A program made the position numbers and the translations under genes. This document shows, piece by piece, positions 1 through 64,000 of a stretch of DNA of 64,000 nt. The stretch comes from Sphingomonas sp. Leaf242. Its GTDB lineage: Bacteria > Pseudomonadota > Alphaproteobacteria > Sphingomonadales > Sphingomonadaceae. The notes beneath the pieces are model-generated. The model saw only the letters and a program-made list of their open reading frames with translations. It did not search any database and was not told the DNA's origin. Numbering within the stretch: the stretch's first letter is position 1; the number at the start of each line of letters is the position of its first letter. The stretch covers positions 256,972 through 320,971 of the forward strand of contig NZ_LMLW01000001.1 in the NCBI RefSeq assembly GCF_001422045.1, given 5' to 3'.

Positions 1-397
1 TGCGATCGACCTGGCGCATCAGCACGTCCAGCGCGGCGCGATCGCTCGCGCTGATCATCGACAACAGCGCCATCGGCGACACGTCGGCGGCGTAGGCCGC
101 TGCGACCGACCGTTCGATCGACTCGACCCAGCCGCGACCCGCGGTGTCGAGGAAGCGGTTGCGCAGGAACGTGCACCCGATCGCGATCATTTCCTCGGTC
201 TTGTGCGCCGCCCAGACCCGTTCATCGGAGAAACAGCGCTGCCACTGCTCCCAATACGCCTTGGAGACGATTGCGATCTCGGGTTCGATCGCGTCCCACA
301 CCGCGCGGCTCGCAGCAGTCAGCGAGCCGTCGAAGTCGAACGCCCGCAGCCGCGCCGGAAGGTCGATGGTGGCAGCGATCGCGCCGATCATCGGCAT
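1..397 (-). CDS. HAD-family phosphatase, partial (C-terminus off left edge)
   Basis: Only the N-terminal 132 or so codons are in the window; the frame stays open to base 1. Residues 20-26 read DFDGSLT, the motif I of haloacid dehalogenase hydrolases whose first Asp forms the phospho-enzyme intermediate, so a soluble phosphatase of the HAD-IB type (serine phosphatase-like) is likely. Substrate is unknown because motifs II-IV lie in or beyond the missing part. ATG at 397 is used; a TTG at 409 is better placed relative to a GGAG at about 419-422 and would add four residues. The gene is divergent from sdhC across a 276 bp gap. Confidence 0.75.
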   Translation of the reverse strand, partial: MPMIGAIAATIDLPARLRAFDFDGSLTAASRAVWDAIEPEIAIVSKAYWEQWQRCFSDERVWAAHKTEEMIAIGCTFLRNRFLDTAGRGWVESIERSVAAAYAADVSPMALLSMISASDRAALDVLMRQVDR

Positions 398-673
398 GTC
401 TGTGGTCAAAGCGGTAGACTCCGGAAACGGGTTTTGCCCGTCGAGCGCTAAGGCCTATTGATTAAAAGCTGGTTAGGGATGGACAGTAACGGCGGCGACG
501 GTTTCGCGTGCATGTTCCCGGGTGGCCAGGACGTGTCCAGCTATTGCCTTGGGTTATCGGAACCCGAGCGATGGGTTGCATCGCAGCACGCGGTGGCTAA
601 TAGGTCGCCCAATCTATATATTCTGGACCAAGCTGTTCTTGGTTCGTCATCTTCTGGTTCGAGGACTCCGCCC

Positions 674-1084
674 TTGGCATCGCGCAATCCGGCACGCCCG
701 CTTTCTCCCCATCTGCAGGTCTATAAATGGGGCCCGCACATGCTGGTCTCGATCCTGCACCGCGTGACCGGCAGCGGGATGGCGACCGTCGGCAGCCTGC
801 TGCTCGTCTGGTGGCTCGCGGCGATCGCCGCCGGCGATCAGGCCTATGCGACCTTCGTCGACGTGTTCACCACCGAGACGGGCCGGCTCAACATCCTCGG
901 CTATGTCGTCGCGGTCGGGCTGACGCTGTCGCTGTTCCAGCACATGATGACCGGCATCCGCCACTTCGTGCTCGACACCGGCGCGGGCTACGAACTGAAG
1001 CGGAACAAGATGGGCGCGCTCGCGACGATGGTCGCCTCGGTCGCGCTGACGGTCGTGTTCTGGCTCTACATGGGGATCAAGTAA
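674..1084 (+). CDS. sdhC: Succinate dehydrogenase, cytochrome b556 subunit
   Basis: 136-residue membrane anchor of respiratory complex II, passing electrons from SdhB to ubiquinone. The N-terminus carries the family signature RPLSPHLQVYK (residues 8-18) and SILHRVTG (26-33). Three hydrophobic helices lie near 36-54, 74-92 and 113-133. His90 in FQHMMTGIRH is the likely haem ligand. The start is a TTG at 674, preceded by GAGGA about 9 nt upstream; the longer frame back to 458 has no family similarity. The stop overlaps the sdhD start (TAATG), so the two are translationally coupled. An AT-rich stretch at about 617-630 may hold the promoter. Confidence 0.93.
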   Translation: MASRNPARPLSPHLQVYKWGPHMLVSILHRVTGSGMATVGSLLLVWWLAAIAAGDQAYATFVDVFTTETGRLNILGYVVAVGLTLSLFQHMMTGIRHFVLDTGAGYELKRNKMGALATMVASVALTVVFWLYMGIK

Positions 1085-1470
1085 TGGGTTCGGGTACGGC
1101 AATCGGTCGCGTCCGCGGCCTGGGCAGCGCGAAACACGGCGCGCATCACTGGTGGCAGCAGCGCCTGACGGCGGGCGCCAACCTGTTCCTCATGCTCTGG
1201 CTGATGATCTCGGTCGCGCGGATGCCCGGCTATGATTACGCGGCGGTCCACCTCTGGCTGCAGTCGGCCTGGGTCGCGGTGCCGATGGCGCTGCTGATCC
1301 TGTCTGTCTTCTATCACTTCCGTCTCGGTCTGCAGGTCGTGATCGAGGATTACATGCACGACGAAAGCCGTGTCGTGACGATGATCCTCCTCAACCTGTT
1401 CACCTTCACGCTGGGCGGCATCGCCCTGTTCGCGATCCTGAAGGTCGCCTTCTCCGGAGCCCCTGCGTAA
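1084..1470 (+). CDS. sdhD: Succinate dehydrogenase, hydrophobic membrane anchor subunit
   Basis: 128-residue second membrane anchor of complex II. It has the conserved start [17 protein letters not shown] and the quinone/haem region [17 protein letters not shown], which is typical of alphaproteobacterial SdhD. Three hydrophobic helices are visible. ATG at 1084 overlaps the sdhC stop by one base, and its own stop overlaps the sdhA start (TAATG), showing an sdhC-D-A operon with tight coupling. Confidence 0.93.
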
Positions 1471-3272
1471 TGTCAGCTGCCTACAAGATCATCGATCATA
1501 CCTATGATGCGGTCGTCGTCGGTGCCGGCGGCTCCGGCCTGCGCGCGACGATGGGCATCGCCGAGAGCGGCCTGAAGACCGCGTGCATCACCAAGGTCTT
1601 CCCGACCCGGTCGCATACCGTTGCAGCCCAAGGCGGCATCGCCGCCAGCCTTGGCAACAACTCGCCGGATCACTGGACCTGGCACATGTTCGATACCGTC
1701 AAGGGTTCCGACTGGCTCGGCGACCAGGACGCGATCGAGTATCTCTGCCGCGAGGCCCCGCAGGCGGTCTACGAGCTCGAACATGCCGGCATGCCGTTCA
1801 GCCGTAACGAGAACGGCACGATCTATCAGCGTCCGTTCGGCGGCCACATGCAGAACATGGGCGAGGGGCCGCCGGTCCAGCGCACCGCCGCCGCCGCCGA
1901 CCGCACCGGCCACGCGATGCTCCACGCGCTGTATCAGCAGAGCCTGAAGTACAACACGGACTTCTTCGTCGAGTATTTCGCGCTCGACCTGATCATGGAG
2001 AACGGCGTCTGCCGCGGCGTTATCGCGCTGTGCATGGAAGACGGCTCGATCCACCGCTTCCGCAGCCACCAGACCGTGCTGGCGACGGGCGGCTACGGCC
2101 GCGTCTATTTCTCGGCGACCTCGGCGCACACCTGCACCGGCGACGGCAACGCAATGGTGCTCCGCGCCGGCCTGCCGCTGCAGGACATGGAGTTCGTCCA
2201 GTTCCACCCGACCGGCATCTACGGCGCGGGCGTGCTCATCACCGAGGGCGCACGCGGTGAGGGCGGTTACCTGACCAACTCCGAGGGCGAGCGCTTCATG
2301 GAGCGCTATGCCCCGTCGGCGAAGGACCTCGCCTCGCGCGACGTCGTCAGCCGCTCGATGGCGCTCGAAATGCGCGAAGGCCGCGGCGTCGGCAAGAACG
2401 GCGACCACATCTTCCTGCATCTCGATCATATCGATCCCAAGGTGCTCGCCGAGCGCCTGCCGGGCATCACCGAGACGGGCAAGGTCTTCGCCGGCGTCGA
2501 TCTCACGCGCCAGCCGCTGCCCGTCACGCCGACCGTGCACTACAACATGGGCGGCATCCCGACCAACTTCCACGGCGAGGTCGTCAACCTCGTCGACGGC
2601 AACCCCGACGCGGTCGTCCCCGGCCTGTTCGCGGTCGGCGAGGCAGCGTGCGTCTCGGTCCACGGCGCCAACCGTCTGGGCTCGAACAGCCTGATCGATC
2701 TCGTGGTGTTCGGCCGCGCGACCGGCCTGCGGATCAAGGACACGCTGAAGCCCGGCACCGCGCACGCGCCGCTGCCCAAGGGGTCGGAAGATCTCGCGCT
2801 GACGCGTCTCGACCATTTCCGCAATGCGTCGGGCGGTTCGCCGACCGCGCAGATTCGTCTCGACATGCAGCAGACCATGCAGAAGCATTGCGCCGTGTTC
2901 CGCGACACCGAACTGCTGAACCAGGGCGTCGAGAAGATGGCCGGGATCTACAGCCGGATGACCGACGTCGCCGTGAAGGATCGCAGCATGATCTGGAACA
3001 CCGATCTGGTCGAGACGATGGAGCTCGACAATTTGATCGGCCAGGCGGTCGTGACGATGAACTCGGCAGCCAACCGCACCGAGTCGCGCGGCGCACACAT
3101 GCACGAGGATTTCCCCGAGCGCGACGACGCGAACTGGATGAAGCACACCATCACCACCTTCAACGGCTGGGGCGGCAAGGGCGGCGAGACCAAGATCGAT
3201 TTCCGCCCGGTCCACGACTACACGCTCACCGACGACATCGACTACATCAAGCCCAAGAAGCGGGTATACTGA
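1470..3272 (+). CDS. sdhA: Succinate dehydrogenase flavoprotein subunit
   Basis: 600 residues, the usual length. Oxidises succinate to fumarate with covalently bound FAD at the cytoplasmic face of the inner membrane. The FAD dinucleotide fold [11 protein letters not shown] is near residues 16-26, the covalent-FAD histidine motif [10 protein letters not shown] near 47-56, and the substrate-binding stretches HPTGIYG and TEGARGEGG follow. The last base of the stop is shared with the next ATG (TGATG at 3270-3274). The iron-sulphur partner sdhB is not next but 1.8 kb downstream. Confidence 0.97.
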
Positions 3273-3544
3273 TGACCTGGGCCATCATCGCGATCGGGTT
3301 CCTCGTGCCCGTCGCGGTGGGGCTCCTGACGCGCTTCCAACCGATGATCGCCGGCTTCCTATGGCCGGTGGTCGTCGCGATCCTGACCGCGATCTACGTC
3401 TTCGCCATCGAACCCCGCGGTGTCGGCGAAGAACCCCAGAAGATAGCGATAACCTTCTACGCGCTCTTCTCGCTAGTAGGCGGCGTCCCCGGCGGCCTGG
3501 TAGGCTGGATCCTCCAGCACAAGCGCCTGACGCGAGACGCGTAA
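3272..3544 (+). CDS. Small membrane protein of unknown function in the sdh operon
   Basis: 90 residues with three hydrophobic segments (about 2-20, 27-46, 62-84) joined by a short polar loop containing EPRGVGEEPQK. The start overlaps the sdhA stop, so it is co-transcribed and coupled with sdhCDA. I do not recognise the family. Its position between sdhA and the displaced sdhB makes a role near the respiratory membrane conceivable, but nothing in the sequence shows this. Confidence 0.75.
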   Translation: MTWAIIAIGFLVPVAVGLLTRFQPMIAGFLWPVVVAILTAIYVFAIEPRGVGEEPQKIAITFYALFSLVGGVPGGLVGWILQHKRLTRDA

Positions 3545-3560
3545 CACCGTCTGCCCCTCT

Positions 3561-3619
3561 TTGTTCTCCCGCGAAGGCGGGAGCCCAGTCTGGATCCCCG
3601 CCTTCGCGGGGAAACAAGC
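3561..3619. repeat. Palindromic repeat pair, family PR-A
   Basis: Two hairpins face each other: TTCTCCCGCGAAGGCGGGAG and, inverted, CCCCGCCTTCGCGGGGAAA, with CCCAGTCTGGAT between. Near-identical copies occur at 45721-45776 and 48863-48923. It lies between two convergent genes. Confidence 0.9.
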
Positions 3620-3665
3620 TTCAGGCGTCCCCTAGGACAAGACCGTCGTCCATATACAGCTCGCG

Positions 3666-3983
3666 CTAAACCGCGAACATCTCCCCAAGCACCTCCAACA
3701 CGGCGCGCAAAGTCTGCGCATCGATCCGCCCCATCCGCTTGATCAACCGCCCCCGGTCGATCGTCCGCATCTGATCCGGCAGCACTAACCCGCTGGTCCC
3801 CTTGAACGTCACCGCGACCCTAAACGGCGCCGGATGGCTCCCCGTCGTCAACGGCGCGACGATCGCGGTCCGCAGGTGATCGTTCATCTCGTCCGGTGAA
3901 ACGACTAGGCAAGGCCGCGTCTTCTGAATCTCGCCCCCGACCGTAGGATCGAGCGCCGCCAGCCAGATCTCACCCCGCTTCAC
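3666..3983 (-). CDS. mazF: MazF/PemK-type endoribonuclease toxin
   Basis: 105 residues, normal for the family. MazF toxins cleave mRNA at short sites when freed from their antitoxin. The N-terminus MKRGEIWLAALDP and the segment KTRPCLVVSPD are the hallmark RGEIW and TRPxLVVS elements of the PemK/MazF fold; the DQMRTIDRGRL segment is the usual second conserved block. The start is a GTG at 3983, 7 nt after the antitoxin stop, so the two form one operon. The pair reads against the sdh genes around it. Confidence 0.9.
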   Translation of the reverse strand: MKRGEIWLAALDPTVGGEIQKTRPCLVVSPDEMNDHLRTAIVAPLTTGSHPAPFRVAVTFKGTSGLVLPDQMRTIDRGRLIKRMGRIDAQTLRAVLEVLGEMFAV

Positions 3984-3990
3984 GCGCCGC

Positions 3991-4242
3991 TCACCACGTC
4001 AGCGCCGCGTCGCCGGTAACGCCCGCGCCAAGCCACTCTTGTTCCTCACCGGTCATGGCAAGCCCCGCCGCAGCCTCCGCCCAACCGTCGCGCGCAACCC
4101 GCTCGGCCGGAGTCGCGATCAGCTTCCCATCCTCTACGCGCAGATCCATTGCCGCGCCGGTGGTCACGCCGATCGCCCCCAGGATCGACCGCGGTACGAT
4201 CATCCCCGTCGAATTGCCCATTTTCCGTAACGACGTCCGCAT
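3991..4242 (-). CDS. mazE: MazE-like AbrB/SpoVT-fold antitoxin
   Basis: 83 residues. The N-terminal half (MRTSLRKMGNSTGMIVPRSI) is the AbrB/MazE swapped-hairpin DNA-binding fold. The acidic and aromatic C-terminal half would wrap the toxin. ATG at 4242 is chosen because GAAGAGG sits 6-7 nt upstream; a frame extension to 4272 lacks a site. The gene precedes mazF, the usual order, and probably autoregulates through the palindrome at 4286-4296. Confidence 0.88.
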   Translation of the reverse strand: MRTSLRKMGNSTGMIVPRSILGAIGVTTGAAMDLRVEDGKLIATPAERVARDGWAEAAAGLAMTGEEQEWLGAGVTGDAALTW

Positions 4243-4285
4243 CGTACATCCTCTTCGCCACACCGATACCACCGATGATGTGTAC

Positions 4286-4296
4286 TAACAATGTTA
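4286..4296. promoter_or_regulatory. Candidate mazEF operator palindrome
   Basis: TAACAATGTTA is a perfect 5+1+5 palindrome about 45 bp upstream of the mazE start, in an AT-rich stretch inside GC-rich DNA. AbrB-fold antitoxins usually repress their own promoter at such sites. The link is inferred from position. Confidence 0.4.
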
Positions 4297-4370
4297 CCAC
4301 GAAACCGCGAATGTGCTGATATGCCGCAACCCTTCCGGAACCCACTCCCCCCGAAAAAGTTTGCCGCGGC

Positions 4371-4952
4371 ATGACCGACACATCCCCCGCCTCGAACGCC
4401 CGCAACTACCCGCTGCTGGCCGCCCCCCACATCCATCTTCACGGCCCCGTCGACGACGCGATGTACGACACTTTCAAGTCGCAACTCGTCGCGGCCCCCA
4501 CCGAAGGCCCGCTGGTCGTCTCGATCACCACGCTCGGCGGCGACCCCGAAGTCGCGCGCGCGATGGGCGACAACATCCGCCTGCTCCGCGAATACACCGG
4601 CCGCGAGACGCTCTTCCTCGGCAAGGTCGCGGTCTATTCCGCCGGCGCGACCTTCATGTCCGCCTTCCCGGTCGACAGCCGTTTTCTCACCCGCAACAGC
4701 CGCATCATGATCCACGAGCGCCAGATGCAGAGCACGATCGAGCTCAACGGCCCGCTCAACACGCTCTCCTACACGCTCAAGGCCAAGCTCCACGAGATCG
4801 AGGACTCGATCAACATCCAGGAGGAAGGCTTCCGCGCGATCGTCGAGGGTTCGAAGGTATCGCTCGAGGAATTGAAGAAGAAAGCCCCCTCCAACTGGTA
4901 CATCGAAGCCGAGGAAGCCCGCGACCTCGGGCTTGTCCTCGACATCATCTGA
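4371..4952 (+). CDS. ClpP-like serine protease (peptidase S14)
   Basis: 193 residues with the ClpP/crotonase-like fold: [10 protein letters not shown] at the N-terminus, [15 protein letters not shown], then the catalytic Ser in [11 protein letters not shown] (Ser90) and the catalytic His in RIMIHERQM (His115). It is a divergent ClpP paralogue: the usual QAASMGA around the nucleophile is replaced by YSAGATF, so it may work without an AAA+ partner or with a different one. It is divergent from mazE and lies 133 bp upstream of sdhB. It could help turn over proteins such as the MazE antitoxin, but that is speculation. Confidence 0.82.
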
Positions 4953-5085
4953 CCCGGCGCGCGCAGGTAACGCGACAGCGGGTGTGACGCATGTTGCACC
5001 CGCGAAGCTAAGGATTTGCGGGGAGGGCCCCTGTCATGTATCGGCTCTGGCAATCTATAATCATACCACGGACGGACCGCTCGCA

Positions 5086-5880
5086 ATGGCCGAATTCTCG
5101 CTCCCGAAAAACAGCGTCGTCAAGAAGGGCGTCAAGCACGCCTCGACCAGCCAGGGTTCGGGGGACAGCAAGCGTCTGAAATCGTTCAAGGTCTATCGCT
5201 ACGATCCCGACAGCGGTGAGAACCCGCGTTACGACACGTTCGCGCTCGATCTCGACGATACTGGCCCGATGGTGCTCGACGCGCTGATCAAGATGAAGAG
5301 CGAGCAGGATTCCTCGCTGACCTTCCGCCGGTCTTGCCGCGAGGGCATCTGTGGCTCGTGCTCGATGAACATCAACGGCAAGAACGGCCTCGCCTGCACC
5401 ACCGCGATCGAAGATTGCAAGGGCGAGGTCCAGATCACGCCGCTGCCGCACATGGACGTGATCAAGGACCTGGTCCCCGACTTCACGCATTTCTACGCGC
5501 AATATTCGTCGATCAAGCCGTGGCTGCAGACCGTCACCCCGCCGCCCTCGGGCAAGGAACGCCTCCAGTCGCCAGAAGACCGCTCGAAGCTCGACGGTCT
5601 GTACGAGTGCATCCTGTGCGCGTGCTGCTCGACCTCGTGCCCGAGCTACTGGTGGAACGCCGACAAGTTCCTGGGGCCGGCGATCCTGTTGCAGGCCTAT
5701 CGCTGGCTCGCCGACAGCCGCGACGAGATGACCGGCGAGCGTCTCGACGAGCTCGAGGATCCGTTCCGCCTGTACCGCTGCCACACCATCATGAACTGCG
5801 CGAACGCGTGCCCCAAGGGCCTCAACCCCGCCAAGGCGATCGCCGAAATCAAGAAGATGGAAGCCGAACGGGTCGTCTGA
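5086..5880 (+). CDS. sdhB: Succinate dehydrogenase iron-sulphur subunit
   Basis: 264 residues. Carries electrons from SdhA flavin to the membrane quinone site. Cluster ligands are all visible: [2Fe-2S] Cys84, Cys89, Cys92 and Cys104; [4Fe-4S] and [3Fe-4S] cysteines in [13 protein letters not shown] (174-185) and [17 protein letters not shown] (232-242). ATG at 5086 begins [10 protein letters not shown]; the longer frame to 4933 has no similarity. The gene is separated from sdhA by a small ORF, mazEF and a protease gene, so it probably has its own promoter; TATAATCAT at 5056-5064 is a possible -10 region. Confidence 0.96.
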
Positions 5881-5918
5881 TCCGGTCGGTTGGGGAGGGA
5901 CCCTACCTTCCCCCACCC

Positions 5919-6021
5919 CGTTCGTCCCGAGTAGCCATCGAGCTTGTCGAGATGGCGTATCGAAGGACATGTACCTCGATACGAGCCCTCGACTTCGCTC
6001 GGTCTCTACTCGGCACGAACG
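5919..6021. repeat. Long inverted repeat, family PR-K
   Basis: About 50 nt arms: CGTTCGTCCCGAGTAG... facing ...CTACTCGGCACGAACG, with inner arms ATCGAGCTTGTCGAGAT and CCTCGACTTCGCTCGG. Only copy of this family here. Its right end abuts the GGAAATT leader of the thioesterase start. Confidence 0.8.
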
Positions 6022-6027
6022 GAAATT

Positions 6028-6519
6028 ATGACGGATAAGCCTTCTCCCCAACCCCATTTCGTCGAAGCCGAAGACCCCGCCAACCCAGGTTGGCGCAGCT
6101 GGTCGCTCTCCGACCCCACCCGCTTCAACACCCTGCTCGGCCCCATGCTCTACCGCGTCGACGGCCACACCGTCCGCGTCCGCATCACCCCCGAGCACCG
6201 CCACTCGAACCTCCAGAACAACGTCCACGGCGGCGCGCTCCTCGCGTTCATCGACGTCGCCTTGTTCGCAGCCGCAAGAGGCTTCGGCCTGATTACCACC
6301 GGCACCGCAGTCACGCTCGATCTCAACGCGCAGTTCATTGGCGGCGGTCGCATCGGCGAACCGATCGAGGCGCAGGTCGAAGTGCTCAAGGAAACCGGCC
6401 GCCTCTTGTTCCTCCGGGGCCTCGTGGTGCAAGGGGACGACGAAACCAAGATCGCCGCCTTCTCGGCCACGATCCGCAAGCCGTCCGGCAAGCCTCCACG
6501 GGCTGACACCGCCGCCTAA
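6028..6519 (+). CDS. PaaI-family thioesterase (hotdog fold)
   Basis: 163 residues. A single hotdog domain with the active-site stretch NNVHGGALLAFIDVALF, matching the NxxGGxxxxxxD pattern of acyl-CoA thioesterases such as PaaI/YbgC, and a following AVTLDLNAQFIGGG strand. It likely hydrolyses an acyl- or aryl-CoA in the cytoplasm; the substrate is not identifiable. ATG at 6028 follows GGAAATT; the frame upstream runs through the PR-K repeat and is not coding. Confidence 0.85.
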   Translation: MTDKPSPQPHFVEAEDPANPGWRSWSLSDPTRFNTLLGPMLYRVDGHTVRVRITPEHRHSNLQNNVHGGALLAFIDVALFAAARGFGLITTGTAVTLDLNAQFIGGGRIGEPIEAQVEVLKETGRLLFLRGLVVQGDDETKIAAFSATIRKPSGKPPRADTAA

Positions 6520-6629
6520 CACCACCCCGGCGAAGGCCGGGGCCCAATTGGGAAACGATCAGTGTTGAAGCGCTCCGCTCCGTTATCGAAACCTTTCCAA
6601 CTGGGCCCCGGCCTCCGCCGGGGTGGTGC
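6520..6629. repeat. Palindromic repeat pair, family PR-B
   Basis: Left arm CACCCCGGCGAAGGCCGGGG followed by CCCAATTGGG, right arm its inverse (CCAACTGGGCCCCGGCC then TCCGCCGGGGTGGTG), about 45 nt spacer. Same family as the repeats enclosing the nuclease gene at 9000 and copies at 13339, 41232 and 45587. Confidence 0.92.
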
Positions 6630-6641
6630 AGGGATGGGTAA

Positions 6642-7733
6642 GTGACCGTCCTCAAAGCCTACGAAGCACTCGTAGCCTCGGGCGAACTCCGCCCCGACCC
6701 GGAACAAGCCGCCGCCGCCGCGCGCCTCAACACCCTCGCGACCGAACTCGCCACCCCCAAATCCACCGGCTTCTTCGCCCGCTTCTCCAAAAAAGCCGAC
6801 CCGCGTGGCGTCTACCTCTGGGGCGGGGTCGGTCGCGGCAAGTCGATGCTGATGGACCTGTTCTTCGCCAACGCGCCCGTCGAGAAGAAGCGCCGCGTCC
6901 ACTTCGGCGAGTTCATGCTCGAGGTCCACGCGCGCATCGCCGCCGAACGTCGCAAGGAAGTCGGCGACCCGATCGTCCCCGTCGCCACCGCGATCGCCGA
7001 CGAGACGCGGCTGCTCGCGTTCGACGAGATGATGGTCACCAACAGCCCCGACGCGATGATCCTGTCGCGGCTGGTGACCTCGCTGCTCGATTCCGGCGTG
7101 ACGATCGTCACTACGTCCAACCGCCCGCCCGCCGACCTCTACAAGAACGGCCTCAACCGCGAGCATTTCCTGCCCTTCATCGCGACCATCGAGCACCGCC
7201 TCGACGTGCTCCCGCTCAACGGCCCGGTCGACTATCGCCGCGACCGTCTCGGCAGCCAGGACACCTGGCTCGTCCCCAACGGCCCCGAGGCCACCGCGCA
7301 ACTCTCCGCCGCGTTCTTCCGCCTCACCGACTTCTCGACCGACGACAGCGAGCACGTCCCCGCCGAAGACCTCGTGGTGCAGGGCCGCACGCTCCGGGTG
7401 CCGAAATCGCTCAAGGGCGTGGCGGTGTTCAGCTTCAAGAAGCTGTGCGGAGAAGCCCGCGGCGTGGCCGACTACCTCGCCATCGCGCGGAAGTTCCACA
7501 CCGTCATCCTGGTCGGCATCCCCAAGCTCGGCCCAGAGAACCGCAACGAGGCGGCGCGCTTCGTCGCGCTGATCGACGCGCTGTACGAGCACAAGGTCAA
7601 GCTCCTCGCCGCCGCCGATGCGCAACCCGGCGACCTCTACGAAAGCGGTGACGGGCGCTTCGAGTTTGACCGCACGATCAGCCGCCTCGAAGAGATGCGC
7701 TCCGAGAATTATCTTGCCGAGGGCCACCTCTAG
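6642..7733 (+). CDS. zapE: ZapE/AFG1-type cell division ATPase
   Basis: 363 residues, AAA+ family AFG1/ZapE. Walker A is GGVGRGKSM at 61-69, and Walker B-like LLAFDEMMVTN lies near 122-132; the RxxD and TSNRPPADLYKNGLNR sensor region follows. ZapE associates with the Z-ring in Escherichia coli, while AFG1 homologues act in membrane protein quality control. The start is a GTG at 6642, 12 nt past a PR-B repeat that provides the purine-rich leader. It lies just upstream of mdh, a common arrangement in sphingomonads. Confidence 0.93.
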   Translation: MTVLKAYEALVASGELRPDPEQAAAAARLNTLATELATPKSTGFFARFSKKADPRGVYLWGGVGRGKSMLMDLFFANAPVEKKRRVHFGEFMLEVHARIAAERRKEVGDPIVPVATAIADETRLLAFDEMMVTNSPDAMILSRLVTSLLDSGVTIVTTSNRPPADLYKNGLNREHFLPFIATIEHRLDVLPLNGPVDYRRDRLGSQDTWLVPNGPEATAQLSAAFFRLTDFSTDDSEHVPAEDLVVQGRTLRVPKSLKGVAVFSFKKLCGEARGVADYLAIARKFHTVILVGIPKLGPENRNEAARFVALIDALYEHKVKLLAAADAQPGDLYESGDGRFEFDRTISRLEEMRSENYLAEGHL

Positions 7734-7745
7734 CCGACCCCTCCC

Positions 7746-7826
7746 GTCATCCTGACGAAAGTCAGGATCCAGAGCCACAGGCGACGTCGTTCATTACTCT
7801 GGATCCTGACTTTCGTCAGGATGACG
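7746..7826. repeat. Palindromic repeat pair, family PR-C
   Basis: Left arm CATCCTGACGAAAGTCAGGA + TCCAGAGCC, right arm CTCTGGATCC + TGACTTTCGTCAGGATGACG, spacer about 25 nt. It is the most frequent family in the window (7 copies). It fills the zapE-mdh gap. Confidence 0.93.
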
Positions 7827-7919
7827 AAGCAAGCATAGCTTATTGCACATGCGAACCAGTTGCAATAACAACCCGCTTTTGTCCTTTTAGCAGTTGCCGT
7901 AGCGGGATAATGCGCGTAA

Positions 7920-8927
<1,008 letters not shown>

Positions 8928-8956
8928 TTTGAAGACGTTAGCTAAACCAATCTGCT

Positions 8957-8988
8957 GTTCCCCGGCGAAGGCCGGGGCCCAGTTGGGA
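8957..8988. repeat. PR-B left arm of a nuclease-bearing element
   Basis: GTTCCCCGGCGAAGGCCGGGG followed by CCCAGTTGGGA. Its inverse lies at 9300-9336, and the only thing between the two arms is the GIY-YIG gene. The trailing GGGAGA acts as ribosome-binding site for that gene. Confidence 0.92.
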
Positions 8989-8999
8989 GAACTCCCGAG

Positions 9000-9296
9000 A
9001 TGGATACCGCCTTCTGCGTCTACATCATGGCCAGCAGGCGGAACGGGACTATCTATCTCGGCGTCACCAGCAATCTTCCCAAACGCGTATGGGAGCATCG
9101 CAACGGTGTCGTCGCAGGGTTCACGAAGAAACATGGTTGTCATCTGCTCGTCTGGTACGAGGTTTATGACGATCTGGACGCCGCCCGGCAGCGCGAGCTG
9201 CGGATGAAGGAATGGAAACGGGACTGGAAGGTGAAAGAGATCGAAGGGATGAACCCGAACTGGGATGATCTGTTCGATACGCTGACGCCAAACTGA
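9000..9296 (+). CDS. GIY-YIG nuclease domain protein inside a palindromic element
   Basis: 98 residues, a stand-alone GIY-YIG domain of the YhbQ/UPF0213 type. VYI (7-9) and YLG (19-21) are the two signature triplets, Arg29 with WEHR is the conserved basic helix, and Glu66 in ARQRELRMKEWKR is the likely metal-binding catalytic residue. All key positions are intact, so an active endonuclease is plausible. The gene is flanked exactly by facing PR-B arms (8957-8988 and 9300-9336), replacing the short spacer of the solo PR-B copies. It sits between mdh and sucD. A paralogue lies at 14802. Confidence 0.9.
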   Translation: MDTAFCVYIMASRRNGTIYLGVTSNLPKRVWEHRNGVVAGFTKKHGCHLLVWYEVYDDLDAARQRELRMKEWKRDWKVKEIEGMNPNWDDLFDTLTPN

Positions 9297-9299
9297 TCC

Positions 9300-9336
9300 G
9301 CCTTCCCAACTGGGCCCCGGCCTCCGCCGGGGAACA
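9300..9336. repeat. PR-B right arm of a nuclease-bearing element
   Basis: CCTTCCCAACTGGGCCCCGG and CCTCCGCCGGGGAACAAG, the inverse of 8957-8988. It begins 3 nt after the nuclease stop codon and ends just before the AGAGAGAG leader of sucD. Confidence 0.92.
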
Positions 9337-9352
9337 AGAGAGAGAAAATTAG

Positions 9353-10237
9353 ATGAGCATCCTCGTCGACAAGAACACCAAGGTCATCACGCAAGGCATG
9401 ACCGGCGAAACCGGCAGCTTCCACACCAAGATGGCGCTGGAATACGGCACGCAGATGGTTGGCGGCGTTACGCCCGGCAAAGGCGGTACGACCCACCTCG
9501 ACCTCCCCGTCTACAACACCGTCGCCGAAGCCAAGGCGATGACCGGCGCGACCGCGTCGGTCATCTACGTGCCGCCCCCCTTCGCCGCCGATTCGATTCT
9601 CGAGGCGATCGACGCCGAGATCGAGCTGATCGTCGCGATCACCGAGGGCATTCCCGTGCTCGACATGGTCAAGGTCAAGCGCGCGCTGTCGGGCTCCAAG
9701 TCGCGGCTGATCGGCCCGAACTGCCCCGGCGTGCTGACCCCCGGCGAGTGCAAGATCGGCATCATGCCCGGCTCGATCTTCAAGAAGGGTTCGGTCGGCG
9801 TTGTCAGCCGTTCAGGCACGCTCACCTATGAGGCGGTGTTCCAGACGTCGAACGCAGGCCTTGGTCAGACGACCGCGGTCGGCATCGGTGGCGATCCGGT
9901 CAATGGCACGAACTTCATCGACGTGCTCGAGCTGTTCCTCGCCGACGACGAGACCCAGTCGATCATCATGATCGGCGAAATCGGCGGCGACGCCGAGGAG
10001 CAGGCGGCACAGTTCCTCCGCGACGAAGCCAAGCGCGGTCGGTCGAAGCCGATGGCAGGCTTCATCGCGGGCCGTACGGCACCTCCGGGCCGCCGCATGG
10101 GCCATGCCGGCGCGATCGTGTCGGGCGGCAAGGGCGACGCGGAGAGCAAGATCGCGGCGATGGAAGCTGCCGGGATCAAGGTCTCGGAGAGCCCCAGCCT
10201 GCTCGGCGAGACGCTGCTGAGCGTGCTGAAGGGCTGA
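9353..10237 (+). CDS. sucD: Succinyl-CoA synthetase, alpha subunit
   Basis: 294 residues, full length. CoA-binding Rossmann domain at the N-terminus ([11 protein letters not shown]), then the ligase domain with [18 protein letters not shown]; the phospho-His is His251 in [17 protein letters not shown]. Forms succinate and a nucleoside triphosphate from succinyl-CoA with the beta subunit. The beta gene sucC, usually directly upstream, is absent from the window; the position where it would sit holds the GIY-YIG element. Confidence 0.96.
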
Positions 10238-10243
10238 TCTACT

Positions 10244-10379
10244 ACCCCTCTCCCGTTCGGGGAGAGGGAAGGAGCCGCTTCTTAGCGGCGGAAGGGTGAG
10301 GGCACGTGACCGCCCGTGCCCTCACCCTCCCACCCGCAAGTGCGGGCGGGCCCCTCCTTCTCCCCCGCGGGGAGAGGGA
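10244..10379. repeat. Compound palindromic repeat, family PR-G
   Basis: Outer arms CCCCTCTCCCGTTCGGGGAG and CTCCCCCGCGGGGAGAGGG, inner arms GGTGAGGGCACG and CGTGCCCTCACC, with a small CCCGCAAGTGCGGGCGGG hairpin. Related copies at 46792-46912 and 52179-52273. It fills the sucD-sucA gap. Confidence 0.88.
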
Positions 10380-10396
10380 CACTGAGGACGAGAACG

Positions 10397-13330
10397 ATGG
10401 GCTACGAAGGCCAGGATTTCAGCGATATCGCAGCCGGCGTCAGCCCGGCGTTCGTGGAGACGCTCTACGCCAAGTTCAACGCGGACCCGGCCTCGGTCGA
10501 ATCCGGTTGGCGCGCGTTCTTCGAGGGTCTCGAAGGCTCCGCGCAGGGCCCGAGCTGGGAGAGCGCCCGCTGGCCGCTCACCACCACGGACGACCTGACC
10601 TCGGCGCTCGATCCCACCCAGATGGAGCCCGCGCCCAAGCCCGCAAAGGGGAAACCAGCCCCCGCCGCAGCGGCGCCCGCCCCCGTCTCGAAGGAAGAGA
10701 TCGCCAAGGCCGCGGCAGACGCGATCCGCGCGCAGCTGCTCGTCCGCACCTACCGCGTCCGCGGCCATCTCGCCGCGAACCTCGATCCGCTCGGCCTCTC
10801 GAAGCGCGAGATGCCCGAGGATCTGAAGACCGAATATCATGGCTTCTCCGACGCCGACATCGACCGGAAGGTCTATCTCGGCGGCACGATGGGCTTCGAA
10901 TGGGTCTCGATCCGCGAGCTCGTCGACACGTTGCGCAAGAACTATTGCGGCAATGTCGGCCTCGAATACATGCACATCTCCGACGTCGAGGAGCGCCGCT
11001 TCCTTCAGGAGCGCATGGAGGGCCAGGACAAGGCGATCGAATTCTCCATCGACGGCAAGAAGGCGATCCTCACCAAGGTGATCGAGGCCGAGCAGTGGGA
11101 GAAATTCCTCGGCAAGAAGTATGTCGGCACGAAGCGCTTCGGGCTCGACGGCGGTGAATCGATGATCCCCGCGCTTGAAAGCGTCATTAAGTATGGCGGC
11201 CAGATGGGCGTGCGCGAGCTCGTCATCGGCATGGCGCATCGCGGTCGCCTCAACGTGCTCGCCAACGTGATGGCCAAGCCGTTGCGCGTGATCTTCCACG
11301 AATTCGCCGGCGGCTCGGCCAATCCCGACGACATCGGTGGTTCGGGCGACGTGAAGTATCACCTCGGCACCAGCACCGATCGCGAGTTCGACGGCCACAA
11401 GGTTCACATGAGCCTGGTCGCCAACCCGTCGCATCTTGAGGCGGCCGACCCGGTCGTGCTCGGCAAGACGCGTGCGATCCAGACGCTCACCAACGACCTT
11501 AAGGATCACACCGCGGCGTTGCCGGTGCTGATCCACGGCGACGCGGCGTTCGCAGGGCAGGGGATCGTCTGGGAGTGCCTCGGCTTCTCCGGCATCCGCG
11601 GCTACAACACCGGCGGCTGCGTCCACTTCATCATCAACAACCAGGTCGGCTTCACGACGTCGCCGCAGTTCGCGCGCTCGTCGCCTTACCCGTCGGACGT
11701 CGCCAAGGGCGTCCAGGCGCCGGTCTTTCACGTCAATGGTGACGATCCCGAGGCGGTCACCTTCGCGACCAAGATGGCGATGGAATTCCGCCAGAAGTTC
11801 CACCGCGACATCGTCATCGACATGTGGTGCTACCGCCGCTTCGGCCACAACGAGGGCGACGAGCCGTCCTTCACGCAGCCGCTGATGTACGACATCATCC
11901 GCAAGCACCCTGGCGTTTCCACGGTCTATGGCAACCGCCTGATCAAGGAAGGCGTTATCGACCAGCCTTGGATCGACGAGAACGTGAAGCAGTTCACGCT
12001 CCGTCTCGAGGGCGAGTTCGAAGCCGGGTCGTCGTACAAGCCCAACAAGGCCGACTGGTTCGGCGGTCGCTGGACCGGCCTCAGCGCGCCCACCGACGGC
12101 GCGTCGGCACGGCGCAATGTCGAGACCGGCCTCAGCACGAAGCTGTTCGATTCGCTCGGCCGCACGCTCACGACCGTCCCTGACAGCGTGAAGATTCACA
12201 AGACGCTGGCGCGCGTCATCGATGCCAAGCGCGAGATGTTCAAGTCGGGCAAGGGCTTCGACTGGGCGACCGGCGAAGCGCTCGCGTTCGGTGGCTTGCT
12301 CTCGGAAGGGTACGGCGTCCGCCTGTCCGGCCAGGATTCGGGTCGCGGCACCTTCTCGCAGCGCCATGCGGTCTGGGTCGACCAGACCGACGAGCACAAG
12401 TACGTGCCGCTGCAGGAGATCGAGCACGGCAATTTCGAGGTGCTCGATAGCCCGCTGTCCGAATACGGCGTGCTCGGGTTCGAGTATGGTTACGCGCTCG
12501 CCGACCCGAAGACGCTGGTCCTCTGGGAGGCGCAGTTCGGCGATTTCGTCAACGGCGCGCAGATCATGATCGATCAGTTCATCACGTCCGGCGAATCGAA
12601 GTGGCTCCGCGCCAACGGCCTCGTGATGCTGCTCCCGCATGGCTATGAAGGGCAGGGGCCTGAGCACAGCTCGGCGCGTCCCGAGCGCTTCCTCCAGTCG
12701 TGCGCCGACGACAACATCCAGGTCGCGAACTGCACCAGCCCGGCGAACTATTTCCACCTGCTTCGCCGCCAGATGCATCGCAACTTCCGCAAGCCGCTGA
12801 TCGTGATGACGCCCAAGTCGTTGCTCCGTCACAAGCTGGCGGTTTCGAACGCGGAGGATTTCCAGGGCGACAGCCACTTCCGCCGCCTGTTGTCGGATAC
12901 CAATCCGGCCGCCGACGTCGACACGAAGCGTCTGGTCCTGTGCACCGGCAAGGTCGCGTACGACCTGATCGAGGCACGCGACGCGGCGGGCGACACCGAC
13001 ACGCAGATCGTCCGCGTCGAACAGCTCTATCCCTTCCCCGGCAACCCGATCGCCGAGCGCGTCGCACGGATGCCGAACCTGGAAGAGATCGTCTGGGCGC
13101 AGGAAGAGCCGAAAAACAACGGCTATTGGTTCTTCGTCGAGCCGCTGATCGAGGAGGCGCTGGCAACGGTCGACTCCCGCGTGAAGCGCGCGCGCTACGC
13201 CGGGCGCAACGCCTCGGCCTCGCCCGCGACCGGCCTGATGAAGCGTCACCAGGCCGAACAGGGCGCGCTCGTCGCCGACGCGCTCGGCCACTCCGTCCGC
13301 GACGAAATCCGCCGCACCCGCGCAAACTAA
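10397..13330 (+). CDS. sucA: 2-oxoglutarate dehydrogenase E1 component
   Basis: 977 residues. Decarboxylates 2-oxoglutarate with thiamine diphosphate and passes the succinyl group to the E2 lipoyl arm. The N-terminal E2-binding peptide (PAFVETLYAKFNADP) is followed by a Pro/Ala linker, the dehydrogenase domain with GMAHRGRLNVLANVM, and the TPP-binding HGDAAFAGQG. ATG at 10397 starts MGYEGQDFSD and follows GAGGACGAGAACG; the longer frame from 10316 is PR-G repeat sequence. Also called odhA or kgdA. Confidence 0.96.
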   Translation: MGYEGQDFSDIAAGVSPAFVETLYAKFNADPASVESGWRAFFEGLEGSAQGPSWESARWPLTTTDDLTSALDPTQMEPAPKPAKGKPAPAAAAPAPVSKEEIAKAAADAIRAQLLVRTYRVRGHLAANLDPLGLSKREMPEDLKTEYHGFSDADIDRKVYLGGTMGFEWVSIRELVDTLRKNYCGNVGLEYMHISDVEERRFLQERMEGQDKAIEFSIDGKKAILTKVIEAEQWEKFLGKKYVGTKRFGLDGGESMIPALESVIKYGGQMGVRELVIGMAHRGRLNVLANVMAKPLRVIFHEFAGGSANPDDIGGSGDVKYHLGTSTDREFDGHKVHMSLVANPSHLEAADPVVLGKTRAIQTLTNDLKDHTAALPVLIHGDAAFAGQGIVWECLGFSGIRGYNTGGCVHFIINNQVGFTTSPQFARSSPYPSDVAKGVQAPVFHVNGDDPEAVTFATKMAMEFRQKFHRDIVIDMWCYRRFGHNEGDEPSFTQPLMYDIIRKHPGVSTVYGNRLIKEGVIDQPWIDENVKQFTLRLEGEFEAGSSYKPNKADWFGGRWTGLSAPTDGASARRNVETGLSTKLFDSLGRTLTTVPDSVKIHKTLARVIDAKREMFKSGKGFDWATGEALAFGGLLSEGYGVRLSGQDSGRGTFSQRHAVWVDQTDEHKYVPLQEIEHGNFEVLDSPLSEYGVLGFEYGYALADPKTLVLWEAQFGDFVNGAQIMIDQFITSGESKWLRANGLVMLLPHGYEGQGPEHSSARPERFLQSCADDNIQVANCTSPANYFHLLRRQMHRNFRKPLIVMTPKSLLRHKLAVSNAEDFQGDSHFRRLLSDTNPAADVDTKRLVLCTGKVAYDLIEARDAAGDTDTQIVRVEQLYPFPGNPIAERVARMPNLEEIVWAQEEPKNNGYWFFVEPLIEEALATVDSRVKRARYAGRNASASPATGLMKRHQAEQGALVADALGHSVRDEIRRTRAN

Positions 13331-13338
13331 GTTTTTCT

Positions 13339-13442
13339 ACCACCCCGGCGTAGGCCGGGGCCCAGTTGGGATGGTAGATGTAATTGAGCGAAACGCCGGC
13401 CACTCAGCGTTTCGTAACTGGACCCCGGCCTACGCCGGGGTG
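13339..13442. repeat. Palindromic repeat pair, family PR-B
   Basis: Arms CACCCCGGCGTAGGCCGGGG and CCCCGGCCTACGCCGGGGTG with CCCAGTTGGG / TAACTGGA inner ends. The stem carries a paired change (GTAGGC with GCCTAC) relative to the other copies. Its right end gives TGGAGGAA, the ribosome-binding site of sucB. Confidence 0.92.
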
Positions 13443-13456
13443 GAGGAAACGAGAAA

Positions 13457-14707
13457 ATGGCAACCGAAGTCACCGTCCCCGTCCTGGGTGAATCGATCAC
13501 CGAAGCCACCCTCGGCGAGTGGCTGAAGCAGCCCGGCGATCCCGTCGCGGTCGACGAGCCGATCGCCAGCCTCGAGACCGACAAGGTCTCGGTCGAGGTC
13601 CCGTCGCCGGTCGCCGGCGTCATGGGCCAGCACGCGGTCGCCGTCGGCGACACCGTGCAGGTCGGCGCGATGCTCGCCACGATCGACTCCGGTGACGGCG
13701 CCGCCGCTGCTCCGGCCAAGGCGCCCGAGCCAGCCGCGACCGCAACGCCCGCGGCTCCCGCCAAGGACGAGTCCGGCGCAGGCTACGGCGACCAGCCCGG
13801 CGCCGGCACCAGCGACTCGCCCGCCGCACTCTCCCCGTCGGTCCGCCGTGCGGTGCTCGAGCACGGCGTCGACCCCGGCACCGTCAAGGGCACCGGCCGC
13901 GACGGTCGCATCACCAAGGAAGACGTGACCGCCGCCGCGTCGAGCAAGCCCGCGCCTGCTCCCGCCGCAGCGCCCGCCCCGGCCGCAGCCCCTGCCGCCG
14001 CTTCGGGTCGCGGCGAGGAGCGCGTCCGCATGACGCGTCTCCGCCAGACGATCGCCAAGCGCCTCAAGGAAGCGCAGAACACGGCGGCCATGCTGACGAC
14101 GTTCAACGACGTCGATATGACCGCGGTGATCGAGGCACGCGCCAAGTACAAGGACCTGTTCGAGAAGAAGCACGGCGTTCGCCTCGGCTTCATGGGCTTC
14201 TTCGTGAAGGCCGCGACGATGGCGCTGCGCGACATCCCGTCGGTCAACGCGTCGATCGACGGCGACGACATCGTCTATCACGATTACGCCGACATCTCGG
14301 TCGCGGTCTCGTCGCCGGGCGGCCTTGTCGTCCCCGTCATCCGCGACGCCGACCAGATGTCGGTCGCGACGATCGAGAAGACGATCGGCGACTTCGGCAA
14401 GCGCGCCAAGGAAGGCGCGCTCAAGATGGACGAGATGAAGGGCGGTACCTTCACGATCTCCAACGGCGGCGTGTTCGGCTCGCTGATGTCGACCCCGATC
14501 ATCAACCCGCCGCAGTCCGCCGTGCTCGGCCTCCACCGCATCGAGGAGCGCCCGGTCGTCGTCAACGGCCAGATCGTCATCCGCCCGATGATGTACCTCG
14601 CGCTCAGCTACGACCACCGCCTGATCGACGGCCGCGAAGCCGTGACGTTCCTGGTGGCGCTGAAAAATGCTATCGAGGATCCGACCCGTATCCTGATCGA
14701 CCTCTGA
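13457..14707 (+). CDS. sucB: 2-oxoglutarate dehydrogenase E2, dihydrolipoamide succinyltransferase
   Basis: 416 residues. Lipoyl domain at about 1-80 with the lipoylated Lys in [12 protein letters not shown]; Ala/Pro-rich linkers; peripheral subunit-binding domain near 120-155 ([12 protein letters not shown]...[13 protein letters not shown]); catalytic domain with the [15 protein letters not shown] active-site His/Asp. Transfers succinyl to CoA in the cytoplasmic OGDH complex. ATG at 13457 follows GGAGGAAACGAGAAA, whose first bases belong to the PR-B repeat end. Also called odhB. Confidence 0.96.
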
Positions 14708-14722
14708 CCTTCGCCGCCGTCT

Positions 14723-14800
14723 CGTTCTCCTGCGAACGCAGGAGCCCAGGGTCACGGACACCACCCTCCGTAACCCTGGATTTCTGCGTACGTAGGAAAA
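14723..14800. repeat. Palindromic repeat pair, family PR-D (left of nuclease)
   Basis: Arms GTTCTCCTGCGAACGCAGGA + GCCCAGGGTCA and TAACCCTGGA + TTTCTGCGTACGTAGGAAAAC. The right hairpin has diverged (TCTGCGTACGTAGGA). Its terminal AGGA lies 4 nt before the nuclease ATG and serves as its ribosome-binding site. A second, cleaner copy follows at 15095. Confidence 0.92.
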
Positions 14801-14801
14801 C

Positions 14802-15089
14802 ATGAGGGCCGGTTTCGTCTACCTGATGGCGAGCAGCCGCAACGGAACGCTCTACCTCGGCGTCACCAGCGACCTGCTCGCCAGAGCCTACCAACACCGC
14901 AACCGCCTGATCGACGGCTTCTCCAAGGAGCATGGTTGCATCCTCCTTGTGTGGTTCGAGGCGAGTGACGACATACAATCTGCACGGCAACGCGAGTTGC
15001 AGATGAAGAAATGGAAGCGGGCCTGGAAGATCGACTTGATCGAACAGACCAACCCGCACTGGAAGGATTTGTACGAGACGCTCTTCTGA
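14802..15089 (+). CDS. GIY-YIG nuclease domain protein between two palindromic repeats
   Basis: 95 residues, paralogue of the protein at 9000 (shared pattern LYLGVTSDL, HRNxLIDGFSKEHGC, SARQRELQMKKWKR). VYL (6-8) and YLG (18-20) are the signature triplets, Arg28 and Glu65 the likely catalytic pair, all present. It is bracketed by two complete PR-D pairs, a family found nowhere else in the window, and lies between sucB and lpdA on the same strand. The two nucleases are clearly homologous yet associated with different repeat families, as if each matched its own palindrome. Confidence 0.9.
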   Translation: MRAGFVYLMASSRNGTLYLGVTSDLLARAYQHRNRLIDGFSKEHGCILLVWFEASDDIQSARQRELQMKKWKRAWKIDLIEQTNPHWKDLYETLF

Positions 15090-15094
15090 CTGCT

Positions 15095-15173
15095 GTTTTC
15101 CTGCGAACGCAGGAACCCAGGGTCAAGAACGTCGCCCTTAATAACCCTGGATTCCTGCGTTCGCAGGAAAACA
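15095..15173. repeat. Palindromic repeat pair, family PR-D (right of nuclease)
   Basis: Arms GTTTTCCTGCGAACGCAGGA + ACCCAGGGTCA and TAACCCTGGA + TTCCTGCGTTCGCAGGAAAAC, spacer about 13 nt. The two hairpins are perfect inverses of one another. It starts 6 nt after the nuclease stop and ends 13 nt before the lpdA ATG. Confidence 0.93.
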
Positions 15174-15186
15174 CGTGGAGCATAAC

Positions 15187-16581
15187 ATGGCTGACTACGA
15201 CTATGACGTCCTCGTGATCGGTGCGGGCCCCGGCGGTTACGTCGCGGCGATCCGTGCAGCGCAGCTCGGTCTGCGCACCGCTTGCGCCGAGTCCCGCGAG
15301 ACGCTCGGCGGCACCTGCCTCAACGTCGGCTGCATTCCGTCCAAGGCGCTGCTCCACGCCTCCGAGATTTACGAGGAGGCCAAGGGCGGCCACATGACCA
15401 AGTTCGGCATCGACTTCCAAGGCGTCACGCTGAACCTCGACCAGATGCACGCCGAGAAGGCCAAGGCTGTCAAGGAACTGACCGGCGGCGTCGAATTCCT
15501 GTTCAAGAAGAACAAGGTCACCTGGCTCAAGGGCAAGGCCGCGTTCCAAGACGCGCATACCGTCGAGATCGCCGGCCAGAAGGTCACCGCGAAGAACATC
15601 GTCATCGCCACCGGTTCGAGCGTCATGCCGCTCCCCGGCGTCGAGGTCGACCAGAAGACCGTCGTCGACAGCACCGGCGCGCTCGAGATTCCCAAGGTCC
15701 CCGAGCACATGGTCGTCATCGGCGGCGGCGTGATCGGCCTCGAACTGGGCAGCGTCTGGCGTCGTCTCGGCGCGAAGGTCACGGTCGTCGAGTTCGTCGA
15801 CCAGATCCTCCCCGGCTTCGACGGCGAAGTCCGTCGCGAGACCGCCAAGCTTTTCAAGAAGCAGGGCATGGAACTCAAGCTCTCGACCAAGGTCACCGGC
15901 GTGACCGTCGCTGACGGCGTCGCGACCGTCACCGTCGAGCCCGCCGCGGGTGGCGCGTCCGAGACGCTGACCGCCGACGCGGTGCTCGTCTCGATCGGCC
16001 GGAAAGCGAATGTCGATGGCCTCAACCTCGAAGCCATCGGCCTCGAGCTCAACAAGCGCGGCCAGATCGAAACCGACCACTCGTTCCGCACCAAGGTCGA
16101 CGGCGTCTGGGCGATCGGCGACTGCATCCCCGGCCTGATGCTCGCGCACAAGGCCGAGGACGAGGGCGTCGCGGTCGCGGAAAACATCGCCGGCCAGACC
16201 GGCATCGTCAACGAGGACGTCATCCCGAGCGTCGTCTACACGATGCCCGAGATCGCCGGCGTCGGCCTGACCGAGGAAGCGGCGAAGGAAAAGACCGAGA
16301 TCAAGGTCGGCAAGTTCCCCTTCGCGGCCAACAGCCGCGCCAAGACCAACCGCGACACCGACGGCTTCGTGAAGATCATCGCCGACGCCAAGACCGACCG
16401 CGTCCTCGGCGTCTGGATCGTCTCGTCGCTGGCGGGAACGCTGATCGCAGAAGCCGCCATCGCGATGGAATTCGGCGCGACCAGCGAAGACATCGCCTAC
16501 ACGTGTCATGCGCATCCCACGCACGCCGAGGCGATCAAGGAAGCGGCGATGGCGGTGCAGGGCAAGCCCATTCACATCTAG
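15187..16581 (+). CDS. lpdA: Dihydrolipoamide dehydrogenase (E3)
   Basis: 464 residues, full length. FAD fold VIGAGPGGYVAAIRA near 10-24; redox-active disulphide in GGTCLNVGCIPSKALL; NAD-binding GGGVIGLELGS; C-terminal active-site HAHPTHAEAIKEA. Reoxidises the lipoyl arm of 2-oxoglutarate dehydrogenase, making NADH. ATG at 15187 (MADYDYDV) follows GTGGAG; an ATG at 15175 is too close to the repeat end and does not fit the family N-terminus. The last codons and stop lie in a long inverted repeat (16558-16616). Confidence 0.96.
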   Translation: MADYDYDVLVIGAGPGGYVAAIRAAQLGLRTACAESRETLGGTCLNVGCIPSKALLHASEIYEEAKGGHMTKFGIDFQGVTLNLDQMHAEKAKAVKELTGGVEFLFKKNKVTWLKGKAAFQDAHTVEIAGQKVTAKNIVIATGSSVMPLPGVEVDQKTVVDSTGALEIPKVPEHMVVIGGGVIGLELGSVWRRLGAKVTVVEFVDQILPGFDGEVRRETAKLFKKQGMELKLSTKVTGVTVADGVATVTVEPAAGGASETLTADAVLVSIGRKANVDGLNLEAIGLELNKRGQIETDHSFRTKVDGVWAIGDCIPGLMLAHKAEDEGVAVAENIAGQTGIVNEDVIPSVVYTMPEIAGVGLTEEAAKEKTEIKVGKFPFAANSRAKTNRDTDGFVKIIADAKTDRVLGVWIVSSLAGTLIAEAAIAMEFGATSEDIAYTCHAHPTHAEAIKEAAMAVQGKPIHI

Positions 16582-16616
16582 CAATAGCTAGATGTGAATC
16601 GAAAGGGCTTGCCCTG
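16558..16616 (+). terminator. Long inverted repeat spanning the lpdA stop, terminator-like
   Basis: Left arm CAGGGCAAGCCC and ATTCACATCTAGC (16558-16582), loop AATA, right arm GCTAGATGTGAAT, five unmatched bases CGAAA, then GGGCTTGCCCTG. It is the inverted copy of the last lpdA codons. Smaller perfect hairpins follow (GACGGCGCT-CC-AGCGCCGTC at about 16619-16639, GACAGGGGC-TTT-GCCCCTGTC at about 16643-16664). No U-tract is present, so it could protect the 3' end rather than terminate. Confidence 0.6.
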
Positions 16617-16703
16617 CCGACGGCGCTCCAGCGCCGTCCGACGACAGGGGCTTTGCCCCTGTCCGGCCAAGCAGGGCTTCGCACCTGCGACTGAAGCAAG
16701 TTT

Positions 16704-16740
16704 GAGAGGGCGTCGGTGACAATCCACCGGCGCCCTCTCT
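16704..16740 (+). terminator. Strong hairpin downstream of lpdA
   Basis: GAGAGGGCGTCGGTG - ACAAT - CCACCGGCGCCCTCTC forms a stem of about 15 bp, the likely end of the mdh-suc-lpd transcript. No clear U-run follows. Confidence 0.55.
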
Positions 16741-16865
16741 GCGTTTACGGGGAGAGATGCGAACGGCTTGGGTCGAGTGGGTAAGGGTAACGAGTGGCGA
16801 GCGGGGATGTGGGGGAGCGATACAACTGCACACCCTCCTCAAAACCCGTCCAACCACCACCTATC

Positions 16866-16971
16866 GGTCATCCCGAACGCTGGGGACTCACGGTTACGGG
16901 GGACCCGGCGATACCGCGCGATCATTACCCATTCCGCGACCATGGGTCCCGGCGTCCGCCGGGATGACGGG
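16866..16971. repeat. Palindromic repeat pair, family PR-E (degenerate left arm)
   Basis: Left arm GTCATCCCGAACGCTGGGGA + CTCACGGTTAC is decayed; right arm GACCATGGGTCCCGG + CGTCCGCCGGGATGACG is intact. The middle 40 nt (GAGGACCCGGCGATA-type) are shared with the copy at 17111. Confidence 0.85.
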
Positions 16972-17110
16972 GGAAGGGGTAACGCGCTATAAAGTGGCAG
17001 CGCGAACCACGGGAAGCTCACGATCCGCAACGTCTATGGCGGCATCACGTACTCCAAGCCGAAAGCGCTGCACGCTTCTCAAACCCGCCCAGTCCACACC
17101 CCCCCCCATC

Positions 17111-17218
17111 CGTCATCCCGGCGAACGCCGGGACCCACGGTTACGGAGGACCCGGCGATATCGCGCCATCATTACCCGCCCCGCGACCATGGGTCCCGGC
17201 GTTCGCCGGGATGACGGG
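17111..17218. repeat. Palindromic repeat pair, family PR-E
   Basis: Arms CGTCATCCCGGCGAACGCCG + GGACCCACGGTTAC and ACCATGGGTCCCGG + CGTTCGCCGGGATGACG. Unlike other families, its spacer is conserved with the copy at 16866, so the two probably arose by local duplication. Confidence 0.9.
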
Positions 17219-17408
17219 GCAAGGGGAACGCAATTACCGAGCGCGATCAGAGTGGCGCGCCCAACGCGTGGCAAGGCTGGTCAAGCCAAGTCAAACCCAC
17301 ACCGCAAACCCAACAAAAAGCAAATTTCCGTCCCCACGCCCCAACCGGAACCAATCCTTAGCAAAGCCGACCTATCAGCCCGCGTAACGAACGAACAAGC
17401 AGGTCTCC

Positions 17409-18635
17409 GTGGCGCTCGATCTCTCTACTCTCTACGTCGTCGCAGGCCTTGGCATGCTGGTCGCCGGGTTCATCCATCTCATCCCCCTCGCGACCGGCCG
17501 GTTCGGGTCATGGGCAGGCTTATGGGGCGCCGGCCACCTGATCGCCGGTTGCGGCGCGCTGATGGCGGTGCTGAACGATCGGATCGGCCTCCCCTGGGCG
17601 CCTAGTATCGGCAACCCCGCGGTGGTGATGGGCTATGCGCTGATCGCCGGCGCGGCGGTGAAATTCGATCGCCCGGACGCGCGCCTGAGGTCGCTGCTGG
17701 CGATCGCCGCCGTGCTGGGCCTGCCCTTGTGGTTCAGCCACGACCCGGCGCATTTTCACATCCGCGTCGCCTATCTCAGCGTCATCCGCGCCGGGTTCGA
17801 CCTCGTCGTGGTCGTCGTCGCCGTCCGTTTCGCGCGGCGTGACTCGCTCCAGACCGGCTGGATCGTCGCCGCGCTGTTCGCGGTCACCGTACCGATGTTC
17901 CTCGGCCGCGCCTGGCTGGCCTATAGCGACCGGATCGGCACGCAGCTGACCGGGCGTCACGACGATCTCGGCGCCTGGCTCGCGGCAGGCCAGATCGCCT
18001 TCATCATCTTCCGCGCCTTCTCGCTGCTGATCCTCCAGGCCGAGCGCGGCCAGAACCTGCTGCTCGATCAGATGGAGCGCGACTGGCTCACCGGCGCGTT
18101 CAATCGCGCCGGCCTCGATCGCATCGTGCGGACGTTCGCCGGCTGCCATGCGCCGCGTATGCTGACGGTGATGATGCTCGATCTCGATCGCTTCAAGACG
18201 CTCAACGACACGTTCGGCCACGCCGCCGGCGACGCCGCGCTTCGCACCTTCGCGGAGATCGCCCACGAGGCTCTCGGCCGACAAGGCCACCTCGTCCGTT
18301 GGGGCGGCGACGAATTCGTCTGCGTGCTGCCCGACGTCTCGACAACGCAGGCCCGCGCGATCGGCACCAGCATCGCGACACGGTTCGCGCAGACCATGGC
18401 GCCGCGCATGGCGACGCATGGCACGCTCGGGGTCAGCTTCGGCATCGTCGAAGGCGAGCCCCAGATACCGATCGTCGACCTCATCGCCGACGCAGACCGC
18501 GCGATGTACCGCGCGAAAAGCGACCGCCGCCAACCCGCCGTCTGCATCCCTCCCGTATATATCCCGGACATCTACATCCCGGACATCTACATCCCGGACG
18601 TCTACCTCCCCGACGTCTACACCAAGGCCGCCTGA
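17409..18635 (+). CDS. Membrane-bound GGDEF diguanylate cyclase
   Basis: 408 residues. Seven or so hydrophobic helices fill residues 1-215; a GGDEF domain follows, with intact GGDEF at 299-303 and upstream DLDRFKTLNDTFGHAAGD. It should make cyclic di-GMP from GTP at the inner membrane. No RxxD I-site is visible at the usual place before GGDEF, so product inhibition may be lost. Oddly, the C-terminus after the domain is a run of pentapeptides (YIPDI/YIPDV, about five copies) coded by 15-nt tandem repeats at 18543-18617. The start is a GTG at 17409 after AGG. Confidence 0.9.
   Translation: MALDLSTLYVVAGLGMLVAGFIHLIPLATGRFGSWAGLWGAGHLIAGCGALMAVLNDRIGLPWAPSIGNPAVVMGYALIAGAAVKFDRPDARLRSLLAIAAVLGLPLWFSHDPAHFHIRVAYLSVIRAGFDLVVVVVAVRFARRDSLQTGWIVAALFAVTVPMFLGRAWLAYSDRIGTQLTGRHDDLGAWLAAGQIAFIIFRAFSLLILQAERGQNLLLDQMERDWLTGAFNRAGLDRIVRTFAGCHAPRMLTVMMLDLDRFKTLNDTFGHAAGDAALRTFAEIAHEALGRQGHLVRWGGDEFVCVLPDVSTTQARAIGTSIATRFAQTMAPRMATHGTLGVSFGIVEGEPQIPIVDLIADADRAMYRAKSDRRQPAVCIPPVYIPDIYIPDIYIPDVYLPDVYTKAA
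18543..18617 (+). repeat. 15-nt tandem repeat at the 3' end of the GGDEF gene
   Basis: Unit TACATCCCGGACATC, about five copies (the first degenerate), in frame and encoding YIPD(I/V). Confidence 0.9.
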
Positions 18636-18686
18636 GCCGCCCCGACAGAACCGCAACGCCACGCGCGGCGTCGCGGTCCCGCACGG

Positions 18687-19277
18687 TCAAGCGGCCGGCG
18701 GGTCCTTCTTCCCGGTCGGCTTGCCGAACCCGACGAACAACCGCTCCAGCCCTACCGTCACCGAGTCCAGCACCTTGGCGAACTCGGGCGGCAACGCGGT
18801 CTTCTCGCTCCGCGGCGGCTCCGGCGTATCCCCGGCGAACGGACCATTGCCCTGCGGCTTGGCCGTCTCTGCCGCCACGTCCGGCTCCACGTTCGACGCA
18901 CCAGGCTCAGCCTCTTGCGAGGGTGCGGCAGGCGAGGGCGGGGCAGGGGGCGTCGGCGGGGTCGGCGGCGTCGGTCGAGCATTCGCCTTCGCGTCGTGCT
19001 TCGAGATCGCCGTCGCCGCGGCCATCAGCCCGGCCGCGATCATCTGCCGCCCGACCGGCGTCCCCATCTGCCGTGCGATCGTCGCGGCGATCCCGGCGAA
19101 CGGCGCCCCGCCCGCATGCTTGCCGCCATCCTGCTTTTCACCGTCGTGCTTGCCGTCGTCATGCTTGTGGCGCTTGTGCCCGCCGCCGTCCGGCTCACCC
19201 GCGTGATGCCCGCCCGCGCGCATGTCGATCTCAACTTCGCGCTCGCGCCGCTTACGCTCGTCCTTCTTCTTGCCCAT
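18687..19277 (-). CDS. Hypothetical low-complexity protein, His/Lys/Gly-rich then Pro-rich
   Basis: 196 residues. Starts with a basic stretch (MGKKKDERKRREREVEIDM), then a His/Asp/Gly/Lys region (about 22-57; HKRHKHDDGKHDGEKQDGGK) that could bind metal ions, a hydrophobic or amphipathic segment (about 58-92), a Pro/Ala linker (TPPTPPTPPAPP) and a C-terminal helix-like part DSVTVGLERLFVGFGK. I do not recognise the family. Codon use is like its neighbours. It converges with the GGDEF gene. Confidence 0.65.
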   Translation of the reverse strand: MGKKKDERKRREREVEIDMRAGGHHAGEPDGGGHKRHKHDDGKHDGEKQDGGKHAGGAPFAGIAATIARQMGTPVGRQMIAAGLMAAATAISKHDAKANARPTPPTPPTPPAPPSPAAPSQEAEPGASNVEPDVAAETAKPQGNGPFAGDTPEPPRSEKTALPPEFAKVLDSVTVGLERLFVGFGKPTGKKDPPAA

Positions 19278-19379
19278 GTCGTCCTCTGTGCCGTTCGCAA
19301 TGTGTACGACAAAGATAATACACCGATTTAAGATCGCAACCCTGATGGCGCCGGTCGCCTGATTGCGACCCGAGCGCGC

Positions 19380-19754
19380 TTACTTGCCGGACCACGTCCC
19401 CGGCAGTCGCCACATCACCTTGCGCGAAGCATGGCTGATCATCGGCTGGCCGTCGAAGCCGAGCGCCGGGCTGTAGCGCCCCCGTGCGACGATCGCGTGG
19501 CACGCCGCCTTGTCGAGTTCGACCTCGCCGCTCGACACCACGGTTCGGCAATCGGCGACATGGCCATCCAGACCGATCGTCCACAGGATCGTCGTCGTGC
19601 CCTGCGCGCCCTTGCTGACGATCGACATCGGGTAGTCGCTGGTCGAGATCCAGTCTCCCGGAGAGTGTTTCGGCTCGGCAGCTTGGGCGATCCGCGATCG
19701 CTCGGTCGGATCGAGCCCCCACAGCTTGACCGTTGAATCGTTGCACTTGGCCAA
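19380..19754 (-). CDS. TonB C-terminal-like protein, possibly 5'-frameshifted
   Basis: About 124 residues. The stretch YPMSIVSKGAQGTTTILWTIGLDGHV...SSGEVELDKAACHAI resembles the TonB C-terminal fold (YPxxA, GxVxxCxVxxSSGxxxLDxAAC), widespread in sphingomonad cell-envelope proteins. No TM anchor or signal peptide precedes it. The only start is a TTG at 19754 with a weak site. Upstream, another frame from an ATG at about 19826 (MHEAGCQFIGDD) reads plausibly into the same region, so a frameshift or very divergent N-terminus is possible. Divergent from uvrA. Confidence 0.55.
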   Translation of the reverse strand: MAKCNDSTVKLWGLDPTERSRIAQAAEPKHSPGDWISTSDYPMSIVSKGAQGTTTILWTIGLDGHVADCRTVVSSGEVELDKAACHAIVARGRYSPALGFDGQPMISHASRKVMWRLPGTWSGK

Positions 19755-19879
19755 CGCCTCGATCGCTCGTCGCGCAATCCGTCGCGCAATCGATCATCGC
19801 CGATGAACTGGCACCCGGCCTCATGCATTCCTATCTCTCCCACTAGTCTCCCGATCAGAACAGAAGTAGAACCAGCCTC

Positions 19880-22780
<2,901 letters not shown>

Positions 22781-23010
22781 CACTGCCATACGGATGGATG
22801 GGACTGTCCGCAGTCATGGTAGGGATCTCGGTGTTCAGCGAAACTGCGTGACGACCAATCTCATTCACCGGTTGCGATCCCTCCGTGTTAAGTCGTCGCT
22901 CGCCTTCGCAATACCGATCGCCACTGAGTAGGGACGCTCGGCGAGTGCGGCGGGATCACGTTGGCGGAGCGACCGAAGCGGTACCGATTTCATTTCGGTA
23001 TCATCAGTCT

Positions 23011-23511
23011 TTATAGCGGCTGCGAGTTGTCCGCGTTGGCGCGATCTTGGTGCTTGATCGAGCGCTGCCAATTCGAGGTCATATAGCCCGACACGCCATT
23101 TACTCGCTGCGTAGTAGCCGTATATCCACGTTCGGTCAGGATCTTCGTCGTCACCACGTGCAGCGCGACCCCGCAAATCGGGTAGAGCAGCATTCCAGCC
23201 AGCGCGATCAGTATGGCTATGAATGCGGGATTTCGCTCCTCGCCAGTTTTAGTCGTCAAAGGGCGGACGCCCGAGCCGTCAGGTTTCCTGGGCAAGAGTC
23301 CCATGGCACCGATAGCCATGACTGCGACACCTAGCGGTGGGAACGCGCTCATCGCCGTTTCAACGACAATCTCGGGGGCATACATCTTGATTTCCTTGCA
23401 GAGGGAAATAAAGACAATTGCTCCGTAAATGGCCATCGCTGCGCCGCCAGCGAACAGGCCGAAAAATGGTATGCGGTACCACGGCTTCCACTGGGGAATG
23501 TCTTCATTCAT
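23011..23511 (-). CDS. Three-helix membrane protein, candidate immunity protein
   Basis: 166 residues with hydrophobic helices near 12-36, 53-73 and 93-118 and a polar C-terminal tail. It starts 19 nt after the stop of the putative toxin gene on the same strand, and the base composition of both is less GC-rich than the flanks. Small multi-helix inner membrane proteins of this size are typical immunity partners of pore-forming bacteriocins and type VI effectors, and placement immediately downstream of the effector is the rule. I do not recognise a named family; the role is inferred. Confidence 0.6.
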   Translation of the reverse strand: MNEDIPQWKPWYRIPFFGLFAGGAAMAIYGAIVFISLCKEIKMYAPEIVVETAMSAFPPLGVAVMAIGAMGLLPRKPDGSGVRPLTTKTGEERNPAFIAILIALAGMLLYPICGVALHVVTTKILTERGYTATTQRVNGVSGYMTSNWQRSIKHQDRANADNSQPL

Positions 23512-23530
23512 CGGATGCAGCGTCCGGTCG

Positions 23531-24421
23531 TCATAGAAAACCAGGAGTCCAGGTGACTCGCGATGCTTGATTGGCTATCCAATCGGACCATTCCCCTGCC
23601 TCTCTCGATAAATCCCGAACCACTTGTGATGACTCGATCCGACGCCAGGTTGCTTCACTCTCTGCAACTGCGGCCTTCAGGCGAGCCAAGCCTTCATCGC
23701 ATAACTGCCCGAGTTTTCGCGTCAGGCCTAGGCGATTGTCAATCCAGTCGAGCGCTAGCGATACCCCGACTCCAATTACGAGGGCGGCGACTACGGGCCC
23801 AACGGCAATCACGGCCGTTCCCATCAAGGCAGCGGTACCAACGCCGACCGCATACGCTGCGGCCGTGGCAACTAGACATTTGGCGATGTCCATTCCTATG
23901 GCGCCAAAAAGAGATCCTAACGTAGCTCTGTCGTTGCTAACATAATCTACCACGTCGATTACCGTGCAAAACAGGATACCAAATATCACGCTGTCGCGTG
24001 CAGCGGCCTTCATGCCGGCTTTCGTCATTTTCAGAGAAATTATCTTAGGATGCATCAGCCCGTATCTTGGGCCGGTCAGAAATTGCCTGGCTCCCGCATA
24101 TCCCTTGAAAACGACATGCTGTCTTCCTCTGTATGTCTTTAGAATATACTGGCCGCCAATGCCTAATTCGGCAATGATAAGGCGTACGGTTGCTCCTCCT
24201 TCTCGGACGTCTTTCCCAATTGGAAAATAGCTTTTGATATTTTCTAGGTAATCGTGCCCGTGCTTCTGCCAAAACTCGTTTGATTTTCGAAGCGTGGTCT
24301 TACCGAGTGCAACCTGCTTGTCGGTCCAAGTGCGAACTACATGCTTGAGATCGACGACCGCGGCTTGCGCATTTGCTTGGGAACGTTGACCCGGCATCGC
24401 TCTAGCAGTTGGTCCAGTCAT
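23531..24421 (-). CDS. Candidate pore-forming toxin/effector protein
   Basis: 296 residues from an ATG at 24421 that has GGAG 5 nt upstream (a GTG at 24466 lacks a site). A hydrophilic N-terminal part (1-100) is followed by FKGYAGARQFLTGPRYG (105-121) and a C-terminal region with hydrophobic helices at about 143-161 and 181-225, the latter Gly/Ala/Val-rich like the hairpin of channel-forming toxins, then an amphipathic tail. This layout recalls inner-membrane-targeting type VI or contact-dependent toxins; no secretion signal, PAAR or Rhs part is present. Lower GC than neighbours suggests acquisition by transfer. Confidence 0.55.
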   Translation of the reverse strand: MTGPTARAMPGQRSQANAQAAVVDLKHVVRTWTDKQVALGKTTLRKSNEFWQKHGHDYLENIKSYFPIGKDVREGGATVRLIIAELGIGGQYILKTYRGRQHVVFKGYAGARQFLTGPRYGLMHPKIISLKMTKAGMKAAARDSVIFGILFCTVIDVVDYVSNDRATLGSLFGAIGMDIAKCLVATAAAYAVGVGTAALMGTAVIAVGPVVAALVIGVGVSLALDWIDNRLGLTRKLGQLCDEGLARLKAAVAESEATWRRIESSQVVRDLSREAGEWSDWIANQASRVTWTPGFL

Positions 24422-24674
24422 ATAGACTCCAGTTTTCACCGATGTTTTTACAAGCGAAGGTTGCACTAACCAGAACAGCAGGAAAGTATTTCGCCGTCAA
24501 TATCATCGCCATGCGATTGCCAGAGAGCAACGGAAATGTGTGGCAAGGGATTGTTAAGATGGTTAATTACCTCGTCGCATCGCCACCGAGGGGAGGGGCT
24601 TGCGGGCGACTGGTTTGGAACATGTCGTAGGTCCGATCCGTTGCCTGATATAGACCGCTGAATTGGATTCGACC

Positions 24675-24992
24675 ATGACCAAGCCTCATCCGCACAAGCC
24701 CACCGCCCAGCCCAAGACGTTCGGCATCAACGCGCTGTCGATTGGGGCCGCGGCGATCGGTCTCGGGGGTGCGTTGCTGGCGGTGTTCCTGCGATCGAAG
24801 GCCAACCCCGCCGAGCATGCCGCGCCCGATCTCGCGCTCGACAAGCCCCGCCCGGGTGCGACCGATCGCGCGCCGGCCGCCTTCCGCCCCGATCCCACCG
24901 CGGTCCCCACCAAGGCCGAGCGCGAGTCGCTCCGCCCCGCCACCGGCCCGGCCCCGTCGTTCGCCGCGGATCGCGGTTCGACGCTCGGCTGA
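24675..24992 (+). CDS. Hypothetical single-helix membrane protein
   Basis: 105 residues. A Lys/His/Pro-rich N-terminus, one TM helix at about 20-39 (ALSIGAAAIGLGGALLAVFL), then a disordered Pro/Ala/Arg-rich tail. ATG at 24675. No recognised family. It marks the return to high GC after the toxin islet. Confidence 0.55.
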   Translation: MTKPHPHKPTAQPKTFGINALSIGAAAIGLGGALLAVFLRSKANPAEHAAPDLALDKPRPGATDRAPAAFRPDPTAVPTKAERESLRPATGPAPSFAADRGSTLG

Positions 24993-25002
24993 GACGGCTT
25001 CC

Positions 25003-25129
25003 TGATCCTCCCCCGCAAGGGGAGGTGGCTGGCGCTTGCCAGACGGAGGGGGAGGGGGCAAATACTCACGTCCCGTGTCCGCCCCCTCCGTCACCTGCGG
25101 TGCCACCTCCCCCTGGCGGGGGAGGATAA
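25003..25129. repeat. Compound palindromic repeat, family PR-I
   Basis: Outer arms GATCCTCCCCCGCAAGGGGA and CCCCCTGGCGGGGGAGGAT, inner arms GACGGAGGGGGAGGGGGC and GCCCCCTCCGTC. A lone outer hairpin of the same family is at 48998-49025. Confidence 0.88.
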
Positions 25130-25171
25130 GTAGGGCTCGTCTACGCCGATCCCGAATCCTCCACCCTCGCT

Positions 25172-25268
25172 CCGTCACACCGGATTGCTTCCGGGGGCCA
25201 CGCTCCCCCGAATTTGATAGCCGCGGTAGTGCGGAACGTTGGATACCGGAACGAGTCCGGTATGACGG
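25172..25268. repeat. Palindromic repeat pair, family PR-J
   Basis: CGTCACACCGGATTGCTTCC facing GGATACCGGAACGAGTCCGG then TATGACG. The left arm is decayed. Only copy in the window. Confidence 0.7.
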
Positions 25269-25350
25269 GGGGAGGTGGCTTCGCCACGCCAGTCGGCCAC
25301 GCACCCGTTGCCGAGCCCCCGTTGCCGATGCCAACCGTCATCCCCCCGTC

Positions 25351-25432
25351 CGTCATCCTGACGAAAGTCAGGACCCAGAGCCCCAAGCGCCGTACCCCGT
25401 AACCCTGGGTCCTGACTTTCGTCAGGATGACG
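25351..25432. repeat. Palindromic repeat pair, family PR-C
   Basis: CGTCATCCTGACGAAAGTCA + GGACCCAGAG facing CCTGGGTCC + TGACTTTCGTCAGGATGACG. Together with PR-I and PR-J it fills the gap 24993-25529, in which no gene is visible. Confidence 0.92.
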
Positions 25433-25529
25433 ATAGGGGGCGGCAGCACGAGCACCACCCGATAAAACCGCTGTCCTACACATCCCGATCCGGCATACCT
25501 GATCGGTCCTCTCGCAACGAGGATCGACC

Positions 25530-25772
25530 ATGGCAAACGCACCCACTCCGGCCGATCCGCGACTCTGCCACTTGGCCAAGCGCGCCGTACCCGCCCCCAA
25601 GCCACGCTACGAACCCCCGATCCCCGACCACCTCCCCGACGCGGTCCGCCACGTCATGGCCTGGCAAGCGCATGTCGACGCCGGCCGGATCGGCAACCGC
25701 CTGCCCGTATCCCCCGAGATCGCCGCCAACCGCGACCGCTGGACCGCGCTTGCCCGGACCATGCGCAAGTGA
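25530..25772 (+). CDS. Small hypothetical protein
   Basis: 80 residues, Pro/Ala/Arg-rich start then a helical C-terminal part (LPDAVRHVMAWQAHVDAGRI). ATG at 25530 with AGGA upstream. Its stop overlaps the GTG start of the next gene (GTGA), so the two are coupled. Family not recognised. Confidence 0.6.
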   Translation: MANAPTPADPRLCHLAKRAVPAPKPRYEPPIPDHLPDAVRHVMAWQAHVDAGRIGNRLPVSPEIAANRDRWTALARTMRK

Positions 25773-27064
25773 CCGCTGCTCTCCAGGAACACGGTATCGA
25801 CGCGCCGCCGATCGACTCCTTCACGCAACAACATCGCCAGCGCATCGACGGCTGGTCCCCCGAGCGCCAGCGCGGCTTTCTCGAACGCATCGCCGAGGGT
25901 GCCACCGTCGACGAGGCGACCGCCAGCGTCGGCCTGTCGCCCCGCGCCGCGTACAGCCTGCGCCGCCGTGCATCGGGCGCGGCGTTCGCGCTCGGTTGGG
26001 ACGCCGCCAAGCTCGTCGCGCGGCCGATCGTCGCCGAGGCGCTGTTCTGTCGCGCGATGGTCGGCCAGATCGAGCGTCTCACTAAGCCCGACGGCGACGT
26101 GATCGAACGCCACCGCTTCGACAACCGCCTCGCCATGTCGCTGCTCGCTCGGCTCGATCGCCATGCCGAGGAAAGCGAGACCACCAACGCCGCCGCGCGC
26201 CTGATCGCGACCGAGTTCGATGCGTTCCTCGACCTCGTCGAGCGCGATGCCGGCCCGGCCCGCGCCGGCCTGTTCCTCGGCGAACGCGTCCGCTCGACCG
26301 AAATAGGGGAAGGGCTGGCGCCGATCGTGGCGCTCGCCCGCGCCGACCGCTGGCTTCGCAGCAACGCCGGCCTCGCGTCGGAGGTCGACGTCGCCGATCT
26401 CGATCCCGCCGCCCGCGCAGGCTGGACCGCCGAGCAATGGGCGCGCGCGGAGGCCGCCGGGCTGCTCAGTCTCGCGCCCGAACCCGTCGCCAAACCGGTG
26501 CCACAGAAACCCGCTCCAGCGTCTGCACTTTCTGCACTTCCGGCGGCCGAGCCCGACGGACGCGATGGCGAATGCCCGGTCTGGTGGGACGACGTCACCT
26601 GTGCCTGGCGCACCCGCTTCCCACCGCCGAGCGACTATGACGAAGAGGACGGCAGCATTTTCGGCGACGACGATTACAGCCGCGACTGTTCCGAGGAGGA
26701 GGTGATCATCCTCGATGCGCCGCGCGACCGCGAAACCGCCGAGCGGGTCGTCGTCGAGGGCGCAGACCGCGACAGCTGGTTCATCGGCTATGCGGTCGAC
26801 TGCGGGCTGATCGGCGATGACGAGGTCGACGCGGTGGCCCCCACCGATGCGGCCCGAGTCGCGGCGCTCGCCGATATGTTCGATCCGGAACGCCCGAGCG
26901 AACCCGACCCCGAGTTCGAACCCGGTGCCGATCACCGCCCCGGCGCGGGCCCCGGCCAGTCGCACGGCGCGGCCGATCTGACGCCGGCGCTTGCGGACGC
27001 TGCACCCAAATCCGCCACCGGGCGTTCTCCCGCCATACGCCTCATCAACGGAGACCCCCCATGA
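25769..27064 (+). CDS. Hypothetical protein with N-terminal HTH-like segment
   Basis: 431 residues. Near residues 28-65 the sequence GWSPERQRGFLERIAEG followed by TVDEATASVGLSPRAAYSLRR reads like a helix-turn-helix of the small-terminase/transposase-like type. A long helical region follows (to about 230), then a Pro/Ala linker and a strongly acidic C-terminal half (DYDEEDGSIFGDDDYSRD). GTG start at 25769. It is coupled to its neighbours on both sides (start in the previous stop, stop overlapping the ATG of the DUF3597 gene). Function unknown; DNA binding is inferred. Confidence 0.6.
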   Translation: MTAALQEHGIDAPPIDSFTQQHRQRIDGWSPERQRGFLERIAEGATVDEATASVGLSPRAAYSLRRRASGAAFALGWDAAKLVARPIVAEALFCRAMVGQIERLTKPDGDVIERHRFDNRLAMSLLARLDRHAEESETTNAAARLIATEFDAFLDLVERDAGPARAGLFLGERVRSTEIGEGLAPIVALARADRWLRSNAGLASEVDVADLDPAARAGWTAEQWARAEAAGLLSLAPEPVAKPVPQKPAPASALSALPAAEPDGRDGECPVWWDDVTCAWRTRFPPPSDYDEEDGSIFGDDDYSRDCSEEEVIILDAPRDRETAERVVVEGADRDSWFIGYAVDCGLIGDDEVDAVAPTDAARVAALADMFDPERPSEPDPEFEPGADHRPGAGPGQSHGAADLTPALADAAPKSATGRSPAIRLINGDPP

Positions 27065-27516
27065 GCATCTTCAGCAAGATCAAGTCCGCCATCTTCGGTG
27101 AGCACGGCCCGCTCGGCAGCGGCCATTTCGGCACGCCCAAGGCCGACGCACCGGCTCCAGCGCCCGCGCCGCAGACCACCGCAGCCCAGCCCGCGCCGAC
27201 GCCAACGCCGACGACTGCCGCCCCGACTCCGCAGGCGGCGCCCGCCGCGCCCGCCCAGTCGGTCGATGTCGAGGCCGTTCTCTCGGGTATCGCCTCCAAG
27301 AAGGGTTCGGATCTCAACTGGCGCACCTCGATCGTCGATCTGATGAAGCTGCTCGATCTCGATTCGAGCCTCGACAACCGCAAGGAGCTCGCCACCGAGC
27401 TCGGCTATACCGGCGCAAAGGACGGCAGCGCCGAGATGAACATGTGGCTGATCAAGGCCGTGATGCGCGAGCTTGAGAAGAACGGCGGCACCGTGCCTGC
27501 CAACCTCAAGGACTGA
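27061..27516 (+). CDS. DUF3597-family protein
   Basis: 151 residues. N-terminal MSIFSKIKSAIFG, an Ala/Pro/Thr linker of about 45 residues, then the conserved C-terminal domain from about 75 (VDVEAVLSGIASKKG..LNWRTSIVDLMKLLDLDSSL..RKELATELGY). This is the DUF3597 pattern, resembling LysM/BON-associated stress proteins; the function is not established. ATG overlaps the upstream stop (ATGA). Confidence 0.82.
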   Translation: MSIFSKIKSAIFGEHGPLGSGHFGTPKADAPAPAPAPQTTAAQPAPTPTPTTAAPTPQAAPAAPAQSVDVEAVLSGIASKKGSDLNWRTSIVDLMKLLDLDSSLDNRKELATELGYTGAKDGSAEMNMWLIKAVMRELEKNGGTVPANLKD

Positions 27517-27589
27517 TCTGGGATAGGCGCCGGCAACCAAACCCCGGCGCCGATCATTACGCTCTCGATATCCACGGAAAGGACACGAC

Positions 27590-28003
27590 ATGCGCGTTGC
27601 GATGCTGGGCCTGCTGGCCGCCTCCACTCTGGTCGCCGGCTGCGTTGGCGACGGCGGCAGCCGCTACGGCGCCGACCCGCGCTATCGGTCCTACGACTAT
27701 AACCGGCCGGATCCCGCGTACAACGGCTACGATGCCGGCCGCTATTACCGCGACGACCGCCGCTACCGCGAGCGCCGCCTGTCGCAGAACGAGCGCGTCT
27801 ATCGCGGCAACGACGGCCGGTACTATTGCCGCCGCAACGACGGCACCACCGGGCTGATCGTCGGCGGAGTCGCGGGCGGCGTGCTCGGCAACGTTATCGC
27901 GCCGGGCGGTTCGGGCCTGCTCGGCACCGTCCTCGGCGCAGCCGGCGGGGCGCTTGCCGGGCGTGCCATCGACCGCAACAGCAACGAGACGCGTTGCCGC
28001 TAA
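27590..28003 (+). CDS. Glycine-zipper outer-membrane lipoprotein
   Basis: 137 residues. Signal peptide with lipobox LVAG and Cys18; a Tyr/Arg/Asp-rich middle; C-terminal glycine-zipper double helix (GLIVGGVAGGVLGNVIAPGG, then GLLGTVLGAAGGALAGRAI) of the 2TM/SlyB type. Probably anchored to the outer membrane. It ends in a lone Cys-Arg. ATG at 27590 follows GGAAAGGACACGAC. Confidence 0.85.
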   Translation: MRVAMLGLLAASTLVAGCVGDGGSRYGADPRYRSYDYNRPDPAYNGYDAGRYYRDDRRYRERRLSQNERVYRGNDGRYYCRRNDGTTGLIVGGVAGGVLGNVIAPGGSGLLGTVLGAAGGALAGRAIDRNSNETRCR

Positions 28004-28281
28004 GCCGCTCGACCGGCACCGAAATATCGGTGTCGGTCGTCACGAAGTATTGCTGCTTCGGGATGGGCGCGCGAAAATATTAGTTGCGTAAATCGACGCG
28101 GTTTTTGACCCATTTTATCGGCAAGATTTGCATTTCCGGCGATCTTGGCCCATATGGTGCTCAGCTACAGTCGCATATCGACGGTTCTTGGCGCTTTGCG
28201 GCACCTTTCTCCTTCTTTCCCTGCTCCGCGGCACGGGCCGCCCGAACGTCGGGTTGCCCCATACTAAGAAGGAGCCATCTC

Positions 28282-28494
28282 ATGGCTATCACCGGAACCG
28301 TAAAATTCTTCAACGCCGACAAGGGCTATGGCTTCATCGCGCCGGATGGCGGCGGCAACGATGCATTCGTGCACATCACCGCGGTTGAGCGCGCCGGCAT
28401 GCCGACGCTGAACCAGAACCAGCGCGTCACCTACGAGCTCGAGCCCGACAAGCGTGGCAAGCAGTCGGCCGTGAACCTCCAGCCAGCCGATTGA
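28282..28494 (+). CDS. Cold-shock-domain RNA-binding protein
   Basis: 70 residues, one CSD of the CspA family. RNP1 is KGYGFIAP (the K-G-Y/F-G-F-I core) and RNP2 is DAFVHI. Binds single-stranded RNA or DNA as a chaperone. ATG at 28282 follows AAGGAG. The 278 bp upstream contains no gene and may form the long 5' leader common in csp mRNAs. Confidence 0.95.
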   Translation: MAITGTVKFFNADKGYGFIAPDGGGNDAFVHITAVERAGMPTLNQNQRVTYELEPDKRGKQSAVNLQPAD

Positions 28495-28599
28495 TCTCGC
28501 TGGCGGATTACGGTCCGCCAACCTGATCTCGGCTGCGATGCGGCGGCTATCATGGCCGCCGCTTCACCCCTTTGAAATTTCCCGCAGGAGCGCACCAGC

Positions 28600-28827
28600 A
28601 TGGCCGATAATCCAGAATTTTACCGGGCCCGCGCTGATGAAGAGCGTCGCAATGGCGATGCCGCCCTCCTCGACAACGTTCGCGACCGCTGCCGCCGTGC
28701 CGAAAAGGCCTGGGACGAAATGGCCTCGCGCGCCGAGCGCACCCAGGTCCTCCGCGCCGCGCGCGAAGCCGCCCCTCCCGGCGGCGAGCGCATGAACATG
28801 ATGAACGTGATGGTCGCCGCCGAATAG
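28600..28827 (+). CDS. Small hypothetical helical protein
   Basis: 75 residues, charged and predicted helical (NPEFYRARADEERRNGDAA, RDRCRRAEKAWDEMASRAE), with a Met-rich end. ATG at 28600 after GCAGGAG. A good terminator follows at 28869. It belongs to the style of short proteins found in sphingomonads; function unknown. Confidence 0.72.
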   Translation: MADNPEFYRARADEERRNGDAALLDNVRDRCRRAEKAWDEMASRAERTQVLRAAREAAPPGGERMNMMNVMVAAE

Positions 28828-28868
28828 GCGCACCTGCGATCACCACGATGCGATCGACGAATGAAGAC

Positions 28869-28900
28869 AGCCCGGGTGCCACCAGCGCCCGGGCTTTTCT
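28869..28900 (+). terminator. Intrinsic terminator
   Basis: AGCCCGGG - TGCCACCAGCG - CCCGGGCT followed by TTTTCT. Ends the small-protein transcript. Confidence 0.85.
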
Positions 28901-28904
28901 GTGT

Positions 28905-29480
28905 CAGGAAGCGGCCGATAGACCCGGTTGAGTTCGGGGACTCTCGATCCCGTCATACCCATCCCTTCGGCTACGTTTAAGGGGATCGCCTAAACCTGCA
29001 ACTCGGCGAACTCCAACGTTCCGGATTGGGCAAATTGAGCCCTGAAACCAGTCCGTGATAGCCAACCTGTCGGACCGTCCTGCGCCCCAAGCGGTGGAAG
29101 TCGCGCCGCTCCAGCAGCGATGCCTGGAACCCATCGACAGCCGGTTTGAACCGCTAAATCCGCTCTTTTCGCGCGTTATTTCGGCCGCTTCGGCTTTACT
29201 CAGGAGTTCAGGATCTCCGTTGCCGCCTATCGATAGAATATGGCCCGCGGAACAGTGTGCCCGTGAACCAGTCGGTGATCATAGTTTCAAGCAGGTAGTC
29301 GTCATTCCCGCGCAGGCGGGAACCCATAATGGCAAACCTCGCGACGTGATCGCCTACGCGTGAGCATATGGGTCCCCGCCTCCGCGGGGATGACGATGGT
29401 TAGGTGACAATGGGTATAACCACGGAACAGTACCGAGCGACGGAGCAATCTTGGCGCTGCCGCACCCGAACACACTGAGT
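28905..29480. other. Non-coding stretch with one PR-F repeat
   Basis: No credible gene on either strand; the ORFs present have no signature and one runs through the repeat at 29299-29395. Confidence 0.55.
29299..29395. repeat. Palindromic repeat pair, family PR-F
   Basis: CGTCATTCCCGCGCAGGCGG + GAACCCATA facing TATGGGTCC + CCGCCTCCGCGGGGATGACG, spacer about 35 nt. Second copy at 63495-63590. Confidence 0.92.
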
Positions 29481-29491
29481 GTCGGTCGGCC

Positions 29492-30517
29492 CTATTTCAA
29501 CGGCTTCCCCGAATCCTTCCAGCGATCCAGAATCTGCGATTCGGGCGGCAGCATGTCGTCGGCAACCGGCGCGGGTGTAGGGGTGGCGGACTTCATGGAC
29601 ATCGCGCCCCGCTGAACCGACGCCATCGAGACAGCCGCGACGCTCGGCGTTGGAACGGTATCCGCCGCGGCGACGCCTGCAGCGATCATCGCCGGCGTGG
29701 GTGAAGCGATCGGTGCCAGTGGGGTGTGCGGCCCCGGTACGGGTTCACCGCCGCCATAATGTTGGCTGAACGCGGCCGATGTGCCCCAATACCCCTTCCA
29801 TCGGTGGAAGAAATGCGCGCCGACGACATCGGTCATTACCATGCTGCGGTTCCACGCCGGGGTCACCGCATAAGTGTGATAATGCGTCGCCAGGCCGACC
29901 GGTGCGTAGACATAGCCGGACAGCGCCATGCCCGCGGCCCGCGCCGCCCGCATCCACGCCGCGCGATTGGGAATACGCGCCATCGCGCCATCGCACGCAA
30001 AGCTGAACTGGCAGCCGGCATGTTCGGACCCTTGATACACCACGCCGCACACGGTCGCGGGAAATGCCGGATGGCGGGTACGATTGAGGATCACCTGCGC
30101 CACGGCCTGCTGGCCTGCATCGGGTTCCGATGCCGCTTCATAATAGATCGCGGCAGTCAGGCACTGCACCGCGCGGCCGCGATCTATCGCCGAGATGCCG
30201 GTCGTCGAGAATGGCCGGGCGGGGACGATACCGACGTCTATCGCCGTACCGGCGGGGATCGGCAGGTCGGGAAGATCGATCGTCCCGGTCACGCCGGCAG
30301 CGGGCGCGGCGGTTTCCTGCTTGTCCGACACCGTCGGCAAAGCGGTATCGCCCGGCAAGGTCGAAGCATCGGTGCGATCAGCCGTGACCGCGCCGTGGCG
30401 CGCGATGGCACGCAGCGCGGCCTGCGCGGACATCCCGGCACCGATCACCAACAGCACCGCAACCATGCCCAACCAGATGCGGCGCATCAGCCGAAATGTT
30501 CGCATCTGAACCCGCAA
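29492..30517 (-). CDS. SleB-like cell wall hydrolase
   Basis: 341 residues. A membrane anchor near 12-32 is followed by a linker and a Hydrolase_2 (SleB) domain at about 117-235: CLTAAIYYEAASEPDAGQQA with the catalytic Glu, NRTRHPAFPATVCGVVYQGS, and CQFSFACDG. Likely a periplasmic lytic enzyme acting on peptidoglycan. The C-terminal 90 residues are low-complexity Pro/Ala/Ser. A TTG at 30517 is used because GAGG lies 8 nt upstream; the ATG at 30505 is the alternative. Confidence 0.85.
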   Translation of the reverse strand: MRVQMRTFRLMRRIWLGMVAVLLVIGAGMSAQAALRAIARHGAVTADRTDASTLPGDTALPTVSDKQETAAPAAGVTGTIDLPDLPIPAGTAIDVGIVPARPFSTTGISAIDRGRAVQCLTAAIYYEAASEPDAGQQAVAQVILNRTRHPAFPATVCGVVYQGSEHAGCQFSFACDGAMARIPNRAAWMRAARAAGMALSGYVYAPVGLATHYHTYAVTPAWNRSMVMTDVVGAHFFHRWKGYWGTSAAFSQHYGGGEPVPGPHTPLAPIASPTPAMIAAGVAAADTVPTPSVAAVSMASVQRGAMSMKSATPTPAPVADDMLPPESQILDRWKDSGKPLK

Positions 30518-30644
30518 CCGACTTACCTCGCCTCTGCCCGACCGCCGCGGGAGAATCGGAGTATAGCCGATTATGCCGCCGCGAACTGTTCCGTATTTAC
30601 AGCGCGTCCCGTCTCGGGACGCACGGCATCGTGGCAGGAATTGC

Positions 30645-33470
30645 TTACCGCAAGGTTGGCGTGTCGAGGTTCAAGGCGGCTTCGGGAATGACTTCGACGT
30701 TGGGATAGGCTTTGCGCAAGGGCGCGATGAACTGCTTCGCATCGCCGACCACGACGATGCTCGCCGCCTTCGGGTCGAGCAGCGCGATCGCCGCCGCCTG
30801 CACGCCCTTTGGATCGACCGCTCCGACCGCGCCCGTGAAGCGTTGGAGTTCGCCCAGCGGTACCCCGTTCTGAACATATGCGCCGAGAATGTTGGCGACA
30901 CCGGCGGTCGTCTCGATCCCGCGTCCGAAATTGCCGATCAGCACGGCTTTACGCGTGTCGAGTTCGGCCGCCGGGACGGGGGCCGACCCCATCCGGGTCA
31001 TCTCGGCGGCGATCAGCGTTACCACCTCCGCCGCTGTCGGGTTCTTGGTCTGGGTTCGCGCGGCGATCGTCCCCTGGGTCTTGCCGGCATCCAGCGCGCT
31101 GCCCGCACCGTAGGCCAGCCCGCGCTTGATCCGGATTTCCTGGTTCAGCCGCGACGAGAAGCCGCCGCCGAGCACGGTGTTGCCCACCGCCAGCGCATAA
31201 TAGCGCGGGTCGGCGCGTTCGATGGCCGGCCGCGCGACGACGACGCCCGCTTGTCCCGCCTCGGGCATGTCGACGACGATCACGCGAGGCTTGGGATAGA
31301 CGACCGGTGTAGCCTTCGGTGCACCTGCGCCCTGTGTCGTCCAGCGGCCGAACTGCGCCTCGGCCAATGCCTTCGCCTTGGCGGCGGTGACGTCGCCGAC
31401 CATGATCAGCGTCGCTTGGTCCGGCTTGAAGCTGCGCGCATAGGCCGCGGTGATGTCGTCGCGCGTGATCGCTTTCAGCGATAGCGGAGTTCCCCCGCTG
31501 GGCGCACCATAAGGCGATGCGCCAAGCACCGCCCGGTCCGCGACGAGCCCGGCGACCTGCGCGGGGTCCTTGAGCGCCAGCGTGACCGCGTCGATCTGTT
31601 GCGTGCGTGCGCGCTCGATCTCCTCGGGCGCAAACGCCGGGTTGATCGCGACGTCGGCGAGGATCGCCATCGCCGGCGGCAGCTGATCCGATTTCACGGT
31701 CACGTCGACCGACGCCCCGTCGCTCGCCGCAGTGCTGCCGATCGCACCACCAAGACCTTCGATGGAGCGCGCGATCTGCGTCGCGGACCGCGTCTTCGTA
31801 CCCTTGGTCAACAGGTCGGCAGACAGGCTGCTGACGCCGGCGCGGTTCGCAGGATCGGTGGCCGCGCCGCCCGCGGTCACGAGATACGCGGTGACGATCG
31901 GCAGGTCGTGCCGCTCCACCGTCACCAGCCGCATGCCGTTGGCAAGGCGGGTCTCGATCGGCTGCGGGATCGTCGGCGATACAGGTGCGCTTGGCGCAGG
32001 CGGCTGGACGCGCTGGCTGTCAGGCGCAGGCGTCACGATTTCGATATTTGCCGGTCCCTTCAGATCCGCGACTTGCACGGTCGGCGCCACCGCGATCGTA
32101 TCCGCGATACCGCCCGCAGGTTTAGCGGCAAGTGGCATGTAGCGGATCGTTGCCGATTGATTGTCGCCAAGATATTTCCGCGCAACCCGCTGGATATCCG
32201 CCGCCGTCACCCGCGATATCGCCGCCAACTGCTTGTCAGCCGCCGCCGGATCGCCATCGATCAGCACCGCTGCGGCCAGCGTGCTCGCCTTGCCCTCTGC
32301 CGTCTCGCGCGACTGGATCGACTGGGTCAGGATCTCGTTCTTCGCCTCCGCCAGTTCCGCGGCGGTCACCGGTGCATCGCGGAACCGGGCGATCTCGCGC
32401 TTCAACGCGGCCTCGCCCGCCTCGACCGTCTTGCCGCCTGCCAGGATGGCATAGACGATCATGTTGCCGGTCGCCTGCTTGGTATCGAGCATGGCCTCCG
32501 CGGACTGCGCCAGTTGGTCGCGGTACACTAGGCTTTCGTACAGTCGCGAACTCTCGCCGGTCGCCAGCACTGCTTTCAGCACCGTCAGCGCGGGGATATC
32601 CGCGTCACGGTCCGGCGGCAGGTGATAGCTGACCAGCACGGCTGGCAGCGGCGTGTTCGGCTCGTACACGGTACGCGTCACCGCCTTGGTCCGCGCGGGC
32701 TCGGCCACCGTCACGCGGGGGATCGCGGTCGCCGGCTTCTTGATCCCCGCGAAATACTGGTCGACCCAGCCGTTCAGCTGTGCCGGATCGAAATTGCCCG
32801 ACACCACGAGGATCGCGTTGTCCGGCCGATAATAGGTCGCATGGAACGCCCGTACGTCGTCGATCCCGGCGGCTTCGAGGTTCTCCAGGCTGCCGATCCC
32901 CGGCCGCGCATAGGGATGAACCTGATAGGCAAGCTCGGGATAGTAGATCGAGAACAGCTTGCCGTAGGGTTGCGCGAGCGTCCGCTGGCGCAGTTCCTCC
33001 TTCACCACATCGCGCTCCGAGCCGAAGCTCTTGGGCTCGACGACGAGGCTCGCCATGCGATCGGCCTCCGCGAACAACAGCCGCTGGAGGTGGTTCGCCG
33101 GGATCACCTCGTAATAATTGGTATAGTCGTCGTTGGTCGAGGCGTTGTTGTAGCCGCCGACATCCTCGGTCAGCCGGTCCATCTGCTCCGACACAAGATT
33201 GCGCGTCGACTTGAACATGAGGTGTTCGAACATGTGCGCGAACCCGGACTTGCCCTTGGGATCGTCCTTGGAGCCGACGTCGTACCAGACCTGCACAGAC
33301 ACGTTCGGCGTGCCGGTATCGCGGATCGCATACACGCGCAGGCCGTTCGGCAGCGTACGCTCGGTATACGCGATCGGCTTCACAGAAACCTGCGTGGGAG
33401 CGGTCTGCGCTACCGCCGCTACGGGAAGACATGCTGCGGTCAGCAGCAGAGCGGAGCGGAGGAGGCGCAT
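30645..33470 (-). CDS. Periplasmic M16 zinc peptidase, two-module (pitrilysin family)
   Basis: 941 residues. Signal peptide 1-21 ending VAAVAQ. First M16 module holds the inverted zinc motif HMFEH (His79, Glu82, His83) with the third ligand at Glu158 or Glu159 (ERDVVKEEL). The second module (from about 505, IETRLANGMRLVTVERHDLP) lacks the zinc motif, as is usual for the inactive half, and has the R/Y substrate site GLAYGAGS. Probably degrades peptides or processes envelope proteins. It ends the minus-strand tgt operon after a small ORF. Confidence 0.93.
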   Translation of the reverse strand: MRLLRSALLLTAACLPVAAVAQTAPTQVSVKPIAYTERTLPNGLRVYAIRDTGTPNVSVQVWYDVGSKDDPKGKSGFAHMFEHLMFKSTRNLVSEQMDRLTEDVGGYNNASTNDDYTNYYEVIPANHLQRLLFAEADRMASLVVEPKSFGSERDVVKEELRQRTLAQPYGKLFSIYYPELAYQVHPYARPGIGSLENLEAAGIDDVRAFHATYYRPDNAILVVSGNFDPAQLNGWVDQYFAGIKKPATAIPRVTVAEPARTKAVTRTVYEPNTPLPAVLVSYHLPPDRDADIPALTVLKAVLATGESSRLYESLVYRDQLAQSAEAMLDTKQATGNMIVYAILAGGKTVEAGEAALKREIARFRDAPVTAAELAEAKNEILTQSIQSRETAEGKASTLAAAVLIDGDPAAADKQLAAISRVTAADIQRVARKYLGDNQSATIRYMPLAAKPAGGIADTIAVAPTVQVADLKGPANIEIVTPAPDSQRVQPPAPSAPVSPTIPQPIETRLANGMRLVTVERHDLPIVTAYLVTAGGAATDPANRAGVSSLSADLLTKGTKTRSATQIARSIEGLGGAIGSTAASDGASVDVTVKSDQLPPAMAILADVAINPAFAPEEIERARTQQIDAVTLALKDPAQVAGLVADRAVLGASPYGAPSGGTPLSLKAITRDDITAAYARSFKPDQATLIMVGDVTAAKAKALAEAQFGRWTTQGAGAPKATPVVYPKPRVIVVDMPEAGQAGVVVARPAIERADPRYYALAVGNTVLGGGFSSRLNQEIRIKRGLAYGAGSALDAGKTQGTIAARTQTKNPTAAEVVTLIAAEMTRMGSAPVPAAELDTRKAVLIGNFGRGIETTAGVANILGAYVQNGVPLGELQRFTGAVGAVDPKGVQAAAIALLDPKAASIVVVGDAKQFIAPLRKAYPNVEVIPEAALNLDTPTLR

Positions 33471-33478
33471 CGGGATCC

Positions 33479-33676
33479 TTACTTGTTGCGGTTCGCGAAC
33501 AGCACTGCGCCCGCGATCGCCGCCGAGCCGATGCCGACGCCAAGCCCGATCTTCGCGAGCGGCCAGCTCTTGGCCTTCTCCGCGGCGTTATGCGCGGCGG
33601 CTTCGGCCTGCAGCTTTGCCTCCTTCGCGGCGGCGAGGATTTCGTTCGGGGTGTCGCTGTCGATCTTGATCGTCAC
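33479..33676 (-). CDS. Small membrane-anchored hypothetical protein
   Basis: 65 residues: charged, Ala-rich coiled-coil-like helix ([19 protein letters not shown]...) then one TM helix near 42-60 ([20 protein letters not shown]). GTG start at 33676 overlaps the tgt stop (GTGA), so it is translationally coupled. Function unknown. Confidence 0.72.
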
Positions 33677-34824
33677 TTGGGCTCTCCTTCACTCTTCCGG
33701 GCATACACGCCACGGAAATCATTCGCGAACTGCGTCAGCGTCCCCGAGGCGATCGCCGCCCGCAGATCCGCCATCAGCGTCTCGTAGAACCAGATGTTAT
33801 GCTCCGTCATGAGCATTGCGCCAAGCATTTCGCCCGACCGTACCAGATGATGCAGATACGCCCGGCCCCAGGTCGCGCAGACCGGGCAGGGGCAGGCGGG
33901 ATCGAGCGGCCCCATATCCTCGGCGAACTTGGCATTACGGATGTTGATCGGGCCGGTGCGCGTAAAGGCCTGGCCGGTCCGCCCGGAGCGCGTGGGCATC
34001 ACGCAATCGAACATGTCGATCCCGCGCTCGACCGCGCCGATGATGTCGTCCGGCTTGCCGACGCCCATCAGGTAGCGCGGCTTGTCGACCGGCAACTGGT
34101 CCGGCGCGAAGTCGAGGCAGCCGAACATCGCTTCCTGGCCTTCGCCGACCGCGAGCCCGCCGACTGCATAGCCGTCGAAGCCGATATCGATCAGCGCATC
34201 CGCCGACGACTTCCGAAAACCTTCGTTCAGCGCACCCTGCTGGATCCCGAAGATCGCATTGTTCTCGGCATGATCTTCGCCCGCATCGAACGCCGCGCGC
34301 GACCGCTTGGCCCAGCGCATCGATCGCTCCATCGCCGCCGCCTGTACTTCACGCGTCGACGTCGTCGGCACGAGTTCGTCGAACGCCATGACGATGTTCG
34401 AACCGAGCAGCCGCTGGATCTCGATCGACCGCTCGGGGCTTAGCAAATGTCGCGTGCCGTCGAGATGCGACTTGAACGAGACGCCCTCCTCGGACCGCTT
34501 GGTCAGGTCGGCAAGACTCATCACCTGATAGCCGCCGGAATCGGTCAGGATCGGCTTCGACCAGCCCGAGAACGCGTGCAGCCCACCTAGCCGCGCGACC
34601 CGCTCGGCGCCCGGCCGCAACATCAAATGATAGGTGTTGCCGAGGATGATATCCGCGCCCGCGCCAACCACGTCGGCGGGTTTCATCCCCTTGACCGTCG
34701 CGGCGGTGCCGACCGGCATGAACGCAGGCGTGCGGATGTCGCCGCGCTGCATCGCGATGACGCCGGTGCGTGCCTTGCCGTCGGTGGCGGAGATGGTGAA
34801 GTCGAAGCGGGGACGGGTGGTCAT
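33673..34824 (-). CDS. tgt: tRNA-guanine (queuine) transglycosylase
   Basis: 383 residues. Exchanges guanine 34 for preQ1 in tRNAs with GUN anticodons. Signatures: [15 protein letters not shown](Y)AVGGLAVGE, catalytic Asp region MFDCVMPTR, and the zinc-binding CPCPVC near the C-terminus. Works with queA two genes upstream in the same operon (queA makes the next step). ATG at 34824. Confidence 0.97.
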
Positions 34825-34825
34825 A

Positions 34826-35293
34826 TTATTTTTTCTTGCGGAGGCCGTAGCGATCGCCGGCCGGCGCGCCGCGGATGGTGATGAGTTCGGCGCGAGTCAG
34901 CACGCCGTCCTTGTCGCGGTCGAACCGCGCGAAGAATTGCGCGAACCGCGCCTGGAGTTCGGCCAGCGTGATCCGGTTGTCGCCGTCGCGATCAATCTCG
35001 AACGGGCTCGGCAAAGCGTTGCGATCGCCGAGCCATGCCTGCGCCCAGTCGGCATAGGCAATGTACCCGATCGATCCCGACGCAGCGCCCTCGGCGGTTG
35101 CATAGCTCCGCGCAACGCACGCGGTCAGTTCGGCCTGCGTCACGCGGCCGTCACCGTTCGCATCGCACGCGGCAATGAACAGCGCAGCCGGCTCGGCGAA
35201 GATCGTCGCGGGCGGTTGCGGCGCGCCCGCGGGCGGCGGCGCGGCCGTGATAGCCTGAAGCAGAGCGAGAGCGAGCAGCATGCCGCCCGTCAT
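34826..35293 (-). CDS. EF-hand calcium-binding protein, exported
   Basis: 155 residues. A hydrophobic N-terminal segment (5-18) looks like a signal peptide, followed by three EF-hand loops: [12 protein letters not shown] (44-55), [12 protein letters not shown] (101-112) and [12 protein letters not shown] (125-136), each with Asp at positions 1, 3 and 5 and Glu at 12. Overlaps the queA stop by four bases (ATGA) and ends 1 nt before the tgt start, so it is tightly wedged between the two queuosine genes, though nothing links calcium to that pathway. Confidence 0.88.
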
Positions 35294-36315
35294 GGCAGCA
35301 GAAGCGAGGCGTCGCCATAGCTGTAGAACCGATACTTCTCAGCGATCGCATGCGCATACGCCGCCTGCATCCGCTCGCGCCCCATCAGCGCCGACACCAG
35401 CATGAACAACGTCGAGCGCGGCAGATGGAAATTGGTCATCAGCCCGTCGATGCCGCGGAACCGGTATCCCGGCGTAATGAAGATCGCGGTGTCGCCGTCG
35501 AATGGACGGATCACGTCGTCCTCGCCGGTCGCGCTCTCGATCAGTCGCAGCGACGTCGTACCCACCGCGATCACGCGACCACCGCTTGCGCGGACTGCGT
35601 TGAGCCGGTCGGCGGTGGCGGCATCGATCCGGCCCCACTCGGCGTGCATCCGGTGCTCGGTCGTATCGTCTGCCTTGACCGGCAGGAACGTCCCCGCGCC
35701 GACATGCAGCGTCAGCGTCGCGTGACCGATCCCCGCCGCGTCGAGCGCCGCCATCAACTTGGGCGTGAAGTGCAACGCCGCGGTCGGCGCCGCGACCGCA
35801 CCTGGCTCGCACGCGAACATCGTCTGGTAATCGTCCGCATCGCGTTCGTCGGTCGGGCGCTTGCTGGCGATGTACGGGGGCAGGGGCATGTGGCCCGCGC
35901 GTTCCAGCAGCAGCTCGACCGGCTCGTCGCCCTCGAACACCAGCGCGTAGCTGCCGTCGTCTTCGCGATCGACCGCCGCCGCGCTGACGCCGTTGCCGAA
36001 CGCGATCACGTCGCCGTCGTGAAGCCGCCGCGCGTTGCGGATGAATGCCCGCCACCGACGCGGGCCCTCGCGCTTGTGCAAGGTCGCACCGATCTTCGAA
36101 TCCCCGCGCCGTCCTTCGAGCTGGGCGGGGATCACGCGCGTATCGTTGAACACGAGCATGTCGCCACGCCGCAGCAACAACGGCAGGTCGGACACGCCCG
36201 CATCAAGGGTACGATCACCTTCGAGTACCAGCATCCGTGCAGAATCGCGCGGCGCCGAGGGGCGCAGCGCGATGTTGTCGGTCGGCAGGTCGAAGTCGAA
36301 AAGGTCGACGTTCAA
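35290..36315 (-). CDS. queA: S-adenosylmethionine:tRNA ribosyltransferase-isomerase
   Basis: 341 residues. Transfers ribosyl from SAM to preQ1-34 in tRNA, making epoxyqueuosine. Family start [17 protein letters not shown], then [36 protein letters not shown] (split here) and [10 protein letters not shown]. The start is a TTG at 36315 after GAGA, 7 nt after the previous stop. Co-transcribed with tgt. Confidence 0.96.
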
Positions 36316-36322
36316 CGGAGTC

Positions 36323-37045
36323 TCACTTCTTGGCAGGCGCCTTCTTGACCGGCGCCTTGCGGGCCGGCGCGAGCTTGGGCTTCGCCGCGTTCGGGCCCGA
36401 AGCCGTTCCCGGCAACGTCACCGGCGCACCGAGCGCAGGCGCCGGCGGGCCAGCGACATACGCCGGAGGATTGTCCGCCGCGATATAGGCATGGACGATC
36501 CGCGACGGGTTCGCGGGCGGCTCGCCGCGCTCGATCGCGTCGACATACTGCATCCCGTCGATCACGCGGCCGAACACGGTGTATTTCTTGTCGAGGCTGA
36601 GGCGCGGCTGGAAGACGATGAAGAACTGGCTGTTCGCGCTGTCCTCCTTGTCAGAGCGGGCCGCCGACACCGCGCCGCGGACGTGCGGCAGATAATTGAA
36701 TTCGGCCTTGAGGTCGGGCAGCGTCGATCCACCGGTGCCGTCGCCCTTGGGATCGCCGCCCTGCGCCATGAAGCCATCGATCACGCGGTGAAAGGCGAGG
36801 CCGTCATAGAAATGCTGGCGAGTCAGCGTCTTGATCCGCTCGACCATCAGCGGCGCGACGTCGGGCCGCAGCCAGATCGTCACGCGGCCGCCGGTCGACA
36901 GGTCGAGCAACAACAGGTTCTGCGTATCGGTCGTGAGCGGCGGCGTGAGGCGCGCAGGGGCTGCCACGACATCCTTCTTCTGCGCAGCGGCTGGTACCGT
37001 GACGAGGCACCCGAGCAACGCGAACATTCCGACGAAAAAGCGCAT
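36323..37045 (-). CDS. Exported cyclophilin-type peptidyl-prolyl isomerase
   Basis: 240 residues. Signal peptide 1-21 ([20 protein letters not shown]), cyclophilin domain with [30 protein letters not shown] and [11 protein letters not shown], then a Pro/Ala/Lys tail ending in KKAPAKK. Catalyses proline isomerisation, probably in the periplasm. ATG at 37045; an upstream frame extension is PR-H repeat. Confidence 0.93.
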
Positions 37046-37148
37046 CAAATTCCCACTCGCAAGAGGCCCGGCGCAACCAGGCTGCCGCCACTTAGAGCAA
37101 ATCCCCGCTTGCGCCAATCTGAACGTGCGGGGCCGCTGACGCCTAACT

Positions 37149-37262
37149 GCTCCCCTCCCTGAAAGGGAGGGGCCGGGGGTGGGTCGGCCCGCTTGAGCCT
37201 CAACGGTCCAGTCATGCGGCACCCGACCCACCCCCAACCCCTCCCTTCCAAGGAGGGGCGAA
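37149..37262. repeat. Compound palindromic repeat, family PR-H
   Basis: Outer arms CTCCCCTCCCTGAAAGGGAG and CCCTCCCTTCCAAGGAGGGG, inner arms GGGGGTGGGTCGG and CCGACCCACCCCC. A lone half copy is at 48746-48786. It sits inside the coaD-cyclophilin gap of the operon. Confidence 0.88.
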
Positions 37263-37267
37263 GAAGG

Positions 37268-37774
37268 TTAGCTCCCCTTGCGGCCGATCTTCTGGACCCG
37301 CGCCACGACCTCGACCCGCACCGATTCCGGCACGAACTTGGCGATATCGCCGCCATACAGCGCGATTTCCTTGACCAGCCGGCTCGCGATCGGCTGCAAC
37401 GCGACGTCGGCCATCAGGAACACCGTCTCGACGCGCGGATTGATCTGCTGGTTCATTCCCGCCATCTGGTACTCATATTCGAAATCGGCGACCGCGCGTA
37501 AGCCGCGGACGATCACCTTCGCGCCCTGCCGCTCGGCGAAATCCATCAGCAGCGAATCGAATGCGACGACCTCGATGTCGCCGCCGATGCTCGCGACCTC
37601 GCGGCGCACCGTCGCCATCCGCTCCTCGATCGTGAACATCGGCGACTTCGAGGGATTGGTGGTGACGCCGATCACCAGCCGGTCGACCAGCTTGGCGCCG
37701 CGCCGGATGATGTCCATGTGACCTAGGGTGACCGGATCGAACGTGCCGGGATAAACGCCGATTCGCGGTGTCAT
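37268..37774 (-). CDS. coaD: Phosphopantetheine adenylyltransferase
   Basis: 168 residues. Makes dephospho-CoA from 4'-phosphopantetheine and ATP. Nucleotidyltransferase motif GVYPGTFDPVTLGHMDII (the T/HxGH motif) at the start and GLRAVADFEYEYQMAGMN in the middle. ATG at 37774, 9 nt after the ispA stop. Confidence 0.97.
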   Translation of the reverse strand: MTPRIGVYPGTFDPVTLGHMDIIRRGAKLVDRLVIGVTTNPSKSPMFTIEERMATVRREVASIGGDIEVVAFDSLLMDFAERQGAKVIVRGLRAVADFEYEYQMAGMNQQINPRVETVFLMADVALQPIASRLVKEIALYGGDIAKFVPESVRVEVVARVQKIGRKGS

Positions 37775-37783
37775 TGCGCTCTC

Positions 37784-38683
37784 CTAGCGGTCGCGTTCGA
37801 GCACGTAGCGGGCGATATCCCGCAGCAGATCGGCTTCCTTGCCATAGCTATGGAGATGCGCGATCGCCTGGTCGACCAGCATCCGTGCCTGTTCGCGCGC
37901 GCGCTCGGGCCCGAGCAGCGACAGAAACGTCTCCTTGCCCGCGACCTCGTCCTTGCGCAGCGACTTGCCGACCACCGCCTCGTCGCCCTCGGCATCGAGC
38001 AGGTCGTCGGCGATCTGGAATGCGAGCCCCAGATCGTGCGCATAGCCGCGCAATCCGACGCGCCCCTCGGGTGGCAGGCGCCCGAGGATCGCCCCAGCCT
38101 CGACCGACGCCGAGATCAGCGCCCCGGTCTTCATCTGCTGCAACCGCGTGACGGTGGTGAGGTCGAACCGCGTGTTTTCGGCCTCGATATCCATCTTCTG
38201 CCCGCCCGCCATGCCGTTGGGGCCGGCGGCGCGCGCGAGATCCTGAACCAGTTCGATGCGGACGAACGGATCGGGATGCGTGGCGGGATCGGCGAGGATC
38301 TCGAACGCCAGCGCATGCAGGCAATCGCCCGCCAGGATCGCGGTCGCCTCGTCGAACAGCTTGTGCACGGTCGGCTTGCCGCGGCGCATGTCGTCGTCGT
38401 CCATCGACGGCAGATCGTCGTGGATCAGCGAGTAGACGTGGATCGCCTCCAGCGCGGTCGCCGCTCTCGCGGAACAGTCGCGTGATACGTCGAACAGGTT
38501 GGCGGTCGCGAACACGAGCAGCGGCCGCAGGCGTTTGCCGCCACCGATCGCCGCATGACGCATGGCTCGGTACAGGTCGTGACGCGGATCGTCGGGGATC
38601 GCCAGCAACTGGTCGAACTGCCGGTCGATCTCCGCCGAAACCTCAGCGAGCGCATCCTTCAGCGTGGTGGAAATCGCTGCCAC
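37784..38683 (-). CDS. ispA: Farnesyl diphosphate synthase-type polyprenyl synthetase
   Basis: 299 residues. Condenses isopentenyl diphosphate with allylic diphosphates to C15. First Asp-rich motif DDLPSMD at 89-95, second DDLLD at 226-230, and GGKRLRP at 48-54. GTG at 38683 is the start, 4 nt after the xseB stop, giving the normal length; the frame extends 56 codons further but across xseB. The xseB-ispA pair is classic and normally precedes dxs, which is not here. Confidence 0.95.
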   Translation of the reverse strand: MAAISTTLKDALAEVSAEIDRQFDQLLAIPDDPRHDLYRAMRHAAIGGGKRLRPLLVFATANLFDVSRDCSARAATALEAIHVYSLIHDDLPSMDDDDMRRGKPTVHKLFDEATAILAGDCLHALAFEILADPATHPDPFVRIELVQDLARAAGPNGMAGGQKMDIEAENTRFDLTTVTRLQQMKTGALISASVEAGAILGRLPPEGRVGLRGYAHDLGLAFQIADDLLDAEGDEAVVGKSLRKDEVAGKETFLSLLGPERAREQARMLVDQAIAHLHSYGKEADLLRDIARYVLERDR

Positions 38684-38687
38684 CGGC

Positions 38688-38927
38688 TCAGCCTGCCGCG
38701 AACGGGCGCACGCCCACGGGCTTGCCCTCGCCATCGAGCCGGATCGCCTCGATCCGCGCCTGCGCCGCGTCGAGCCGGTCGGCGCACCGCTGGCGCAGCT
38801 TGTTGCCGCGCTCGTACAGCTCGATCGCCTGCTGGAGCGGCGTATCGCCACTTTCCAGCTTCCCGACGATAAGCTCGAGTTCCTTCAATGCATCCTCGAA
38901 CGCGAGGTCTTCGATCGGCGTGTCCAT
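38688..38927 (-). CDS. xseB: Exodeoxyribonuclease VII small subunit
   Basis: 79 residues, the usual size. Helical with the family pattern FEDALKELELIVGKLESGDTP and QAIELYERGNKLRQRC. Regulates and stabilises the XseA large subunit, which degrades single-stranded DNA. First gene of the minus-strand operon ending at the M16 peptidase. Confidence 0.95.
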   Translation of the reverse strand: MDTPIEDLAFEDALKELELIVGKLESGDTPLQQAIELYERGNKLRQRCADRLDAAQARIEAIRLDGEGKPVGVRPFAAG

Positions 38928-38981
38928 GTCCGCCGCTATGGCGCAGGCACGCGATGGGGGTCAAGGACATGGCGCGCGTGT

Positions 38982-39182
38982 TCAGCGCAGCCGGCTTACG
39001 GTCCAGGTATAGAGCACGGAGACGCCGACTAGGCCGAAGTCGACCGCCGCCTGCATCCGATGCGGCGCGGGATCGCGCACATCGTGCGTGACCAATCGCA
39101 GATCGACGGTCGGATGCCGCATGGCGATCGCGGTCAGCGTGACCAGCCCCGCGATCAGCAGCGTCCCCTTGTGATTTCGCAT
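38982..39182 (-). CDS. Small hypothetical membrane protein
   Basis: 66 residues from ATG at 39182 (MRNHKGTLLIAG). Two weak hydrophobic segments (6-22, 48-60). Short gap to xseB. No family recognised. Confidence 0.5.
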   Translation of the reverse strand: MRNHKGTLLIAGLVTLTAIAMRHPTVDLRLVTHDVRDPAPHRMQAAVDFGLVGVSVLYTWTVSRLR

Positions 39183-39284
39183 CGTGTGTCCCCCCGGCAA
39201 TGCGCGCGATCATGTCGCAAATGTCGCGCGGCGACAAGTCGACCGTCAAACCTCGGCAGCGGTCAGTCGGGGGTCAGGCGGCGG

Positions 39285-40961
39285 TCAGGCGGCGATGCAC
39301 ACCGGGGCTTCGCGCGCCCGGTCGCGCCCGGCGGCCTTCGCCGCGAACAACGCGCCATCGGCGCAGTGATACAGGTGCTTCCAGTCCTTCTCGTGCAGCA
39401 ACGGCCCGGTGCACGCGCCGATGCTCGCGGTCACCACGATGTCGAACGGCATCCGCTGACGGCGCAGGCGATCCAGCACCGCGTCGGGCGAGACGGCGTT
39501 CGCCGCGTCGAGCAGGATCGCGAATTCTTCGCCGCCGATCCGCGCGACCAGCGCATCCGCCGGCACCGCGTTGCGCAGCGCGCGCGCGACCACGCGCAGC
39601 ACTTCGTCGCCGCCGTCATGGCCGATCTTCTCGTTGACGCGCTTGAAGTGGTCGACGTCGGCGATCAGCAGCATCTGGTCGCCGGGCCGGCCGATCGCAC
39701 GCGTCAGGAACGCGCGGCGATTGAGCAGTCCGGTCAGCGGCTCGGTATCCGCCAGCAACCGCGCGGCGATCTCCTGTTCGCGAGCCTCGTCGCGCTCGAC
39801 GCTCAACAGGCGGATCCGATATGCGATCGCCAGACTCGACAGCATCGATTCGAGCGCCATCGACAGGATCGTCGAATTGTCGAGCCACAGGCTCCATTTC
39901 AGCAGGCCGAACGCATTCGCGACGCGCAGGCCGGCCACCGCGATCGGCACGCTCCATGCGAGCGAAAACAGCCACAGGAAATGGCTGCGCGTGCGCCAGG
40001 CGTTGTAGAGGACGGTGGGAATCAGGATCAGCAACGCGAGGTAGGCCGTCGCGAGCAACCTATCGAGCAGGTGGAAATGCCACGGAGCGAAGGCTGCCCA
40101 CGCGGTCGCGCTGGTCAGCAACGCAACCATCACCCAGGTGCTCGCGGGCCGCAGCCATCCTGCGAACACCGGCCGCTCGAAGAACGCGCGCGCGAACAGC
40201 AAGGCCGAGACGGCGGACCCGGCAAGGAACAGCGTGTTCAGCCGCTGCCGGTCGTTATTGTCGAGGGCGGGGACCATCTGCCCGAGTGCTCCCGACGACG
40301 TCAGCGCATAGGCCAGCAGGCACAGCACCAGCAGGCAATAGGCAGGCTGGAAAGCCTGTCGCAGCGCCCCCCACAAAGCCAGGTTGTAGACCATCAGCGC
40401 CAGCGCCATCCCGCCAAATGCGCCGTACAATGCTGCCAGCAGGATTTCGGTGACGTCGCGTTGTTGGTGGTCCGCGATCGCAGGGCCGAGGATGAGACCG
40501 CGCAGGTTCGCCGCACCCTCGATGTGCCAGAGCAGCCGGACCGGCGCGGAGTCGTGATACGGGATCGGCTGGACGATCACCGCGCCGAGCCCGAGCAACT
40601 GTCCTGCGGTGCGCGAGGTGAATGCGGTCTGGCGGATCGCGCCATCGGCATACAGGACATACAGCGTGACGCGGTTTACCCATGTGCTGCCGATCCGCAC
40701 GGTATCGGCCCACGTCGTATTTGCGGGCAGCGGCTTCGACACCACCCAGAAATCGCCGCCGCCAAACCGCGTCTGCGGTGTGGTGCAGTCGAACCCGTCA
40801 GGGTGCGCAAACAGTGCTTTCGGCGTTTGGCCCGGTAATGCTGGACGCACGCATACCGACAGGGGCGTGCCCGTGATGGCTGCGGCCGGAGTCGCGAAGG
40901 CAACGCAGAACGACAGCGCCATCGCGCCGATCATCCATCGCAGCCATGCCAAACGTTCCAT
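39285..40961 (-). CDS. 7TM sensor diguanylate cyclase (7TMR-DISM-like)
   Basis: 558 residues. Signal peptide (1-28), periplasmic beta-rich domain (about 30-175; FWVVSKPLPANTTWADTVRIG), seven hydrophobic helices (about 178-375), coiled linker, and GGDEF domain with GGEEF at 476-480. The 7TMR-DISM layout fits a periplasmic ligand sensor that makes cyclic di-GMP. Residues around the I-site before GGEEF read ADALVARI, with no RxxD, so product inhibition looks absent, as in the GGDEF protein at 17409. Confidence 0.92.
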   Translation of the reverse strand: MERLAWLRWMIGAMALSFCVAFATPAAAITGTPLSVCVRPALPGQTPKALFAHPDGFDCTTPQTRFGGGDFWVVSKPLPANTTWADTVRIGSTWVNRVTLYVLYADGAIRQTAFTSRTAGQLLGLGAVIVQPIPYHDSAPVRLLWHIEGAANLRGLILGPAIADHQQRDVTEILLAALYGAFGGMALALMVYNLALWGALRQAFQPAYCLLVLCLLAYALTSSGALGQMVPALDNNDRQRLNTLFLAGSAVSALLFARAFFERPVFAGWLRPASTWVMVALLTSATAWAAFAPWHFHLLDRLLATAYLALLILIPTVLYNAWRTRSHFLWLFSLAWSVPIAVAGLRVANAFGLLKWSLWLDNSTILSMALESMLSSLAIAYRIRLLSVERDEAREQEIAARLLADTEPLTGLLNRRAFLTRAIGRPGDQMLLIADVDHFKRVNEKIGHDGGDEVLRVVARALRNAVPADALVARIGGEEFAILLDAANAVSPDAVLDRLRRQRMPFDIVVTASIGACTGPLLHEKDWKHLYHCADGALFAAKAAGRDRAREAPVCIAA

Positions 40962-41231
40962 ACCGCCACACTAGCACCGCTTCCCCAATTATCGGTAAAC
41001 GCGGTCCAATTTGGTTGTAAATCGTTCCCCGCCAGGGGGGCGTGTAGCGTCGGAGGGGGAGGGCACGGAACAGAGGCGACCGCGGACCGCTCCCTACGTG
41101 TGGAGAGCGCCAGTCACCTTCCCTCGGCGGGGACGATAGGAGCGGCTGACCGATATAAATCTGGGAAAGCCATATCAGTCGTCTCACTTGCCTTGCGAAA
41201 ACTTGTCGGCCTTATCCCATTCGGACATCAG

Positions 41232-41339
41232 CACCTCCCCGGCGGAGGCCGGGGTCCAGTTGGAAAGGTTGCGGAAACGGAGCGTTGCGCGTCGTTAGCT
41301 GCGTCCCCCAACTGGACCCCGGCCTCCGCCGGGGAGGTG
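41232..41339. repeat. Palindromic repeat pair, family PR-B
   Basis: CACCTCCCCGGCGGAGGCCG + GGGTCCAGTTGG facing CCAACTGGACCCC + GGCCTCCGCCGGGGAGGTG, spacer about 42 nt. Confidence 0.92.
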
Positions 41340-41572
41340 AAGTACCTTCAGGGCATTCGTACCGGCATGTCCGATAGCAGCCTGCGCGCTTCTTATTCTC
41401 TCGCGAAGGCAGGAGCCCAGCCTAAATGTCCGCCGCCGGGAAGAACACGCTTCTCTCGATGTGAGGGATAGGGCCGAAACCAGCCCAGGTGATGCGGTGA
41501 CCTCGGCAAGTTCAGCGCCACCGAGCGGAAGTCGACCGCCCAAAACCGTCACCTTCAAAACGCCCGCTGCAT

Positions 41573-41612
41573 AAAAAAGCCCGCCGCCGGATCGCTCCGA
41601 CAGCGGGCTCTT
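41573..41612 (-). terminator. Intrinsic terminator of clpA
   Basis: On the minus strand: GAGCCCGCTGTCGGAGCGAT, CCGGCGGCGGGC, then TTTTTT. About 20 nt after the clpA stop. Confidence 0.88.
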
Positions 41613-41633
41613 CACCTCAACCGCAACCCGAGA

Positions 41634-43952
41634 CTATTCCGTCTCGACGGTCTCGACCTTGCCCTTCTTCTTGGGCTTCTTCGGCGCGGCAGGCTCGATC
41701 GCGAACGACAACGCGCCGTCCCTCATCTTCACCGTCACCTCGCCGCCGTGGACGAGCTTGCCGAACAGCAGTTCCTCGGCGAGCGGCTGCTTGATCTTCT
41801 CCTGGATCAAGCGACCCATCGGCCGTGCGCCATACAGCTTGTCATAGCCCTTGGTGGTAAGCCACGCCTTCGACTCGTCGTCGAGGACGATATGCACGCC
41901 GCGGTCCGCCAGCTGAAGCTCGAGCTGGAGGATGAACTTGTCCACCACCCGCGCCACGACTTCGGTCGGCAGATACCCGAACGGCACCACCGCATCGAGA
42001 CGGTTGCGGAATTCCGGCGTGAACATCTTCGTCACCGCCACCTCGTCCTCGCCCTCACGCGACAAATTGCCGAAGCCGACCGTCTCGCGCGCCATGTCGC
42101 TGGCGCCCGCATTGGTCGTCATGATCAGGATGACGTTGCGGAAATCGACCGACTTGCCGTGCTGGTCGGTCAGCCGCCCGTTATCCATCACCTGCAACAG
42201 GATGTTGAACAGGTCCGGATGCGCCTTCTCGATCTCGTCGAGCAGAAGCACGCAATGCGGGTTCTGATCGATCGCATCGGTCAGCAGACCACCCTGGTCG
42301 AACCCGACATAGCCCGGGGGCGCACCGATCAGACGGCTGACCGAATGCCGCTCCATATATTCGGACATGTCGAACCGCTGGAGCGGAATGCCCAGGATCG
42401 TCGAGAGCTGCTTAGCGACTTCGGTCTTGCCGACGCCGGTGGGCCCGGTGAACAGATAGTTGCCGATCGGCTTCTCCGGCTCGCGCAGACCCGCCCGCGC
42501 CAGCTTGATCGCCGACGACAGCTTCTCGATCGCCGCATTCTGCCCGAACACCACGCGCTTCAGATCCGTCTCGAGCGTGGCCAGCGCCAGCTTGTCGTCG
42601 GTCGAGACCGACTTCGGCGGAATGCGTGCCATCGTCGCGATGACCTGCTCGATCTCCTTCGGCGTGATCGTCTTCTTGCGCTTGTTCGGCGGCACCAGCA
42701 TCTGCATCGCGCCGACCTCGTCGATCACGTCGATCGCCTTGTCCGGCAACTTGCGGTCGTTGATGTACCGCGCCGACAGCTCGACCGCCGACTTGATCGC
42801 ATCGGGGGTGTACTTGACGTTGTGGTGATCCTCGAACGCCGAGCGCAGGCCAGCGAGGATCTTGATGGTATCCTCGATCGTCGGCTCGTTCACGTCGATC
42901 TTCTGGAAGCGCCGCAGCAGAGCGCGGTCCTTCTCGAAGTGATTGCGGAACTCCTTGTACGTCGTCGAACCGATGCAACGAATGGTGCCGCCCGACAAAG
43001 CCGGCTTGAGCAGGTTCGAAGCATCCATCGCACCGCCACTCGTCGCACCCGCACCGATCACGGTATGGATCTCGTCGATGAACAGCACGGCATCAGGCAG
43101 CTTTTCGAGCTCGTTTACGACCGCCTTCAGCCGCTCCTCGAAGTCGCCACGATAGCGCGTCCCAGCCAGCAATGCGCCCATGTCGAGCGAGTAGATCACG
43201 GCAGGCAACAGCACGTCGGGCACGTCGCCCTCGACGATTTTCCGCGCCAGGCCTTCCGCGATCGCGGTCTTGCCGACGCCGGGATCACCGACATAGAGCG
43301 GGTTGTTCTTCGACCGGCGGCACAGGATCTGGATCGTGCGATCCACCTCCGGCCCGCGCCCGATCAGGGGATCGACCTTGCCGTTCTTGGCCTTCTCGTT
43401 GAGGTCGACCGTGAATTGCTTGAGCGCGCTTTCCGTCTTGCCCTTCTCCTGTCCCTTGGCCGGCTTCTCGTCGTCCGCACCCTTTGGCGTGGATGCTTCG
43501 GTCGCCTGCTGCCCGCCCTTGCCGACGCCGTGGCTGATGAAGCTGACCGCATCGAGGCGGCTCATGTCCTGCTGCTGCAGGAAATAGACGGCATAGCTCT
43601 CGCGCTCGCTGAACAAGGCGACGAGCACGTTGGCGCCGGTCACTTCGTCGCGGCCGGAGGACTGGACGTGCAGGATCGCGCGCTGGACGACGCGCTGGAA
43701 CCCGCTGGTGGGGGAGGGATCGGTCGCCGCATCGACCTTCAGCGCGTCGAGTTCGCTGTCGAGGTAGTGCGAGACGGTGTTCTTCAGATCGCCGATCTCG
43801 ACGTTGCACGCGGTCATGACCTTCGACGCATGTTCGTCGTCGATCAGCGCGAGCAGCAGATGCTCCAGCGTCGCATATTCGTGACGCCGGGACGATGCCG
43901 CCTCGAGCGCCTTGTGCAGCGTGGTCTCGAGGGCGGGTGCAAATGATGGCAT
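41634..43952 (-). CDS. clpA: ATP-dependent Clp protease ATP-binding subunit ClpA
   Basis: 772 residues. Hexameric AAA+ unfoldase feeding ClpP. N-domain (1-140), Walker A1 GDPGVGKTA near 220 and Walker A2 GPTGVGKTE near 505, Walker B FIDEIHT and LLDEIEKA. The ClpP-docking loop reads VGF (RETVGFGNL) where Escherichia coli ClpA has IGL. The usual upstream clpS adaptor gene is absent here; the 305 bp upstream contains only a repeat. C-terminus is Lys/Glu-rich. ATG follows AGGAG. Confidence 0.96.
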   Translation of the reverse strand: MPSFAPALETTLHKALEAASSRRHEYATLEHLLLALIDDEHASKVMTACNVEIGDLKNTVSHYLDSELDALKVDAATDPSPTSGFQRVVQRAILHVQSSGRDEVTGANVLVALFSERESYAVYFLQQQDMSRLDAVSFISHGVGKGGQQATEASTPKGADDEKPAKGQEKGKTESALKQFTVDLNEKAKNGKVDPLIGRGPEVDRTIQILCRRSKNNPLYVGDPGVGKTAIAEGLARKIVEGDVPDVLLPAVIYSLDMGALLAGTRYRGDFEERLKAVVNELEKLPDAVLFIDEIHTVIGAGATSGGAMDASNLLKPALSGGTIRCIGSTTYKEFRNHFEKDRALLRRFQKIDVNEPTIEDTIKILAGLRSAFEDHHNVKYTPDAIKSAVELSARYINDRKLPDKAIDVIDEVGAMQMLVPPNKRKKTITPKEIEQVIATMARIPPKSVSTDDKLALATLETDLKRVVFGQNAAIEKLSSAIKLARAGLREPEKPIGNYLFTGPTGVGKTEVAKQLSTILGIPLQRFDMSEYMERHSVSRLIGAPPGYVGFDQGGLLTDAIDQNPHCVLLLDEIEKAHPDLFNILLQVMDNGRLTDQHGKSVDFRNVILIMTTNAGASDMARETVGFGNLSREGEDEVAVTKMFTPEFRNRLDAVVPFGYLPTEVVARVVDKFILQLELQLADRGVHIVLDDESKAWLTTKGYDKLYGARPMGRLIQEKIKQPLAEELLFGKLVHGGEVTVKMRDGALSFAIEPAAPKKPKKKGKVETVETE

Positions 43953-44091
43953 TTACAATACTCCTGTCGGGCCGCGAGAACGCGAGCCCTTTGCCACTAT
44001 GTCGGAACTGATATCGGTCGCATCAAGCACTTGAACCCGGCCCTGTCCGTTCCTGCGTCGGTTAAAGATCGAACGACCCGCATTACCCACG

Positions 44092-44176
44092 CCGTCATCC
44101 TGGGCTCGACCCAGGATCCAGAGCCATAAAGGCGGACGCTCGTAACTCTGGGCCCCTCCGTCTGCTGGGATGACGA
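44092..44176. repeat. Palindromic repeat pair, PR-C variant with swapped stems
   Basis: CGTCATCCTGGGCTCGACCC + AGGATCCAGAG facing CTCTGGGCCCCTCC + GTCTGCTGGGATGACG. Outer and inner ends match PR-C but the stem core differs (TCCTGGGCTCGACCCAGGA instead of TCCTGACGAAAGTCAGGA); the right stem is decayed. Confidence 0.85.
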
Positions 44177-44257
44177 AGCGGTGAGGCCGTCCCACATCGG
44201 TCGAAAGGACAGTACCGGTCGATGCCGTGGCCGCAATCAAAGGCACCGCGGCGGCGG

Positions 44258-44476
44258 TCACCGCCTGAAAAGATCGTCGGCGATGGCGCGGTGGCTGACC
44301 GCACGGTCCTTCTTGACCTGGCATCTGGCGATCTCGCCTTGCAGCACGGTTATGCGTGCATCGAGCTCGGCGACCGACAACGGATCGAGGTCCTGTCGCA
44401 CGAGCGCATCGAGCAGATCGTCGGGACGGGAGGGGGTGTCTTCCGGGTCCATAATTTCTGTAACGTTGACCCGCAC
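44258..44476 (-). CDS. DUF1192-family protein
   Basis: 72 residues. Contains the DUF1192 pattern of alphaproteobacteria: LDPLSVAELDARITVLQGEIARCQ, a short helix with a Leu/Asp start, then a charged tail. ATG at 44476 used; an internal ATG at 44452 (MDPEDTP) is the alternative. Divergent from the quinone oxidoreductase gene by 49 bp. Confidence 0.82.
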   Translation of the reverse strand: MRVNVTEIMDPEDTPSRPDDLLDALVRQDLDPLSVAELDARITVLQGEIARCQVKKDRAVSHRAIADDLFRR

Positions 44477-44525
44477 CGGAGTGATGTCAATAAGGCGCGA
44501 AGTTCAAAAGGGACGTGACGAGCAG

Positions 44526-45557
44526 ATGACCGCGATACCCGAAAACAATTCGAATAACTTAGGTTTGCCTGACGTCATGAAGGCGATCGATCCGGAACAG
44601 CCCGGCGGTCCCGACGTCCTGGTGCTCGTCGACCGTCCCGTGCCGCGGCCGGGGCCGGGCGAAGTGCTCGTCAAGGTGGCGGCGGCCGGGGTCAACCGTC
44701 CCGAGGTCATGCAGCGCCAGGGCAAGTATCCGCCCCCGCCGGGTGCGCCCTCGATCCTCGGCATGGAGATTTCCGGCACGATTGTCGCGGTCGGCGACGG
44801 CGTCGGCGACGAACAGATCGGCCAGCGCGTCTGCGCGCTGATCTCGGGCGGTGCATATGCGGAATACGCGGTCGCACCGTTCGGCCAGTGCCTCCCTGTC
44901 CCTGAGGCGCTGACGATGGTCGAGGCGGCGGCGATGCCCGAAACGCTCTTCACCGTCTGGACCAACCTTTTCGAGCGGGCCTACGCGATGGAGGGCGACA
45001 CCGTCCTCGTCCACGGTGGCACCAGCGGCATCGGCACGATGGCGATCGGGCTGTGCAACGTCTTCGGCATCGACATCATCGTCACCGCCGGCTCGAAGGC
45101 GAAGTGCGAAGCGGCCTTGAGCCTCGGCGCGACCCACGCGATTGACTACAAGTCGGAGGATTTCGTCGAGCGCGTCAAACAGATCACCGGCGGCAAGGGC
45201 GTCGCCGCGGTGCTCGACATGGTCGGCGGCGACTACGTCCCGCGCAACCTGCAATGCCTTGCGGACGATGGCCGCCACGTGTCGATCGCGGTCATGGGCG
45301 GCATGATGGCGACGGTGCCCCTGTTCGAGATCATGCGCCGCCGCCTGACGCTGACCGGCTCCACGCTCCGCCCGCGCGACACCGCATTCAAGTCGCTGGT
45401 CGCCGACGAACTCGCGCGCACCGTCTGGCCGCATGTCGAGGCTGGCAAGCTGAAGCCGGTAATCGATCGCACCTTCGCATTCGCCGATGCACCGGCGGCG
45501 CACACGCGGATGGAAGCCGGCGATCACGTCGGGAAGATCGTGCTGACGATGGGGTGA
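44526..45557 (+). CDS. NAD(P)H:quinone oxidoreductase, zinc-independent MDR family
   Basis: 343 residues. QOR-type reductase: GroES-like N-terminal domain (AAGVNRPEVMQRQGKYPPPP), cofactor fold VLVHGGTSGIGTMAIGLC and DMVGGDYVPRNLQCL, NADPH-binding GSKAKCE. No zinc-binding Cys/His set. Reduces quinones or enoyl substrates. ATG at 44526; an ATG at 44577 (MKAIDPEQ) also starts at a family-like N-terminus. Confidence 0.9.
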   Translation: MTAIPENNSNNLGLPDVMKAIDPEQPGGPDVLVLVDRPVPRPGPGEVLVKVAAAGVNRPEVMQRQGKYPPPPGAPSILGMEISGTIVAVGDGVGDEQIGQRVCALISGGAYAEYAVAPFGQCLPVPEALTMVEAAAMPETLFTVWTNLFERAYAMEGDTVLVHGGTSGIGTMAIGLCNVFGIDIIVTAGSKAKCEAALSLGATHAIDYKSEDFVERVKQITGGKGVAAVLDMVGGDYVPRNLQCLADDGRHVSIAVMGGMMATVPLFEIMRRRLTLTGSTLRPRDTAFKSLVADELARTVWPHVEAGKLKPVIDRTFAFADAPAAHTRMEAGDHVGKIVLTMG

Positions 45558-45586
45558 GGGGGGCAAACGCCTACCACCCGTACTGC

Positions 45587-45692
45587 ACCACCCCGGCGAA
45601 GGCCGGGGCCCAGGTGGGAACGCTGAGTAAGTGGGCGGCGCGCTTCGTTATTGCCACCTCTCCAACTGGGCCCCGGCCTGCGCCGGGGTGGC
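45587..45692. repeat. Palindromic repeat pair, family PR-B
   Basis: CACCACCCCGGCGAAGGCCG + GGGCCCAGGTGGG facing CCAACTGGGCCCC + GGCCTGCGCCGGGGTGGCG, spacer about 42 nt. Followed 28 nt later by a PR-A pair. Confidence 0.9.
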
Positions 45693-45720
45693 GCGTTCAG
45701 TTCGGTTGCCTAACAAAACT

Positions 45721-45776
45721 CGTTCTCCCGCGAAGGCGGGAGCCCAGTCTGGATCCCCGCCTTCGCGGGGAAACAT
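45721..45776. repeat. Palindromic repeat pair, family PR-A
   Basis: Near-identical to 3561-3619 over the whole length, including the short CCCAGTCTGGAT spacer. Confidence 0.92.
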
Positions 45777-45901
45777 GCTGACCTTGTTTCAGCTATAAAC
45801 ACGATAGATTCGCTGACTTCGAACAGTCACCAGACTGCGACCACCGTGTAACAATACTCGGCTAATACTCGCGACAAGGATAGTTTTGCGGGGGCAGGCT
45901 C

Positions 45902-46786
45902 ATGAACGCCATCACGACGTTTTCGCCATCTAGCTTCGTTGGCGCCGATATCACCGATATCGCAGACTTCATCCACTCCCGGCCCGCCGTACCCGAGCCG
46001 GTCGTCGAACGCCGCCAGTATCGCACGATCTGGATCTCCGACGTCCATCTCGGCACGCGCGGCTGCAACGCGGGGATGCTCAACGACTTCCTCGATCACG
46101 TCGACAGCGAGACGATGTACCTCGTCGGCGACATGATTGACGGCTGGCGGCTTAAGAAGAAATTCTACTGGCCCGCCGCGCATAACGACGTGATCTGGCG
46201 CCTGCTCAAGCGTGCCAAGCGCGGCACCCGCGTCGTCTACATCCCCGGCAACCACGACGAGGTGTTCCGGCAATATTCAGGCCTCGACCTGGGGGGCATC
46301 TCGATCCGCCGCAACGCGATCCACGAGACCGCCGACGGTCGCCGCCTGCTGGTCCTCCACGGCGACGAGTTCGACGCGATCACGCTCGCACACCGCTGGA
46401 TCGCGCATATCGGCGACGCCGCCTACACGATGCTCATGGGCCTCAACCGCTGGGTCAACGGCGCGCGCCGCCGCATGGGCATGCCCTATTGGTCGCTGTC
46501 GAAACACGCCAAGGCCAAGGTGAAAAACGCGGTCGCCTTCATCTCGCACTTCGAGGAAGTCGTCGCGCACGCCGCCGGCGTCCGCGGCGTCGAAGGCGTC
46601 GTCTGCGGCCACATCCACACCGCCGAAATGCGCGAGATCGCCGGCATCGCCTATTACAACGACGGCGACTGGGTCGAAGGCTGCACCGCCTTGGTCGAGC
46701 ATTTCGACGGCCGCATGGAGCTGCTCCACTGGGGCGACGAGATCGCCGCCCGCGAACGCGACAAGGTCATATCCATGGCCGCCTGA
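45902..46786 (+). CDS. LpxH-like metallophosphatase
   Basis: 294 residues. Calcineurin-like phosphoesterase with the metal-binding blocks DVHLGTRG, GDMIDGW, GNHDEVF, HGDEFD and GHIHTAE. Resembles UDP-2,3-diacylglucosamine diphosphatase of lipid A synthesis but has an extra N-terminal 40 residues and a middle insertion with basic residues (RWVNGARRRMGMP), as in the LpxH-like group found in sphingomonads beside a glycosyltransferase. Substrate could be a lipid-linked nucleotide sugar. ATG at 45902. Confidence 0.85.
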   Translation: MNAITTFSPSSFVGADITDIADFIHSRPAVPEPVVERRQYRTIWISDVHLGTRGCNAGMLNDFLDHVDSETMYLVGDMIDGWRLKKKFYWPAAHNDVIWRLLKRAKRGTRVVYIPGNHDEVFRQYSGLDLGGISIRRNAIHETADGRRLLVLHGDEFDAITLAHRWIAHIGDAAYTMLMGLNRWVNGARRRMGMPYWSLSKHAKAKVKNAVAFISHFEEVVAHAAGVRGVEGVVCGHIHTAEMREIAGIAYYNDGDWVEGCTALVEHFDGRMELLHWGDEIAARERDKVISMAA

Positions 46787-46791
46787 CTTAA

Positions 46792-46912
46792 ACCCTCTCC
46801 CCGGCGGGGAGAGGGCAAGTCCACGACGTCGGTGAAAAAATGCCCTCACCCTCCCACCGGCTGCGCCGGCCGGGCCCCTCCCTCTCCCGACGGGAGAGGG
46901 TAAGAAAGGATA
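46792..46912. repeat. Compound palindromic repeat, family PR-G
   Basis: Outer arms ACCCTCTCCCCGGCGGGGAG and CTCTCCCGACGGGAGAGGGT, inner TGCCCTCACCCTCCCACCGG and CGGCTGCGCCGGCCGGGCCC. Sits in the gap of the phosphatase-glycosyltransferase pair and ends 5 nt before a GAAAGGATAAG ribosome-binding leader. Confidence 0.88.
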
Positions 46913-46917
46913 AGCCG

Positions 46918-47952
46918 ATGCGTATCGCGATCGTCACGGATGCCTGGAGCCCGCAAGTCAACGGCGTCGTCCGCACCCTCCAGGCTGTCCGCCAGGAACT
47001 CGAATCGATCGGCCACCAGGTCCTGGTCGTCTCCCCAGAACGCTTCGCCTCGATGCCATGCCCGACCTATCCCGAGATCCGACTCGCCTTCGCGCGCTCA
47101 GGCGCCGTCGGCCGCATGCTCGCGGCATTCGGCGCCGACGCGATCCATCTGGCCACCGAAGGGCCGGTCTGCCTCGCCGCCCGCAACTGGTGCCTCGCCC
47201 GCGCGCTCCCGTTCACCAGCGCGTATCACACGCAGTTTCCCGACTATATCGCCGCTCGTACCGGCGCGAACCCCGACTGGATCTGGCGCTACATCCGCTG
47301 GTTCCACCGGCCTGCTCAGTCTATCCTCGTCTCCACGCCATCGGTCGCGAAGACTCTTGCCGATCACGGCCTGCATCAGGTCCGCGAATGGGGCAGGGGC
47401 GTCGACTTCGCCCAGTTCGGTCTCGATGGCGCACGAGATCCCGAACTGACCGCGCTGCCGGGCCCCATCCTGCTCTATGTCGGCCGGGTCGCCGTCGAGA
47501 AGAATATCGAGGCGTTTTTGTCCTCCAGCCATCCCGGCACCAAGGTGGTCGTCGGCGATGGTCCCGCGCGCGCCACGCTCGCTCGTCGGTTTCCACAGGC
47601 CGTTTTCCTCGGACATCGTTCCGGTCTCGACCTCGCCGCCGCGTACCGGACCGCCGATGCACTCGTCTTCCCGAGCCGCACCGACACCTTCGGCCTCGTC
47701 ATGATCGAAGCCCTCGCCTGCGGAACCCCCGTCGCGGCGTACCCGGTCACTGGGCCGATCGACGTCCTCGACGACCGCGTCGGCGCGATGCACGAAGACC
47801 TCGATACTGCGATCGCTACCGCGCTGACCCGCGACAGCGTGACCTGCGCCGCCTATGCCGCGCGCTACAGCTGGCCCGCCAGCGCGCGCCAGTTCCTCCA
47901 CGCGCTTGTCCCGCTCGACCGCCCCCTGGATCGTCCGCTCCTCGCGGCATGA
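46918..47952 (+). CDS. GT4-type glycosyltransferase
   Basis: 344 residues, GT-B fold. N-terminus MRIAIVTDAWSPQVNGVVRT is the glycan-forming GT4 pattern; C-terminal ESxD-like TADALVFPSRTDTFGLVMIEALACGTPVAA (the E-x7-E donor site, split here). Resembles MgtA/SqdX-like enzymes adding sugars to lipids. With the upstream LpxH-like protein it may make a glycolipid of the outer membrane, an inference from pairing. ATG at 46918; the frame from 46840 is repeat. Confidence 0.88.
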   Translation: MRIAIVTDAWSPQVNGVVRTLQAVRQELESIGHQVLVVSPERFASMPCPTYPEIRLAFARSGAVGRMLAAFGADAIHLATEGPVCLAARNWCLARALPFTSAYHTQFPDYIAARTGANPDWIWRYIRWFHRPAQSILVSTPSVAKTLADHGLHQVREWGRGVDFAQFGLDGARDPELTALPGPILLYVGRVAVEKNIEAFLSSSHPGTKVVVGDGPARATLARRFPQAVFLGHRSGLDLAAAYRTADALVFPSRTDTFGLVMIEALACGTPVAAYPVTGPIDVLDDRVGAMHEDLDTAIATALTRDSVTCAAYAARYSWPASARQFLHALVPLDRPLDRPLLAA

Positions 47953-48013
47953 TACGCGTTACGCTTGTTCGCTTGCTTGATAGCGCCGCGCGCACTAAGT
48001 CTGCTTCATGTCA

Positions 48014-48047
48014 GGCCGCTCCGAAAGGGGCGGCCCTTTCTATTTTT
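48014..48047 (+). terminator. Terminator hairpin just before trcR
   Basis: GGCCGCTCC - GAAA - GGGGCGGCC with U-rich CTTTCTATTTTT. Closes the glycosyltransferase transcript, yet it lies only 14 nt before the trcR start, so any trcR transcript beginning upstream must read through it. Confidence 0.85.
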
Positions 48048-48061
48048 ACGGAGTTTCCGCC

Positions 48062-48739
48062 GTGGCCCAGCCGCTCATGCCCCACGCGACCGCCGCCTGG
48101 ATGGTCGACAATACCGCGCTCAGCTTCGAGCAGATCGCGGACTTCTGCGGCCTGCACATCCTCGAGATCCAGGCGATCGCCGACGACACCACCTCGACCA
48201 AGCTCACCGGCCGCGATCCCGTGCGCGCCCATGAAGTGACTCAGGACGAGATCGACAAGGGTGCCGCCGATCCGGATTACCAGCTCAAGATGATCAAGGG
48301 CCCCGAGCAGGTCCGCCGCACCAAGGGCCCGCGCTACACGCCGGTCTCGAAGCGCCAGGACAAGCCCGACGGCATCTCGTGGATCATCCGCAATCATCCG
48401 GAGATCACCGACGGCGCGATCTCGCTGCTGATCGGCACCACCCGCACGACGATCGCCGCGATCCGCGATCGCAGCCACTGGAACATCGCCAACATCACGC
48501 CGAAGGACCCGGTCACGCTCGGCCTGACCTCGCAGCGCGAGCTCGACGCCGCGGTCGCGAAGGCAGCCAAGGCCGCCGGCATGGAAGCCCCGACCGACAC
48601 CCGCCTCGAAGGTGACCGCGAAGTGCTCCTCCAGCAGCTCCGCGCCGAGCGCACTCAGGCGGCGGCGGACGCACAGTTCGTGGCAGACGGCGGCGTCCTC
48701 CCCGTCAAGCCGCTCTTCGACGACCCCTTCAAGCGCTGA
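48062..48739 (+). CDS. trcR: TrcR-like cell-cycle regulator (DUF1013)
   Basis: 225 residues. DUF1013 family, which includes Caulobacter TrcR. An HTH-like segment HATAAWMVDNTALSFEQIADFCGLH near 7-31 (split) and a second WIIRNHPEITDGAISLLIGTT are the conserved parts. Start is a GTG at 48062 with GGAG 9 nt upstream; the longer frame from 48008 crosses the hairpin. Probably an essential regulator of alphaproteobacterial cell-cycle transcription. Confidence 0.88.
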   Translation: MAQPLMPHATAAWMVDNTALSFEQIADFCGLHILEIQAIADDTTSTKLTGRDPVRAHEVTQDEIDKGAADPDYQLKMIKGPEQVRRTKGPRYTPVSKRQDKPDGISWIIRNHPEITDGAISLLIGTTRTTIAAIRDRSHWNIANITPKDPVTLGLTSQRELDAAVAKAAKAAGMEAPTDTRLEGDREVLLQQLRAERTQAAADAQFVADGGVLPVKPLFDDPFKR

Positions 48740-48745
48740 CCTCAC

Positions 48746-48786
48746 TACCCCTCCGAAAGCGGGAGGGGGCAGGGGGTGGGCTCGCG
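48746..48786. repeat. Half copy of PR-H
   Basis: CTACCCCTCCGAAAGCGGGA then GGGGGCAGGGGGTGGG. Only one hairpin; the opposite arm is missing. Confidence 0.7.
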
Positions 48787-48862
48787 CTGACCTCTGAAGA
48801 TGCGGCTAGCGAGGGTCGCCGTCACGCTAGCCCGCGACCGTATCCGGTCCATCCCCCGCTGC

Positions 48863-48923
48863 TTTGTTCTCCCGCGAAGGCGGGAGCCCAGTCTGGGTCC
48901 CCGCCTTCGCGGGGAAACAAGCT
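48863..48923. repeat. Palindromic repeat pair, family PR-A
   Basis: Third copy, TTTGTTCTCCCGCGAAGGCG ... CGCCTTCGCGGGGAAACAAG, differing from 3561 by one base in the spacer. Confidence 0.92.
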
Positions 48924-48997
48924 TTCCCTGTCTTACGGGGGGCGGTGTCGAACCAGTTTGAGTAACGGCGAGAGCGCGAATTAGCGCGCACCCTATC

Positions 48998-49025
48998 TGA
49001 TCCTCCCCCTTGCGGGGGAGGATCG
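48998..49025. repeat. Lone PR-I hairpin
   Basis: GATCCTCCCCCTTGCGGGGG + AGGATC, one outer hairpin of the PR-I type. The gap 48740-49107 contains three repeat pieces and no gene. Confidence 0.75.
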
Positions 49026-49107
49026 CAAGATTGCGCGGACTAGCTAGCTAGGCGTCCGCCGCCCGGCAGCACTATCTCCCGCCACAGCCAGTTGCTAACT
49101 GCAACGG

Positions 49108-50172
49108 ATGGCAACCGCACCCGACACCGATTTCGCGCCGACCAGCCACAAGGGCCTGACCTATCCCTTCGGAGGCGCGGAGCCCGCGACCGGCGGCACG
49201 ATGCACGTTGCCCCTGGCATAGACTGGGTCCGCCTCAAGATCCCCGGCCCCCTCAAACACGTAAATTGCTGGCTCCTCGCCGACATCGATGGCGACGCGC
49301 TGATCGACACCGGCATGAACACCGCGGACGCCCGCGACGCCTGGAAAGCCATCTTCAACGGCGCCAAAGCCGGCACGCGGATCACCAGGATGATCGGCAC
49401 CCACTTCCACCCGGACCATATCGGCCTCGCCGGCTGGATGTGCGACCACCACGCCGCCGCCCTGATCATGACCCGCGCCGAGTGGCTCACCGCGCGCATG
49501 CTCGCCGCCGATGCCCGCGACTCGGTCCCGCACGAAATGCTCGCCTTCTGGCGCGGCGCAGGCTGGGGCTCGGAACAGATCGACCACGCCACCGCCAAGG
49601 GCTGGGCCGGCTTCCGGAAAATCATCACGCCGCTCCCGCTCAGCTACATCCGCATCGAAGACGGCGACACGCTCACGATCGGCACGCGCGACTGGCGCGT
49701 CGTCATCGGCTCCGGCCACTGCCCCGAGCATGCGTGCCTGTACGACGAAGCCGGCGGCATCCTCATCGCCGGCGATCAGGTCTTGCCCCGCATCAGTCCC
49801 AACGTCTCGCTCGGCGTCACCGAACCCAACGCCGACCCGCTGGGCGAATGGTTCGCCTCGATCGCCAAGCTCAGGACGCTGCCCGCCGACCTGCTCGTCC
49901 TGCCGGGCCACGGCGACCCGTTCACCGGCCTCCACACCCGCCTCGATGCGATGGACCGCGAACACCGCGAGCGACTCGACGAGCTCGCCGTCTTCCTCGC
50001 CGAGCCCCGCCGCGCCGTCGACTGTTTCGGCCGCCTGTTCCGCCGCGCGATCGGGCCCGACGTGCTCGGCATGGCGACCGGCGAAGCCCTCGCGCATCTC
50101 CGCCGCCTCGAAGTCGAAGGCCGGGCGACCCGCGAGACACAAGATGGCGTATGGTGGTGGCGCGCGGCCTGA
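49108..50172 (+). CDS. Metallo-beta-lactamase-fold hydrolase
   Basis: 354 residues. HxHxDH motif in THFHPDHIG, second His near VIGSGHCPEHACLY, Asp in AGDQVLPRIS and final His in LPGHGDPF: complete MBL metal-binding set. Followed by a C-terminal helical domain (about 250-354) with an ETQDGVWWW end, as in SdsA/RNase-like MBL proteins of unknown substrate. ATG at 49108. Confidence 0.9.
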   Translation: MATAPDTDFAPTSHKGLTYPFGGAEPATGGTMHVAPGIDWVRLKIPGPLKHVNCWLLADIDGDALIDTGMNTADARDAWKAIFNGAKAGTRITRMIGTHFHPDHIGLAGWMCDHHAAALIMTRAEWLTARMLAADARDSVPHEMLAFWRGAGWGSEQIDHATAKGWAGFRKIITPLPLSYIRIEDGDTLTIGTRDWRVVIGSGHCPEHACLYDEAGGILIAGDQVLPRISPNVSLGVTEPNADPLGEWFASIAKLRTLPADLLVLPGHGDPFTGLHTRLDAMDREHRERLDELAVFLAEPRRAVDCFGRLFRRAIGPDVLGMATGEALAHLRRLEVEGRATRETQDGVWWWRAA

Positions 50173-50206
50173 GTTAGCATGCGGCCGAATTCAAGAGGAT
50201 AGGCCC

Positions 50207-51076
50207 ATGTGCGACGAGCATACCGCCGACGATAATGAAGCCTATCTGGCCGGCGTCTCGCGCCGCCAGTTCGGCATGATGACCGGCGCGATGGGGCTGA
50301 CGATGTTGCTCCCCGCGCCCGCGAACGCCGCGGTCATCAAGGGCCGTGACGTCTCGATCGTCACGCCCGACGGCAAGGCCGACGCCTATTTCGTCGCTCC
50401 CGCCACCGGCAAGCACCCCGGCGTGCTGGTCTGGCCCGACATCATGGGCCTGCGCCCCGCCTTCCGCCAGATGGCCGACCGCCTCGCGCAATCGGGCTAT
50501 GCGGTGCTCGTCGTCAACCAGTTCTACCGCTCGACCAAGGCACCGTTCCTTAAGCCCGGCGAATCCTACGACCAACCCGAAGTCAAAAGCCGCATCGCCC
50601 CATTCCGCGAAGCGCTCACGTCCGAAGGCACCGTCCGCGACGCGAAAGCGTTCACCGCCTTCATCGACGCGCAACCGCAGGTCGATCGCAAACGCGGCAT
50701 GGCCACCACCGGCTATTGCATGGGTGGCCCGATGGTCATGCGCACTGCCGCAGCGGTCGCGAACCGCATCCGTGCAGGCGCGACGTTCCACGGCGGCGGC
50801 TTCGTCACCGACAAGCCCGACAGCCCGCACCTCCTGATCCCGCAGATGAAAGCGCAATACCTGATCGCAATCGCCGCCAACGACGACGCCCGCGCCCCTA
50901 CCGAGAAGGACACGCTGCGCACCGCGTTTGCAGCCGCGAAACTCCCCGCCGAGATCGAGGTCTACGAAGGCACGATGCACGGCTGGTGCCCGCCCGACTC
51001 GAAGGTCTACAATCCGGTCCAGGCGGACAAGGCCTGGGCGCGCATGCTCACGCTGTTCGACAAGGCGCTAGTGTAG
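50207..51076 (+). CDS. Exported dienelactone hydrolase-family protein
   Basis: 289 residues. Twin-arginine-like start (SRRQFGMMTGAMG followed by a hydrophobic core and AxA at about 46-48) suggests Tat export. DLH domain with nucleophile in GYCMGG, Asp in NDDARAP and His in TMHGWCPP. Hydrolyses lactones or esters. ATG at 50207, 34 nt after the MBL stop, so the two are likely one unit. Confidence 0.88.
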   Translation: MCDEHTADDNEAYLAGVSRRQFGMMTGAMGLTMLLPAPANAAVIKGRDVSIVTPDGKADAYFVAPATGKHPGVLVWPDIMGLRPAFRQMADRLAQSGYAVLVVNQFYRSTKAPFLKPGESYDQPEVKSRIAPFREALTSEGTVRDAKAFTAFIDAQPQVDRKRGMATTGYCMGGPMVMRTAAAVANRIRAGATFHGGGFVTDKPDSPHLLIPQMKAQYLIAIAANDDARAPTEKDTLRTAFAAAKLPAEIEVYEGTMHGWCPPDSKVYNPVQADKAWARMLTLFDKALV

Positions 51077-51088
51077 GCACCCCCTCTT

Positions 51089-51171
51089 CGTCATCCTGAC
51101 GAAAGTCAGGACCCAGAGCCAAAAGGGCTGACCCTCGTAGCTCCGGATCCTGGGCAAGCCCAGGATGACGG
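51089..51171. repeat. PR-C pair with two different stems
   Basis: Left arm has stem TCCTGACGAAAGTCAGGA, right arm TCCTGGGCAAGCCCAGGA; outer ends CGTCAT and ATGACG are shared. The arms are a chimera of two PR-C subtypes. Confidence 0.9.
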
Positions 51172-51265
51172 CCGTTGGAGCGACCTGCTGCAACCAAAGC
51201 GAGCGCTTGACCGCGTTCCCGCTCCATGAGACCATCGTTCACGATCCGTTCTCAAGGAGAGTCGC

Positions 51266-51880
51266 GTGACCCTGACCTTATACACCAACCCGATGTCGCG
51301 CGGTCGCATCGCCCGCTGGATGCTCGAAGAGGTCGGCGCCGAGTACGAGACGGTCGTGCTCGGCTACGACACGACGATGAAGGCCGAGGCGTATCGCGCG
51401 ATCAACCCGATGGCCAAGGTCCCCGCGCTGGTCCACAACGGCAAGACCATCACCGAATGCGCCGCGATCTGCGCCTATCTCGCCGAGACCTTCCCCGACG
51501 CGGGCCTGGCGCCACATGCAGACGAACGTGCCGACTATTATCGCTGGCTGTTCTACGCCGCCGGTCCTGTCGAATCCGCGATCACCAACCGCTCGCTCGG
51601 CGTCGTCCCCACTGATGCGCAACAGCGCATGGTCGGTTATGGCAGCTTCGATGCCGTCGTGGACGTGCTCGAACGCGCCATATCCGCGCATCCCTACATC
51701 GCCGGCGACCGCTTTACCGCAGCCGACGTGTATGTCGGGTCGCAGATCCTGTTCGGTCTGCAATTCGGCTCCTTACCCAAGCGCGAGGCGTTTGCAGACT
51801 ACGCTGCTCGCCTGAACGAACGTTCGGCATACAAGCGGGCAGGAGAGTTGGACGACGCGCTGATCGCGGCTGCAGCCTAG
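51266..51880 (+). CDS. Glutathione S-transferase
   Basis: 204 residues. Thioredoxin-like N-domain (LTLYTNPMSRGRIARWMLEE; KVPALVHNG with the cis-Pro and TITECAAI glutathione-binding Ser/Glu) and an all-alpha C-domain with FTAADVYVGS. Conjugates glutathione to electrophiles. GTG start at 51266 after AAGGAGAGTC. Confidence 0.93.
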   Translation: MTLTLYTNPMSRGRIARWMLEEVGAEYETVVLGYDTTMKAEAYRAINPMAKVPALVHNGKTITECAAICAYLAETFPDAGLAPHADERADYYRWLFYAAGPVESAITNRSLGVVPTDAQQRMVGYGSFDAVVDVLERAISAHPYIAGDRFTAADVYVGSQILFGLQFGSLPKREAFADYAARLNERSAYKRAGELDDALIAAAA

Positions 51881-51919
51881 GGTCGACCGACGACGCGCGC
51901 GACGGGTCATACTTGACCT

Positions 51920-52003
51920 CGTCATCCTGACGAAAGTCAGGATCCAGAGCTACGGAGGCTAGCTGTTGGTACCCTGGATACTGACTTTCGTCAGGCTGAC
52001 GGC
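51920..52003. repeat. Palindromic repeat pair, family PR-C
   Basis: CGTCATCCTGACGAAAGTCA + GGATCCAGAG facing CCTGGATA + CTGACTTTCGTCAGGCTGACG; the right arm has mutations that unpair the stem slightly. Confidence 0.88.
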
Positions 52004-52178
52004 GGGTATTGGGCCGGCACGGTGCGTTGAATTAGCTTCTTGGCAGAACCGATTGCGTTGGCGGCGCCGTTGGCGCGCATCGGATCGACGTCACACGGGC
52101 AGGGGGCGTTGGATGCTTCCGGCGAGAAAGAGGGGCCGACTCACGAACACGACCGGTAGCAATGGTCCGGACAAACCT

Positions 52179-52273
52179 TGCCCTCACCCTTCCCACGGTC
52201 AAGCTGCGGCCGGCCTCGTCCCTTTCCCGTGGGGGACAGGGAGAGACGCGAAGGCGGCGATAGGTGAGGGCAC
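52179..52273. repeat. Compound palindromic repeat, family PR-G
   Basis: TTGCCCTCACCCTTCCCACG ... GGTGAGGGCA, outer end only; hairpin GTCCCTTTCCCGTGGGGGAC inside. With the PR-C copy it occupies the GST-thioredoxin gap 51881-52392, where I see no gene. Confidence 0.75.
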
Positions 52274-52392
52274 GCCATCGATTGCAGTCGTGGACGCTAA
52301 ATTCGCTGGCTAGGCGACTAACTAACCACGGCCACTTCAAGCTAAACCAGTATCAACTGCTCAGCCACTAGCCGGCCCTCACAAAACGAGGA

Positions 52393-52920
52393 TCAGGCCG
52401 CCCACTTCGCCAGCCAGTCGGCCAAGGCCTGAGGCCCCATCGACCGAGCATCCGCCAGTTCGGTCTCATGCCCTGCATTCAACAGCTTGTTGGTCCGTGG
52501 ATCGACCACCAGCACCGCCGGCACGCCCTTGAGGCGGCCCTTGATGCCGTAGCCCGCGGCGATCTGCCCGTTCTTGTCGAAGCGACCGACGTCGACCGTC
52601 ACCACCACGAACTTGCTGTCCACGAAGCGCTTCATCTCGGGCAGGTCGATCGTCCCCGCCAGCAGGCGGCAATCAAGGCACCAGTTGCCGCCGAGATCGA
52701 TCAGCAACCGCTTGTGTGTCTTCAGCGCGCGTGCCCGCGCCGCCGCAACCTGCGCATTGGCGTTGGCCGCCTCGTCATACGGCAGCGGCAAGGGCTGCGG
52801 CAGCTTGTCGAAGCTCGCCGTGTTGACGTGCGGCGCCGCGACCTTCGCGCGCGGTGCCGCCGGTGCGGCTACCGCGGTGGCGAGCAGGGCAAGCGCGGCG
52901 ATACGGCTCATCGACATCAT
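52393..52920 (-). CDS. Thioredoxin-like exported protein
   Basis: 175 residues. Signal peptide 1-22 (MSRIAALALLATAVAAPAAP), thioredoxin fold with the redox motif NWCLDC near 79-84 and the cis-Pro region KGVPAVLVV. It resembles the DsbD/TlpA-like or thioredoxin_7 group acting in the periplasm. ATG overlaps the helicase stop (ATGA) in a coupled pair. Confidence 0.88.
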   Translation of the reverse strand: MMSMSRIAALALLATAVAAPAAPRAKVAAPHVNTASFDKLPQPLPLPYDEAANANAQVAAARARALKTHKRLLIDLGGNWCLDCRLLAGTIDLPEMKRFVDSKFVVVTVDVGRFDKNGQIAAGYGIKGRLKGVPAVLVVDPRTNKLLNAGHETELADARSMGPQALADWLAKWAA

Positions 52921-54608
52921 TCATATCCTCCGATCACGGCATTGAGGAAGCTCGGGAACGGCCCGTTCCAGCCATCCGCCGGCGCATCGGCGACCGGTTG
53001 GCGACGACCACCCGTTGAATCCGCAGGAATGCGCTCCGTCCGTGGCGGTTCGACCTTCGCGGCTTCTGAACGAACAGGTTGCGAGCGAGGAGGTTCCGAC
53101 CGCACAGGTTCAGACGGCACCGGCTCAGACCGAACGGGCGCCGCTCGAACCGGTTCTACATACGCCGGTTCGACCTGCACCGGCTCCACCCGTGCTGGCT
53201 CCGCAACGCGCGGCTTCACCGCAGGCACTGGCTCGTCGATCGGCGTCCGCTCCCAGCGCGGGCGCTTCGCGACCACGACCGGTTCGACCGCGGCCAGCAC
53301 TTCGGCGACGATCGCCGGCGCGACCGTGTCTTCGCGCGGTACGCGACGAGTCCGCGGCCGCTCGCGACCAGCCTCCTCCGCAACCGCGACCGGAGCCACG
53401 TCCTCCGAATGTCCCCCGCGACGGCTACGCGACCGGTCGCGACGCGGCGCGTCCTCTTCGACCTCGACGGCAACCGGCGCGGTCTTCGGCTCGGCAACCT
53501 TCAGCCGCTCGATCGTCTGCCCGGTAAGCTTCTCGATATTGACGATATTCTCGGCATCGTCGGGCGCGACGAACGTGTACGCCGTCCCCGTCGCCCCGGC
53601 GCGACCCGTCCGACCGATCCGGTGGACGTAGTCGTCGGGATGCCACGGCGCGTCATAGTTGAACACCGTCGACACGCCCTTGATGTCGAGCCCGCGCGCC
53701 GCGACGTCCGACGCGACGAGGATCGTCACCGCGCCGGTCTTGAACAGCTCGAGCTCGGCGAGGCGCTGCGGCTGCTCCATGTCGCCGTGGATCTCGCCCG
53801 ACTTGTAGCCCGCCTGCTTCAGCACCTTGTTGAGGTCGCGCACCGTCGTCTTGCGGTTGCAGAAGATGATCGCGTTGGTCACCTCTTCCTGCGCGAGGAT
53901 GCGGCGCAGCGTGTCGCGCTTGGCGGTCTGGCTCGGCACCGGCACCAGATACTGCTTGATGTTGAGGTTGGTCGACGCAGGGCGCGACACCTCGATCGTC
54001 TTGGGATTGGTCAGGAACTTGTCCGCCAGCTTCTTGATCGGCGGCGGCATCGTCGCGGAGAACAGCAGGGTCTGGCGCTGCTTCGGCAGCTTGGTGCAGA
54101 TTTCCTCGATGTCGGGGATGAAGCCCATGTCGAGCATCCGGTCCGCCTCGTCGATCACCAGCATCGAACAGCCGTTGAGCATGATCTTGCCGCGCCCGAA
54201 CAAGTCCATCAGCCGGCCCGGCGTCGCGATCAGCACGTCGACGCCCTTTTCCAGCGCGGCGAGCTGGTCGCCCATCGACACGCCACCGATCAGCAACGCC
54301 ATCGAGAGGTTCGAGTTGACGCCGTATTTCTCGAAATTCTCCGCCACCTGCGCAGCGAGTTCGCGCGTCGGTTCGAGGATCAGCGAGCGCGGCATCCGCG
54401 CGCGGCTCCGGCCATGCGCAAGGATGTCGATCATCGGCAGCACGAACGACGCGGTCTTGCCGGTGCCCGTCTGGGCGATGCCGATGATGTCGCGCATCAT
54501 CAGCACGGACGGGATCGCGCCGGCCTGGATCGGGGTCGGCTCGGTATAGCCGGAGTCGGTGACTGCCTTGAGCAGTTCGTCGGAGAGGCCGAGATCGGCA
54601 AAACTCAT
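52917..54608 (-). CDS. DEAD-box RNA helicase with a repetitive tail
   Basis: 563 residues. RhlE-like core (1-380): Q motif EPTPIQAG, AQTGTGKTASF, PTRELA, DEAD in VIDEADRMLD, SAT and HRIGRTGRAG. The C-terminal 180 residues are Arg/Glu/Pro-rich, ending in runs of VEPVRxEP-type pentapeptides (about 480-540). ATG at 54608 (MSFADLG) matches the family; the frame to 54680 is upstream leader. The repetitive tail probably binds RNA or clusters the enzyme. Confidence 0.93.
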   Translation of the reverse strand: MSFADLGLSDELLKAVTDSGYTEPTPIQAGAIPSVLMMRDIIGIAQTGTGKTASFVLPMIDILAHGRSRARMPRSLILEPTRELAAQVAENFEKYGVNSNLSMALLIGGVSMGDQLAALEKGVDVLIATPGRLMDLFGRGKIMLNGCSMLVIDEADRMLDMGFIPDIEEICTKLPKQRQTLLFSATMPPPIKKLADKFLTNPKTIEVSRPASTNLNIKQYLVPVPSQTAKRDTLRRILAQEEVTNAIIFCNRKTTVRDLNKVLKQAGYKSGEIHGDMEQPQRLAELELFKTGAVTILVASDVAARGLDIKGVSTVFNYDAPWHPDDYVHRIGRTGRAGATGTAYTFVAPDDAENIVNIEKLTGQTIERLKVAEPKTAPVAVEVEEDAPRRDRSRSRRGGHSEDVAPVAVAEEAGRERPRTRRVPREDTVAPAIVAEVLAAVEPVVVAKRPRWERTPIDEPVPAVKPRVAEPARVEPVQVEPAYVEPVRAAPVRSEPVPSEPVRSEPPRSQPVRSEAAKVEPPRTERIPADSTGGRRQPVADAPADGWNGPFPSFLNAVIGGYE

Positions 54609-54749
54609 GCAAATGTCCGGTAAATGGAGGGTGAAATGCACTGCCCTCAAGCGTTTTTGCGCTCGCCGATTTAGCGACAAATGTCAAGGAAACGCGGTGA
54701 AACGAAGGTGGGGAAGGGGCGGCGGGCGGCGTATTTCCGCAAAAACCCC

Positions 54750-54832
54750 CGTCATCCTGACGAAAGTCGGGATCCAGAGCCAAGCAGCGTACCATCAGTT
54801 ACTCTGGATCCTGACTTTCGTCAGGATGACGG
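54750..54832. repeat. Palindromic repeat pair, family PR-C
   Basis: CCGTCATCCTGACGAAAGTC + GGGATCCAGAG facing CTCTGGATCC + TGACTTTCGTCAGGATGACGG, spacer about 25 nt. Confidence 0.92.
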
Positions 54833-54879
54833 AGCGGGGTGAGACTACGTTCGCTACACACGCGACTGGCCGGCCCCCG

Positions 54880-55359
54880 CTACTTCTTCGGCCGCAAACT
54901 CTTGAACCCATCGATCTCGCACCGCGCGCCCGAGCGCATCCGGATCGCATCGCGCGCCTTGCAGACCATCCCGTCGGGCCCCGGTCTCAGATAGAAGCCC
55001 GAATAATAATCGAGCGGTCGGCAATCGCCATCGAGCCGCGCGCGCAGCCTGGTCTGGTCGGCCATCAGCAGATCGAGCGCGCCGTCCTTGTTCAGCATCG
55101 CCCCGGCGATCTCGGCCACCGCGATGCATTTGGGGCCTTTGTGCTCCTTCCATTCGGTCGACCGGTCGACCGTCCGCATCGTCGTGCGGTTCATCCGGGG
55201 TACGCGGATGATGATGCGCTCGTGGATCGAGATCTGCGCGATCTGCAGACGGGACACACGGGTCTGCACCGGGCGCATATGCGTGTCCCGCGTGGCGGCC
55301 GCAGCGGCGGCGGGGCCTGCTAATGCAAGCAGGGTGGCGGGAATCGCGAAGTGGATCAT
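54880..55359 (-). CDS. Exported hypothetical protein
   Basis: 159 residues. Signal peptide (MIHFAIPATLLALAGPAAAA) then a mostly beta-like domain with conserved-looking Cys pairs (KCIAVAEIAG, DCRPLDYYSGFYL, VCKARDAIRMRSGARCEIDG) that could form two disulphides. The pattern KGPKCIAV...DYYSGFYL recalls a sphingomonad periplasmic family, but I cannot name it. ATG at 55359; it diverges from the FAD oxidase gene. Confidence 0.75.
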   Translation of the reverse strand: MIHFAIPATLLALAGPAAAAAATRDTHMRPVQTRVSRLQIAQISIHERIIIRVPRMNRTTMRTVDRSTEWKEHKGPKCIAVAEIAGAMLNKDGALDLLMADQTRLRARLDGDCRPLDYYSGFYLRPGPDGMVCKARDAIRMRSGARCEIDGFKSLRPKK

Positions 55360-55424
55360 GATGCTGTCGTAACCGTTAGGGCCCATCGTTGAACCCGCGA
55401 TGAATTTTGTCTAGCGCGTGGCCT

Positions 55425-56897
55425 GTGGCTATTTTTCCGACAGCAACCCTGACCCCTTCGCAAGCCGCCATGCTCGACTCGCTGAGCGCGTGTCTCGACG
55501 CGAAGGCGATCGTCACCGACGCCACCGATATCGAGCCCTGGCTGCACGACTGGCGCGGCCGCTTCCACGGCGCTGCGCCCGCGTTGCTCGCACCGACCTC
55601 GACCGCCGAGGTCGCGCTGATCGTCAAGGCGGCCGCCGAGCACCGCGTGCCGCTCGTCGCGCAAGGCGGCAACACCTCGATGGTCGGCGGCGCGACCGCT
55701 CCCGCCGACGGCAGCGCGCTGATCCTGTCGCTGCGCCGGATGAACCGCATCCGCAGCCTCGACGCCGACGCCGGTCTCGCCATCGCCGAGGCCGGCGTGA
55801 TCCTCGCCGACCTCGACGGCGCCGCGCAAGGGGAGGGCTGGCGCTTTCCGCTGACACTCGGCGCGCGGGGCACGGCGACGATCGGTGGGCTCGTCTCGAC
55901 CAACGCCGGCGGCACGCAGGTCCTCAAGTTCGGCACCATGCGCGGTCTCGTCGCCGGTGTCGAAGCGGTGCTCGCCGACGGCAGTATCTACGACGGCCTG
56001 TCCGCACTCAAGAAGGACAATCGCGGCTACGACCTCGACCAGCTCTTCATCGGCGCGGAAGGCACGCTGGCGATCGTCACCGCCGCCACATTGCGTCTCG
56101 CCCCGGCGATCGCAGCGCGCGGCACCGCGTGGGTCGGCATCGGCTCACCCCAGGCCGCGCTCAAACTCCTGCGCACGATGCAGGCGAGGACTGACGCGAT
56201 CGAGAGCTTCGAGATACTCCCCGCCGAGTCGCTCGATGCTGCCATCGCGCACCTCCCGAACGCCCGCGCGCCGCTCGCCGGCCGCCACCCCTGGCACCTC
56301 CTGATCGAGGCGACCTCGGCCACCACCGAAGGCGAGTCCCCAACCGCGCTACTCGAACGCCTGCTCGGCAAAGCGCTCGAGGACGGCGCGATCGAAGACG
56401 CGACGATCGCCACCAGCGAAGCCCAGTCCACGGCATTCTGGCTGCTCCGCGACTCGCTCTCCGCCGCCGAACGCGCGCTCGGCCCCGCAACGCAGCACGA
56501 CATCTCGATCCCTGTCGAGACGATGCCGCGCTTCATGATCGAGGCGGCGGCGGCGTGCGACGCGCGCTTCCCCGGCACGCACGCCAGCGGCTTCGGCCAT
56601 CTCGGCGACGGCAATGTCCATTTCCATGTCCGCGCCGCGCCCGGCACCGACCCCGCGCACTGGTATGCCGAGGACGCGCCGGTCGTCACCCGGTTCGTCG
56701 GAGACCTCGTCGTCGCGGCCGGCGGCTCGATCTCGGCGGAGCACGGCATAGGCCAGATGAAGCGCGACGAACTCGAACGCCTCTCGTCGCCCGCCCGCAT
56801 GACCGCGCTCAGGGCGATCAAGTCCGCGCTCGATCCGCTCGGCATCCTCAACCCCGGCAAGCTCGTCACACTTGCACGCCCGCCCGGCGCACCATAG
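55425..56897 (+). CDS. FAD-linked 2-hydroxyacid oxidase (GlcD/DLD-like)
   Basis: About 490 residues. FAD-binding PCMH domain (GGNTSMVGGATAP, LTLGARGTATIGGLVSTNAGG split) and C-terminal oxidase domain with HLGDGNVHFH metal site and SAEHGIGQMKR. Probably oxidises D-lactate or D-2-hydroxyglutarate to the keto acid. The GTG at 55425 is a tentative start; a TTG at 55407 and an ATG at 55470 are possible and no clear ribosome-binding site decides. Confidence 0.88.
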   Translation: MAIFPTATLTPSQAAMLDSLSACLDAKAIVTDATDIEPWLHDWRGRFHGAAPALLAPTSTAEVALIVKAAAEHRVPLVAQGGNTSMVGGATAPADGSALILSLRRMNRIRSLDADAGLAIAEAGVILADLDGAAQGEGWRFPLTLGARGTATIGGLVSTNAGGTQVLKFGTMRGLVAGVEAVLADGSIYDGLSALKKDNRGYDLDQLFIGAEGTLAIVTAATLRLAPAIAARGTAWVGIGSPQAALKLLRTMQARTDAIESFEILPAESLDAAIAHLPNARAPLAGRHPWHLLIEATSATTEGESPTALLERLLGKALEDGAIEDATIATSEAQSTAFWLLRDSLSAAERALGPATQHDISIPVETMPRFMIEAAAACDARFPGTHASGFGHLGDGNVHFHVRAAPGTDPAHWYAEDAPVVTRFVGDLVVAAGGSISAEHGIGQMKRDELERLSSPARMTALRAIKSALDPLGILNPGKLVTLARPPGAP

Positions 56898-56959
56898 AGC
56901 CTCGCCCCAATCGGTGGCATGAGCCACCGGCATTTCGACCGACCGATCCGGAGAGTAAC

Positions 56960-57742
56960 ATGGCCAGCACCGCCCAGCTTCCGCTTTTCTATAATGGCCT
57001 CGAGCCGCTTTCGAGCGACACGCATGCGAACTACAAGGTCCGCCCGCAGGACAGCGCGCCGTTCCTGGTCGGCCAGCACGCCATCCCGATCACCGTCGAC
57101 GAGTTTCCGCTGGTCCAGCGTCACATGCCGATCGTCTTCTCGGTCGGTGACGATGCGATCCCGCTCGCGCTGATGGGCCTGAACGAGGGCGTCAACGTGT
57201 TCGTCGGCGACGACGGCAAGCTGACCGAGAACACGTTCTACGTGCCCGCCTACGTCCGTCGTTACCCGTACATGCTCGCGCGTCTGCACCCCGATGCGCA
57301 GGAGTTGTCGCTCTGTTTCGACCCGACTTCGCAGGCGATCGGCGATTTCGAGGACGGCGATGCACTGTTCGAGAACGGCCAGCCGACCGAGCTGACCAAG
57401 AACATCCTCGGCTTCAACGAGTCGTTCGAACAGGCCGGCGCGCGCACGCAGAACTTCATGAACGAGCTACGTGAGCTCGAGCTGCTGATGGACGGCGAAG
57501 TCACGATCCAGCCTGAAGGTGCGGACCAGCCGTTCGTCTATCGCGGCTTCCAGATGATCAACGAGGAAAAGCTGATCGACCTGCGCGGCGATGCGCTGCG
57601 CAAGATGAGTAAGTCGGGCATGCTCCCGCTGCTGTACGCGCACCTGTTCTCGCTGTCGCTGATGCGCGACATCTTTGCGCGCCAGGCACAGCTCGGCCAG
57701 ACCCCGCAGCCGCAGATGGCCGCACCGCAGTTCAACGTCTGA
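56960..57742 (+). CDS. SapC-family protein
   Basis: 260 residues. SapC pattern: LPLFYNGLEPLSSDTHANYK, ENTFYVPAYVRRYPYMLARL, LCFDPTSQAIG and KLIDLRGDALRKM. SapC was named in Campylobacter S-layer transport clusters and in alphaproteobacteria often sits near tryptophan halogenase or TonB genes, neither of which is here. Role uncertain. ATG at 56960 after GGAGAGTAAC. Confidence 0.88.
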   Translation: MASTAQLPLFYNGLEPLSSDTHANYKVRPQDSAPFLVGQHAIPITVDEFPLVQRHMPIVFSVGDDAIPLALMGLNEGVNVFVGDDGKLTENTFYVPAYVRRYPYMLARLHPDAQELSLCFDPTSQAIGDFEDGDALFENGQPTELTKNILGFNESFEQAGARTQNFMNELRELELLMDGEVTIQPEGADQPFVYRGFQMINEEKLIDLRGDALRKMSKSGMLPLLYAHLFSLSLMRDIFARQAQLGQTPQPQMAAPQFNV

Positions 57743-57752
57743 GGCTTTCCCA

Positions 57753-57795
57753 CGAGGACGATCCGTGGCGCGCAATGCGCTACGGGTCGTCCTCG
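57753..57795 (+). terminator. Hairpin downstream of sapC
   Basis: CGAGGACGATCCGTGGCGC - GCAAT - GCGCTACGGGTCGTCCTCG, nearly fully paired, without a U-tract. Probable transcript end or 3' stabiliser. Confidence 0.6.
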
Positions 57796-57925
57796 ATACC
57801 GGCGCCGTGCTGCACCTACGGCAGCTCAATGAGGGTGCCGCTCGACGTGGGGCGTACGCATTTAGCAAAATTATTTGCAGTGCGGTGCAACAAGGGTTGA
57901 ACCAAATCGGCGCTCACCCATTTAG

Positions 57926-58038
57926 GTCCTGTACGGCATCGTGTTCCCCCCTTTCGCGGCGCCGTACGGGACGCTTCTAGCGTCCCTCCTCCCTGAACCT
58001 AGGCCACTCCGTGCGACATGCACGGGGTGGTTTTTTTT
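57926..58038 (+). ncRNA. Candidate small RNA with anti-Shine-Dalgarno motif
   Basis: A 110-nt segment in the sapC-antiporter gap folds into three stem-loops: GTACGGC/GCCGTAC (57931-57967), GGGACGCT-TCT-AGCGTCCC (57968-57986), and the intrinsic terminator at 58004-58038. Between the second and third stem lies CCTCCTCCC (57985-57993), complementary to ribosome-binding sites and the same motif as in the Cuckoo/CcsR RNAs of Rhodobacter. A -35-like TTGAAC (57897-57902), 17 nt, and -10-like ATTTAG (57920-57925) fit a start near 57930. The first half of the gap, 57796-57896, has no gene. Confidence 0.5.
58004..58038 (+). terminator. Intrinsic terminator with eight U residues
   Basis: CCACTCCGTGC - GACAT - GCACGGGGTGG followed by TTTTTTTT. 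The ATG at 58018, which begins the longest antiporter frame, lies in its loop. Confidence 0.93.
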
Positions 58039-58089
58039 GGCCTGCGCGATGCGGCGGGCCCGTCCGCTCCTCCCACCCGTTGCGTGCCC

Positions 58090-59637
58090 GTGGAAGTATT
58101 CGAAAGCCTCGACGCGATCCTGCTCGCCGCGCTGGTCCTGCTGGTCCTCGCGCGCAAGTTGAACGTGCCCTATCCGACCCTGCTGGCGGCGGCCGGGATC
58201 GGCTTTGCCGCGTTGCCCTTCGCGCCGAAGATCACGGTCGAGCCGCATCTGGCGCTGGCGTTGTTCATCGCCCCCGCGCTGCTGTACGCCGCCTATTACA
58301 CCAGCCCACGCGCGTTGCGGCGACACTGGTTCCCGCTGCTGAGCCTCGCGGTATTCGCCGTGCTCGTCACGGCATCGGCGGTCGCGCTGGTCGGCGTGAC
58401 GCTGGGCGGGTTGCCGCTCGCCGCCGCGTTCGCTTTGGGGGCGATCGTTGCACCACCCGATGCCGCCGCCTCGGAAGCGGTATTAGGCGAAGTCGGCATT
58501 CCGCGCCGCGGCCTGTTGCTGCTCCAGGGCGAGAGCCTGCTCAACGACGCCACCGCGCTGTTGCTGTTTGGGCTAGCGGTGGCGTTCGCGACGCATTCCG
58601 ACACGCCGGTGACGCCGCTTGCGCTCGCGGCCGCGGTGCCGGGCGGGATCGTGTTCGGGGCGATTGCGTCGTGGCTCTACCTGCGCGTCGCGCCGTTGTT
58701 CGCAGGCACGCTCGGCGCGAGCCTCGCCGATTTCGCGGTTACGTTCGGGATTTGGCTGCTCGCCGAGCGTCTGCACATCTCGCCGGTACTCGCGGTCGTC
58801 ACGTTCGGGATGATCGTGTCGCAGCGCCGCCCGATCGTCCAGCCCGCGCGCGACCGTTTGCAGGGCGCGGCGGTATGGTCGGCGGCAGTGCTCGTCCTCA
58901 ACATCATCGCGTTCGCGCTGATGGGGCTGCAATCGCGCGACGTGCTGGTCGGTCTGCCCGCCGCCGAGCGCTGGCCCGCAATCGGGTTCGCCGCCGCGGT
59001 GCTGGCGACCGTGCTGGTCACGCGCATCGCGTGGGTGTTCTTCGTGCGGTTCGTCGAGGGCGTGATCGCCAGCCGCTACGCGCCGTCCTGGCTGCCCAAG
59101 CCACCGCCCTGGAATGCGTCGATCATCCTGTCATGGTCGGGCATGCGGGGTCTGCTGACGCTCGCGACCGCATTCGCGCTGCCACGATCGGTGCTGGGGC
59201 GCGACCTGATCGTGCTCGCCGCGTTCGCCGTGGTGATCGGTACGCTCGTGCTGCAAGGGCTCACGCTCGGCCCGCTGATCCGCCGTCTCGATCTCGGCGC
59301 GGATACCGGGCTGGCCGACGAGATCGCCCCCGCCCGCAAGCGACTGATTGACGCAGGCCTCGCGGTACTGCCGGCGCGCGAAGGCAAGGCGGCGGATGCA
59401 TTGCGCTTCCGCTACGGCGCGGCCGGCAAGGTCACCGCCGAGGCGGACGATCCGCAGGCCACCTCGGAATTCGACGAACTCCACCTCGAGATGATCGCAC
59501 GCCAACGCGTCCTGCTCCACGAAATGCGCGACAAGGGCGAGGTGGCCGAGGACGTGTATCGCCGCTTGCAGGAGGAACTCGACTGGGCGGAGGTCGACGC
59601 GCGCGCGTTCGGCGACAACATCCTTACGGCGACCTGA
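58090..59637 (+). CDS. Na+/H+ antiporter of the CPA1 family
   Basis: 515 residues, about 12 TM helices from residue 8 to about 410, then a soluble 100-residue C-terminal tail rich in charged helices (HLEMIARQRVLLHEMRDKG). Ion-path motifs: GAIVAPPDAAASEAVL (the conserved Pro-Asp pair) and LLLLQGESLLNDATALLLF (Asn-Asp). GTG at 58090 or 58084 is the start; the ATG at 58018 is inside a terminator loop. Confidence 0.88.
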   Translation: MEVFESLDAILLAALVLLVLARKLNVPYPTLLAAAGIGFAALPFAPKITVEPHLALALFIAPALLYAAYYTSPRALRRHWFPLLSLAVFAVLVTASAVALVGVTLGGLPLAAAFALGAIVAPPDAAASEAVLGEVGIPRRGLLLLQGESLLNDATALLLFGLAVAFATHSDTPVTPLALAAAVPGGIVFGAIASWLYLRVAPLFAGTLGASLADFAVTFGIWLLAERLHISPVLAVVTFGMIVSQRRPIVQPARDRLQGAAVWSAAVLVLNIIAFALMGLQSRDVLVGLPAAERWPAIGFAAAVLATVLVTRIAWVFFVRFVEGVIASRYAPSWLPKPPPWNASIILSWSGMRGLLTLATAFALPRSVLGRDLIVLAAFAVVIGTLVLQGLTLGPLIRRLDLGADTGLADEIAPARKRLIDAGLAVLPAREGKAADALRFRYGAAGKVTAEADDPQATSEFDELHLEMIARQRVLLHEMRDKGEVAEDVYRRLQEELDWAEVDARAFGDNILTAT

Positions 59638-59699
59638 GCGCGAGCGCGGAACATCGGTACGCGCTACGCGGTTTGAAGAAACCACCGCAGAAAGGGTCG

Positions 59700-61220
59700 A
59701 TGCATGTCCGAGGCGAATTCGTGAGCAAGTCCGTCAAGCCCGCCCCGCCGACGACGCTCGTGATCTTCGGCGCCTTCGGTGACCTGACCCGCCGCCTGCT
59801 GATGCCGGCGCTGATCAACATGACCCGGCTAGGGCTGGTCGGTAACGATTTCCACGTCCTCGGCGTCGGCATCGACGAAGGCAACGACCAGTCGTTGCGC
59901 GAGGCGCTTGGCACGTTCGATGCGAAGGGCGGCGAGGGGGCCGGCGGAAAAGGCGACGCCTGGGCACGGCTCAAGGATCGCGTCGGCTATCTCCAGGGCG
60001 ATTTCACGCACGACGACGTCTACGAACAGCTAAAGGGGCGCGTGAAGGGCAACGTCGCGTTCTACTTCGCGGTGCCGGCCAAGTTCTTCGGGGACATCGT
60101 CGACAAGCTCGCCGACCACGGGTTGATGGCGGAAGCGCCGCACGCCTTCCGCCGGATCGCGATCGAGAAGCCGTTCGGGCACGACCTCGCCTCCGCACAG
60201 GCGCTCAACGCACGCATCCTATCGAAGGTCGGCGAAGCGCAAATCTACCGGATCGACCATTTCCTCGGCAAGGAAACCGTCCAGAACATCATGACCGCGC
60301 GGTTCGCGAACATGATGATCGAGCGCGTCTGGAACTCCGACTGCATCGCGCACGTCCAGATCACCGCCGCCGAGACGGTCGACGTCGGCACTCGTGGCAA
60401 GTTCTACGACGCCACCGGCGCGCTGCGCGACATGGTCCCCAACCACCTGTTCCAGCTGCTCGCGATGGTCGCGATGGAGCCCCCCGCCAGCTTCGATGCC
60501 GAGGCGATCCGCAACGAAAAGGGCAAGGTGCTCAAAGCCGTCCGCGTCTATTCGCCCGGCAAGGCGAAGCGCAACGGCGTCCGCGGGCAATATACCGCTG
60601 GCAAGGTGAAGGGGGTGGATGTGCCCGCCTACACCGCCTCGCCCGACGTCGCGCCGGACAGCAAGACGGAAACCTATGTCGCGCTGAAGCTGATGGTCGA
60701 CACGTGGCGCTGGGCGGGCGTGCCGTTCTACCTGCGCACCGGCAAGGCGATGACCTGTCGCGACACCGAGATCGCGATCACCTTCAAGCCGGTGCCGTTC
60801 GCGTCGTTCCCCGGTGCCGCCGCCGACATGCTGCCGCCCAACCGGCTGATCATCCAGATCCAGCCCGACGAGGGGCTGAGCATGGACATCAACATCAAGC
60901 GCCCCGGTCTTGAGGTCGCAACCGCGCCGATCGCGCTCGATTTCCGCTATGCCGACGAATTCGATATCGGCCACCTGACGGGGTACGAGTCGCTGATCTA
61001 CGACCTGTTCGTCGGCGACCAGACGCTGTTCCAACGGGCGGACGCGATCGAGGCGGGCTGGGCCGCTGTACAGCCGTTCCTCGACCTCTGGGCGCACGAT
61101 GCCAGCATGCCGAAACCCTACGAGGCGGGGACGCTAGGCCCAGCTGAGGCGGATGCGCTGCTCGCGCACGACGACCACACTTGGCACGAACTCGCCCCGG
61201 CGGGGAAGACGGTCCCCTGA
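59700..61220 (+). CDS. zwf: Glucose-6-phosphate 1-dehydrogenase
   Basis: 506 residues. First enzyme of the oxidative pentose phosphate and Entner-Doudoroff routes. NADP fold VIFGAFGDLTRRLL, substrate motif RIDHFLGKETVQN with the catalytic His region, and IEKPFGHD. ATG at 59700 used; a GTG at 59721 with GAGGCG upstream is an equally good start. No eda, edd or pgl follows here. Confidence 0.95.
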   Translation: MHVRGEFVSKSVKPAPPTTLVIFGAFGDLTRRLLMPALINMTRLGLVGNDFHVLGVGIDEGNDQSLREALGTFDAKGGEGAGGKGDAWARLKDRVGYLQGDFTHDDVYEQLKGRVKGNVAFYFAVPAKFFGDIVDKLADHGLMAEAPHAFRRIAIEKPFGHDLASAQALNARILSKVGEAQIYRIDHFLGKETVQNIMTARFANMMIERVWNSDCIAHVQITAAETVDVGTRGKFYDATGALRDMVPNHLFQLLAMVAMEPPASFDAEAIRNEKGKVLKAVRVYSPGKAKRNGVRGQYTAGKVKGVDVPAYTASPDVAPDSKTETYVALKLMVDTWRWAGVPFYLRTGKAMTCRDTEIAITFKPVPFASFPGAAADMLPPNRLIIQIQPDEGLSMDINIKRPGLEVATAPIALDFRYADEFDIGHLTGYESLIYDLFVGDQTLFQRADAIEAGWAAVQPFLDLWAHDASMPKPYEAGTLGPAEADALLAHDDHTWHELAPAGKTVP

Positions 61221-61225
61221 TACGT

Positions 61226-61308
61226 CGTCGTCCTGACGAAAGTCAGGATCCAGAGCCAAGTGTGTAATGCTGCGTGGCTCTGGATCCCAGCTTTCGCTGG
61301 GATGACGA
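61226..61308. repeat. PR-C pair with mixed stems
   Basis: Left stem TCCTGACGAAAGTCAGGA, right stem ATCCCAGCTTTCGCTGGGAT; inner arms CCAGAGCCA and TGGCTCTGG match. Another chimeric copy. Confidence 0.9.
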
Positions 61309-61328
61309 GAAGGTGACGCCGCGGGAGT

Positions 61329-61616
61329 TCAAACCCGCTCGGTCAGCTCGATCTCGCCCTCGACTTCCATCTCGTCCTCGTCGCCCATCTCGTCCATGTC
61401 GGGCATCGTGAAGTCGGCCTTCCAGTCATAGACCTTCTCGACCCCACCCTGCACCCAGACGCGCACCGCGCCAGACGTGATCTCGCCGCCCATCGCGCCG
61501 ACGAAATCCGCCACCAGCGAATCCGCCGCATCCTCGTGATCGGTCGCGCCGGGGATCGTCGCGGCGGTCATTTCCTCATCGAGTTCGATGATCTGCGCCC
61601 AATATTGCTTCGCCAT
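61329..61616 (-). CDS. Small acidic hypothetical protein
   Basis: 95 residues; a well-structured N-terminal half (YWAQIIELDEEMTAATIPG, VADFVGAMGGEITSGAVRVW) and an acidic tail (DMDEMGDEDEMEVEGE). Isoelectric point should be low. No family recognised. ATG at 61616 after GGAGCAAC. Confidence 0.65.
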   Translation of the reverse strand: MAKQYWAQIIELDEEMTAATIPGATDHEDAADSLVADFVGAMGGEITSGAVRVWVQGGVEKVYDWKADFTMPDMDEMGDEDEMEVEGEIELTERV

Positions 61617-61668
61617 GTGTTGCTCCTGCGTAGATGAAAGGCCGTCAGCCGGCGTGTATGAGACGCCG

Positions 61669-61899
61669 TCAGCCGGCGGTGATGATGGGGTGATCCTCGC
61701 GCAGCCGGTCCGCCAGCCGCTCGACCGCGTCGACCTCGCTCGCGCTGCCCGACGGCGTCACTGCCCAGTTGCAATGCGCGTGCGTCGCGAGGCTGTAGAC
61801 CTTCACGTCGCCGACGATCAGCCGCCACCGCCGCCGATCGCCGCTATTGTACCGGACGAGGTTGGTGACGAACAGGCTCTGGAGATCCGATGCGGTCAT
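61669..61899 (-). CDS. Small hypothetical protein
   Basis: 76 residues, TASDLQSLFVTNLVRYNSG and WRLIVGDVKVYSLATHAHCNW suggest one small mixed fold. It continues the strand of the acidic protein gene, 52 bp upstream. Function unknown. Confidence 0.65.
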   Translation of the reverse strand: MTASDLQSLFVTNLVRYNSGDRRRWRLIVGDVKVYSLATHAHCNWAVTPSGSASEVDAVERLADRLREDHPIITAG

Positions 61900-61942
61900 C
61901 CGCGCCCCATAGCGACAAGCGGATCGTCACTGCAAACCGTCG

Positions 61943-62320
61943 TTACCGGCGCGAGGTCGGCTTGGCCTGCAACGCATCGAGCGCATCGGCATTCCGGCGC
62001 CCCCAGTCGTAGAGAAGCTCGACCGGCTCGACGAACCGCGCGCCCAGCGGCGTCAGCGCATAATCCACCGCAGGCGGTACCGTCCCGTGCACGGTCCGCA
62101 CGACCAGCCCGGCCGCCTCCATTTCGCGCAACGTCTGCGTCAGCATCTTCTTCGAGATTCCCGGGATCGATCGCAGCAACACGCCGGTCCGCGCCGGGCC
62201 GTCATGCCGCACGTGCAGCGTATGCAGGATCATGCTCGTCCACTTGGTCGCGAACAGCTCGAGCGTCCGTCGCGGCGCGCAATCCTCGCGCCATTCCTCG
62301 TCGGCCGTCCCCGCCTGCAT
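61943..62320 (-). CDS. HxlR-family transcriptional regulator
   Basis: 125 residues, winged HTH of the HxlR/MarR-like type: LFATKWTSMILHTLHV, SIPGISKKMLTQTLREMEAAGLV and the wing VDYALTPLGARFVEPVELLY. Divergent from the reductase gene at 62416, which it likely regulates in response to an electrophile or quinone. ATG at 62320. Confidence 0.9.
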   Translation of the reverse strand: MQAGTADEEWREDCAPRRTLELFATKWTSMILHTLHVRHDGPARTGVLLRSIPGISKKMLTQTLREMEAAGLVVRTVHGTVPPAVDYALTPLGARFVEPVELLYDWGRRNADALDALQAKPTSRR

Positions 62321-62333
62321 GTGGATACCTTCC

Positions 62334-62385
62334 GGTGCCTATGTCCCCAAAGGGTGCCTTCTAGAAGCCCGTGCGTTCGGTGCCT
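62334..62385. promoter_or_regulatory. Three direct GGTGCCT repeats in the divergent promoter
   Basis: GGTGCCT at 62334-62340, 62353-62359 and 62379-62385 (starts 19 and 26 bp apart) in the 95 bp between the HxlR gene and its neighbour. They are candidate regulator sites; no proof. Confidence 0.4.
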
Positions 62386-62415
62386 AGCTGGTAGCGAGCA
62401 GATAAGGAGCTGAAG

Positions 62416-63477
62416 ATGGCCAAGACGGCATTGGTAGTAGGTACGAGCGGGATCGTCGGCAGCGCGACCGCCGCGGCATTGGTGAAATCGGGCTGGACCG
62501 TCCACGGTCTCGCGCGGCGCCCGACCGAGCAGGACGGCGTCCAGCCCGTCGCGGCGGACCTCCAGGATCCCGCCAGCCTCGAAAAGGCACTCACCGGTCT
62601 CAAGCCCGACGCAGTGTTCATCGCCACCTGGTCGCGCCAGGACAGCGAGGCGGAGAACATCCGCGTCAACGGCGGCATGGTCCGCAACCTGCTCGGCGCG
62701 TTGTCGCCAGCCGGAAGCGTCGGCCATGTCGCGCTGGTGACGGGCCTCAAGCATTATCTCGGACCGTTCGAGGCGTACGGCAAGGGCGTCCTCCCCCAGA
62801 CCCCGTTCCGCGAGGAGCAGGGCCGCCTCGACGTCGAGAACTTCTACTATGCGCAGGAAGACGCCGTGTTCGAGGCTGCCGAGCGCGAAGGTTTCGGCTG
62901 GAGCGTCCACCGCCCGCACACGATCATCGGCAAGGCGGTCGGCAATGCGATGAACATGGGCACCACGCTCGCGGTCTATGCGACGCTATGTCGCGAGATC
63001 GGCCGTCCGTTCCGCTTCCCGGGCTCGGCCGCGCAGTGGAACGGCCTCACCGACATGACCAGCGCGACGATGCTCGCCGATCACCTGATCTGGGCGGCGA
63101 CCACGCCGGAAGCGCGCAATCAGGCGTTCAACGTCGTTAACGGCGACGTCTTCCGCTGGAGCTGGATGTGGGGCCGCATCGCCGAGTGGTTCGGCATCGA
63201 ACCGGCCCCGTTCGACGGCACTATCCTGACTCTTGACGAGCAGATGAAGGATGATGCCGGCATCTGGCGCGAGATCGCCGCGCGCGAAGGTCTGGCGGAA
63301 GCCGACCTGTCGCGACTCGCCTCGCCGTGGCACACCGACGCCGATCTCGGCCGCCCGATCGAGGTGGTGACGGACATGGGCAAGAGCCGCCGCTTGGGGT
63401 TCAAGGAATACCAGCCCACGGATGACGCGTTCTTCGACCTGTTCGCGGAACTGCGTGCGGACCGCTTGATCCCGTAA
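62416..63477 (+). CDS. SDR reductase of the PRISE (progesterone 5-beta-reductase-like) group
   Basis: 353 residues. Rossmann motif VVGTSGIVGSATAAAL, RPHTIIGKAVGNAMNMG with the catalytic-like Tyr/Lys region, and FNVVNGDVFRWSWMWGRIA, typical of the iridoid synthase/PRISE branch of extended SDRs. Reduces an activated enone with NADPH. Divergent HxlR regulator suggests induction by its substrate. ATG at 62416 after AAGGAGCTGAAG. Confidence 0.88.
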   Translation: MAKTALVVGTSGIVGSATAAALVKSGWTVHGLARRPTEQDGVQPVAADLQDPASLEKALTGLKPDAVFIATWSRQDSEAENIRVNGGMVRNLLGALSPAGSVGHVALVTGLKHYLGPFEAYGKGVLPQTPFREEQGRLDVENFYYAQEDAVFEAAEREGFGWSVHRPHTIIGKAVGNAMNMGTTLAVYATLCREIGRPFRFPGSAAQWNGLTDMTSATMLADHLIWAATTPEARNQAFNVVNGDVFRWSWMWGRIAEWFGIEPAPFDGTILTLDEQMKDDAGIWREIAAREGLAEADLSRLASPWHTDADLGRPIEVVTDMGKSRRLGFKEYQPTDDAFFDLFAELRADRLIP

Positions 63478-63494
63478 ATATCGCGTCTCTACGG

Positions 63495-63590
63495 CGTCAT
63501 TCCCGCGAAGGCGGGAACCCATACCGGCTGGCCGTGCGATCGTGCACGACCGTCGGAGGATATGGGTCCCCGCCTCCGCGGGGATGACGG
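63495..63590. repeat. Palindromic repeat pair, family PR-F
   Basis: CGTCATTCCCGCGAAGGCGG + GAACCCATA facing ATATGGGTCC + CCGCCTCCGCGGGGATGACGG. Second copy of 29299-29395. Confidence 0.92.
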
Positions 63591-63612
63591 AAGGTGAGGG
63601 TGGGTTAAGGCG

Positions 63613-64000
63613 TTACGGTTTGACCGCCACCGTCGAGACCACCGCCGGATCATCCCGGAGCTTCAAATACAGCGCTCCGCCAACCGGCTTGGGTACGGTC
63701 AGCGAAGCCCCGGTAAACCCTTCCGGCACCCGCACCGCATCCGCGAACCCCGCATTCGCCGCCACCGAATCGATCAGGAACAGGTCGCTCCCGGCGAGCG
63801 TGCAGACGTCCTTGCACGTCACCCCAGCCAGCGCCGGCACCCGCACCAAACTCGTCAACGGCACCCAGTCGCCCGTAACGCCGTCCTGCACCAGTCGCCA
63901 CCGCAGCGGCCCATGCGCGGACACGCCGAGCGCCTTGCCCGGCTCGACCGACACCACCGCGATCCGCTCGTCCTGCACGGTCAGCCCGCGACCCGACGCA
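63613..64000 (-). CDS. Unknown protein, C-terminal part only
   Basis: The frame is open to the right edge, so the start lies outside. The visible 129 residues have repeated beta-like segments (WRLVQDGVTGDWVPLTSLVRVP, split; CKDVCTLAGSDLFLIDSVAANAGFADAV; GGALYLKLRDDPAVVSTVAVKP) and one Cys pair CKDVC. No family recognised. Ends with TAA 5 bases past a CGTTACGG. Confidence 0.6.
   Translation of the reverse strand, partial: ASGRGLTVQDERIAVVSVEPGKALGVSAHGPLRWRLVQDGVTGDWVPLTSLVRVPALAGVTCKDVCTLAGSDLFLIDSVAANAGFADAVRVPEGFTGASLTVPKPVGGALYLKLRDDPAVVSTVAVKP

Follow-up and report, generated by a model that had tools for sequence, protein, structure and literature searches.

The 98-aa GIY-YIG nuclease encoded in the mdh-sucD gap of Sphingomonas sp. 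Leaf242 is best read as the dedicated partner of CGTC-type REPs and probably the nuclease that mobilises them, with a logic resembling that of RAYT and an unrelated enzyme. We are confident that the protein family to which it belongs is a partner of CGTC REPs; that the protein also mobilises these repeats we consider likely, with less assurance. Throughout the family the genes usually lie beside palindromic arms, arms and proteins diverge together, and gene and arms co-occur across genomes; the protein is under purifying selection with its presumed catalytic residues conserved, and the contents of the gaps vary between genomes. From these observations we infer that the protein recognises, cleaves and moves the DNA of the repeats.

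A GIY-YIG gene enclosed by the arms of a repeat family

Within the window (the whole 64,000-nt stretch analysed), an intact ORF on the forward strand (9000-9296, ATG at 9000, stop ending at 9296) encodes a 98-aa protein that matches PF01541 (E 7.4e-14) and no NCBIfam family. It is preceded by an arm of repeat class PR-B (TTCCCCGGCGAAGGCCGGGGCCCAGTTGG, 8958-8986, forward strand) and followed by an arm in the opposite orientation that faces it (9306-9334, reverse strand), confirming the original prediction of a small intact GIY-YIG gene between facing palindromic arms. Measured from these arm limits, 13 nt separate the left arm from the start of the gene and 9 nt its stop from the right arm; the predicted distances were 12 and 3 nt, a difference that depends on where the arm end is set. 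The flanking arms are, as also predicted, those of solo PR-B copies, of which the window holds four dimers: 6523-6625 (45-nt spacer), 13341-13442 in the sucA-sucB gap, which in other genomes holds different elements or is without one, 41235-41336 and 45589-45690. Their spacers measured 44-45 nt, in agreement with the 45 nt originally given.

Counting both strands and allowing up to 2 mismatches, we found 24 matches to the PR-B hairpin core in the window, where 100 shuffles gave 0.95 on average, and the arm pattern recurred genome-wide with 151 forward and 146 reverse matches (297 in all) compared to 0 for a reversed control pattern. In the listed PR-B pairs a forward arm is followed by a reverse arm at 59-72 bases, and in the pair that encloses the gene at 346 bases; some arms have no partner. 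The repeat flanking the gene is thus the local solo repeat, and gene-bearing and gene-less copies have common inverted ends, a feature of a transposable element with non-autonomous copies.

A second GIY-YIG gene on the forward strand (14802-15089, 95 aa, 60% identity to the first, PF01541 E 3.5e-12) had been taken for another gene within a spacer. This was wrong: it is flanked by complete two-arm elements upstream (14725-14800) and downstream (15096-15171), both of a class other than PR-B. A solo CGTC-tagged dimer of 82 nt at 7745-7826 represents a third class. In its entire genome Leaf242 has five genes of this GIY-YIG family (a sixth match, L006, with 30% identity, was dropped), and all five adjoin palindromic elements of differing classes. 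Also common are dimers of a further class whose spacer is very short (~55 nt, ends TGTT...AACA, TCCCGCGAAGGCGGGA arms); they occur in the window at 3564, 45723 and 48867 and also in the stretches of G018, G024, G034 and G058.

Homologues lie beside palindromes across bacteria

We scored a gene as having a hairpin when a perfect hairpin (stem of at least 7, loop of 3-8) was present within 150 bp on either side of it. In the genus, 56 of 61 genomes matched the GIY-YIG gene at 1e-10, and 111 full-length genes were read, weak, short or repeated matches being left out. A hairpin accompanied 106/111 of these genes and 23/107 control genes from the same loci, and hairpins were present on both sides of 69/111 compared to 5/107. 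Furthermore, the flank-to-flank inverted-repeat score reached 20 or more in 73/111 GIY-YIG genes and in 0/107 controls. When flanks were swapped between genes of different genomes this score was still reached in 48/550 pairs, because the arms recur.

The association extended beyond the genus. In the class sample (Alphaproteobacteria, as inferred from named relatives) the gene was present in 37/114 genomes; in other genera of the class a hairpin was found on either side of 51/65 genes compared to 10/49 controls, and on both sides of 27/65 compared to 1/49. The phylum sample contained the gene in 113/397 genomes and 72/231 genera, and its 26 further genes, partly from the own genus and family, had a hairpin on either side in 23 cases and on both sides in 16, compared to 0 of only 4 controls. 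Among named public genomes we took the best 80 of 577 confirmed relatives, counting the 76 with usable flanks and excluding 4 with short ones. These 80 came from alpha-, beta-, gamma- and deltaproteobacteria and from single MAGs labelled Nitrospirae, Elusimicrobia, Uhrbacteria, Bipolaricaulota and others, labels that may be wrong. In this set of the best 80 of 577, a hairpin was found for 24/24 sphingomonad genes and for 50/52 non-sphingomonad genes compared to 19/83 controls, and hairpins on both sides for 33/52 non-sphingomonad genes compared to 1/83. Counted by independent site (genus and class, in clusters of similar surroundings), the proportions were 76/90 and 47/188. Homologues therefore usually do have palindromes, in the genus (106/111), in other genera (51/65) and among distant relatives (50/52 among the best 80 of 577).

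The layout was more varied than predicted. A palindrome nearby was the rule, but arms directly facing each other across the gene, the layout that the original prediction proposed to look for in each homologue, were scored for 78/256 genes; the remainder had complete dimers, one arm, unoriented hairpins or no hairpin (20/256), and many genes adjoin complete dimers rather than sit inside a split one. Between the stop and the start of the nearest downstream hairpin, the median distance was 10 nt in the best 80 named relatives (65/80 with one) and 20.5 nt in genus and class (128/176), compared to 36 nt in controls (47/276). In Cupriavidus sp. AU9028 (L247) a GIY-YIG gene lies just 5' of an apparent sucD start, with arms of another class; this siting may be an old position or a recurrent target. 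The gene of Azospirillum lipoferum (L357, 1201-1494) lies between sufB and sufC, and in Shinella PSBB067 (L369) an apparent sufC start lies 3' of the gene.

Most arms resemble CGTC REPs

In most arms a CGTC or TGTC tag is combined with an 8-bp stem, a loop of 4-5 nt and a CCA tail, and the arms are arranged head to head. A GTC-tagged arm was found within 200 bp of 107/176 GIY-YIG genes compared to 7/164 controls. Most arms thereby resemble the CGTC REP superfamily (Di Nocera, De Gregorio, Rocco 2013; PMC3733652) in stem, loop, CCA tail, head-to-head dimers and, where it is kept, the tag. They have the 8-9 bp stem, 4-5 nt loop and CCA-like tail of that superfamily; since the sequences were chosen for pairing, the stem is not independent evidence and pair counts are not used as evidence. 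Head-to-head dimers are seen among the listed PR-B pairs, which run forward then reverse, and in the layouts around the genes. The PR-B arms of the window retain stem, loop and tail and are missing the CGTC tag; a relative in the same gap of G011 has it.

CGTC REPs are known from five phyla, including the long-known Neisseria and Rickettsia repeats (PMC3733652). According to the available text of that paper, they "apparently lack a dedicated transposase"; their spread is left open, and no associated transposase is reported and no nuclease partner named there, whereas here a GIY-YIG gene adjoins the arms. Such a gene lies beside CGTC arms in four bacteria that the same text names for CGTC repeats: Azospirillum lipoferum 4B (WP_014249537.1, between sufB and sufC), Sinorhizobium meliloti pSymB (UIJ96462.1), Novosphingobium aromaticivorans pNL2 (WP_041550427.1) and Neisseria gonorrhoeae (CGTC-1, which is dRS3). 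In a plasmid collection, of which 13 of 34 records were read, a CGTC arm was present at 10/13 loci; Sinorhizobium K101 had an arm with another tag, and no arm was found at the other 2 of the 13, Photobacterium GJ3 and Rhizobium tumorigenes.

Arms diverge with the protein and track its presence

For 139/176 genes an oriented arm was available, and we compared arms (edit distance over 23 nt) and proteins in pairs from different genomes at non-syntenic sites. Pairs with 35-55% protein identity had an arm edit distance of 9.5-10; this fell to 5.0 in pairs with 65-70% identity (n = 88) and to 1.96 in those with 70-80% (n = 26; 88% within 3 changes). Arms at unrelated sites were thus alike only where the proteins were alike, and GIY-YIG genes of low mutual identity within one genome had unlike arms. 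Over 61 site clusters the Mantel r was 0.16, a value equalled in 0/2000 permutations and modest because only close pairs have common arms. This co-divergence fits recognition of the arm by the protein, and equally movement of gene and arms as a unit.

Repeat copy number also followed gene clade. In the clade to which the window gene belongs, 21/21 genes had PR-B arms, and the 19 genomes with these genes held a median of 121 PR-B arms compared to 9 (p 7e-6), the TGCTGAAC repeat not being in excess. Conversely, another clade of 8 genes had TGCTGAAC-type arms in 8/8, and its genomes held a median of 10 TGCTGAAC arms compared to 0 (p 2e-5), PR-B not being in excess. Shared ancestry explains part of this signal, since clades of 4 and 13 genes whose own arms are not PR-B also come with many PR-B copies (p 6e-4 and 5e-3) and since G011 and G057 have the gene, yet only 2 PR-B matches each. 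PR-B arms numbered 0 or 1 in all 5 genus genomes without a gene match, and in 7/56 with one.

We also searched an arm covariance model (R1) in the same 114 class genomes. Gene and arms were both present in 30, the gene only in 7, arms only in 16 and neither in 61 (p 8e-10, uncorrected for phylogeny); leaving aside the genomes that supplied model sequences, the counts were 20, 7, 16 and 61 (p 2e-6, likewise uncorrected). The corresponding counts for RAYT and arms were 13, 12, 33 and 56 (p 0.25, uncorrected for phylogeny). A PF01797 transposase (RAYT) was not found in the Leaf242 genome, whereas 5/14 control genomes matched, and RAYT was rejected as a hidden partner on both counts. Three genomes are rich in arms without the gene (G093 with at least 67, G148 with at least 66 and G138 with 23), and only UvrC-size GIY-YIG frames were found in them. 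They may have lost the partner after spread, as stated for RAYT genes in E. coli in the available text of PMC3733652, or may have another partner.

Elements turn over in conserved gaps

The mdh-sucD gap carries a GIY-YIG gene in 22/61 genus genomes. Of the other 39 we searched 36 and read 30 gaps: 11 were short and without an element, 2 held solo or solo-like repeats (G051, G049), 3 held decayed gene copies (G019, G033, G043) and 14 held ~457-1126 nt of other sequence. The comparison of syntenic gaps proposed with the original prediction thus revealed presence/absence variation, the gap being empty or holding a solo repeat, a gene or a remnant, depending on the genome. Likewise, the sucA-sucB and sucB-lpd gaps contain, by genome, nothing, dimers of differing classes, a gene or other sequence; in the sucB-lpd gap of G018, G022, G024 and G058, 611-613 nt of other, mutually similar-looking sequence replaces the GIY-YIG gene. 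In G053, G059, G016 and others, GIY-YIG copies with internal stops or fragments occur alongside intact ones. These comparisons indicate turnover and do not indicate its mechanism.

Neither target duplication nor exact excision was found in 80-kb comparisons of six genomes with 20 junction-spanning alignments, many of which were false because the second genome also contained the element. The one usable absence concerned the 7745-7826 element, which is missing at the corresponding place in G024, where the missing stretch is 22 nt larger than the element. No recent jump of the GIY-YIG gene was seen: where a genome has several copies they have diverged from one another, and many sites were inherited. 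Carriage by phage was rejected, there being no match in a phage collection.

The protein is a conserved minimal nuclease domain

The gene is under purifying selection, with a median dN/dS of 0.15 and all values below 0.5 (187 pairs, 72-98% identity). Residues Y8, Y19, R29, H33, E66, K70 and N85, which we take to be the catalytic positions of the GIY-YIG fold, are conserved in at least 244 of 248 distinct proteins. Among solved folds, the predicted structure (mean pLDDT 90.8) most resembles UPF0213 BH0048 (1zg2, E 2.3e-4), with Slx1-Slx4 next (E 0.01 or worse); a sequence search against solved structures returned only 1zg2 (E 0.0068). Slx1 is a branched-DNA nuclease, and kinship of so small a domain with a structure-selective nuclease, as this model suggests, would suit action on hairpins.

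The housekeeping-type GIY-YIG proteins examined, of the UPF0213, Slx1 and UvrC kind that includes these nearest solved folds, differ in their surroundings. Four of six small loci from other GIY-YIG subfamilies (L185-L188, L200, L201) were located, and B. subtilis yazA (L401) was added; L187, L188, L200 and L401 are without such palindromes, unlike the present family. At a few loci (L186, L184, L397, L398, L400) the genes of a second GIY-YIG subfamily, with the motif RDGSYYVGST, are accompanied by palindromes of a different type (CTCATGCTGAGC...GTCGAAGCATGAGG and CACCTCAGGATGAGGTG-like); at L186 the last residues of the protein are encoded by the repeat itself, and at L399 no palindromes of this type were found beside the gene.

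Discussion

RAYT is an HUH transposase thought to mobilise GTAG REPs. The original prediction of an autonomous element and its non-autonomous derivatives, comparable to RAYT and REPINs, holds for the pairing of gene and repeat, which is wider than claimed; mobility would follow by analogy, and the second gene of the window has another layout. As with RAYT (TnpA-REP) and GTAG REPs/REPINs, a small enzyme gene lies beside short palindromic repeats, gene-less repeats far outnumber genes, repeat and protein diverge together, and diverged copies occur per genome (for the RAYT side, the available text of PMC3733652 and in part general background). The differences lie in the enzyme, which is PF01541 GIY-YIG here and PF01797 HUH there, as the prediction of a different nuclease class had it, and in the tag, which is CGTC, TGTC or decayed here and GTAG there.

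In the mechanism we propose, a minimal GIY-YIG nuclease would recognise the tagged hairpin of its own repeat class, with a CGTC or decayed tag, a ~8-bp stem, a 4-5 nt loop and a CCA tail. A small element would be bounded by two such hairpins set head to head; the majority of its copies would be gene-less dimers, and one or a few would carry the nuclease gene, either inside the dimer or next to it. On DNA that is single-stranded or extruded, the nuclease would nick or cut at the hairpin ends and so allow dimers, at a low rate, to be copied or moved into intergenic gaps, much as RAYT, the HUH transposase, may do with GTAG REPs.

Other explanations account for parts of these data. The gene might be a free-standing homing endonuclease, a parasite copied into CGTC dimers that serve as its cleavage and landing site and that spread by other means. 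GIY-YIG is a classic homing nuclease fold (PMC1564403, in the text available), probable selfish spread is a further likeness, and arm-rich genomes without the gene exist (G093, G148, G138); however, there is no intron or intein here, the protein is a minimal one of 95-98 aa beside a repeat family, many genes adjoin complete dimers and not split ones, and repeat copy number tracks gene clade, albeit confounded by ancestry. Since no other candidate mobiliser was found either, the Leaf242 genome having no RAYT match and RAYT showing no association with arms across the class genomes, we consider homing unlikely. Still less probable is a housekeeping nuclease that trims or resolves REP hairpins or cruciforms in replication and is kept near its substrate without moving it. 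Such a role would agree with the purifying selection (median dN/dS 0.15), with conserved sites such as mdh-sucD in 22/61 genomes and with Slx1 among the next solved folds (E 0.01 or worse), but the gene is patchy (113/397 phylum-sample genomes), decayed copies occur and trimming needs no linkage to the repeat.

That a cargo gene landed by chance between or beside common intergenic repeats had already been judged less likely in the original prediction, on the strength of the second gene at 14802, whose layout proved different. The judgement itself stands: the repeats are indeed frequent, and 23/107 control genes also have a nearby hairpin, but 106/111 GIY-YIG genes do, with a similar disparity in distant bacteria, arms and proteins diverge together, and other small subfamilies (L187, L188, L200, L401) are without such arms. 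The genus, class and named-relative controls rule out chance as an account of the association, and we give it hardly any weight. A partner nuclease that probably mobilises the repeats is thus our preferred reading.

Among the papers listed from the literature searched, a collection with few subscription papers and no bioRxiv preprints, none linked GIY-YIG proteins to REPs or CGTC repeats. In the available text of RepRanger 2025 (PMC12306157) no word begins with "nuclease", and in that of the 2006 GIY-YIG survey (PMC1564403) neither "palindrom" nor COG2827 occurs.

A named candidate protein makes the spread of CGTC REPs directly testable. To our knowledge, no enzyme of the GIY-YIG class is known as a prokaryotic transposase. 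With the evidence evenly poised, small GIY-YIG subfamilies could be a new class of bacterial transposition enzyme, each mobilising its own superfamily of palindromic repeats in a RAYT/REPIN lifestyle independent of HUH enzymes; the superfamilies would then, at the same even odds, be the CGTC REPs and, via the second GIY-YIG subfamily, the CTCAG...CGAA palindromes. If mobilisation by the present family is true, the GIY-YIG enzyme class would join RAYT-like systems, and many genes annotated merely as "GIY-YIG nuclease family protein" would gain a concrete role.
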